This document shows, piece by piece, positions 1 to 35,262 of a stretch of DNA of 35,262 nucleotides. Within the stretch, counting starts at the first letter, position 1. The number at the start of each line of letters is the position of its first letter. The position numbers were made by a program, and so were the translations under genes. The notes beneath the pieces are model-generated. The model ran no database searches. It saw only the letters and a program-made list of their open reading frames with translations, and was not told where the DNA came from. The DNA is from Oscillospiraceae bacterium. Its GTDB lineage: Bacteria > Bacillota > Clostridia > Oscillospirales > Oscillospiraceae. The DNA is taken from assembly GCA_902765595.1 (NCBI GenBank), contig CACXAQ010000017.1:1-35262 (forward strand), in the 5' to 3' direction.

Positions 1-884
1 ACCATCAGCGGGGAGGACCACTTGTCCGCCCGCTCCATGATCTCATCGGACAGGGGGCAGAGGTTGCAGAAGACGCTGCCCAGCATCATGCACACCAGCA
101 GGGGCGAAAAGCCCAGGGTCGCCTTCCCCAGAGGCAGCTCCAGCTTGGCCAGGGCCACGGTCAGGAACACGAAGCCGATGGTCATGGCCACCCGGTTCCG
201 GTTGGAGTGGAAGAGCTTTTCCAGCTGGGTCAGCACCCAGCCGGCCAGGGCGCCCAGGATCAGGGAGCAGAAGATCTCCAGCAGGGGGTTCAGCACCACG
301 GAATACACGTCCACGGCGCCGTTGCCCAGGGCCTCGGCGATGCCGAAGGACACGGCGAAGAGCACCAGGCCCACCGCGTCGTCCAAGGCGACGATGGGCA
401 GCAGCAGATCGGTCAGGGGGCCCTTGGCCTTGTACTGGCGCACCACCATCAGCGTGGCGGCGGGGGCCGTGGCCGCGGCGATGGCGCCCAGGGTGATGGC
501 CGCGGGCAGGCTCAGCACCGAGGGGGCCAGCAGGTGCACGATCACAAGGGCCAGGTCCACCACTACGGTGGTGATCACCGCCTGCAGGATGCCGATGACG
601 GTGGCCTGCTTGCCGGTCTTCCGCAGTTGAGAGAGCCGGAACTCGTTGCCGATGGTGAAAGCGATGAAGCCCAGGGCCACGTCGGAAATCAGCCCCAGCC
701 CCTTCAGCTCCTCGTAGCTGGCAAAGCCCAGGCCCGGGATGCCCAGCGCCCCGATGAGAGAGGGGCCGATCAGCACGCCCGCCACCAGGTAGGCCGTCAC
801 ATCCGGCAGATGCCAGCGGCTCATCACGCGGGTCATCATCAGGCCCGCGAAGATCGCAACAGAAAGGGATAACAATTCAGTCAT
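1..884 (-). CDS. Cation/proton antiporter, CPA2 family (partial, C-terminus outside window)
   Basis: The reading frame runs from an ATG at 884 off the left edge, giving 294 complete codons. It begins MTELLSLSVAIFAGLMMTR and continues as alternating hydrophobic segments and short polar loops. Family-like stretches include a G-rich first helix (AGVLIGPSLIG), an internal segment IAAATAPAATLMVV and the polar transmembrane motif LPIVALDDAVGLVLFAV. The paired Asp there matches the ion-binding Asp region of CPA2-type Na+(K+)/H+ exchangers. The expected role is exchange of monovalent cations for protons across the cytoplasmic membrane. AAAGGAG lies just upstream of the ATG, which fixes the start. A promoter at 915-943 suggests it is transcribed alone. 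Substrate specificity and any C-terminal TrkA/USP regulatory domain cannot be seen. Confidence 0.82.
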   Translation of the reverse strand, partial: MTELLSLSVAIFAGLMMTRVMSRWHLPDVTAYLVAGVLIGPSLIGALGIPGLGFASYEELKGLGLISDVALGFIAFTIGNEFRLSQLRKTGKQATVIGILQAVITTVVVDLALVIVHLLAPSVLSLPAAITLGAIAAATAPAATLMVVRQYKAKGPLTDLLLPIVALDDAVGLVLFAVSFGIAEALGNGAVDVYSVVLNPLLEIFCSLILGALAGWVLTQLEKLFHSNRNRVAMTIGFVFLTVALAKLELPLGKATLGFSPLLVCMMLGSVFCNLCPLSDEIMERADKWSSPLM

Positions 885-914
885 ATGAAACACGCTCCTT
901 TAAACAACCCCGCC

Positions 915-943
915 ATTCTACGCCTTTGCTCCCGAAAAAGCAA
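915..943 (-). promoter_or_regulatory. Promoter of the antiporter gene
   Basis: On the minus strand TTGCTT (938-943) and TAGAAT (915-920) are separated by 17 bases. The -10 hexamer lies about 30 bases ahead of the ATG at 884. It sits directly after the terminator of the neighbouring gene, as expected for an independent unit. Confidence 0.5.
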
Positions 944-947
944 GAAC

Positions 948-984
948 AATCCCCGTGAAAAACGACAGGTTTTTCACGGGGATT
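948..984 (-). terminator. Intrinsic terminator after the 1007-2098 gene
   Basis: A 16-bp perfect stem (948-963 with 969-984) encloses a five-base loop. On the minus strand it follows the stop codon at 1007 by about 22 bases and is followed by a modest T-containing run (TTGTTCTT). It separates the mscS operon from the antiporter. Confidence 0.65.
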
Positions 985-1006
985 TTGGAAGGCTTATCCA
1001 AAGCGC

Positions 1007-2098
1007 TTACCCCAGCTCCGCCTCCTCGGAATAGGGGTAGTCCTTCTCGATCACGATGACCTCGCCATAGTTCACCAGCATCTCCGTCACCGTCACGTGG
1101 ATCACCCCGCTCTCCGGCGCCCAGTCGGGCCTGGGGAATACGAAGCGGGCGTAGTAAAGGGTGCCGGGGCCGAAGTATACGCTCTCCTCGCCCCATGCGC
1201 GGTACTGCACCGTGTCCGGGTCGATCTCCCGCCCGTCGATGGTAAAGCGCACGCTGATCACGTCCGGGGCCACGGCCTCCGGATCGTTCAGCGCCAGGGC
1301 GATGGGCGTCATGGACTCATAGGTGGTGAAGCGGAAGCAGCCGGGGAAGACGTAGTCGTCGGGCTCCATGTCCTTCGGGAAATAGCGCAGGCCCCAGCCC
1401 TGCTCCGGCGCGGGCCAGAGGCTCCGGGTCTCGGTGACCGGGCCGTCCTTCCCCTGATAGCGCAGCGTGGCCCGCAGCTCCAGCACCTCCGGCCAGGCGT
1501 CTTTTTCCTGGTACGCGTCCATGTGCTCCATGTAGAGATCCCCGGCGTCGGCCAGAGCCAGGTCCACTTCGCCCTTGGCGATGTCCTCCGGCCCCAACTC
1601 ATAGACCGCCGCCTGAAGGTTCAGCTCCGGCTCCCAGAGCTCCAGCTCCACCTCTTCAAAGGCCTCCGGGGCCGTGAAGAGGAGCCTGGCGTAATGGGCG
1701 GAGGAAAAGCTGTAATACAGGATCTGGCAGTCAGGCTCCGGCGCTGGCGTGGGCGTGGGCTCGGGCGTGGATTCCGGGCTCGCCTCCGGCGCGGGCTGGG
1801 CCGTTTCTGCCGCGGGGTCCGGCACGGGCTCCGTCGGCTCCGCGGGAAGGCCCGCCGGCGTGGGGACGGAGGGGGCGACCGGCGCGGCCGGCAGGGCGCG
1901 GTGCGTCCCGGCCAGCAGCAGCACCAGCGCGGCGGACGCCGCCGCGTACAGCAGCTTTCTTTTCCGTCTCCGCCGGGCAGTCTGCTCCCCTTCCGGGGCG
2001 CTGCCGGGCGGCGGGAACTCCTCCGGCGGCGGGGTGATCTCCTCTGCCGGCAGGGGGAATTCCTCCGGCGGGGAAAACTCGTCTCGTTTCCTGTTCAT
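1007..2098 (-). CDS. Proline-rich, single-pass membrane protein of unknown function
   Basis: This 363-residue protein has no recognisable enzymatic domain. Order: an acidic/proline-rich cytoplasmic head (residues 1-38, PPEEF repeated three times); a basic stop-transfer run RRRRKRK; one hydrophobic segment (about 49-66); a Pro/Glu/Thr-rich linker to about residue 125 (PEPTPTPAPEP); then about 235 residues of probable beta-rich extracellular domain with many aromatic and acidic residues. The layout fits an N-in/C-out protein holding a globular domain away from the membrane through a spacer. It begins 8 bases after the mscS stop codon, so it is probably cotranscribed with mscS. That may hint at an envelope-stress role, but this is inference only. 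The terminator at 948-984 follows. Confidence 0.75.
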   Translation of the reverse strand: MNRKRDEFSPPEEFPLPAEEITPPPEEFPPPGSAPEGEQTARRRRKRKLLYAAASAALVLLLAGTHRALPAAPVAPSVPTPAGLPAEPTEPVPDPAAETAQPAPEASPESTPEPTPTPAPEPDCQILYYSFSSAHYARLLFTAPEAFEEVELELWEPELNLQAAVYELGPEDIAKGEVDLALADAGDLYMEHMDAYQEKDAWPEVLELRATLRYQGKDGPVTETRSLWPAPEQGWGLRYFPKDMEPDDYVFPGCFRFTTYESMTPIALALNDPEAVAPDVISVRFTIDGREIDPDTVQYRAWGEESVYFGPGTLYYARFVFPRPDWAPESGVIHVTVTEMLVNYGEVIVIEKDYPYSEEAELG

Positions 2099-2106
2099 GG
2101 CCGCTT

Positions 2107-2955
2107 TTACTGCTGATGCACGTCAAGCTGCGGGAAGGGGCACTCCACGCCCAGCTTCCGGAAGCCCAGCAGCAGGTCGTGGTTCAGAATGCGCGCGCCG
2201 GAATAGATCTTGTCTTCGGGAACCTCCGCGATGAAGCGCAGGGTCACCCCCGAGGCGCCCAGCTCCTGCACGCCCAGGTACTTGGGCGCGGAGAGCATGG
2301 TGTCCCGGTGAGCCTCCAGGATCTGCTCCATCAGGGCGGGCAGCTTCTTCTCCAGGGCCTCCAGATCCGTGGCGTATGGCACGTCGATGTTGCTGACGGC
2401 CATGGAGGCGTTGTTGGAGCGGTTGAGGATGTTTTTCATATCCGCGTTGTTGATGATCTTGATGTTCTTGCCCGGATCCTCGATGGCGGTGGTGCGGATG
2501 CCGATCTCCTTGACCGTGCCCCGGAAACCGTTGACCTCCACGATGTCGCCCACGTTGTACTGGTTTTCAAAGAGCATGAAGGTCCCCGTGACCAGATCCG
2601 CGATCAGGCTCTCGGCGCCGAAGCCGATGACCAGGGCCAGGATCCCGACGGCGGTGACAATGGTGGACAGGTCCACCCCCAGGATGGAGAGACCCCAGCA
2701 CAGCACCACGATGGCCGCGATGTACTTGAGCAGACTCCGGCCCATGGTGAGCAGGGTGAGGGCCCGGTGGGATGCGGGCTTGAACAGATCCAGGATCAGC
2801 ACCAGGAGGGATTCGGCCGCCAGCACGCCGAAGGCCATGGCAAAGGCCAGCGCCAGTCTGCTGCCGGTGCTCCGGGACAGGAAGTACAGCCCCGCAGCCA
2901 GCGCCGCAAACAGCGCCAGGCGGATCAGGCGCGGGATCGCGCGGGATTCTTTCAT
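2107..2955 (-). CDS. mscS: Small-conductance mechanosensitive channel, MscS family
   Basis: The 282-residue protein has N-terminal hydrophobic segments (about residues 10-30 and 38-58), another near 80-100, and the pore helix with the hallmark GFGAESLIADLVTG. This is followed by the MscS beta domain signature (NVGDIVEVNGFRGTVKEIG) and an alpha/beta C-terminal domain. The family opens under membrane tension and releases solutes during hypo-osmotic shock. The start at 2955 is chosen over an in-frame ATG at 2979 because AAAGGGG lies 8 bases ahead of it, while the upstream ATG has no ribosome site. Size and topology resemble the short (three-helix) MscS class. It heads a two-gene operon with the proline-rich membrane protein. 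Confidence 0.9.
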   Translation of the reverse strand: MKESRAIPRLIRLALFAALAAGLYFLSRSTGSRLALAFAMAFGVLAAESLLVLILDLFKPASHRALTLLTMGRSLLKYIAAIVVLCWGLSILGVDLSTIVTAVGILALVIGFGAESLIADLVTGTFMLFENQYNVGDIVEVNGFRGTVKEIGIRTTAIEDPGKNIKIINNADMKNILNRSNNASMAVSNIDVPYATDLEALEKKLPALMEQILEAHRDTMLSAPKYLGVQELGASGVTLRFIAEVPEDKIYSGARILNHDLLLGFRKLGVECPFPQLDVHQQ

Positions 2956-2990
2956 GGAAAACGCCCCTTTCTTTATCATTTTACTTTTTT

Positions 2991-3020
2991 ATTGTATTAC
3001 AGGACCGGCGCCGCCGTCAA
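2991..3020 (-). promoter_or_regulatory. Promoter of mscS
   Basis: On the minus strand TTGACG (3015-3020) and TACAAT (2991-2996) are separated by 18 bases. The -10 ends about 36 bases before the chosen mscS start. The promoter lies downstream of the terminator at 3052-3086, so mscS can be transcribed independently of whatever that terminator ends. Confidence 0.6.
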
Positions 3021-3051
3021 CGAGAAAGCTCCCTCAGCAGGTGCTTTTTGC

Positions 3052-3086
3052 AAAAAAAGCGCGGACTGAAAACGCTTTCAGTCCGC
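3052..3086 (-). terminator. Intrinsic terminator with no gene in front of it
   Basis: An 11-bp perfect stem (3061-3071 with 3076-3086, four-base loop) is followed on the minus strand by GC and seven T residues (3052-3058). On the plus strand no T-run follows, so it acts only on leftward transcripts. No convincing minus-strand protein gene lies upstream of it. Confidence 0.75.
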
Positions 3087-3260
3087 AAAACAGGGTTGTG
3101 GGATAAAGATATGAGCCGATCTTCCTTTGGAAGACCCATTGGATAAGCTGTGACCATACAGTAACGCTTCCGGGCCGATTTGTAAAGAGCGAAGGAGCAC
3201 TAGTTTTGTCGAATCCGTTTTTTCGCATATTTTTATTCTCTGCGGGCACAATAAGACTGA
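3087..3260 (-). ncRNA. Candidate structured RNA (sRNA or mscS leader) ending at the orphan terminator
   Basis: The stretch between the orphan terminator and the divergent DUF378-like gene has no credible coding sequence but shows pairing on the minus strand. A long-range stem joins ATAAAAATATG with CATATCTTTAT (10 of 11 pairs). It encloses a TCTTCC-AAA-GGAAGA hairpin near 3120-3135 and an interrupted hairpin near 3140-3170. A weak promoter could lie around 3260-3290. It could be an independent small RNA, or a riboswitch-like leader reading into mscS. I do not recognise a known Rfam family. Confidence 0.3.
3206..3233 (+). promoter_or_regulatory. Possible promoter of the DUF378-like gene
   Basis: TTGTCG (3206-3211) and TATTTT (3228-3233) are separated by 16 bases, about 100 bases before the start at 3333. 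The match is weak, and it overlaps the candidate antisense structured RNA. Confidence 0.3.
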
Positions 3261-3332
3261 CACCACAAGTGCGAACGCCGAACGGCCGGACAGATCCGAA
3301 CCGCTCTGCGTTTGAAGAGAGGAGATTGTCTT

Positions 3333-3539
3333 ATGATCATGGACCGTATCGCGTTGGTGCTGGCCATCATCGGCGGCCTGAACTGGGGCAGCATCGGGCT
3401 GTTTCGCTTCGACCTGGTGGCCTGGCTGTTCGGCGGCCAGACCGCGACCGTCAGCCGTGTGATCTACACGCTGGTGGGCCTTTCGGCCATCTGGTGCATC
3501 TCGCTGCTGTTCCGCAGCGACGCTGTTACCGACGAATAA
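3333..3539 (+). CDS. DUF378-like small membrane protein
   Basis: The 68-residue protein begins MIMDRIALVLAIIGGLNWG. It has two hydrophobic helices (about residues 4-20 and 34-60) around a short loop with F-D-L-V-A-W-L-F-G-G. The pattern D-R-I-A...I-G-G-L-N-W-G, then F-D-L-V, matches the DUF378 (YuzA-like) family of two-helix proteins of unknown function. The start at 3333 is preceded by GAGAGGAG at 8 bases; an ATG two codons later is a less likely alternative. It is alone on its strand, with a shared convergent terminator after it. No role can be assigned from context. Confidence 0.8.
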   Translation: MIMDRIALVLAIIGGLNWGSIGLFRFDLVAWLFGGQTATVSRVIYTLVGLSAIWCISLLFRSDAVTDE

Positions 3540-3577
3540 AACGAAACGGAAGAGCATTTGCTCTTCCGTTTCGTTTT
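3538..3577. terminator. Bidirectional terminator between convergent genes
   Basis: An 18-bp perfect stem (3538-3555 with 3560-3577, loop ATTT) carries A-runs on the left and T-runs on the right. Either strand therefore ends in a T-run. It overlaps the stop codon of the DUF378-like gene and lies 10 bases beyond the stop of the phosphodiesterase gene. Confidence 0.9.
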
Positions 3578-3586
3578 CTGTCCGCC

Positions 3587-4414
3587 TTATTTGTACCGCA
3601 GCTTGGGCTTGTAAAACTCGAAGATCACCGCGTCCCGGCCCTTCTCGTTGCGGGGCTCGTGAGAGGTCCAGCCCACCCGCATGGCGCCCAGCGCCTCCGC
3701 CAGGTGCACCGGCAGCGGCCGATGGCCGATGCGGTAGGCGATAAACTGGGGCCGGGCCAGGAAGCTCAGCAGGGTGCGGCTGAGCACGAAGCCCACGGGC
3801 TTGCTGAAGCCGTCCTTCACATAATCCTGCACGGGCGCCGCCAGCTGGCCACGGACCAGATCCCGGCCATGGAAGCGGAACCAGGCCACGATCATGGGGT
3901 TGAAGCTCTCGATGCAGGCCTCGCCCCGGTAGCCCTCCAGCAGGGCGTAGGTCTTTTCGCACAGCTCCCGGTTGCTTCTGCCGTTTTTCAGCTCCACGAT
4001 CAGCGGCCCCCGGCCCCGGACCAGCTCCAGCACCTCCGAGAACAGGGGGATGCGCTGATCCGTGCCGCAGAGGCGAAGCTGCTGCAGCTCTTCAAAGGTC
4101 CGCTCGTCTACCCGGCCGTGTACGCCGCAGACCCGGTCCAGGGTGTCGTCGTGGAAGACCACCACCTGTCCGTCCTTGCTGAGCTGCACGTCCAGCTCCA
4201 TGCCGTAGCCCGCCTCGGCGGCCAGGCGGAAGGCCTCCAGGGAGTTTTCCGGCACGGCCTTGTCCCGGCTGTGCAGGCCGCGGTGGGCAAAATTCAGCCC
4301 GTAGAAGGGCGCCTTCTGCCGCCTGGTGGCGGCGCCGGGGGCGATCAGGAACAGGGGCGCCGCTGCGGCGGCGGCTGCGCCGATGCAAAGCATCCTTGCG
4401 GTTTTCTTGTTCAT
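3587..4414 (-). CDS. Glycerophosphodiester phosphodiesterase, membrane anchored
   Basis: The 275-residue protein has an N-terminal signal anchor (residues 7-27, Ala-rich) followed by a GDPD TIM-barrel. Visible family residues are NFAHRGLH (first catalytic His-Arg), PENSLEAF, MELDVQLSKDGQVVVFHDD (metal-binding Glu/Asp and second catalytic His) and a later LIVELKN strand Glu. Such enzymes hydrolyse glycerophosphodiesters to glycerol-3-phosphate and an alcohol. The anchor suggests action at the outer face of the membrane, on deacylated phospholipids or teichoic-acid-like polymers (inference). A near-perfect AGGAGG precedes the ATG, and a promoter lies at 4451-4480. The gene appears monocistronic. 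Confidence 0.9.
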   Translation of the reverse strand: MNKKTARMLCIGAAAAAAAPLFLIAPGAATRRQKAPFYGLNFAHRGLHSRDKAVPENSLEAFRLAAEAGYGMELDVQLSKDGQVVVFHDDTLDRVCGVHGRVDERTFEELQQLRLCGTDQRIPLFSEVLELVRGRGPLIVELKNGRSNRELCEKTYALLEGYRGEACIESFNPMIVAWFRFHGRDLVRGQLAAPVQDYVKDGFSKPVGFVLSRTLLSFLARPQFIAYRIGHRPLPVHLAEALGAMRVGWTSHEPRNEKGRDAVIFEFYKPKLRYK

Positions 4415-4450
4415 ACGCGAAACCTCCTCGGATCTGTTTTTCTCTCTTAT

Positions 4451-4480
4451 AGTTTACCACTTTATGCCATCTCCAGTCAA
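4451..4480 (-). promoter_or_regulatory. Promoter of the phosphodiesterase gene
   Basis: On the minus strand TTGACT (4475-4480) and TAAACT (4451-4456) are separated by 18 bases. A TGG immediately ahead of the -10 gives an extended -10 motif. Confidence 0.6.
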
Positions 4481-4501
4481 TTTCAAAACCAAATCTTTGA
4501 T

Positions 4502-4541
4502 AGAAAAAGGAAAGCCCCGGCTCCGAAAACCGGAGCCGGGG
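4502..4541 (-). terminator. Intrinsic terminator of the MFS transporter gene
   Basis: An 11-bp GC-rich stem (4515-4525 with 4531-4541) is followed on the minus strand by a pyrimidine run including TTTCCTTTTT. It lies about 25 bases after the transporter stop codon at 4565. Confidence 0.85.
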
Positions 4542-4564
4542 GAAATCAATCCGGAGGCAAAGGA

Positions 4565-6016
4565 TCAGTCGTCGGCGCCCAGGGCCTCCAGGCCGGTGAC
4601 GTTGGCGATCTTGCCGGCCTTGATGTTCTTCACCAGGGCCGTGAACACCGTGCAGCTCAGCAGGGTCAGGATGGCGGCGTAGACCGGCAGGGCCTGCCAG
4701 GCCATGGTGGCCTTCAGCACCAGACCCAGCGCCACCGGGGTGACGGTCTGGGCGGACATGCTGGCGGCATAGTAGTAGCCGGTGAACTTGCCGATCTTCT
4801 TGGCGGAGCACAGCTCCACCACCATGGGGAAGGAGCAGTTATGCACCAGGGCCATGCCGAAGCCCTTCAGCACCCACACCGCGTAGAGCAGCACCGGGAA
4901 GGTGAACTCACCGTGGGCGGCCTTCTCCGCCACCACGTCCGTGGGGCGCACGAAGCACATGATGACGAGCCCCACGAAGGTGATCATCAGGCCCATGGCG
5001 ATGGTCCACTTGCGGCCGATCTTCTCCGCCACGCCGCCGGCGATGGCAAAGCCGATCACCGAGGCCAGACCGCCCAGGATGGTCAGGATCATGGTGGCGC
5101 TGGAGACGGACTTCAGATGGTAAATGACGTAGTTGCCGATGTAGGTGCCCAGGGCGTTGTCGCTCATGAACCACAGGAACTCCGCGCCCAGGATGGCCAG
5201 GAGCATGGTCCGGTTGGCCTTGGACATGGGCTTGTCGTCGTCGATGGGGGTCTCCACGGCGGCCAGCTGCTCACCCAGGGCCAGCTCGTCCTTCAGCTGC
5301 TCGGCCAGCTCGTTCTCCCGGATGGTCTTGAAGAGCACCAGGGCGGAGATGACCATCAGCACCGAGGCAATGATGAAGGGCAGCTCAATGGTCCAGATGT
5401 TCCGCTCGGCGGCGGGGGCGTTGATGTAGTTGGAGAGCACCATGAAGATGCCAAGGACCGTGGCGAAAGCGCCGCCGAAGTAGCCCATGATGTTGATGAT
5501 GCCGTTGGCCTTGGCCCGCAGGGGCTTGGGGGTGATGTCCGGCATGAGGGCCACGGCGGGGTTGCGGTACATCATCATGAAGATCAGCACGATGGCCATC
5601 ATGACCACCATGCCCACGATGTTGTTCATGTGGAAAAACAGGGGGATGAAGGGGAAGGCCACGGCGGACACGAAGGTGCCCACCAGGATGTAGGGCATGC
5701 GCTTGCCGATGGGGGTGCGGGTCTTGTCGGAGAGATTGCCGAAAATGGGCAGCAGGATCAGGGCGGCCAGGTTGTCGCAGGCCATGATGATGCCCACGAT
5801 CCACTGGACATTCAGGATCTTCTCCGGATCGCTGGCCTTCAGCTCAGCGGAGGTCATATTGTAGAAATTGCGGGCAAAAATATCCGTCAGAAACGTGGGG
5901 CACCAGGAGTCGTAGACCTGCCAGAGCAGCAGGATGCCGAAAAAGGCGAAGCCGATGAGCGCCGTGCGCTTGTAATTGAGCTTCAATCCGCCATTCGGCG
6001 CGGTGGTTTGATCCAT
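4565..6016 (-). CDS. MFS transporter, SLC45/GPH-like (predicted sugar:cation symporter)
   Basis: The 483-residue polytopic protein has about 12 hydrophobic segments and a central cytoplasmic loop near residues 230-270. Early features are FGILLLWQVYDSWCPTFL and the loop-2 motif GNLSDKTRTPIGKRMPYIL. That motif, GxxSDxTRTxxGKRxPYI, is typical of the GPH/SLC45 branch of the major facilitator superfamily. Members import glycosides or disaccharides with H+ or Na+. The substrate is not visible from the sequence. The ATG at 6016 has GGGAG about 11 bases upstream. It has its own promoter (6067-6095) and terminator. The neighbouring MarR-like gene runs in the same direction, and the two promoters share sequence, so that regulator may act on it (inference). 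Confidence 0.85.
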   Translation of the reverse strand: MDQTTAPNGGLKLNYKRTALIGFAFFGILLLWQVYDSWCPTFLTDIFARNFYNMTSAELKASDPEKILNVQWIVGIIMACDNLAALILLPIFGNLSDKTRTPIGKRMPYILVGTFVSAVAFPFIPLFFHMNNIVGMVVMMAIVLIFMMMYRNPAVALMPDITPKPLRAKANGIINIMGYFGGAFATVLGIFMVLSNYINAPAAERNIWTIELPFIIASVLMVISALVLFKTIRENELAEQLKDELALGEQLAAVETPIDDDKPMSKANRTMLLAILGAEFLWFMSDNALGTYIGNYVIYHLKSVSSATMILTILGGLASVIGFAIAGGVAEKIGRKWTIAMGLMITFVGLVIMCFVRPTDVVAEKAAHGEFTFPVLLYAVWVLKGFGMALVHNCSFPMVVELCSAKKIGKFTGYYYAASMSAQTVTPVALGLVLKATMAWQALPVYAAILTLLSCTVFTALVKNIKAGKIANVTGLEALGADD

Positions 6017-6066
6017 ATTCTTCCATTCTCCCTTTCTGTGGATTTGCTGTGTTGATGGTACCTTTC

Positions 6067-6095
6067 ATTGTATCGCAAGCGGCGGCATTTGTAAA
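6067..6095 (-). promoter_or_regulatory. Promoter of the MFS transporter gene
   Basis: On the minus strand TTTACA (6090-6095) and TACAAT (6067-6072) are separated by 17 bases. The ATTTACAAA at the -35 also occurs at the -35 of the MarR gene promoter. Confidence 0.65.
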
Positions 6096-6096
6096 T

Positions 6097-6135
6097 AAAA
6101 AAACCTTCGCCCCGCCGCGAGGGGCAGGACGAAGG
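6097..6135 (-). terminator. Intrinsic terminator of the MarR-type gene
   Basis: The minus-strand stem combines CCTTC/GAAGG and GCCCC/GGGGC with a small bulge (6104-6135). It is followed by seven T residues (6097-6103) and lies 21 bases beyond the stop codon at 6157. Confidence 0.85.
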
Positions 6136-6156
6136 GAATAGATCGAGTTCGGCTTC

Positions 6157-6597
6157 TCACCGCTCCTTGCATTCGGGCATCAGCTCGTCGGCGATCACCC
6201 GCAGCATCTCGTCGAGCTTGCCCGCGTCCTCGGGGGAGAAGCGCTCCTTCATGCGCCGGACCACCTTCAGCTCATAGGAGGTGAGCAGATCCATATAATG
6301 ATAGTATTTTTCCGACAGGATCAGATGGTACTCCCGCCGGTCCACCTGGGAGTTTTCCCGTTCCAGATAGCCTTTTTTGATCAGATTGTTGACCTTGTAG
6401 GTGGCGTTGGACTGGGAGATATTCAAAAAGTCCGCAAACTGGCTCACCGTGGGCTGGTTGAGCATTTTGATGACCTCCAGGGAGAAGGCCTCCATGGCGG
6501 AGAGGGATCCGTCCCGTTCCCGCACCAGCTCAAAGACCTTGCGGTAAAACTGCAGCTTAAATTTGTCGTAAACGTCAATAAAGCTTTTTTCCAGCAT
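6157..6597 (-). CDS. MarR-family transcriptional regulator
   Basis: The 146-residue protein begins MLEKSFIDVYDKFKLQFYRK. A central winged helix-turn-helix spans about residues 50-115: PTVSQFADFLNISQSNATYK as the helix-turn-helix, then VNNLIKKGYLERENSQVDRR as the wing with the conserved D-R-R. Dimerisation helices lie at both ends. MarR proteins are dimeric repressors or activators, often responding to small ligands. The frame stays open far upstream, but the true start is the ATG at 6597, which has GGAGGG seven bases ahead and a good promoter behind it. The nearby sugar transporter is the most obvious candidate target, as well as its own promoter. Confidence 0.88.
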   Translation of the reverse strand: MLEKSFIDVYDKFKLQFYRKVFELVRERDGSLSAMEAFSLEVIKMLNQPTVSQFADFLNISQSNATYKVNNLIKKGYLERENSQVDRREYHLILSEKYYHYMDLLTSYELKVVRRMKERFSPEDAGKLDEMLRVIADELMPECKER

Positions 6598-6630
6598 GGC
6601 ACGTCCCTCCACTTTATAGTTGTTGTAATT

Positions 6631-6659
6631 ATTGTAGTACTTTTCTTTTCGTTTGTAAA
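6631..6659 (-). promoter_or_regulatory. Promoter of the MarR-type gene with repeated CATTTACA
   Basis: On the minus strand TTTACA (6654-6659) and TACAAT (6631-6636) are separated by 17 bases. CATTTACA occurs twice in direct repeat over the -35 and just upstream, which could be an operator. Confidence 0.65.
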
Positions 6660-6736
6660 TGAATGTAAATGAAAAAAACGCCTGTTTTTTTTCGTGACTA
6701 AAATGTGAATTCTCGTCCTCTTGCCGCTGGAAGCTC

Positions 6737-6765
6737 TTGACAAAGGACGGGACGGGTGCTATATT
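6737..6765 (+). promoter_or_regulatory. Heat-shock operon promoter (sigma-A type)
   Basis: TTGACA (6737-6742) and TATATT (6760-6765) have ideal 17-base spacing. The -10 overlaps the left half of the CIRCE operator, so repressor binding would block RNA polymerase. Confidence 0.9.
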
Positions 6766-6790
6766 AGCACTCGGAACGTGAGAGTGCCAA
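6764..6790 (+). promoter_or_regulatory. CIRCE operator (HrcA binding site)
   Basis: TTAGCACTC-N9-GAGTGCCAA matches the CIRCE consensus with the exact nine-base spacer and a single deviation in the right arm (C instead of T at 6788). HrcA binding here represses class I heat-shock genes. A perfect right half-site recurs at 6805-6813. Confidence 0.95.
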
Positions 6791-6804
6791 CAGTTGGAGA
6801 CCGA

Positions 6805-6813
6805 GAGTGCTAA
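6805..6813 (+). promoter_or_regulatory. Additional perfect CIRCE right half-site
   Basis: GAGTGCTAA is the consensus right arm, located 23 bases downstream of the degenerate arm of the main operator. A CCAACAGTTGG palindrome (6787-6797) lies between the two. Confidence 0.55.
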
Positions 6814-6867
6814 TCCTCCCTCCCGTAAGCTGCGTAAGAGAGACGATGGGCCGCATGTGAGGACGAC

Positions 6868-7962
6868 ATGGCAATCAGTGACAGAAAAAAGAAGATCCTG
6901 GCCGCCGTGGTGGACGAATACATCCGCACGGCAGAGCCGGTGGGCAGCAAGGCCATCGCCCAGCGGGGAGAGCTGAAATGCTCCTCCGCCACCATCCGCA
7001 ACGAACTGGCGGAGCTGGTGGCGCTGGGCTATCTGGAGCAGCCCCACACCTCGGCCGGCCGCGTCCCCACGCCCATGGGCTACCGGATGTACGTCAACGA
7101 GCTGATGGAGAGGCAGAAGCTGAGCCTGGAGGAGTCGGAGGAGATGAACCTCCGCCTCAACCAGAAGCTCCAGGAGCTGGACGACACCATCAAGGACGTG
7201 AGCCGCCTGGCTTCCCAGCTGACCGACTATCCCGCCCTGGCCCTGACGGCCCAGAGCTCTGTGACGGTCAAGCGATACGACCTGATCTATGTGGACGCCA
7301 ACAACTTCATCATCGTCCTGATGCTCTCCTCCAACGCGGTCAAGAGCAAGCTGGTGCATCTGCCGGTCTCGGCGGATCAGGAACTGGTGCAGCGGCTCTC
7401 CACCTTGTTCAACGCCAGCTTTACCGGACTTGCCGAGGCGGAGATCACGCCTGTCAAGATCCACGCCGCCGAGCGGGCGGCGGACGACCAGCTGGGCCTC
7501 ACGGCGGTGATCTCCGCCTTCGTGCTGGAGACCCTGGCCGAGGCCAACACCCCCACGGCCTTCCTGTCCGGCGAGAACCGGCTGCTGAACCAGCCGGAGT
7601 TCCGGGACCCGGACAAGGCCCATAAGCTGATGAGCTATCTCTCCGGCGGCGGCACCATCCTGCCCTCCGCTGAGGGGATGCAGCCCAGCGACGAGGTGCG
7701 GGTGCTGATCGGGCCGGAGAACGTGGCCGAGGAGCTGAAGGATTCCAGTGTGGTCATCGCCAGCTATGACGCCGGCGACAATACCCGGGGCCTCATCGGC
7801 GTGGTGGGCCCCACCCGCATGGACTATTCCGCCGTGGCCGCGAAGCTGAGCTTCCTGGCCGCCGGCCTGAGCCGCCGTCTGGGCGGCGGAGAGGCGCCCC
7901 CCGAGGGACTGCACAACAAGCTGATTATCAAGGAGATCGACGACGGACATGAACGAAGATAA
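6868..7962 (+). CDS. hrcA: Heat-inducible transcription repressor HrcA
   Basis: The 364-residue protein has an N-terminal winged helix (residues 1-80; AISDRKKKILAAVVDEYIRT, then SSATIRNELAELVALGYLEQ and PHTSAGRVPT, all hallmark HrcA stretches). A GAF-like dimerisation domain follows, including a C-terminal VGPTRMDYS segment. HrcA binds CIRCE when folded by chaperonin and is lost under heat stress. The start at 6868 has TGAGGA five bases upstream and lies about 100 bases after the promoter. The gene overlaps grpE by 14 bases, implying translational coupling. As first gene after CIRCE it represses its own operon. Confidence 0.97.
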   Translation: MAISDRKKKILAAVVDEYIRTAEPVGSKAIAQRGELKCSSATIRNELAELVALGYLEQPHTSAGRVPTPMGYRMYVNELMERQKLSLEESEEMNLRLNQKLQELDDTIKDVSRLASQLTDYPALALTAQSSVTVKRYDLIYVDANNFIIVLMLSSNAVKSKLVHLPVSADQELVQRLSTLFNASFTGLAEAEITPVKIHAAERAADDQLGLTAVISAFVLETLAEANTPTAFLSGENRLLNQPEFRDPDKAHKLMSYLSGGGTILPSAEGMQPSDEVRVLIGPENVAEELKDSSVVIASYDAGDNTRGLIGVVGPTRMDYSAVAAKLSFLAAGLSRRLGGGEAPPEGLHNKLIIKEIDDGHERR

Positions 7963-8533
7963 AAATGAGACCGAAGAGCTGAAGGAAGAAAACGCTCAAG
8001 AGGTCCCCACGGAAGAAAAAGAGGACAAAAAGCCGGAGAAAAAGGACAAAAAGGCCGGCAGGAAAAAGGAGGACGAGCGCCTGACCGCCCTGGAGGCGGA
8101 GAAGGAAGCCCTGGAAAAGGACAAAGCCGCTCTCAACGACAAGTACCTGCGCATCTGCGCCGAGTACGACAACTTCCGCCGCCGCAGCCAGAAGGAAAAA
8201 GACAATCTCTACGGCGACATCAAGGCCGACACCGTGCAGAAGTTCCTGCCGGTCTACGACAACCTGGAGCGGGCCCTGAAGCAGGGCACCGAGGACGAGG
8301 CCTACCGCAAGGGCGTGGAGATGATCATGACCCAGTTCTGCGCCACCCTGGAGAAGCTGGGTGTGAAGAAGATCGAGAGCCTGGGCAAGACCTTTGACCC
8401 CGCCTTTCACAACGCGGTGATGCATGTGGACGACGAGGAGCAGGGCGAGAACGTGATCGTGGAGGTCTTCCAGGAGGGCTTTACCATAGGCGAAAAGGTG
8501 ATTCGCTTCGCCATGGTCAAGGTGGCCAACTGA
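7949..8533 (+). CDS. grpE: Nucleotide exchange factor GrpE
   Basis: The 194-residue protein starts with a highly charged Lys/Glu-rich region (residues 1-45). A long coiled coil follows (about 46-100, with LRICAEYDNFRRRSQKEK, the GrpE dimer signature). A C-terminal beta domain has the family pattern FDPAFHNAVMHVDDEEQGEN...GFTIGEKVIRFAMVKVAN. GrpE releases ADP from DnaK. The ATG lies inside the end of hrcA and is followed by an 83-base gap to dnaK. Confidence 0.96.
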   Translation: MNEDKNETEELKEENAQEVPTEEKEDKKPEKKDKKAGRKKEDERLTALEAEKEALEKDKAALNDKYLRICAEYDNFRRRSQKEKDNLYGDIKADTVQKFLPVYDNLERALKQGTEDEAYRKGVEMIMTQFCATLEKLGVKKIESLGKTFDPAFHNAVMHVDDEEQGENVIVEVFQEGFTIGEKVIRFAMVKVAN

Positions 8534-8616
8534 AACAAAAGCACGCGTGAACCGGCTTCGGCCGTTTCCATATAAATATTGTAAAAAATTACTGCGAATA
8601 TAGGAGGAATAAAATC

Positions 8617-10485
<1,869 letters not shown>

Positions 10486-10524
10486 TCCTCTCTTTTCTCT
10501 TTCCTGAACCCCGCATACCCCTTT

Positions 10525-10559
10525 GCCATTGAGCTGAGCTGCCCGCTCAGCTCAATGGC
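10525..10559. repeat. Perfect 15-bp hairpin downstream of dnaK
   Basis: The arms at 10525-10539 and 10545-10559 are fully complementary around a five-base loop. Neither strand has a following T-run, so it is not a standard terminator. It may protect the dnaK 3' end or attenuate dnaJ. It abuts the repeat element at 10565-10768, with which it may form one cluster. Confidence 0.7.
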
Positions 10560-10564
10560 GCGTC

Positions 10565-10768
10565 ATAATGATTATATGATGGCGAAAAGCCAAAGGCCTT
10601 TTCGCCGCGTCGCTTTGCGGCGCAGCAAAACAGCGCGGCTGTTTTGCCATATATTCATTGCAATGAGCATCGGGCGAATGATTCAAAGAACCATTCGCTG
10701 CCAAACCTGTAGTTTGGCAGCGAAATCAATCGATGATACGATTGATTTCGCTTTCCGATAATCATTAT
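10565..10768 (+). repeat. Multi-hairpin intergenic repeat, copy A
   Basis: This 204-bp non-coding block fills the dnaK-dnaJ gap. It is bounded by perfect 11-bp terminal inverted repeats (ATAATGATTAT at 10565-10575 and ATAATCATTAT at 10758-10768). Inside are six consecutive hairpins at about 10581-10606, 10607-10623, 10625-10647, 10674-10698, 10697-10721 and 10720-10751, the last with a 13-bp perfect stem. The same hairpins recur in the same order, in inverted orientation, at 30318-30498. Copy A additionally has a TCATTGCAATGA palindrome near 10655. Confidence 0.85.
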
Positions 10769-10790
10769 CCGACAGAATTGGAGAAACCAC

Positions 10791-11951
10791 ATGGCAGAAA
10801 AACGAGATTACTATGAGGTCCTGGGCGTGGCGAAGGACGCCTCGGCCGAGGACATAAAGAAGGCATATCGCAAGGTCACCAAGGCTAACCACCCGGATCT
10901 GCACCCCGGCGACAAGGAGTGCGAGGAGCGCTTCAAGGAGGCAAACGAAGCCTACGAGGTGCTGTCCGACGAGGAGAAGCGCAAGAAGTATGACCAGTTC
11001 GGCCACGCGGCCTTTGACCCCAACGCGGGCTACGGCGCCGGCGGCGCCGGCGGCTTCGGCGACTTCGGCGGCGGCTTCGGGGATCTGGGCGACCTGTTCG
11101 GCGACCTGTTCAGCGGCTTCGGCGGCTTTGGCGGCTTCGGCGGCGGCACCCGGTCCAATCCCAACGCCCCCCGTCGGGGCGACAATGTGCGCGCCCAGGT
11201 GAACATCAGCTTCGAGGAGGCGGCCTTTGGCTGCGAGAAGGAGATCACCACCGCCCGCATCGAGCAGTGCCCCGACTGCAAGGGCAGCGGCTGCGCCCCC
11301 GGCACCACCGCCGAGGTCTGCCCCGACTGCAAGGGCACCGGCTCCGTCCGCACCACCCAGCGCACCCCCTTCGGCATGGCCCAGTCCATGGGCCCCTGCC
11401 AGAAGTGCCGCGGCACCGGCAAGATCATTCACCAGCCCTGCAAGACCTGCCGCGGGCTTGGCAGCATCCGCCGCCAGCACAAGATGACCGTGAAGATCCC
11501 CGCCGGCATCGACGACGGGCAGAGCATCTCCCGGGCGGGCTACGGCAACGCCGGCGTCAACGGCGGCCCCGCCGGAGACCTGCTGATCTCCGTCATCGTC
11601 CGGCCCCACGCCATTTTTGAGCGGGAGGGCGCCAATGTGTACATGGAGCAGGAGATCAGCTTCACCCAGGCCACCCTGGGCGCGGAGCTGGAGCTGCCCA
11701 CTCTGGACGGCAAGGTGAAATACACCATCCCCGAGGGCACCCAGCCCGGCACCACCTTCCGCCTGCGGGGCAAGGGCATCCCCTATCTGCGCAGCCCCTC
11801 CACCCGGGGCGATCAGTTCGTCACCGTGCGGGTGGGCGTGCCCCGGAACCTGAACAGCAATCAGAAGGAGCTGCTGCGCCAGTATGCCGCCGCCATGGGC
11901 GAGGGCGATACCGGCAAGTCCGGCGGCCTCTTCGGCAAAAAGAAAAAATAA
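10791..11951 (+). CDS. dnaJ: Co-chaperone DnaJ (Hsp40)
   Basis: The 386-residue type I J-protein has a J domain (residues 1-70, with the catalytic H-P-D in [10 protein letters not shown]). A Gly/Phe-rich linker spans about 78-120. The zinc domain has four CxxCxGxG-type repeats ([32 protein letters not shown]). Two beta-rich C-terminal substrate domains follow. It stimulates the DnaK ATPase and delivers clients. GGAG lies upstream of the ATG. It is separated from dnaK by 305 bases filled with hairpins, unlike the compact hrcA-grpE spacing, which may lower its expression relative to dnaK. Confidence 0.97.
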
Positions 11952-11975
11952 CACCGTCCTTTTCGGATCAGGAAT

Positions 11976-12027
11976 ACGGATTGCCGCGCCAGTGCAGGAT
12001 GTCACTGGTGTGGCGATCCGTTTTTTT
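11976..12027 (+). terminator. Intrinsic terminator of the heat-shock operon
   Basis: A long interrupted stem (ACGGAT...ATCCGT outer, CCAGTG...CACTGG inner) is followed by seven T residues. It lies 24 bases after the dnaJ stop codon. Confidence 0.92.
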
Positions 12028-12064
12028 GCGTTTCTTTTTTTCTTCACAAAATTAGTTAAATTTC

Positions 12065-12093
12065 TTGTAATTTCTCCGGGCATCAGGTACAAT
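12065..12093 (+). promoter_or_regulatory. Promoter of the acyltransferase-like/acyl-CoA ligase operon
   Basis: TTGTAA (12065-12070) and TACAAT (12088-12093) are 17 bases apart, about 40 bases before the start at 12135. It follows the heat-shock operon terminator directly. Confidence 0.7.
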
Positions 12094-12134
12094 ACGACTT
12101 TGGAAGACTCCAAAACGCAACAGGAGGGATCCCC

Positions 12135-13025
12135 ATGGAGGAAAAGAGAAAAAGACGCCTGGGTGACCGGCGGGACGCCCGGTGGGTCCGGGACGTGTCC
12201 GGCCTGACCACCGTGATGATGCACATCATGCCCCAGCGCACCGACGCGGAGGTCTATCTCAACGACAAGATCGACGTGACGGAGCTGCTCAAATATCTGG
12301 AGAAGAAAAACGCCCAGCACCCGGATTACAAGACCACGGTGTTCCACTGCTTTATCGTGGCCATCGCCCGCATGATCCGGGAGCGGCCCAAGATGAACCG
12401 CTTTATTCAGGGCCGCCGCATGTACGAGCGCAATGACATCAGCCTGAGCTTCGTGGCCAAGCGCCGCTTCACCGACCACGCCGAGGAGGCGCTGATGTTC
12501 TTCAACCCCACGGATGAGGACAACCTGGACAGCCTCAGCTACCGCATCGCCGGCCAGGTGAAGGAGACCAAGAAGAGCGAGCATTCCACCGGCGGCATCG
12601 ACGCCACCGTGGACGCCTTTGCCAAGATCCCCCGGCTGCTGCTGATGCTGGCCATCCGCATCATCCGCTACCTGGACTTCTGGGGCGTGAATCCCAAGGC
12701 TCTCACCGACGGGGACACCAACTACTCCACGGTGCTGCTCTCCAACCTGGGCAGCATCAAGGGCCCGGCGGTGTACCACCACCTGAACAACTACGGCACC
12801 AACAGCATCATGGTCACCATCGGCACCATCCACAAAGAGGATCTGGTCATGGAGGACGGCTCCCGGCAGGTCCGGGACGTGGTGGAGATCGGCGCGACCC
12901 TGGACGAGCGCATTGCCGACGGCTTCTACTTTGTCCGGAGCCTGAAGCTGGTGAAACACATCTTTGCCCACCCCGAGCTTCTGGATCAGCCTATCGGCCA
13001 GCCCAGCGGCTTTGACTTTCAGTGA
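12135..13025 (+). CDS. E2/CAT-fold acyltransferase-like protein lacking the catalytic histidine
   Basis: The 296-residue protein resembles the catalytic domain of 2-oxoacid dehydrogenase E2 and chloramphenicol acetyltransferase. It has N-terminal strand/helix segments (YLNDKIDVTELLKYLEKKN, TVFHCFIVAIARMIRERPKM), a central LSNLGSIKGPAVYHHL and GTNSIMVTIGTI stretch (compare the SNLG and G-x-G segments of E2 cores), and a C-terminal motif. No lipoyl or subunit-binding domain is present. At the usual HxxxDG position the sequence is ERIADG (about residues 258-263), so the general-base His is Glu and the fold may be non-catalytic or use another base. AGGAGGG precedes the ATG. The acyl-CoA ligase follows after 35 bases, suggesting shared acyl chemistry. 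Confidence 0.75.
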   Translation: MEEKRKRRLGDRRDARWVRDVSGLTTVMMHIMPQRTDAEVYLNDKIDVTELLKYLEKKNAQHPDYKTTVFHCFIVAIARMIRERPKMNRFIQGRRMYERNDISLSFVAKRRFTDHAEEALMFFNPTDEDNLDSLSYRIAGQVKETKKSEHSTGGIDATVDAFAKIPRLLLMLAIRIIRYLDFWGVNPKALTDGDTNYSTVLLSNLGSIKGPAVYHHLNNYGTNSIMVTIGTIHKEDLVMEDGSRQVRDVVEIGATLDERIADGFYFVRSLKLVKHIFAHPELLDQPIGQPSGFDFQ

Positions 13026-13060
13026 GTCCCACTATTACATAGAAGACGAGGAAGTACGAC

Positions 13061-14827
13061 ATGGAAAAGATTACTGCCAAGACCCCGTGGGAGCCGTGGA
13101 TGGGCCAGGTGCCCATGCACCTGGATTATTTTCAGGGCTCCATGTTTGAGGCCGTGGAGAACATGGCCAAAAAGTACCCGCAGAACATCGCCTTTACCTT
13201 TATGGGCCGCTCGGTCCTGTATCCCGACATGATCCGGGAGACGGAGCGCTGCGCCAAGGCCCTGAAGGCCCTTGGCATCCAGGAGGGGGACAAGGTCACC
13301 ATCGCCATGCCCAACTGCCCCCAGGCCATCTATCTGTTCTACGGCGTCAACCGCATCGGCGCCATCGCCAACATGATCCACCCCCTCTCCGCCGAGAAGG
13401 AGATCGAGTTCTACCTGAACGTGTCCGAGAGCAAGACGGCCATCACCCTGAACCAGTTCTATCAGAAGTTCGCCAACATCCTGCCCAACACCGGCGTGGA
13501 GCACCTGGTCATCGCGAACATTGCCGACGCCCTCTCTCCCGTGATGAAAGTGGGCTTCGCCCTCAAGAACGTGATCGACCCCATCTCCAAGGCCTTGAAA
13601 AAGCACACCAGGCCCCAGTTCCTGCCCAGAATCCCGAAAAACGCCCCCAAGGTGGTGCTGTGGAAGGACTTTCTGGCGGGGGCGGAGACCCTGCGGGGCG
13701 AGTACGCGGTCAAGCGCACGGGCGAAGACCCGGCGGTCATCCTCTATTCCGGCGGCACCACCGGCACCACCAAGGGCATCGTCCTCACCAACCTGAACTT
13801 CAACGCCCTGGGCCAGCAGGTCATCGCCGCCAACCCCATCTTTACCCCCGGCGACAAGATGCTGGCCGCCATGCCGCTGTTTCACGGTTTCGGCCTGGGC
13901 GTGTGCGTCCACACCATGCTCTCCCAGGGCGGCCGCTGCATCCTGATCCCCCAGTTCACCGCCAAGACCTACGCTAAGGATCTGATCAAGCACCGCTGCA
14001 ACTTCATCGCCGGCGTCCCCACGCTGTATGAGGCTCTGCTGCGGCTGGACACCATGGAGGGCGCGGATCTGAGCTGCCTGAAGGGCGTGTTCTCCGGCGG
14101 CGACAGCCTCTCCATCGAGCTGAAGAAGAAGTTCGACAAATTCCTGGCCGAGCACGGCGCCACGATCCAGGTGCGGGAGGGCTACGGCACCACCGAGACC
14201 GTCACCGCCTGCTGCCTGACCCCGCTGACCAAGGCCAAGGAGGGCAGCATCGGCATCCCCTTCTCCGACGTGTACATCAAGATCGTGGAGCCCGGCACCG
14301 ACCGGGAGCTGCCCTACGGTCAGGAGGGCGAGATCCTGCTGGCCGGCCCCACGGTGATGAAGGAATACATGAAGCATCCCGAGGAGACGGCCCAGACCCT
14401 GCGCCGTCACGCCGACGGGCTTACCTGGGTCTACACCGGAGACCTGGGCGTCATGGACGAGGAGGGCTTCATCTTCTTCAAGGGCCGGGCCAAGCGCATG
14501 ATCATCTCCTCGGGCTACAACGTCTATCCCGCCCAGATCGAGAACATCCTGGACGCCCACGAAAAGGTGCAGATGAGCTGCGTCATCGGCGTGCCCGACT
14601 CCTACAAGATGCAGAAGGTCAAGGCCTTCGTGAAGCTGGCCGCCGGGGTCCCCGCCAACGAGGAGACCAAACAGGAGCTGCTGGACTACTGCCGCAAACA
14701 CATCGCCAGGTACGCCATGCCCTATGACATCGAGTTCAAGGAGGACATGCCCAAGACCCTGGTTGGCAAGGTGGCCTACCGGGTGCTGGAGGAAGAGGAG
14801 CTGAAGAAGCTCCGGGCCGCCAGCTGA
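13061..14827 (+). CDS. AMP-forming acyl-CoA synthetase (long-chain fatty acid-CoA ligase-like)
   Basis: The 588-residue adenylate-forming enzyme has the P-loop-like motif ILYSGGTTGTTKGIVLT (about residues 227-243) and GYGTTETV. The C-terminal hinge/core reads YTGDLGVMDEEGFIFFKGRA and then KRMIISSGYNVYPAQIE. A terminal PKTLVGKVAYR carries the catalytic Lys in GK. These enzymes activate a carboxylic acid with ATP and transfer it to CoA. The long-chain assignment comes from overall pattern; the true acid is unknown. It is cotranscribed with the preceding E2/CAT-fold protein. There is no signal or membrane segment. The ribosome site is GAGGA about 8 bases before the ATG. Confidence 0.88.
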   Translation: MEKITAKTPWEPWMGQVPMHLDYFQGSMFEAVENMAKKYPQNIAFTFMGRSVLYPDMIRETERCAKALKALGIQEGDKVTIAMPNCPQAIYLFYGVNRIGAIANMIHPLSAEKEIEFYLNVSESKTAITLNQFYQKFANILPNTGVEHLVIANIADALSPVMKVGFALKNVIDPISKALKKHTRPQFLPRIPKNAPKVVLWKDFLAGAETLRGEYAVKRTGEDPAVILYSGGTTGTTKGIVLTNLNFNALGQQVIAANPIFTPGDKMLAAMPLFHGFGLGVCVHTMLSQGGRCILIPQFTAKTYAKDLIKHRCNFIAGVPTLYEALLRLDTMEGADLSCLKGVFSGGDSLSIELKKKFDKFLAEHGATIQVREGYGTTETVTACCLTPLTKAKEGSIGIPFSDVYIKIVEPGTDRELPYGQEGEILLAGPTVMKEYMKHPEETAQTLRRHADGLTWVYTGDLGVMDEEGFIFFKGRAKRMIISSGYNVYPAQIENILDAHEKVQMSCVIGVPDSYKMQKVKAFVKLAAGVPANEETKQELLDYCRKHIARYAMPYDIEFKEDMPKTLVGKVAYRVLEEEELKKLRAAS

Positions 14828-14847
14828 GCACACAGGAAAAAGAATAA

Positions 14848-14894
14848 CAAAGCTGCCCCGTCTGCTGTTTTGAACAGCAGACGGGGCAGCTTTG
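14848..14894. terminator. Long convergent hairpin terminator
   Basis: A 22-bp perfect stem (14848-14869 with 14873-14894) lies between the stops of the ligase and the GtrA-like gene. The minus-strand side is followed by a T-containing run (TTATTCTTTTT). The plus side has only a weak T-run. Confidence 0.8.
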
Positions 14895-14907
14895 CTTCAG
14901 GAAAAGT

Positions 14908-15348
14908 TTATTCCTGTTTCTTCTTCCGGAAGACCAGGAGCTTGGAGATGATATAGTTGCCCACCACCACGAACACGGCGGAAACCACCGTGGCGATATA
15001 GGTGCTGATCCCCAGCACGTTCACCAGCAGCAGGTTCAGCAGCCAGCCCAGCAGCATGGTCAGCAGCCGTGAGCCCACGAAGCTGCCCGCCTCGGCCAGA
15101 ATGTTGGGGTTCTTGCTTTGAAACACCCACTTGCGGTTGGTGGGGTAGGCGAAGGCGATCCCGGCGGCGTTTTCCACCACGGAGAGGATGGTGTTCTGCG
15201 CTACCGTGGGTGCAGACGTGCCGCCGTAAAAGGCAAAGTTCCAGAGAAACTTGGCCGCCCAGGACACCAGGGTGGTGAGCCCGCCCACGATCAGATACAC
15301 CAGGATCTCCCGGTGCTTTTTGCAGAAGTCCCGGAGCTTTTCGATCAT
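14908..15348 (-). CDS. GtrA-like membrane protein (polyprenyl-linked sugar flippase family)
   Basis: The 146-residue protein has four predicted membrane helices. The first is YLIVGGLTTLVSWAAKFLWN, a family hallmark; the others lie near residues 50-70, 88-112 and 118-138. Conserved features include the YPTNRKWVF-type loop and a basic C-terminus (FRKKKQE). GtrA-like proteins are thought to flip undecaprenyl-phosphate-linked sugars. The ATG overlaps the stop of the glycosyltransferase gene by four bases (ATGA), and GGAGGAGG in the coding end of that gene is its ribosome site, so the two are translationally coupled. It is last in the operon. Confidence 0.9.
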   Translation of the reverse strand: MIEKLRDFCKKHREILVYLIVGGLTTLVSWAAKFLWNFAFYGGTSAPTVAQNTILSVVENAAGIAFAYPTNRKWVFQSKNPNILAEAGSFVGSRLLTMLLGWLLNLLLVNVLGISTYIATVVSAVFVVVGNYIISKLLVFRKKKQE

Positions 15349-16271
15349 GCTTCCTCCTCCCCGCCGCAGGTGCGGGAGATGATGTACCGGGGCCGGCCCT
15401 TCAGCTCCTCATAGATCCGGGCGATGTAAAAGCCGATGATGCCCAGGGAGATCATGATGAGGCTGCCGGTAAAGAGCAGCAGCAGGATCACCGTGGTAAA
15501 GCCCCCGAGGGCTACGCCGGCGAGCTTCTGCGCCAGGGCCACCACGCCGAAGACCACCGCGGTGACGAGCATGAGAATGCCCAGGACGGTGACGATCTGC
15601 AGCGGGGCGGAGGAGAAGGAGCCGATGTTGTTGATGGCGTAGCGGATCAGGGCGCGGGTGGACCACTTGCTCTCTCCGGCGGGGCGTTCCTGCACCCGAT
15701 AGCGGACAGCGCAGCGTTTGAAGCCCACCCAGAAGCTGAGAGCCCGGAAAAAGACCTTGCGCTCCGGCATCCGGTTGATGGCGTCCACCACCTTCCGGTC
15801 CAGGAGCTTGAAGTCGGAGGAGTCGGCCATGTCCATGCCGGTGGCCCGGCTGATGAGCCCGTAAAAGGACCTGGCGGCAAAGCGGTGGAGCCCGGTCTCT
15901 TCGCCCCGGTCCTCCTTGATGCCTTCCACTACCTCGTAGCCCTCCTCCCAGAGCTTGAACATCTCCGGGATCTTTTCCGGCGGGTGCTGCAGGTCGCAGT
16001 CCATGATCACGCAGCAGTCGCCCCGCGCCCGCTCCAGCCCGGCGAACATGGCGGCCTCCTTGCCGAAGTTGCGGCTGAAGTGCAGGCCGGCGACGCGCCT
16101 GTCCTGCCGGCTTGCCGCCTCGATCTCGGCCCAGGTCTTATCCCGGGAGCCGTCGTCCACGAACAGCAGCTCATGGTCGATCCCGGCGCCGTCCAGCACC
16201 CGGGTAAGGGCCTGCACAGTCAGAGGGATCATGGCCTCTTCATTATATGCGGGAATGATCACGGAGAGCAT
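15345..16271 (-). CDS. GT2 glycosyltransferase, GtrB/DPM1-like (polyprenyl-phosphate sugar transferase)
   Basis: The 308-residue protein opens MLSVIIPAYNEEAMIPLTVQ. It has the nucleotide-binding VDDGSRD, the metal-binding D-C-D in IMDCDLQHPPEKIPEM, and the NFGKEAAMFAGLERARGD segment typical of dolichol-phosphate mannosyltransferase and GtrB-type enzymes. Two C-terminal membrane helices follow (about residues 231-253 and 264-288). It is expected to transfer a sugar from a nucleotide donor to undecaprenyl phosphate at the inner face of the membrane, for flipping by the coupled GtrA-like protein and use in cell-surface glycosylation. No third glycosyltransferase that would complete a Gtr system is adjacent. 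Confidence 0.92.
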   Translation of the reverse strand: MLSVIIPAYNEEAMIPLTVQALTRVLDGAGIDHELLFVDDGSRDKTWAEIEAASRQDRRVAGLHFSRNFGKEAAMFAGLERARGDCCVIMDCDLQHPPEKIPEMFKLWEEGYEVVEGIKEDRGEETGLHRFAARSFYGLISRATGMDMADSSDFKLLDRKVVDAINRMPERKVFFRALSFWVGFKRCAVRYRVQERPAGESKWSTRALIRYAINNIGSFSSAPLQIVTVLGILMLVTAVVFGVVALAQKLAGVALGGFTTVILLLLFTGSLIMISLGIIGFYIARIYEELKGRPRYIISRTCGGEEEA

Positions 16272-16307
16272 GTCCTGACCTCTCTTTCTCTCGGCTTGCG
16301 CGGGAGC

Positions 16308-16727
16308 TTACTGTTCTCCGCCCTTGCCCTCGTTTTCCGTGGCGTCCACCACGGCGTCAAAATCGTCGATCTCTTCGGAGATCTCCACTTCGATGTCCTT
16401 TTCTGTGCTGAGCGCGTCCTTCAGCTCCCGCACCTCCTGATCCTTGGCCTTCACGTCGTTCATCAGGGCCTCTGCCTGGGCGAAGAGCGGGACGAAAACG
16501 CCCTCGGGCTTCTCCCGGTTCTGCTCAAAATAGAGCTTGCCGATCTCGGTGTAGACCTTCTTGAGCTCGTCGGCCTGGCTGTTCATGGAGAGGGTGAGCC
16601 GGGCGATGCGGCTGTAGGCCTTGGCCCGATCCGCGCCCTGCTGATAGACTTCCTTCACGCCGCTGCTTTCCACGGCGTCCCTGGCCTTGTTGACCAGCGC
16701 TCCCAGAAATTCCATATAATCTGCCAT
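16308..16727 (-). CDS. Uncharacterised coiled-coil protein
   Basis: The 139-residue soluble protein begins MADYMEFLGALVNKARDAVE. It is largely helical, with heptad-like stretches (about residues 40-65 and 85-110) and an acidic C-terminus (EVEISEEIDDFDAVVDATEN). No catalytic motif or membrane segment is seen. AGGAGGG six bases before the ATG overlaps the end of lgt, so it is part of the same transcript. I do not recognise the family. Confidence 0.75.
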   Translation of the reverse strand: MADYMEFLGALVNKARDAVESSGVKEVYQQGADRAKAYSRIARLTLSMNSQADELKKVYTEIGKLYFEQNREKPEGVFVPLFAQAEALMNDVKAKDQEVRELKDALSTEKDIEVEISEEIDDFDAVVDATENEGKGGEQ

Positions 16728-16742
16728 AATGTTCCCTCCTGT

Positions 16743-17681
16743 TTATGATTCTTCCTGTTTTTCTTCTTTGCCGCCTGCCGGCTCTTCAGCAGCGGCCCGG
16801 TTGACGTAGAGCTTTTCGGCCGGGTGCGCCTTTCCCCGCTGGATCAGCAGCAGCGCTCCGGAAATGATCACCAGTACAATGCTCAGCGCCTGGGACACCC
16901 GGATCCCCGTGTGCCCGATGTACAGACTGTCGGTCCTGAGCCCCTCGATCCAGGCGCGGCCCAGGCCGTACCAGAGGAAGTACAGCAGCGTTGTCTGCCC
17001 GTCGTACTTCCGCTTCCCCTTCTTGCCCCAGATGACCAGGAAGAGGAGCCCGACCAGGTTCCACAGACTTTCATAGAGAAAGGTGGGGTGGACGTAGATG
17101 GTGTTGCCGGAGGGATCGGTGAGCCCCATGCGGCAGAAGATCTCCGTGGGGGCGCCGAAGGCCTCCCGGTTCATGAAATTGCCCCAACGGCCGATGATCT
17201 GACCGATCAGCAAACCGTATACCGTCACGTCCAGCATGGCCGGGACGGGGATCTTTTTATGCCGGCAGACCAGCAGGATGGCCAGGATCCCGCCGATGAT
17301 GCCGCCGTAGATGGCGATCCCGCCCTCCCAAACGGCAAAAACGGAGGCGGGGCGGCCCACGAACTCATCCAGCCGGAACAGCACATAGTAGATCCGGGCG
17401 CAGAGGATGGACAGGGGGATCAGCAGGATCACCATGTCGTAAAAATCATCGGCCTTGATGCCGAAGCTCCGGCTGTGGCGGGCGCAGTACAGGATGCCCA
17501 GCAGAAAGCCCAGGGCGATCAGCACGCCGTAAAAATAGATCTTGTGACCGAAAAGGGTGAAATAGGCCGGGGGATTCAGCCCGAAGATCCCCAGGAAGGG
17601 GAAGCTGATCTCCGACTCCCGCTGGATGGTCTGGATGAATTCCTCCTCCAGTGCCACCAGCCCCGTGGTGATAGACAGCAT
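16743..17681 (-). CDS. lgt: Prolipoprotein diacylglyceryl transferase
   Basis: The 312-residue polytopic enzyme has the Lgt hallmarks. These include IYFYGVLIALGFLLGIL; VWEGGIAIYGGIIGGI; the signature IIGRWGNFMNREAFG with catalytic/essential Arg and Asn; FLYESLWNL; and the C-terminal YGLGRAWIEGLRTDSL with its conserved Arg and Glu. It transfers diacylglycerol from phosphatidylglycerol to the lipobox Cys of prelipoproteins. The lipoprotein at 30571 in this window is a plausible client. The frame is open further upstream, but the ATG at 17681 is chosen because AAGGAG lies eight bases before it and the preceding gene stops one base upstream. The C-terminus carries a non-conserved charged tail. 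Confidence 0.95.
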   Translation of the reverse strand: MLSITTGLVALEEEFIQTIQRESEISFPFLGIFGLNPPAYFTLFGHKIYFYGVLIALGFLLGILYCARHSRSFGIKADDFYDMVILLIPLSILCARIYYVLFRLDEFVGRPASVFAVWEGGIAIYGGIIGGILAILLVCRHKKIPVPAMLDVTVYGLLIGQIIGRWGNFMNREAFGAPTEIFCRMGLTDPSGNTIYVHPTFLYESLWNLVGLLFLVIWGKKGKRKYDGQTTLLYFLWYGLGRAWIEGLRTDSLYIGHTGIRVSQALSIVLVIISGALLLIQRGKAHPAEKLYVNRAAAEEPAGGKEEKQEES

Positions 17682-17682
17682 T

Positions 17683-18960
17683 TCAGGTTCTCCTTGGTTC
17701 AATGATAGACAGTGCCAGCCGCTCCGGTCGAAGCTCCTGCCGGAGAAAGGCCTCGCATTCCTGTCGGGTGACGCTCTGCAGCAGCTCCGTGGCGTCCAGA
17801 GCGCAGTAGCCGTCGAACAGACCCTCCACCAGAGCGATGCAGACGTTTTCAAAATCCTCCAGGCCCCGCAGGCGCGCGCCCAGGGAGGCGCGCTTGGCCC
17901 GATCGAAGCGAACGGGGTCCAGCCCGTCCCGCTCCACACGGCTGAGCTCGTCCTCCAGCGCCCGCAGGACGCCCTCCGGGTCGCTGCTTTCTCCGCCGAT
18001 CAGCAGGGTGCCGGCCCCGGCGACGTACTCGATCTCGGCGTCGAAGTCCCGGTTCAGCAATCCCTCGGCGTAGAGCTTGTTGTAAAAGTCCGAGGACGCG
18101 CCCACCAGCAGCCGCAGAGCCAGGGAGGAGATCAGCCGCTGCCGCAGCGCAGGCTCTCCCCCATCCGCGGGGCGGATCTTTGCGCCGATGAGAAATTGCG
18201 GCGCGGAAATGTCCATCTGCTGCCGGTGGATCCGCTCCAGGGGCAGGGGCGCCTCCGGCTCGCCGAAGTCCGCCGTGGGAACGCTGCCCGACTCCTGACT
18301 CAGCTCCTCCCGGGCGATGCGGGCGATCTCCTCCGGGTCCACGTCGCCCTCCACGCACAGGCACATGTTGCAGGGGGCGTAGAAGACCTTGTGGCAGTCG
18401 TACAGGGTCTGGGCGGTGATTTGGGCGATGCTCTCCACCGTGCCCACCACCCGGTCCCGGATGGGATGGGAGGCGTAAAGCTGGCGGAGCAGGTTGTAGT
18501 ACACGGCGCTGCCGGGGCTGTCCTCGCCCATCCGGATCTCCTGGCCGATGATGCCCTGCTCCTTCTGCACCGTCTCCTCCGTAAACCAGGGGGTGGAGAC
18601 GAAGTGCAGCAGCAAGCGGAGATTCTCCTCGAAGCGCTCGGTGCACTGGAAGTAGAAGCAGGTGATGCCCTCGGAGGTGAAGGCGTTGGGGTCGGCGCCG
18701 TTTGCGGTGAGCACGTCCACAGCGGTGTCGCCGTTTGGCAGGTCGAACATCTTGTGCTCCAGGAAGTGGGCCACGCCCGCCGGGGTGTCCACGGTCCGCC
18801 CGTCCACGGTGAAGCGGCGGTGGGCGCCGCCGTAATTGGCCGCAAACACGGCGTAGCGGCTGCGAAAGCCCTTCTTGGGGATCACCCGCAGGCGCAGGCC
18901 GTTGGGCAGGGTCTCGCTGTATAGGGTTTCCCCGATGTGGGGATAGGCTTTATTCTCCAT
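17683..18960 (-). CDS. M16 metallopeptidase, YmfH-like (active-site motif present)
   Basis: The roughly 425-residue protein has the inverted zinc motif HFLEH (HxxEH; AGVAHFLEHKMFDLPNG, about residues 66-82). The distal Glu region IIGQEIRMGEDSPG completes the site. A second, non-catalytic M16 half follows. It is paired with a motif-less M16 paralogue just upstream, the usual arrangement of YmfF/YmfH-type pairs, which would form a heterodimeric peptidase. The start at 18960 is preferred to the ATG at 18966 because GGAGG lies six bases before the former and directly abuts the latter. The gene overlaps the upstream coding sequence by 11 bases, implying coupling. Confidence 0.9.
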   Translation of the reverse strand: MENKAYPHIGETLYSETLPNGLRLRVIPKKGFRSRYAVFAANYGGAHRRFTVDGRTVDTPAGVAHFLEHKMFDLPNGDTAVDVLTANGADPNAFTSEGITCFYFQCTERFEENLRLLLHFVSTPWFTEETVQKEQGIIGQEIRMGEDSPGSAVYYNLLRQLYASHPIRDRVVGTVESIAQITAQTLYDCHKVFYAPCNMCLCVEGDVDPEEIARIAREELSQESGSVPTADFGEPEAPLPLERIHRQQMDISAPQFLIGAKIRPADGGEPALRQRLISSLALRLLVGASSDFYNKLYAEGLLNRDFDAEIEYVAGAGTLLIGGESSDPEGVLRALEDELSRVERDGLDPVRFDRAKRASLGARLRGLEDFENVCIALVEGLFDGYCALDATELLQSVTRQECEAFLRQELRPERLALSIIEPRRT

Positions 18961-20248
18961 CCTCATCCTCCGGCTTTCCGCCCTTCAGGAAATAGATCAG
19001 GTCGCAGTCCACGCTCCGGGCGATGCGCACCACGTCCTCCTTCGTCACGTCTTCCGCCAGCGCGGCCAGCTCCAGAGGGCCGTATTCCAGCCCGTCCAGG
19101 GTCTGGGCCAGGAGGAAGCCCTCCAGCTCGCCCTGGCTGTCGGTCATGGCCCGCAGGTCCGAGGCCACGCCCGCCCTGGCGGCGCTCAGCTCCTCCTCGG
19201 TGATCTCGCCCCGGCGCATGGCCTCCAGCTGGGCAAAGATCTCGTCCCGGGCCGGCTCCAGCTTGTCAAAAGCAATGCCCGAGGACACCAGCAGCAGGCC
19301 CTTGTGGGTATCCGCCAGGGACCCGGCGTGGTAGCACAGCTGCAGCCTCTCCCGGACGTTGCGGAAGAGCTTGGAGCTGGTCCCGCCGCCGTAGACGGCG
19401 TTGAAGACCAGGATGGCGGCCTGGTCCGGGTCCTCCATGCAGTCCCCCAGGCGCCAGCCGATCACCAGGTTTCCCTGGTTCACGTCCAGCTCCTCCTCCA
19501 CGAAGCGGGGCCGGTCCTCCAGCGCGTTCATGCGCAGGTCCGTGCCGATCTCATAGTCGATCTCGCCCCGGGGCAGGGTGATGAGCGCGTCCCGCAGGGC
19601 GGCGCGCAGCTCCTTTTCGGCGGCGCGCCCGCAATAGAAGATCTCCACCGGGCTCTGCTGCAGCAGCGTGTGGTACTGCTTGGTGAGCTTTTTGTAGTTG
19701 ATGGCCTCGCATTCGTCCTCGCCGCCAAGCCGGCTCACCGCAAAGTCCTCGCAGCAGCACATCTCCTCCACACAGCGGCTCAGCGCGTAGGAGGACTTGT
19801 AGTTGACGCGGCTGCGGATCCGATCCAGCAGCTTCTCCTTCTCACTGTCCACGTACTGGGGCAGCAGCAGCCCGCCCCGGGTGGCCGGCGCCAGCAGCAG
19901 CTGGCCCAGCAGCTCCGCCGCGTCATGCAGCACGTTCTGCCCGCCCGGGAGGAATTCCCCCTCCGGGATGCTGGCGTAAAAGCCCAGGCACTGGATCTCT
20001 CCGATCTTGCGGACCGCCGGCTCCACAGCCGTGCCGTAGAGCTCCTCCATCCGGGCGGAGAGCGCCTCCATATCCGGGAACCGGGCGGTGCCCCGGCGGA
20101 GCACATAGGGGATCAGCGCGTTCATGGCGGCCGTCTCCCGCTTGAGCTGGGTCAACAGACTCAGGCTCAGGCAGGCGGTCTTGAATTTTTCCGAGCGCAG
20201 GTGGTTGAGCCATACGCCCGGCAGGATCTCGGACCTTGTCAGCTCCAT
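18950..20248 (-). CDS. M16-family protein, YmfF-like (zinc motif absent)
   Basis: The 432-residue protein shares the M16 fold (two related halves, with YGGGTSSKLFRNVRERLQLCY in the second half). Where HxxEH should be, the sequence reads IPYVLRRGTARFPDME, so the catalytic centre is missing. Such proteins serve as the non-catalytic subunit of M16 heterodimers, as known for the Bacillus ymfF/ymfH pair. It is the first gene of a six-gene operon (this gene, ymfH-like, lgt, coiled-coil, GT2, gtrA-like). GGAGGTG lies seven bases before the ATG, and an extended -10 promoter is just upstream. Confidence 0.88.
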   Translation of the reverse strand: MELTRSEILPGVWLNHLRSEKFKTACLSLSLLTQLKRETAAMNALIPYVLRRGTARFPDMEALSARMEELYGTAVEPAVRKIGEIQCLGFYASIPEGEFLPGGQNVLHDAAELLGQLLLAPATRGGLLLPQYVDSEKEKLLDRIRSRVNYKSSYALSRCVEEMCCCEDFAVSRLGGEDECEAINYKKLTKQYHTLLQQSPVEIFYCGRAAEKELRAALRDALITLPRGEIDYEIGTDLRMNALEDRPRFVEEELDVNQGNLVIGWRLGDCMEDPDQAAILVFNAVYGGGTSSKLFRNVRERLQLCYHAGSLADTHKGLLLVSSGIAFDKLEPARDEIFAQLEAMRRGEITEEELSAARAGVASDLRAMTDSQGELEGFLLAQTLDGLEYGPLELAALAEDVTKEDVVRIARSVDCDLIYFLKGGKPEDEDGE

Positions 20249-20277
20249 AGGGCACCTCCGATGAATTTTATCACATT

Positions 20278-20283
20278 ATTATA
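20278..20283 (-). promoter_or_regulatory. Extended -10 promoter of the M16-lgt-gtr operon
   Basis: On the minus strand TGGTATAAT ends in a perfect TATAAT (20278-20283) with an extended TG. The -35 region 17 bases upstream (TTTTCT) is poor. It lies about 30 bases before the start at 20248. Confidence 0.6.
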
Positions 20284-20340
20284 CCATATCCGGCGGACAA
20301 AGAAAAGAGCGAAACGCGAAAAGACGCGCCGGGGAAAGCC

Positions 20341-20367
20341 GATCCCGGGGCGTATCGCCCCGGGATC
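20341..20367 (-). terminator. GC-rich hairpin after the beta-glucan-synthase-like gene
   Basis: An 11-bp perfect stem (20341-20351 with 20357-20367) starts right after the stop codon at 20369 on the minus strand. It is followed by only a short T-run (GGCTTTCC), so termination may be partial. Confidence 0.6.
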
Positions 20368-20368
20368 C

Positions 20369-23300
20369 TCAGTTCGGTTCTACAGGGCGGGCATAGGGCT
20401 CCCCGTCCACGGAGACGGCGCCGTTTTCGGCGTGGATGGTCCGGCCTTTCCACACCGCCGTCCAGGTCTCCGGCCCGGGGCTCACCGTAAGCGCCCCGTC
20501 CCGCAGACGCAGTCCCAGCAGGTCCTCCGCGGCGATGCGGAAGAACCAGCCCGCGGAGCCGGTATACCAGGTCCAGCCGGCCTCACCCTCGTGACCGGGG
20601 GCGGCGCTCACGTCGGCGGCCAGTACAAAAGGCTCCGCTTCCCAGCGCTCCGGGTCGTGCTCCTCCGGCAGCAGCAGCCGCAGCAGGCCCAGGGCCTCTT
20701 CCCGCCGACCCTGCCGGAAGCAGGCCCGGATCAGCCACAGGGCTCCGTGGGTGTACTGCCCGCCGTTTTCCCGCCAGCCCCGGCCATAGCCCACAATGCT
20801 GCCGGGACTGCGCTCTCCTTCGCCGTAGGGCGGGTCAAAGAGCTTGAGGATGCCGTGTTCCCGGTCCACCAGGCGCGCAAGCACCGCGTCCACGGCCGCC
20901 CGGGCGTGCTCCGGATCTGACCAGGGGCTCATGGCGGCAAAGGCCTGGGGCAGCAGGTCGATCCGCTCCTCCCCGCCCAGGGGCTCGCCGTCGGCCCAGT
21001 AGCCTCGGGCGTACCAGCGCCCGTTCCAGGATGCTTCCGCCGCCCGGCCCGCTGCCTCGGCGGCAGCCTGATACCGCTCCGCCCCCGGCTGGCCCAGCCG
21101 GTCCAGCAGCCGGGCAAAGCGGCCGGCGCAGAGGGCCAGGAACCAGCCCATCCACACGCTCTCCCCGTCCACGGCGTCCAGCGCGTCGTTCCAGTCCCCG
21201 CTGCCGAAGCGGGGCAGTCCGTGGGGGCCAACGCCCCGGGCAAGGCAGCAGTCCAGAGCCGCCCGGGCGTGCGCCAGCACCGATGCCGCGGGAGCGGGCT
21301 CGGGCGTCTCATAGCGGTTATGCTCGTGGGGGGCCAGGGGCGCGGAGGCGCAGAAGGGCTCCTCCCGGACGCAGAGACCCAGGTCGCCGGTGGCTTCCAC
21401 ATATTCGCACAGCGCCCACACCAGCCACAGCAGGTCGTCGGCGCAGCGGGTTCGCACGCCCTTGTCCCCCTCGGGCTGGGGGTGCCACCAGTGCATCACG
21501 TCTCCCTCCCGGTACTGGTGCCGGCAGGCGTCCAGGATCCGCTCCCGGGCGTAGCCCGCGTCCAGCAGCAGGAGATTGACCGCGTCCTGGAGCTGGTCCC
21601 GGAAGCCGTAGGCCCCGGCGCTTTGGTAGAGGCTGCTGCGCCCCATCAGGCGGCAGGCCAGCGTCTGGTAGGCGGCCCAGTGGTTCAGATAGCGGTCCAG
21701 CGGCCCGATCCCGGTCTCGATCCGCAGATCTCCCAGCAGCCGCTGCCACTGGGCCCGGGCGTCCGCCCCCGCGGAGAGGGCCGCGCCGGGACGGAGGAGC
21801 TGGCGCAGCTCCGCCTCGCTGCAGCAGCCGCAGCCCAGCACCGTCAGCTCTTCCCCCTCCAGGCGCATGAGCATGGCGGGGGGCGTAAAGTCCGTCCGGC
21901 AGGTGCAGGGACTGCCGCTGCCGGCCAGGAAGCTGAGGCCCTCCCGGCCGCTCTCCGGGTTTTCCGCCCGGAACAGACCGTCGGCGTAGCGGCAGGTGAG
22001 AGAGCTGGCGTCCCCCGGACCCAGCACCGGCTCCAGCAGCCACTGGACCGTCAGGCCCTCCGCGCCGCGGAGGATCAGCAGCCGGGTGTCCTGCCAGGGC
22101 GGGATCAGCGCCTCCGTCACCAGCGTGCGCCCGGGCAGCCGCTTCTCCCAGCGGGCATAGCCCGGGGCGAAGCACACGCTGCAGGGATAGCCGTCGTTGG
22201 CCGCAAAGAGGCTCACGGCCTTTCCGTCCAGCTCTACCCAGAGCAATTCGTGCCCCCCGGTGCCCCGCAGGTCCGTCATGGGCGGCACCAGGCGCAGCTC
22301 CCGGGCGTTCTCCAGCCAGAGGGCCGAGAGCCCGCAGTCGGAGACGATGGCCCCCAGGCGCCCGTTGGAGAGCACATGCTGCCAGACCCGCCCCGGCAAA
22401 GGCCCGGGGCCGAAGCAAAAGCTCCCGTCCTCCCAGCGGTGGGGCGGGACGGCGCCCGGATCCCTGGGCTCGCTGAGGCGGGGCCTCTCCGCCGGGGAAA
22501 AGCGCCAGAGCGGGTCCCCGATGCTGACGGAGGCGCGGCTGCGCAGCAGCTCCTCCGCCGCCCTTGGGACAAAATGCACGCCGCCCCGGGCGCCCAGCAG
22601 CGCCTCCAGCCCCCAGCCCTCCAAAAGCTGGGAGATCTGACGGCGCAGAGGCTGGCGGTACTCCCCGGCCTCATCGCTGAGATACACAAGCTCCGCCTCC
22701 TGGCCGCAGCTTTTCAGCAGCAGGAAGCGCCGCAGCAGGGGCAGGGCCTCGGCTGCCTGCCCGTCGCAGACCAGCAGGGGCAGATCCCCGGAAATGGCAT
22801 AGGGCCACAGATCCCGCCGGGGCGCCGCCGCATAGAGAGGCCGGTGCAGCAGGGGCAGCAGCCCCATGGCCGCGCCCACCTCCTGCCCGCTCATGCCCAG
22901 GCGCTGGGCAAAGGCCCCGGTCAGATCCGCCCGGTCCCGGGAGTCCAGGATCTGCCTGGCGCCTGTCAGTGCCGCTTCCCGGTTCCGCCCCAGGCACAGG
23001 GCAAAGCACAGCTCCCGGGTCTCCCCGGCCTGCAGCTCCAGGGGGACCGTCAGCGCGCAGAGGGGCGCATCCTCCACCCGGGCGGGGGCGTCAGAGGCGA
23101 GGCAGAGCCAGAGAGGTCCCTGCTCACCCCGGGGGAGCCGGTGCATCAGCAGGGCGTTTTTGCCCTTCTCCGTCTCGATCCCCAGCTCCCAGTAGGCCGG
23201 GTGTGCGGCGTAGTCCGCCCAGCGGGCCAGAATGGGCCGCAGGGAGAACGAGAGCTGGCCCGCACCGCTGCGAAGTGCCTGAAGGCGCAGGCGGCGGGCC

Positions 23301-26300
23301 TCCCCCGGCTCCGCTGCCGCGGCGCTGATCTCGGCGGAGCAGAGCAGCCCGTCCCGCTCCCGGGTCCAGAGCCCCCGGTTTTCCGAGAGCTCCCAGCGCT
23401 CCGCCTCAGAGAGCAGGGGCCTGCGGACGCCGCCCCAGAGAAGCTCCAGCCCCGGCCCTTCCTCCGTCAGGGTGGGGGAGCCGTAGACCGTGCGGCCCAG
23501 GAAGGCCGCGTGGGTGCTGCCCTTGCTGGAGAGCAGCAGCTCGTAGCTGCCGTTGGTGAGCAGGCAGCGCCGCTCGTCCCAGTCTTCCGCGCCGCCCTGG
23601 ATCGACCAGCGCAGGTCCTGCATCCGGGACGGCTTTTCCGGCGCCCGGGTCAGATCCCGGCGCAGCACCGCCCCGGCGTCCGGCAGCCGCTCCCGCAGCA
23701 GGGGCTGAAAGGCCGCCATGGCGGGATCCAGCAGGAACCAGCGGCGCACCACCCCGTCGCAGAGGGCGTTGGCGGCTGCCAGCACGCTCATGCCCACGTG
23801 GTGGGCCATGGTGCAGCGCACACAGGCCCCGTCCTCCTCCCGGCAGCGCTCGGGGGTGAAGTCCAGCGCATCAAAGAAGCCGTGGCGGCCCAGGGCCCCG
23901 CAGCGCTCGAAGAGCCGCAGGTCGTTCACCGCTCCCTGGGGGTCGATGGCCAGGGCCAGAAAGGCGGCGTAGGGCGCGGTCACCAGGTCCGTGTCCTGGC
24001 CCCGCTTCAGGGCCAGATCCCCGCATCCGTTGGCCTTATAGCGATAGGTGAGGGCCGGGTCCAGGGCGTAGTAGGCGCTCTCCGAAATGCCCCAGGGCTT
24101 GCCGGGGAAGCGGCGGCGTTTTTGCACATACACGCAAAAGCGCGCGCTCTCCTGCAGCAGACTTCCAGGGCAGTAGGGCAGAAACAGCGCCGGCATCAGG
24201 TATTCGAACATGGTGCCCGTCCAGCTGGCGAGGCCCCGGTAGCCGTCCTTCTGGAGCTGGGCCCGGCTCAGCCGCTGCCAGTGCTTCTTCGGCGCCTGGC
24301 CCTGGGCCAGGGCCAGGTAGCTGGTGAGCATGGCCTCGCTTGCCATAAGGTCGTACCAGCCCCCCACGCCCCGCTCCTTTTCCGTGTCGTAGGAGATATA
24401 GAAGAGTCCCCGGCTCTTGTCATACAGCAGGGAGAAGTCCATCTCCCCGATCAGCCGGTCGAGCCTGGCCGCAAGCTCTCCCTCGCCCCATTCCGTCAGG
24501 GCGCCCCGGACCGTGAGGAGCGCCGCGCAGAGATTGCCGCTGTCCACGGTGGAGACAAAGGCCGGCAGCAGCGGCGAAAGACTCCGGGTATCGTACCAGT
24601 TGTAGAAATGCCCCCGCCAGCGGGGCATCCGCTCCAGGGCGGCGGTGATGGCCTCGATGCGGTCAAGTGCCTCCTCCCGGGAGATCAGCTCCAGGGCCCG
24701 GGCGGCGGCTGCGGAGGCCATGGCCAGCCCCATGTTGGTGGGAGAGCTGCGGTGGGCCAGGCCCACCGGCGGCTGCTCCTGGTAATTATCCGGGGGCAGA
24801 CCGTGATCCTCGGCACCGCAGAAGTCCCGGTAGTATTGATAGCTCTTCCCCGCGGCCTCCCGGAGATAGTCCCGGTCGGCGGCGGAGAGCTGGGCTTCCC
24901 TGCGGGCCGGCAGGGCCAGAGCAAAGGCCGTGATCGGAGAGAGCAGCCACAAAAGCCCCGCCGAACGGCCCAGAATAGAGGGCGAAAACAGCAGCAGATA
25001 CAGCCCCGACAGCGCAGCCGGCCAGAAAGCCAGCACGTGGGCCCATAGCCCGCCCTTGCCCTGCTCCGCCTGGGCGGCGGTCTGCCACTGCAGCAGCTTC
25101 CGGTGGGTCACGGTCATCCGCCACAGGGCGGTGAGCGCCGCCGTCAGGCAGATCCAGGCCTCATAGGGCAGCAGCCACAGCCGCAGGAAGGTCTGCACGA
25201 TGGCGCCGCCCACCCCGGTCAGCACCCGGGAGAAACGGCGCAGCCGCAGCTTTTCCCGCTGCTGCAGGCTCCCTTCGATGAGGGAGAGCGTCAGCCGGTC
25301 CAGCAGCGCCAGCAGCGCCGCCCAGGCCGAGACGGCCAGCGGCTCCCCCGGCAGCAGAAAGCCCGCCAGGATGGCGAACAGCGTCATGGGCGGCAGCAGG
25401 CTCCGGCGCAGGCTGTCAAACAGCCGCCAGCGCTCGATCTCCGGCAGGTCCCGGCAGAAGAGGAAGGGCAGGTTCTGCCAGTCGCCCCGCACCCAGCGGT
25501 GCAGACGCTTGAAGTAGCTCAACGGGCGGGCAGGGAAGGCGTCGGCAAAGGCCGCGTCTCCCAGAAAACCGCCCCGCAGCAGCGCCCCCTCCACCGCGTC
25601 GTGGGACAGGGTCCGCCCGGGCTTTACCCGCTCCCCGGTACAGCGCAGCAGGGCACGGGCGTCCAGGATGCCCTTGCCCGCAAAGCCCCCGCTGCCGAAG
25701 GCGTCCATATAGAGTTCCCCGCAGAGCCCCCCGTAGGGGTCGCTGCCGCCCACCCCGGCGAAAACCAGCGCGAAGTCCGTGGCGGTGGCGCTTTGAAGCT
25801 CCGTGTCCATCCGGGGCTGCAGAACCCCGTGGCCCCCGATGACCACTCCGGTCCTCTCGTCGAGCCGGGGGCGGTTCAGCGGGTGGAGCATGGCGCCGAT
25901 CAGTTCCCCCGCGGCGCCGGGATAGATCCGGGTGTCGCTGTCCAGGGTCAGGAGATACCTTGTTCCCGTAAGCCGCGCCTGATCCCCGGTCACATTCAGC
26001 GCGCTTTTCTCCCCGCAGCACAGGCGGGCCAGCTCCAGCAGAGCCCCCCGCTTGCGCTCGAAGCCCGCCCAGCACTCGCCGTTAAAGCTGCGGGCGCGGG
26101 TAAAGAGGAAAAATCCCCCGCCGTAACGGGTGTTCAGCGCCTCGATCCCCGCACGGGCCGCGTCCAGCACGGCCTTGTCCCCGGGGACAGTCTCCGTCTC
26201 CGCCTCCGGCAGGTCCGCAAGCAGGCCGAAGAGCAGGTTCTCTCCCTCGCTGCGGCTGGCCATGCGCAGCTCCTCCAGCCGGCGGCACTGGGCCAGGGCC

Positions 26301-27367
26301 CCATCGGAGTCGGTGAGCAGCACGGAGATGACGCAGACGGTCTTTCCCTCGGGCGGGACCCCCTTTTCCATGTCCATCCGGGGCAGCCGCCGGGGCGGGC
26401 ACAGCCGGGAGAGCAGCAGATCCAGGGCGCCCTTGACCAGCTGGGATACCGGCAGCAGGAGCAGCAGCGCCGCAGCCGCTCCGCCGAGGGAGAAGGCGAT
26501 CAGCAGCGTGAGCAGCAGCGTTGCCAGCACGTTTGCCGCAATGTAAAGCCTTGCCCGGGCCTGGCCCGGCTCCTGAAACAGGAAAAAGCCCAGGTGCCGC
26601 CCCTCGCTCTTTGCCGCCCGGACGAGCCTGTGGGCGCAGACCTGCTCTTCCAGCCCCTCCTTGCGGGCGCGCTCCGCCACCCGGCGCAGATAGTCCTGCC
26701 GGGTGGCGGCGTCCATCCGGGGATAGTCCCCGCTGGGGTCGGCGCAGAGGATGGCGTGGGTCAGATCCGCCCCGGTGAGCAGGGGCTCGGTGTCCAGCAC
26801 GGAGAAGAGCCGCAGGGTGGTGAAAAGCGCCTCCAGCGGCGCGGTGAAGCGCTCCGGCCGGGCGCTTTTCCGCAGATCCGCGCACACCGCCGCCATCTCC
26901 TCCAGCACCGCCGCCCGCAGGGCCGCCGGAAAGAGCTGCAGCTCCGAGCGCCGCAGGGGGGTGACGCTCTGAAACCCGTCCAGGAACAGGCGGCAGCGAT
27001 CCTCGTTGACCAGGCCTTTGCCCGCCAGCACCAGAGACCGGGCCAGAGACACGATCAAAAGCCCCTCGCCGCAGCGGCGCAGATGCCCGGCGCGGGAGAA
27101 GTCTCCGGCGGCGGCAAGCTGCTCCCGCCGGGCCATCCAGGCGTTGTCCAGCAGCCACTCCCAGGCAGCGGGGATCTTCTCCTCCGCCTGGCTGCGGCGG
27201 CGGAGCAGCTCCCGGCAGCGGCGGATCTCCCGGCCGCAGCGGCGCAGGACCGGCAGGAAACGGGTCCCTCCACATTCGCCCCGGGGCAGAAGGAGCCTGG
27301 CCGCCGAGGCGGCATAGGCGGAGAGATCCTCGTTCTCCACAAAGGGGGCGTTCAAAATATTGTCCAT
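20369..27367 (-). CDS. Giant cyclic beta-glucan-synthase-like protein (GT84 + glycoamylase-like + GH94)
   Basis: The 2,332-residue protein is one uninterrupted frame. Residues 1-270: Arg-rich helical region. About 275-320: two hydrophobic helices. About 330-640: a GT84-type glycosyltransferase with YLLTLDSDTRIYPGA (residue ~475), HPLNRPRLDERTGVV and RLHRWVRGDWQNLPF (~626). More membrane helices follow to about 800. About 860-1250: glycoamylase-like domain (SAYYALDPALTYRYKANG, ~1094). The remainder: tandem GH94-like modules with GSGDWNDALDAV near 2057, holding the DWND catalytic Asp region of GH94 phosphorylases. NdvB/ChvB/Cgs-type proteins make beta-1,2-glucans, but they are about 2,800 residues, so this is a shorter Firmicute version and product linkage is uncertain. 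AAAGGAG precedes the ATG. Confidence 0.85.
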   Translation of the reverse strand: MDNILNAPFVENEDLSAYAASAARLLLPRGECGGTRFLPVLRRCGREIRRCRELLRRRSQAEEKIPAAWEWLLDNAWMARREQLAAAGDFSRAGHLRRCGEGLLIVSLARSLVLAGKGLVNEDRCRLFLDGFQSVTPLRRSELQLFPAALRAAVLEEMAAVCADLRKSARPERFTAPLEALFTTLRLFSVLDTEPLLTGADLTHAILCADPSGDYPRMDAATRQDYLRRVAERARKEGLEEQVCAHRLVRAAKSEGRHLGFFLFQEPGQARARLYIAANVLATLLLTLLIAFSLGGAAAALLLLLPVSQLVKGALDLLLSRLCPPRRLPRMDMEKGVPPEGKTVCVISVLLTDSDGALAQCRRLEELRMASRSEGENLLFGLLADLPEAETETVPGDKAVLDAARAGIEALNTRYGGGFFLFTRARSFNGECWAGFERKRGALLELARLCCGEKSALNVTGDQARLTGTRYLLTLDSDTRIYPGAAGELIGAMLHPLNRPRLDERTGVVIGGHGVLQPRMDTELQSATATDFALVFAGVGGSDPYGGLCGELYMDAFGSGGFAGKGILDARALLRCTGERVKPGRTLSHDAVEGALLRGGFLGDAAFADAFPARPLSYFKRLHRWVRGDWQNLPFLFCRDLPEIERWRLFDSLRRSLLPPMTLFAILAGFLLPGEPLAVSAWAALLALLDRLTLSLIEGSLQQREKLRLRRFSRVLTGVGGAIVQTFLRLWLLPYEAWICLTAALTALWRMTVTHRKLLQWQTAAQAEQGKGGLWAHVLAFWPAALSGLYLLLFSPSILGRSAGLLWLLSPITAFALALPARREAQLSAADRDYLREAAGKSYQYYRDFCGAEDHGLPPDNYQEQPPVGLAHRSSPTNMGLAMASAAAARALELISREEALDRIEAITAALERMPRWRGHFYNWYDTRSLSPLLPAFVSTVDSGNLCAALLTVRGALTEWGEGELAARLDRLIGEMDFSLLYDKSRGLFYISYDTEKERGVGGWYDLMASEAMLTSYLALAQGQAPKKHWQRLSRAQLQKDGYRGLASWTGTMFEYLMPALFLPYCPGSLLQESARFCVYVQKRRRFPGKPWGISESAYYALDPALTYRYKANGCGDLALKRGQDTDLVTAPYAAFLALAIDPQGAVNDLRLFERCGALGRHGFFDALDFTPERCREEDGACVRCTMAHHVGMSVLAAANALCDGVVRRWFLLDPAMAAFQPLLRERLPDAGAVLRRDLTRAPEKPSRMQDLRWSIQGGAEDWDERRCLLTNGSYELLLSSKGSTHAAFLGRTVYGSPTLTEEGPGLELLWGGVRRPLLSEAERWELSENRGLWTRERDGLLCSAEISAAAAEPGEARRLRLQALRSGAGQLSFSLRPILARWADYAAHPAYWELGIETEKGKNALLMHRLPRGEQGPLWLCLASDAPARVEDAPLCALTVPLELQAGETRELCFALCLGRNREAALTGARQILDSRDRADLTGAFAQRLGMSGQEVGAAMGLLPLLHRPLYAAAPRRDLWPYAISGDLPLLVCDGQAAEALPLLRRFLLLKSCGQEAELVYLSDEAGEYRQPLRRQISQLLEGWGLEALLGARGGVHFVPRAAEELLRSRASVSIGDPLWRFSPAERPRLSEPRDPGAVPPHRWEDGSFCFGPGPLPGRVWQHVLSNGRLGAIVSDCGLSALWLENARELRLVPPMTDLRGTGGHELLWVELDGKAVSLFAANDGYPCSVCFAPGYARWEKRLPGRTLVTEALIPPWQDTRLLILRGAEGLTVQWLLEPVLGPGDASSLTCRYADGLFRAENPESGREGLSFLAGSGSPCTCRTDFTPPAMLMRLEGEELTVLGCGCCSEAELRQLLRPGAALSAGADARAQWQRLLGDLRIETGIGPLDRYLNHWAAYQTLACRLMGRSSLYQSAGAYGFRDQLQDAVNLLLLDAGYARERILDACRHQYREGDVMHWWHPQPEGDKGVRTRCADDLLWLVWALCEYVEATGDLGLCVREEPFCASAPLAPHEHNRYETPEPAPAASVLAHARAALDCCLARGVGPHGLPRFGSGDWNDALDAVDGESVWMGWFLALCAGRFARLLDRLGQPGAERYQAAAEAAGRAAEASWNGRWYARGYWADGEPLGGEERIDLLPQAFAAMSPWSDPEHARAAVDAVLARLVDREHGILKLFDPPYGEGERSPGSIVGYGRGWRENGGQYTHGALWLIRACFRQGRREEALGLLRLLLPEEHDPERWEAEPFVLAADVSAAPGHEGEAGWTWYTGSAGWFFRIAAEDLLGLRLRDGALTVSPGPETWTAVWKGRTIHAENGAVSVDGEPYARPVEPN

Positions 27368-27462
27368 GCGTTTCTCCTTTTTCCTATCGGCAATTCAGGA
27401 ATATGGATCATTTTTCCCCGAGTGGTAAATTCTATTCTCAACGGGCTGTTAAGAAAAAACAC

Positions 27463-27491
27463 TTGACAGCCCGGGGGGAATGGTGTATAGT
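27463..27491 (+). promoter_or_regulatory. Promoter of ylxM-ffh
   Basis: TTGACA (27463-27468) and TATAGT (27486-27491) are 17 bases apart. It lies in the 159-base divergent spacer (27368-27526) between the giant glucan-synthase-like gene and ylxM. I see no convincing promoter for the leftward gene there. Confidence 0.85.
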
Positions 27492-27526
27492 CTGTGAAGC
27501 TGATTTCCTTGACAGGGGGCGAGACC

Positions 27527-27877
27527 GTGAACGATGGCAGATTGATGCAGTCCATGCTGCTGGATTTTTACGGTGAACTCCTGACAGAGAAACAGCGGGA
27601 GTGCTACGACCTGCACTACAATGAGGACCTCTCTCTTTCCGAGATCGCCGAACAGAGCGGCATCTCCCGCCAGGGCGTGTGGGACAATATCCGCCGCGCC
27701 GAGGCGGCGCTGAAGGAGATGGAGGAGAAGACCGGCCTGATCCGCCGCTTTACCGAGACCCGACGGGGTCTGGAGACCCTGCGGGGCCTGATGGCGGAGA
27801 TCGGCGGACTCACCGAGGGCAGGGCGAAGGAGTTGGCCCAACGAGCCGTGGAAACAGTGGAAACGCTGTTGGAGTGA
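27527..27877 (+). CDS. ylxM: YlxM-family DNA-binding/SRP-associated protein
   Basis: The 116-residue protein has a sigma-70 region-4-like helix-turn-helix: LLTEKQRECYDLHYNEDLSL, then SEIAEQSGISRQGVWDNIRR, then a C-terminal coiled helix. This is the standard YlxM pattern. YlxM accompanies ffh in Firmicutes and is reported to act with SRP. The start is a GTG at 27527 with AGGGGGC about 7 bases upstream. An in-frame GTG at 27494 is rejected because it falls at the predicted transcription start. ATG at 27545 is the alternative. The gene is six bases ahead of ffh. Confidence 0.88.
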   Translation: MNDGRLMQSMLLDFYGELLTEKQRECYDLHYNEDLSLSEIAEQSGISRQGVWDNIRRAEAALKEMEEKTGLIRRFTETRRGLETLRGLMAEIGGLTEGRAKELAQRAVETVETLLE

Positions 27878-27883
27878 GAGAAT

Positions 27884-29254
27884 ATGGCATTTGAGAGCTT
27901 ATCCGACAAACTGAATGCCGCGTTCAAACGCCTGCGCGGCAAGGGAAGGCTGTCGTCCTCCGACGTGAAGGAGGCCATGCGCGAGGTGCGCATGGCGCTG
28001 CTGGAGGCGGACGTCAGCTACAAGGTGGTCAAGGACTTCACCAAAAAGGTCACCGACCGGGCTGTAGGCGCCGACGTGCTGGAGGCCCTGAATCCGGCCC
28101 AGATGGTCATCAAGATCGTCAATGAGGAGCTCTGCGCCCTCATGGGCGGCCAGAACCAGAAGCTGAACATCTCTTCCAAGAGCCCGAGCGTTGTGATGCT
28201 GGTGGGCCTGCAGGGCGCGGGCAAGACCACCAACGGCGCAAAGCTTGCCGGCTACATGCGCCGCCAGGGCAAGCGCCCGCTGCTGGTGGCCTGCGACGTG
28301 TACCGCCCCGCCGCCATCAAGCAGCTGGAGACCGTGGGCGCCCAGTTGGACATCCCCGTGTTCCAGATGGGGCAGATCGACCCGGTGGACATTGCCAAGG
28401 CCGGCATCGAGCACGCCAAAAAGCACGGCAACGACCTGGTGTTCCTGGACACCGCCGGCCGCCTCCACATCGACGAGGCGCTGATGCAGGAGCTTCAGAA
28501 CATCAAGGCTGCCGTGGAGCCGGCGGAGATCCTGCTGGTGGTGGACGCCATGACCGGTCAGGACGCGGTGAACGCCGCCTCCGCCTTTGACGAGGCCCTG
28601 GATATCACCGGCGTGATGCTCTCCAAGCTGGACGGCGACGCCAGAGGCGGCGCGGCCCTCTCCATCCGGGCTGCCACCGGCAAGCCCATCAAGTTCATGG
28701 GCGTGGGCGAGAAGCTGGATCAGATCGAGCCCTTCCACCCGGACCGCATGGCCTCCCGCATCCTGGGCATGGGCGACATGCTGACCCTCATCGAAAAGGC
28801 CGAGCAGAGCTTTGACGAGAAGAAGGCCCTGGAGGCGGCGGAAAAGCTGCGGGCCAACCGCTTCTCCCTCAGCGACTATCTGGATCAGATGAAGCAGCTG
28901 AAGGGCATGGGCGATCTGGAGAGCCTGGCCGGCATGATTCCCGGCGTGGACGCCAAGGCCCTCAAGGGCGCCAAGATGGACGAAAAGGCCCTGGCCCGTC
29001 AGGAGGCCATCATCCTCTCCATGACCCAGGCCGAGCGGGACAACCCCGCCATGCTCAACTCCAGCCGGAAAAAGCGCATCGCCGCGGGCTCCGGCACCAG
29101 TGTGGTGGACGTGAACCGCCTGCTCAAGCAGTTCGAGGCCATGCAGCAGATGATGAAGCAGTTCTCCGGCAAGAACATGAAGAAGCTGCAAAAGAAAATG
29201 GGCAAAATGGGCGGTATGGGCGGAGGCTTCCCCGGCCTCGGCGGCCTGTTCTGA
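27884..29254 (+). CDS. ffh: Signal recognition particle GTPase Ffh
   Basis: The 456-residue protein has the N domain (residues 1-95) and a G domain with GLQGAGKTTNGAKLAGY (P-loop), VACDVYRPAAIKQL, FLDTAGRLHIDEAL and SKLDGDARGGAALS. A Met-rich M domain starts at about residue 295 (GMGDMLTLIEKAEQSFDEKK). The tail is Gly/Met-rich and ends GGGFPGLGGLF. It targets nascent membrane proteins to FtsY and SecYEG with SRP RNA. Its last 55 bases are repeated at 29366-29420 after a hairpin insert, so the present stop region may be a reconstituted 3' end. GGAG precedes the ATG. Confidence 0.97.
   Translation: MAFESLSDKLNAAFKRLRGKGRLSSSDVKEAMREVRMALLEADVSYKVVKDFTKKVTDRAVGADVLEALNPAQMVIKIVNEELCALMGGQNQKLNISSKSPSVVMLVGLQGAGKTTNGAKLAGYMRRQGKRPLLVACDVYRPAAIKQLETVGAQLDIPVFQMGQIDPVDIAKAGIEHAKKHGNDLVFLDTAGRLHIDEALMQELQNIKAAVEPAEILLVVDAMTGQDAVNAASAFDEALDITGVMLSKLDGDARGGAALSIRAATGKPIKFMGVGEKLDQIEPFHPDRMASRILGMGDMLTLIEKAEQSFDEKKALEAAEKLRANRFSLSDYLDQMKQLKGMGDLESLAGMIPGVDAKALKGAKMDEKALARQEAIILSMTQAERDNPAMLNSSRKKRIAAGSGTSVVDVNRLLKQFEAMQQMMKQFSGKNMKKLQKKMGKMGGMGGGFPGLGGLF
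29200..29254 (+). repeat. 55-bp direct repeat, copy 1 (ffh 3' end)
   Basis: These bases encode the last 17 residues and stop of ffh. They recur at 29366-29420 with 54 of 55 identical; the only difference is C at 29251 versus T at 29417, four bases from the end. Confidence 0.93.
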
Positions 29255-29365
29255 TTCGATCCAAAGCCCAACGGAGTGGGTTTGGATCGAAAAGGAAGAA
29301 CAATATCATCGGTCGATGTGGCGGCGCTCGCGATGCCACATGACCTTATGATGTTGTTCTGACGC
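29255..29365 (+). mobile_element. 111-bp double-hairpin element between two copies of the ffh 3' end
   Basis: Immediately after the ffh stop is a hairpin (29255-29291; TTCGATCCAAA pairs with TTTGGATCGAA, with GCCC/GGG inside). A second, longer hairpin spans about 29298-29359: GAACAA/TTGTTC outer, ATCAT/ATGAT, then ATGTGGC/GCCACAT inner. It encodes no protein. The flanking 55-bp duplication suggests insertion or a repair-associated duplication. The first hairpin resembles that at 33384-33416. Its mobility is inferred, not shown. Confidence 0.6.
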
Positions 29366-29420
29366 GGGCAAAATGGGCGGTATGGGCGGAGGCTTCCCCG
29401 GCCTCGGCGGCCTGTTTTGA
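29366..29420 (+). repeat. 55-bp direct repeat, copy 2 (displaced ffh 3' end)
   Basis: It duplicates the ffh 3' end, including a TGA stop, but lies 112 bases beyond the functional stop and has no start of its own. A small CCCC-GCCA-GGGG hairpin follows, without a T-run. Confidence 0.93.
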
Positions 29421-29448
29421 GCCCGGCTCCCCGCCAGGGGAAAGGAAA

Positions 29449-29478
29449 TTGTTTATAAATGCCGGAAGCATTTATAAT
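29449..29478 (+). promoter_or_regulatory. Promoter of rpsP-khpA embedded in a palindrome
   Basis: TTGTTT (29449-29454) and a perfect TATAAT (29473-29478) are 18 bases apart. The spacer and -10 form a 10-bp palindrome (TTATAAATGC at 29453-29462 with GCATTTATAA at 29468-29477), a possible operator. Confidence 0.65.
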
Positions 29479-29512
29479 AGATCAGAGATTATTATTGGAG
29501 GTGAATCAACCA

Positions 29513-29749
29513 ATGGTTAAAATCCGTCTTCGCAGAGTAGGCGCCAAGAAGGCTCCTTTCTATCGTATCGTTGTTGCGGACTCCCGCAGCCCTCGTGACG
29601 GCCGTTTCATCGAAGAGATCGGCACTTACGATCCCTCCGCCGACGGCGCGAAGCTGAAGGTCGACCAGGAGCGCGTGCAGTACTGGATCGCGAACGGCGC
29701 CCAGCCTACCGACACGGTCCGCGGCCTGCTGAAAAAGGTCGAAGCCTAA
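29513..29749 (+). CDS. rpsP: 30S ribosomal protein bS16
   Basis: The 78-residue protein begins [20 protein letters not shown] and continues [21 protein letters not shown], the classical S16 signature. It binds 16S rRNA in the 30S body. The frame is open upstream to 29459, but the true start is the ATG at 29513, with GGAGG in the preceding bases. It is 18 bases before khpA, the usual Firmicute pair. Confidence 0.98.
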
Positions 29750-29767
29750 AAAGGAGTTTCTACCGGC

Positions 29768-29998
29768 ATGAAAGAACTTTTGACCTACATCGTACAGAGC
29801 CTGGTCGATCATCCCGACGAGGTCTCTGTGACCGAGCGCAAGGCCGACGGCGAGACCGTGTTTGAGGTCCGCGTCGCCGACGGCGATATGGGCAAGGTCA
29901 TTGGCCGGCAGGGACGGATCGTCAAGCAGATCCGCGTTCTCATGCGGGCCGTCGCCCAGAAGAAGGGCAAGAAGATCTCCGTGGAGATCCTCGACTAA
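29768..29998 (+). CDS. khpA: KH-domain RNA-binding protein KhpA
   Basis: The 76-residue single KH-domain protein carries the GxxG loop in VIGRQGRIVKQIRVLM, preceded by VRVADGDMGK. KhpA (YlqC) forms a complex with KhpB/Jag and binds RNAs, influencing cell elongation and division in Firmicutes. Its stop codon TAA lies in the left arm of the terminator that starts the tandem cassette array. Confidence 0.95.
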   Translation: MKELLTYIVQSLVDHPDEVSVTERKADGETVFEVRVADGDMGKVIGRQGRIVKQIRVLMRAVAQKKGKKISVEILD

Positions 29999-30266
29999 AA
30001 AGCACAGGCTATCAGCCTGTGCTTTTTTGTGCATCAAAGCCGGTTGCCGCGCAAGCGGCGAGGCTTTGGCACATCGAATTTTTCCGCGCGAAGCGCGCGA
30101 AAGCACAGGCTATCAGCCTGTGCTTTTTTTGTGCATCAAAGCCGGTTGCCGCGCAAGCGGCGAGGCTTTGGCACATCAAAATATTCCGCGCGAAGCGCGC
30201 GAAAGCAGAGGCGTTTGCCTCTGCTTTTTTGTGCATCAAAGCCGGTTGCCGCGCAAGCGGCGAGGC
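29997..30266 (+). repeat. Three tandem ~101-bp cassettes, each headed by an intrinsic terminator
   Basis: Each unit begins with a terminator hairpin and T-run, then a hairpin with the arms CAAAGCC and GGCTTT around GCCGC-GCAA-GCGGC, and (units 1 and 2) CGCGCGAAGCGCG. Unit starts, taken at the GCAC/GCAG of the terminator stem, are 30002, 30103 and 30205. Terminator stems are GCACAGGC/GCCTGTGC in units 1 and 2 but GCAGAGGC/GCCTCTGC in unit 3. The base-pair swap is compensated on the other arm. Unit 1 terminates the rpsP-khpA transcript. Unit 3 is truncated after the second hairpin. Confidence 0.92.
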
Positions 30267-30317
30267 ATTTTTGTGGGGTCCACCGCCCGAAAGGAACCTT
30301 TTTTCGCGCCCGCCGTC

Positions 30318-30498
30318 ATAATGATCATCGGATGGCGAAATCAATCGAGAATTCGATTGATTTCGCTGCCAAACGACAGGTTTGGCAGCGAATGATTCTC
30401 AAAATCATTCGCCCGGCAAAACAGCCATGCTGTTTTGCTGCGCAGCAACGCTGCGCGGCGAAAAGCTTTTTCGCTTTTCGCCATCATATAACCATTAT
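30318..30498 (-). repeat. Multi-hairpin intergenic repeat, copy B (inverted relative to copy A)
   Basis: This 181-bp element is homologous to the reverse complement of 10565-10768. Its ends are imperfect inverted repeats (ATAATGATCAT and ATAACCATTAT). It contains the same series of hairpins. One has a 14-bp perfect stem (GCGAAATCAATCGA at 30335-30348 with 30353-30366). Others have arms of GCTGCCAAA, CGAATGATT, GCAAAACAGC, GCGCAGC and GGCGAAAAGC. It lies upstream of the lipoprotein promoter, after the cassette array. Confidence 0.85.
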
Positions 30499-30511
30499 AG
30501 TATTACCTGTC

Positions 30512-30540
30512 TTGTAAAGGCAAACATTTTCCGATATAAT
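30512..30540 (+). promoter_or_regulatory. Promoter of the lipoprotein gene
   Basis: TTGTAA (30512-30517) and a perfect TATAAT (30535-30540) are 17 bases apart, 30 bases before the start at 30571. Confidence 0.8.
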
Positions 30541-30570
30541 GAAAACAGAAGCGAGAGAGGAGAACGAGAA

Positions 30571-31449
30571 ATGAAAAACATGAAAAAGCTCCTGGCCCTT
30601 GCCCTGGCGCTGGTGCTGACCCTGTGCCTCTGTGCCTGCAGCGCCCCCGGATTTCTGAAGAAGCCCCTGACTTTTGAGGAAAAGCTGGCCAAGTCCGCCG
30701 AGCAGATGGAGCAGGCCAAGAGCATGCACATGGATATGAACATGGATATGGGCCTGCGCGTGGCCATGTCCGGTCAGAGCCAGACCATGGACATGTCCGC
30801 CCGTTATGCCACAGACCTGCAGAACGAGCCGATGAAGATGCACATGACCATGGACATCTCCGCCTTGGGCATGAACCAGAAGATGATCTATTACGCCGAG
30901 CAGGACGGCGACGCGGTAACGGTCTATATCTCCCTGGACGACGGCGCCCACTGGACCAAAGAGACCATCTCCTCCCTTTCGGATGTTGTGCCGCAAGACC
31001 TGAATCAGCAGACAGATCTGTTCCTGGCCAGCGCGGCGAGCTTCACCGAGACGGGGAAGGAGGAGATCAACGGCTCCGCCGCCACGGTGTATTCCGGCGT
31101 GATCTCCGGGGAGTACGTGGAGGAGACGATCGAAGCCTCCGGTGCCCTGGACGCCTTCTCCAATGCGCTGGGCGTGGACGTGCCCGAGGATCTGTTCCGG
31201 GATCTGGGCGATATCCCCACCACCATCGCCATCGACGACGGGAGCAATCTCGTGGTGCGGTATACCATGGATATGGGGGCTGTCATGCAGGGCCTGATGG
31301 AGAAGATGATGGGGCTGGTGCTGCAGAGCGCCGGGGAGACCGACGGGGGATTGGAGCTGAACATCGACCGGATGCTGATCACCATGACCCTCTCCCAGGT
31401 CAACAGCATAGGGGAGATCGTGATCCCGAAGGAGGCCGTGGCTGCATAA
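30571..31449 (+). CDS. Predicted lipoprotein, LolA/DUF6612-like
   Basis: The 292-residue protein has a lipoprotein signal peptide: MKNMKKLLALALALVLTLC followed by the lipobox L-C-A-C, with the modified Cys at about residue 23. The mature part is a probable beta-sheet protein with alternating Met/polar residues (MHMDMNMDMG, MKMHMTMDI). This is the strand pattern of the LolA/LppX-like folds seen in Clostridial DUF6612-type lipoproteins. That family assignment is tentative. It would be attached to the outer face of the membrane by Lgt (encoded at 16743-17681). Start 30571 has GAGAGGAG upstream. It has its own promoter and terminator and interrupts the usual khpA-rimM junction. Confidence 0.85.
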   Translation: MKNMKKLLALALALVLTLCLCACSAPGFLKKPLTFEEKLAKSAEQMEQAKSMHMDMNMDMGLRVAMSGQSQTMDMSARYATDLQNEPMKMHMTMDISALGMNQKMIYYAEQDGDAVTVYISLDDGAHWTKETISSLSDVVPQDLNQQTDLFLASAASFTETGKEEINGSAATVYSGVISGEYVEETIEASGALDAFSNALGVDVPEDLFRDLGDIPTTIAIDDGSNLVVRYTMDMGAVMQGLMEKMMGLVLQSAGETDGGLELNIDRMLITMTLSQVNSIGEIVIPKEAVAA

Positions 31450-31488
31450 GCGCCGGCCTTGTACATGGGAAAACCTTGGAAAACCGCA

Positions 31489-31531
31489 GAGCGGGCTTGC
31501 AAAACGCAAGCCCGCTCTTGTTTATTTTTTT
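31489..31531 (+). terminator. Intrinsic terminator of the lipoprotein gene
   Basis: A 12-bp perfect stem (31489-31500 with 31506-31517) is followed by a T-rich run ending in seven T residues. The T-run overlaps the rimM promoter. Confidence 0.92.
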
Positions 31532-31546
31532 GCCTCATGGTAAAAT
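31518..31546 (+). promoter_or_regulatory. Promoter of rimM-trmD
   Basis: TTGTTT (31518-31523) and TAAAAT (31541-31546) are 17 bases apart, with a TGG before the -10. The -35 lies in the T-run of the preceding terminator, a compact arrangement. Confidence 0.6.
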
Positions 31547-31574
31547 AAATTGTTATGTATTTGGGAGGTGTCCC

Positions 31575-32063
31575 ATGGGAAAAAACGCATTTATCGAGGC
31601 CGGACGCATCGTGAATACCCACGGCGTCGCCGGTGAAGTGAAGATCGAGGTCTGGCTGGACAGCCCCCAGTTCCTCAAGCGCTGCGGCCGGGTTTATCTG
31701 GATGGCGCGGAGCGGAAGATCCTCGCGGCCAAGGTGCAGAAAAACTTCCTGATCGCGAAGCTGGAGGGCGTGGAGGACCTGAACGCCGCCATGGCGCTGA
31801 AGGGCCGGGTGGCTCAGATCGCCCGGGAGGACGCGCCCCTGCCCCGGGGCGGCTATTTCATCCAGGACATCCTGGGCGCCGCGGTGGTGGACGAGCAGGG
31901 CAGGGAGATCGGCAGGCTCACCGACGTGCTGGAGCGCCCAGCCTCCAACATCTACGTGGTGCAGGGGGAGACGGAGCATCTGATCCCCGCGGTGCCCAAA
32001 TTCATCCGGAACACCGACGCGGAAAAGGGGATCATCACCGTGCGTCTGATCGAGGGGATGTGA
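31575..32063 (+). CDS. rimM: Ribosome maturation factor RimM
   Basis: The 162-residue protein has an N-terminal beta-barrel (IEAGRIVNTHGVAGEVKIEV, the standard RimM opening) and a C-terminal PRC-barrel (YFIQDILGAAVVDEQGREIG, later HLIPAVPKFI). It assists 30S head maturation near bS16/uS19. The start at 31575 has GGAGG six bases upstream; the frame is open earlier but across a terminator. It lies four bases before trmD. Confidence 0.95.
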   Translation: MGKNAFIEAGRIVNTHGVAGEVKIEVWLDSPQFLKRCGRVYLDGAERKILAAKVQKNFLIAKLEGVEDLNAAMALKGRVAQIAREDAPLPRGGYFIQDILGAAVVDEQGREIGRLTDVLERPASNIYVVQGETEHLIPAVPKFIRNTDAEKGIITVRLIEGM

Positions 32064-32067
32064 GGCC

Positions 32068-33357
32068 ATGCGCATCGACATTCTGACCCTGTTCCCGGAC
32101 ACGGTGAACGCGGTGCTCCACGAGAGCATCATCGGCCGGGCGGCCGCCAAGGGCATCGTGGAGATCAATTGCGTCCAGATCCGGGACTATACCGAAAACA
32201 AACAGAACCAGGTGGACGACTACCCTTACGGCGGGGGCTACGGCTGCGTCATGATGGCCCAACCCCTGAAAAGCTGCCTGGACGCGGTGGTGGAGTCCGC
32301 CGGAGAGCGCCGCCGCCGGGTGATCTATATGAGTCCCCAGGGCCAGCCCTACAACCAGGAGACGGCCAAGCGCCTCAAGCGGGATTACGACCATCTGGTG
32401 CTGGTCTGCGGCCACTACGAGGGCGTGGACGAGCGCTTTATCGAAGCCTGCGTGGACGAGGAGCTCTCTCTGGGGGACTTTGTCCTCACCGGCGGCGAGA
32501 TCGCGGCCATGGCAGTGGCGGATTCCGTGTGCCGCCTGGTGCCCGGGGTCCTGGCCGACGAGCAGTGCTACACCGGTGAGAGCCACTGGGACGGGCTGCT
32601 GGAATACCCCCAGTACACCCGCCCCGAGGTCTGGGAGGGCCGCGCCGTGCCGGAGGTACTGCTCCAGGGCGACCATGCCCGGGTGGAGAGATGGCGGCGC
32701 AAGCAGCAGTTTCTCCGCACCCGGGAGAAGCGCCCGGACCTGTTTGAGAAGCTGGAGCTGACGGACCCGGAGGACCGGAAGCTGCTGGAGGAACTGAAAA
32801 AGGAGCTCTCCCGCACGCCCCTGACGGAGCCGTTGAGCTTCCGCATAGCTGCGGAGGCGGACCTGCCCGCCATTCTGGAGATCGTGGCCCAGGCCCAGGC
32901 CAGCCTGAAGCGCCACCGGGTGGACCAGTGGCAGGACGGCTACCCCCGGGAGGAGAACTTCCGCTTCGACCTGGAGCGGGGTGAGTGCTTCGTGCTGCTC
33001 CACGGGGCGGAGATCGCGGGCTTTTTCACCCTTTCCACCCGGGAGGAGCCCAGCTACGCCGCCATCACCGACGGCAAGTGGACCGAGGGCATGGCCTACT
33101 GCGTCCTTCACCGGGCGGCGGTGGCGCAGAAGTACCGGGGCGGCCAGATGGCCGCGTACCTGATGAAGTGCGTGGAGGCGCAGGCCCGGGAATGGGGCCT
33201 GCGGTGCATCCGCACCGACACCCACAAGAAGAACAAACCCATGCAGACCCTGCTGCGCCAGAGCGGCTACCGCTACCGGGGCAACGTCACCGTCCGGGTG
33301 AACGAGGGCCACGACCCGGGGAGACAGGGATATGAAAAGATCCTGAAAGGAAAGTAA
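32068..33357 (+). CDS. trmD: tRNA (guanine-37-N1)-methyltransferase TrmD fused to a GNAT acetyltransferase
   Basis: The 429-residue protein has two parts. Residues 1-250 are a full TrmD: MRIDILTLFPDTV, DDYPYGGGYGCVMM, YMSPQGQPYNQ, VCGHYEGVDERF, the knot LGDFVLTGGEIAAMAVAD and SHWDGLLEYPQYTRP with the catalytic Asp. It methylates G37 of tRNAs using SAM to prevent frameshifting. Residues about 258-429 are a GNAT-like domain (FRIAAEADLPAILEIV, the acetyl-CoA loop region VAQKYRGGQMAAYLM, then LRCIRTDTHKKNKPMQTLL and GYRYRGNV). TrmD normally ends near residue 245. No stop, start or frameshift separates the parts. rplS, often next to trmD, is absent here. Confidence 0.93.
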   Translation: MRIDILTLFPDTVNAVLHESIIGRAAAKGIVEINCVQIRDYTENKQNQVDDYPYGGGYGCVMMAQPLKSCLDAVVESAGERRRRVIYMSPQGQPYNQETAKRLKRDYDHLVLVCGHYEGVDERFIEACVDEELSLGDFVLTGGEIAAMAVADSVCRLVPGVLADEQCYTGESHWDGLLEYPQYTRPEVWEGRAVPEVLLQGDHARVERWRRKQQFLRTREKRPDLFEKLELTDPEDRKLLEELKKELSRTPLTEPLSFRIAAEADLPAILEIVAQAQASLKRHRVDQWQDGYPREENFRFDLERGECFVLLHGAEIAGFFTLSTREEPSYAAITDGKWTEGMAYCVLHRAAVAQKYRGGQMAAYLMKCVEAQAREWGLRCIRTDTHKKNKPMQTLLRQSGYRYRGNVTVRVNEGHDPGRQGYEKILKGK

Positions 33358-33383
33358 ACAATAAGAAGCTTCCTTATGAAAAC

Positions 33384-33416
33384 AAAATCAAAGCCCAGCG
33401 AAGCGGGTTTGATTTT
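33384..33416. repeat. Palindromic element ahead of rsmA, related to the ffh insert
   Basis: The arms AAAATCAAA (33384-33392) and TTTGATTTT (33408-33416) enclose GCCC/GGG. The 23-bp core (CAAAGCCC...GGGTTTG) matches the first hairpin of the ffh insert at 20 of 23 positions, while the outer arms differ but remain complementary. The rest of the 135-base trmD-rsmA spacer holds purine-rich repeats of GAGCGAG/GAGGA type and no gene. Confidence 0.75.
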
Positions 33417-33492
33417 GAGAGGACGAGCAGCGGAGTGAGCGAGCTTTCGAGCCTGCGAGGAAGCGAGACGATACGAAGCTTGTGAGGACGAT

Positions 33493-34362
33493 ATGAACCT
33501 GACTGATTACAATGAGATCCGCGCCCTGCTTTCCCGCCACGGCTTTCGCTTTTCCAAGTCCCTGGGCCAGAATTTCCTCACCGCCGCCTGGGTGCCGGAG
33601 CGCATCGCGGAGGAGGCGGGCCTGGATGAGCAGACCGGCGTCCTGGAGGTGGGCCCCGGCGTGGGCTGCCTGACGGAGCAGCTGTCGATGCGGGCGGGCA
33701 AGGTCCTGGCCGTGGAGCTGGACAAGGCCCTCAGGCCCGTGCTGGCGGAGACCCTGGCCGGAAGGGAGAATGTGGAGATCCTCTTCGGGGACGTGCTGAA
33801 GCAGGATCTGCCCGCCCTGGTGCGGGAAAAGCTCCCGGGCCTGCGCCCGGTGATCTGCGCGAACCTGCCCTATAATGTGACCAGCCCCCTGCTCACCGCC
33901 TTTCTGGAGGCGGGCTGTTTTGAGACCGTCACGGTGATGATCCAGCGGGAGGTGGCCCGGCGCATCTGCGCCCGGGCGGGCACCGCCGACTACGGCGCCT
34001 TCGGGCTTTTCGTCCAGTGGCACTGCGAGACGGAGCTGCTGTTTGACGTGCCGCCCGCCTGCTTTGTGCCCCAGCCCAAGGTGACCTCCTCCGTCATCCG
34101 GCTGACCCGCCGCGCCGCGCCTCCTTATCCCGTTTCGGATGAGCAGCTTCTCTTCCGGGTGATCCGGGCCGCCTTCAACCAGCGGCGCAAGACCCTGGTG
34201 AACGCCCTCTGCGCCGGGATCGGCGGCATGACCAAGGATCTGGCGGAGCAGGTGCTGCAAAACTGCGGTTTTGATCCCAAAATCCGGGGAGAGGCTGTGG
34301 AGCTTGGTGGATTTGCAACAATAACAGACGAAATCCACAGGAATCTTTTTTCGAAATTGTGA
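33493..34362 (+). CDS. rsmA: 16S rRNA dimethyladenosine transferase RsmA (KsgA)
   Basis: The 289-residue protein has the SAM-binding VLEVGPGVGCLTEQLSMRAG, a VEILFGDVLKQDL acidic motif and the catalytic NLPYNVTSPLLT. The C-terminal helical domain includes KVTSSVIRL and FNQRRKTLVNAL. It dimethylates A1518 and A1519 of 16S rRNA in late 30S assembly. QNFLTAAWVPERI near the N-terminus is standard. GAGGA lies four bases before the ATG. It has no terminator before the ppdK promoter, so some readthrough into ppdK is possible. Confidence 0.97.
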   Translation: MNLTDYNEIRALLSRHGFRFSKSLGQNFLTAAWVPERIAEEAGLDEQTGVLEVGPGVGCLTEQLSMRAGKVLAVELDKALRPVLAETLAGRENVEILFGDVLKQDLPALVREKLPGLRPVICANLPYNVTSPLLTAFLEAGCFETVTVMIQREVARRICARAGTADYGAFGLFVQWHCETELLFDVPPACFVPQPKVTSSVIRLTRRAAPPYPVSDEQLLFRVIRAAFNQRRKTLVNALCAGIGGMTKDLAEQVLQNCGFDPKIRGEAVELGGFATITDEIHRNLFSKL

Positions 34363-34372
34363 GAGAAATGTA

Positions 34373-34402
34373 TTGATTCTTCCGCTGAAAATGTGGTAAT
34401 CT
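34373..34402 (+). promoter_or_regulatory. Promoter of ppdK
   Basis: TTGATT (34373-34378) and TAATCT (34397-34402) are 18 bases apart, about 48 bases before the ppdK ATG and starting 10 bases after the rsmA stop. Confidence 0.55.
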
Positions 34403-34450
34403 AAGCAGTGGCTGAATATTCTAATTTTACCGATAGAAAGGACCAAAAAG

Positions 34451-35262
34451 ATGAGCAAAAAGTACGTCTACCTGTTTACCGAAGGTAACGCCAAAATGCG
34501 TGAGCTGCTGGGCGGCAAGGGCGCCAATCTGGCCGAGATGACCAACATCGGCATGCCCGTTCCCCAGGGCTTCACCATCACCACCTACTATGAAGACGGC
34601 CGCAAGATCAACGACGAGATCATGAGCGAGATCATGAAGAACGTTGAGATCATGGAGAAGATCAACGGCAAGAAGTTCGGCGATCTGGAGAACCCCCTGC
34701 TGGTCTCCGTCCGTTCCGGCGCCCGCGCCTCCATGCCCGGCATGATGGACACCATCCTGAACCTGGGCCTGAACGACGACGTTGTCGCCGCCATGATCAA
34801 GGGTAATCCCGACCCCAAGTTCGAGCGCTTTGTGTACGACTCCTACCGCCGCTTCATCCAGATGTTCTCCGACGTGGTCATGGAAGTGGGCAAGAAGTAC
34901 TTCGAGCAGCTCATTGACGAGATGAAGGAGCGCAAGGGCGTGACCTTCGACGTGGAGCTGACCGCCGCCGACCTGAAGGAGCTGGCCGAGCAGTTCAAGG
35001 CCGAGTACAAGAAGCAGATCGGCGAGGACTTCCCCTCCGACCCGAAGGTGCAGCTGTACGAAGCCATCCGTGCCGTGTTCCGTTCCTGGGACAACCCCCG
35101 CGCCAACGTCTATCGCCGCGATAACGACATCCCCTACTCCTGGGGCACTGCCGTAAACGTCATGCCCATGGTCTTCGGCAACCTGAACGACAACTCCGGC
35201 ACCGGCGTCGCCTTCACCCGCGACCCCGCCACCGGCGAGAAGAAGCTGATGGGCGAGTTCCT
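34451..35262 (+). CDS. ppdK: Pyruvate, phosphate dikinase (partial, C-terminus outside window)
   Basis: 270 codons of the N-terminal nucleotide-binding domain are present: MSKKYVYLFTEGNAKMRELL, then GGKGANLAEMTNIGMPVPQG, SVRSGARASMPGMMDTILNL and the start of the ATP-grasp section (NDNSGTGVAFTRDPATGE). PPDK interconverts pyruvate, ATP and phosphate with PEP, AMP and pyrophosphate. In many anaerobic Firmicutes it works in glycolysis or PEP supply. The phosphotransfer His and PEP-binding domains lie beyond the window. AAAGGA is about nine bases before the ATG. The codon use is strongly biased, as in highly expressed genes. Confidence 0.95.
   Translation, partial: MSKKYVYLFTEGNAKMRELLGGKGANLAEMTNIGMPVPQGFTITTYYEDGRKINDEIMSEIMKNVEIMEKINGKKFGDLENPLLVSVRSGARASMPGMMDTILNLGLNDDVVAAMIKGNPDPKFERFVYDSYRRFIQMFSDVVMEVGKKYFEQLIDEMKERKGVTFDVELTAADLKELAEQFKAEYKKQIGEDFPSDPKVQLYEAIRAVFRSWDNPRANVYRRDNDIPYSWGTAVNVMPMVFGNLNDNSGTGVAFTRDPATGEKKLMGEF

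Follow-up and report, generated by a model that had tools for sequence, protein, structure and literature searches.

The window analysed here (the whole stretch of 35,262 nucleotides, contig C17 in a draft genome assembly of 2.14 Mb and 61 contigs, 84% complete) carries two copies of a short intergenic element that very probably belongs to a new family of non-autonomous, mobile, MITE-like elements, which fold into two tandem cloverleafs, insert with a duplication of the dinucleotide AT and often take the -10 box of a promoter as their target. The nearest relatives by dnaK are metagenome-assembled genomes (MAGs) of Oscillospiraceae, many of whose names hint at a ruminant-gut origin, and judging from these names the bacterium is probably a gut dweller.

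The two copies in the window

Copy A, a complete element of 204 bp (positions 10565-10768, plus strand; located by blastn, alignment and folding), lies in the gap between dnaK (8617-10485, plus strand; Pfam HSP70) and dnaJ (10791-11951, plus strand; Pfam DnaJ and DnaJ_C). With hrcA (6868-7962) and grpE (7949-8533) ahead of dnaK, both recognized in the same Pfam scan, the gene order is hrcA-grpE-dnaK-dnaJ. Copy B, of 181 bp (30318-30498, minus strand; located by alignment), follows ffh (27884-29254) and precedes a gene for a DUF6612 protein (30571-31449, plus strand; assigned by Pfam, the frame being taken from the ATG at 30571), and a promoter-like sequence, TTGTAA-17-TATAAT, was seen by eye between copy B and this gene (30512-30540, plus strand). 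The coordinates and the opposite orientation of the two blocks, as given in an earlier sequence-only reading, were borne out, the copies being 87% complementary across two blocks of 98 and 84 nt, and the six shared hairpins that it described exist in both. Copy B is without 23 nt of the middle of the element, namely the inner closing strand of unit 1, the joint and the larger part of the inner strand of unit 2; because of this it cannot close both cloverleafs as copy A does, and the six hairpins are retained.

The same reading had described the element as non-coding and strongly base-paired and as having no transposase nearby; both statements hold, and none of the 27 reading frames in the window matched a transposase or recombinase family in the Pfam scan. 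Its suggestion of an attenuation or mRNA-stability module between dnaK and dnaJ, taken as a conserved role, is not supported, the element being absent from all 29 of the other dnaJ loci searched in the genus. In G059, the nearest relative by dnaJ, the dnaK-dnaJ gap reads GGCGCGTATCAAGGAG, which is consistent with an insertion of copy A at AT, although the divergence precludes an exact call.

A hairpin followed by a TGGYGCGTA-like sequence occupies positions 10535-10563 of the window; by eye, the same is present in the dnaK-dnaJ gap of many of the genus loci L192-L220, and it may represent a conserved element between the two cistrons. Inserts of other kinds, repeat-like or rich in hairpins, were seen by eye in the dnaK-dnaJ gaps of L043, L044, L057, L061, L097, L098 and L217, and because such inserts seem to occupy the gap in relatives, it may tolerate insertions. 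Adjoining copy B, three tandem, hairpin-rich units of about 102 bp are located at 29990-30280; no likeness to the element was seen in them, and no copy of them was found in the other loci compared. The final 55 nt of the ffh frame (29200-29254) recur with 98% identity at 29366-29420, about 110 nt downstream.

Two tandem cloverleafs

In the full element, two cloverleafs follow each other in tandem, and each is made of three hairpins and closed by a stem of its own. The element can be described as two inverted and diverged units, joined tail to tail by a 2-nt, non-AT joint and bounded by terminal inverted repeats (TIRs). In copy A, the left AT dinucleotide (10565-10566; target duplication or core, as judged from empty sites of the family) is followed by the 5' strand of the closing stem of unit 1, which is the left outer TIR (10567-10577), by hairpins 1, 2 and 3 (10581-10606, 10607-10623 and 10625-10647) and by the 3' strand of the closing stem, which is an inner half-TIR (10649-10659). 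After the joint GC (10660-10661; defined by the alignment of 169 copies), unit 2 consists of the 5' strand of its closing stem, the other inner half-TIR (10662-10673), its hairpins 1 to 3, designated H5 (10674-10698), H6 (10699-10719) and H7 (10720-10751), and the 3' strand, the right outer TIR (10755-10766), and the right AT dinucleotide (10767-10768; again from family-level empty sites) ends the element. All of these stems and hairpins are given on the plus strand on the basis of covariation and folding. The hairpins of copy B, assigned on the minus strand by alignment, are at 30457-30482, 30440-30456 and 30416-30438 for unit 1, and at 30388-30412, 30367-30387 and 30335-30366 for unit 2.

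What looks like a central hairpin, CCATATACTCATT-GC-AATGAGCATCGG, is thus a pair of half-TIRs, the left half pairing with the left TIR and the right half with the right TIR. Read inward, the outer ends of units 1 and 2 are AATGATnATnnGATGGCGAAA, and the outer ends of the element can be written as ATAATGAYTATnnGATGG and CCATCnGATnATCATTAT. Positions 1-7 and 198-204 of the model show at least 96% identity across the 169 copies, with gaps left out, and the joint is GC in 143 of the 169 aligned copies and AT in none. That unit 2 is inverted with respect to unit 1 is also seen in 21 of the 37 loci searched, in which the cloverleaf covariance model (R2, below) matches both strands. Terminal repeats had been proposed before, at a length of 11 bp; they are present, and their length is about 16-18 nt. 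The pairing of the outer TIRs with each other was not retained, each of them pairing better with a half-TIR in the centre.

The minimum-energy fold of copy A, whether calculated as RNA or as DNA, is the two cloverleafs, with nearly all of the 204 bp paired and an energy of -99.9 kcal/mol compared with a mean of -54.6 for shuffled sequences (z = -9.7). Among 156 copies of 195-212 nt, two three-hairpin cloverleafs are the minimum-energy shape in 112, with none among the 156 shuffled sequences; in 34 of these copies the outer TIRs are paired instead.

Covariation supports the same pairing. Our first covariance model, R1, was built from 48 copies and placed seven hairpins inside one terminal stem. 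In the 48-copy alignment, 96.5% of its cells pair and 18 pairs show double changes versus 5.7 in shuffled alignments, and the six hairpins alone show 57 distinct double-change pair types in 169 copies, so that the covariation pointed out in the sequence-only reading is confirmed; its example, GCGTCGC/GCGGCGC, is present in the sequence and contains one G.U pair. The outer-TIR stem of R1, however, shows no double change at all. In the closing stems of the cloverleafs, seven pairs and 14 cells are changed on both sides (shuffles: 1.5 and 1.6), while the rival pairing of outer TIRs and central hairpin has one such pair and two such cells (shuffles: 2.4 and 3.4). When the partners were slid by one column, seven pairs and 10 cells were also double-changed, but only 18% of the cells were paired. 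Over the 169 copies, the closing stems are Watson-Crick in 92% and 94% of cells and the outer TIRs, paired mutually, in 81%. Because its outer stem and central hairpin covary no more than shuffles, R1 was rejected and replaced by R2, a second covariance model with the cloverleaf pairing.

Of 23 diverged loci, none of which had been used in building either model, 19 gave a higher score with R2 than with R1; R2 scored lower on L180, L181 and L183 and lost L184 (the comparison includes L183 and L184 and excludes L454). Folding of diverged or shortened relatives gave the two-cloverleaf shape in 13 of 17 in one set and 14 of 25 in a second, overlapping set, several of the misses being deletion derivatives. 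In L447 (genome G501, 29% GC) and L448 (G610), the order of TIR, three hairpins, half-TIR, half-TIR, three hairpins and TIR is kept although most of the stem sequence is replaced, and the centre CATT-nn-AATG is retained in L447 and changed in L448. In other families of the order, too, the hairpins remain the same in number, in order and, roughly, in length, although the stems are replaced. Quite different stems and ends, with cloverleaf pairs or partly so, were noticed in L182 (G373) and in L453 and L464 (G815), and these elements are possible further subfamilies.

Distribution, mobility and target sites

In the host draft genome, 43 copies or fragments were counted among the fetched loci after merging and a check of the modules. 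A blastn search of this genome gave at least 84 matches with copy A (40 of 58 candidate stretches scored) and at least 72 with copy B (40 of 53 scored), and the TIR pattern ATAATGAYYAT occurs 54 times, compared with once for the reversed control. Three contigs (C29, C32 and C46) were seen to start within copies of the element; the repeat thus interrupts the draft assembly, and the true number of copies is probably higher. Across the genus, 51 of 102 genomes match copy A at E ≤ 1e-5. R1 found matches in 22 of 400 genomes of the family (13 of 106 genera) and in 9 of 394 genomes of the order, and R2 in 4 of 391 genomes of the class; each of these tallies includes the window genome, and the weakest matches in the family and order are probably due to chance. 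Copy counts at the genus, family, order and class levels are lower bounds because six or seven candidates were scored per genome. Further copies, as asked for in the earlier reading, exist in the host and its relatives, and their substitutions largely keep the pairing.

Of the matches in the class search, L473 (G1190) forms two cloverleafs and closely resembles by eye the copies of G501; because of this resemblance and a contamination of 5% in the MAG, it may be foreign to G1190. L474 (G1013) has a cloverleaf fold in its first unit only, and L475 (G1195) is probably a chance match. The weak R1 matches L183, L184 and L454 resemble, by eye, unrelated hairpin arrays and were not taken as relatives. 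The element was not matched in phage and plasmid collections, and 26 contigs of IMG/VR that carry the 18-nt TIR were taken as chance matches, since none of them fits the element profile. Rfam 15 gave no match at curated scores for the window or for seven loci with diverged copies, the best weak match of copy A having E = 0.33.

The mobility of the element is supported by the features that it shares with MITEs: it is short and non-coding, has TIRs and a target duplication, and is dispersed in multiple copies. The flank pairs are distinct for 168 of the 169 copies. The outer dinucleotide is AT at the left end in 152 and at the right end in 162 of the 169 rows, the remainder being mostly alignment trimming. 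For the empty-site search, 51 element-free joined flanks were made, of which 33 complete blocks plus a portion of a 34th were searched in 10 near relatives. Five of the seven insertion sites examined gave clean empty sites, in seven comparisons with relative genomes, and a single AT is kept in each: L144 (empty in G082 and G044), L016 (G048), L126 (G096 and G043), L269 (G096) and L142 (G096). At the other two sites, L009 and L002, the relatives have diverged too far to be read. Because the empty relatives retain one AT at these five sites, the target duplication is the 2-bp AT, and a duplication of TA is ruled out. The option of a non-autonomous element, one of several offered in the earlier reading, is upheld by the dispersed copies, the TIRs and these empty sites.

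Whole hairpins are absent from many copies, and the adjacent unit 2 hairpins H5 and H6 are lost together in four. Two 151-bp copies at unrelated sites have identical deletion end points; it could be that shortened forms move, or that one short repeat has recombined twice. Single units with a CATT-AT end were found at L148 (own genome), L365 (G003) and L179 (G072). Abutting copies with one common AT were noticed at L351 (998), L352 (1659) and L354, and their joined ends form TATAAT.

In bacteria, T-AT-AAT (TATAAT) is the -10 box of promoters, and TTGACA is the consensus of the -35 box. When the flanks were rejoined around one AT and read in both directions, 47 of 167 copies (28%) had exactly TATAAT as the target in at least one of the two directions, and another 47 had five of the six letters, whereas among 3,529 other AT dinucleotides of the flanks the exact box makes up about 1.5% and five of six letters 8.2% (p ~ 1e-38 for the exact box, with the background count rounded to 53). 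Frequent insertion into T-AT-AAT or its reverse complement is thus shown statistically for the family. Of the 53 directions with an exact TATAAT (six copies being counted twice), 17 have at least five and 27 at least four of the six letters of TTGACA at a spacer of 16-18, while for the other spacers listed the counts at five letters are 0 to 2. Among 155 other TATAAT sites in the same loci, 20 have a -35 box at five letters and 48 at four; the difference has p = 0.002 and 0.008, respectively, although the background is partly coding, so that the difference would be overstated. At many of the TATAAT targets, a ribosome-binding motif and a start codon then follow by eye within some 30-50 nt. On one side or both, 117 of 162 copies have a start signal no farther than 250 bp away, although this came from a home-made heuristic with no control and the absolute number is unreliable. 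The exact box is on the plus side in 19, on the minus side in 22 and on both in six, showing no bias in orientation, and a downstream gene is present on the right only in 36 and on the left only in 50 (p = 0.16). T is found at position -1 in 112 of 168 copies of the main set and less often, in 21 of 44, among extra left ends; at -2 it is found in 94 of 168 and 25 of 44. Neither of the copies in the window is in a -10 box, the target being C-AT-CCG for copy A and C-AT-AGT for copy B.

Proposed mechanism, alternatives and known systems

The element inserts at AT with a 2-bp duplication, as five sites show, and often inside a -10 box. Because its ends read ATAATG...CATTAT, an insertion into TATAAT, with the T of the host before and AAT after, yields that same hexamer at each of the two junctions. 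From this sequence logic, the host -35 box and a perfect -10 box would remain upstream after insertion and the element would become the 5' leader of the transcript. A promoter rebuilt in this way would make the insertion cheap for the host, and cheapness would help many gene-adjacent copies to be tolerated. Mobilization would presumably occur in trans, by an enzyme coded elsewhere. With about equal likelihood, the mover may be a recombinase whose 2-bp core is AT or one of the DDE transposases that make 2-bp duplications. Both are suggested by the conserved AT of the ends, the palindromic joined ends CATT-AT-AATG and the like-to-like target; together with the unbiased orientation and the abutting copies that share an AT, these features fit a recombinase with a 2-bp core or a transposase acting via joined ends.

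No autonomous partner was found in the draft genomes in searches of the TIRs of the host genome, of 40 TIR regions of the genus, of DDE_3 and of resolvases. Of five TIR matches in the host genome outside the known copies, L158 is a degenerate copy and L160 an end fragment, and L157, L159 and L161 contain no element. The 40 further TIR regions of the genus showed a full, shortened or masked element over the roughly 90 nt read. Pfam DDE_3 (PF13358) was absent from eight genomes, the control being matched in 3 of 14, and a derivative of IS630/Tc1-mariner is not supported in view of this absence and of the duplication, which is AT and not TA. Near 30 resolvase matches in six genomes, a single element end was seen (L431), and five loci had matches with 3 mismatches, none of them flanking the gene in pairs. 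Between the close copies of L315 and of L127, the reading frames were viewed by eye.

The mismatches within the stems bear on whether RNA or DNA is the folded molecule. In the inner helices of the first model, 49 distinct G.T and 44 A.C mismatch types were found in 169 copies (p = 0.68), and in the six hairpins alone 41 and 38; by cells, G.T exceeds A.C (209 versus 120), mostly at two pairs that have inherited variants in common. Double transversions are common and one-sided intermediates few: at model positions 162-181, T-A is changed to A-T in 37 copies, with not a single T-T or A-A. These pairing facts fit a fold at the DNA level, RNA made from either orientation, or an arm-copying process alike. 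The structured RNA family that had been considered earlier therefore stands as regards conserved structure, whereas nothing in the equally common mismatch types or the unbiased orientation favors RNA over DNA. A role of the double cloverleaf in mRNA leaders, in stability, RNase processing or regulation, with selection keeping the pairs, would explain the strong covariation, the fold conserved in other families of the order after replacement of the sequence, and the frequent position of copies near gene starts (by the heuristic), but we consider it unlikely in view of the absence of orientation bias both for TATAAT and for the downstream gene, the nearly equal G.T and A.C types, and the lack of an Rfam match for the window and the seven diverged-copy loci; moreover, a transcript starting about 7 nt past the -10 box at the left end would drop the greater part of unit 1's closing strand. 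The lack of strand polarity is a weak hint that it is probably in DNA that the fold is maintained, either for recognition or as a single-stranded form.

It is also conceivable, if rather doubtful, that a mutational process in palindromic DNA, be it template switching or the correction of one arm by the other, and not selection, keeps the arms alike. The frequent double transversions with rare one-sided intermediates and the symmetric mismatch spectrum would be expected from it, but the covariation of the closing stems spans more than 70 nt, and the hairpins of other families keep their number, order and rough length though their stems are replaced; the persistence of truncated copies with missing hairpins is neutral in this respect. 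A broader, tentative possibility is a superfamily of mobile elements, present in several families of the order and perhaps reaching beyond it, whose hallmark is not sequence but the two-cloverleaf, RNA- or ssDNA-like fold, and whose members home to promoters. For the enzyme, the site of attachment would then be the -10 box or a promoter that RNA polymerase has opened, and the ends of the element, by mimicking the -10 box, would rebuild the host promoter upon insertion, with the element as the transcribed leader. Because of this mimicry, elements might also insert into each other's ends, as the neighbors that share an AT suggest.

Mobile elements usually break promoters or carry their own. In the new MITE-like family that we favor, the preferred target and the sequence of the ends match in such a way that the promoter would survive insertion. 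Because the complex, covarying fold outlasts the replacement of sequence between families, structure can serve to trace the element. In uncultured bacteria it marks natural insertions near genes by the dozen, and its conserved AT core and -10 target offer a clear search image for the moving enzyme.

REP/BIME sequences are short REP hairpins tied to a Y1 transposase (RAYT), and Correia elements duplicate TA at their target. That the element is an old member of the REP/BIME, ERIC, BOX/RUP or Correia classes is very improbable: it is likewise small, intergenic, palindromic and multi-copy, but, compared by description, it differs in the two-cloverleaf architecture, the AT duplication with a frequent -10 target and the other clade, and it was not matched in Rfam or in the phage and plasmid collections. 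In place of the TA of Correia elements it has AT, often within an existing -10 box, and the fold, compared by description, also differs. According to PMC10969869, the Correia elements of Neisseria are 204 bp long, gene-adjacent and promoter-carrying upstream of genes; the likeness, as also given in PMC2649163, extends to promoter sequences at the ends and to transcribed RNA that can be processed. BOX and RUP of Streptococcus pneumoniae, as described in PMC3049150, are similarly modular, rich in stem-loops, thought to be mobile and partly transcribed, with boxB modules that vary in number and an over-representation of BOX between convergent genes. Compared by description, however, the present element is often near gene starts and sheds whole hairpins, and in contrast to the boxA-boxB-boxC modules it has six different hairpins in two closed units. 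With MITEs in general, as reviewed in PMC10969869, it shares the short, non-coding, multi-copy and intergenic nature, TIRs, target duplication, a stable fold and presumed mobilization in trans, and it differs in the two joined three-hairpin cloverleafs, the non-AT joint, the fold that covaries across families and the frequent -10 target. In the open-licence literature we recognized no description of the element or of a MITE that prefers the -10 box, an absence that is thus not proven. The insertion of IS5 upstream of fucAO similarly creates a fusion promoter and, according to PMC11894529, activates a silent operon, whereas in the present case insertion often hits an existing -10 box, which would be rebuilt. 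The element is thus set apart from the repeat classes considered, by their descriptions, as a new MITE-like family with an unusual fold and target.
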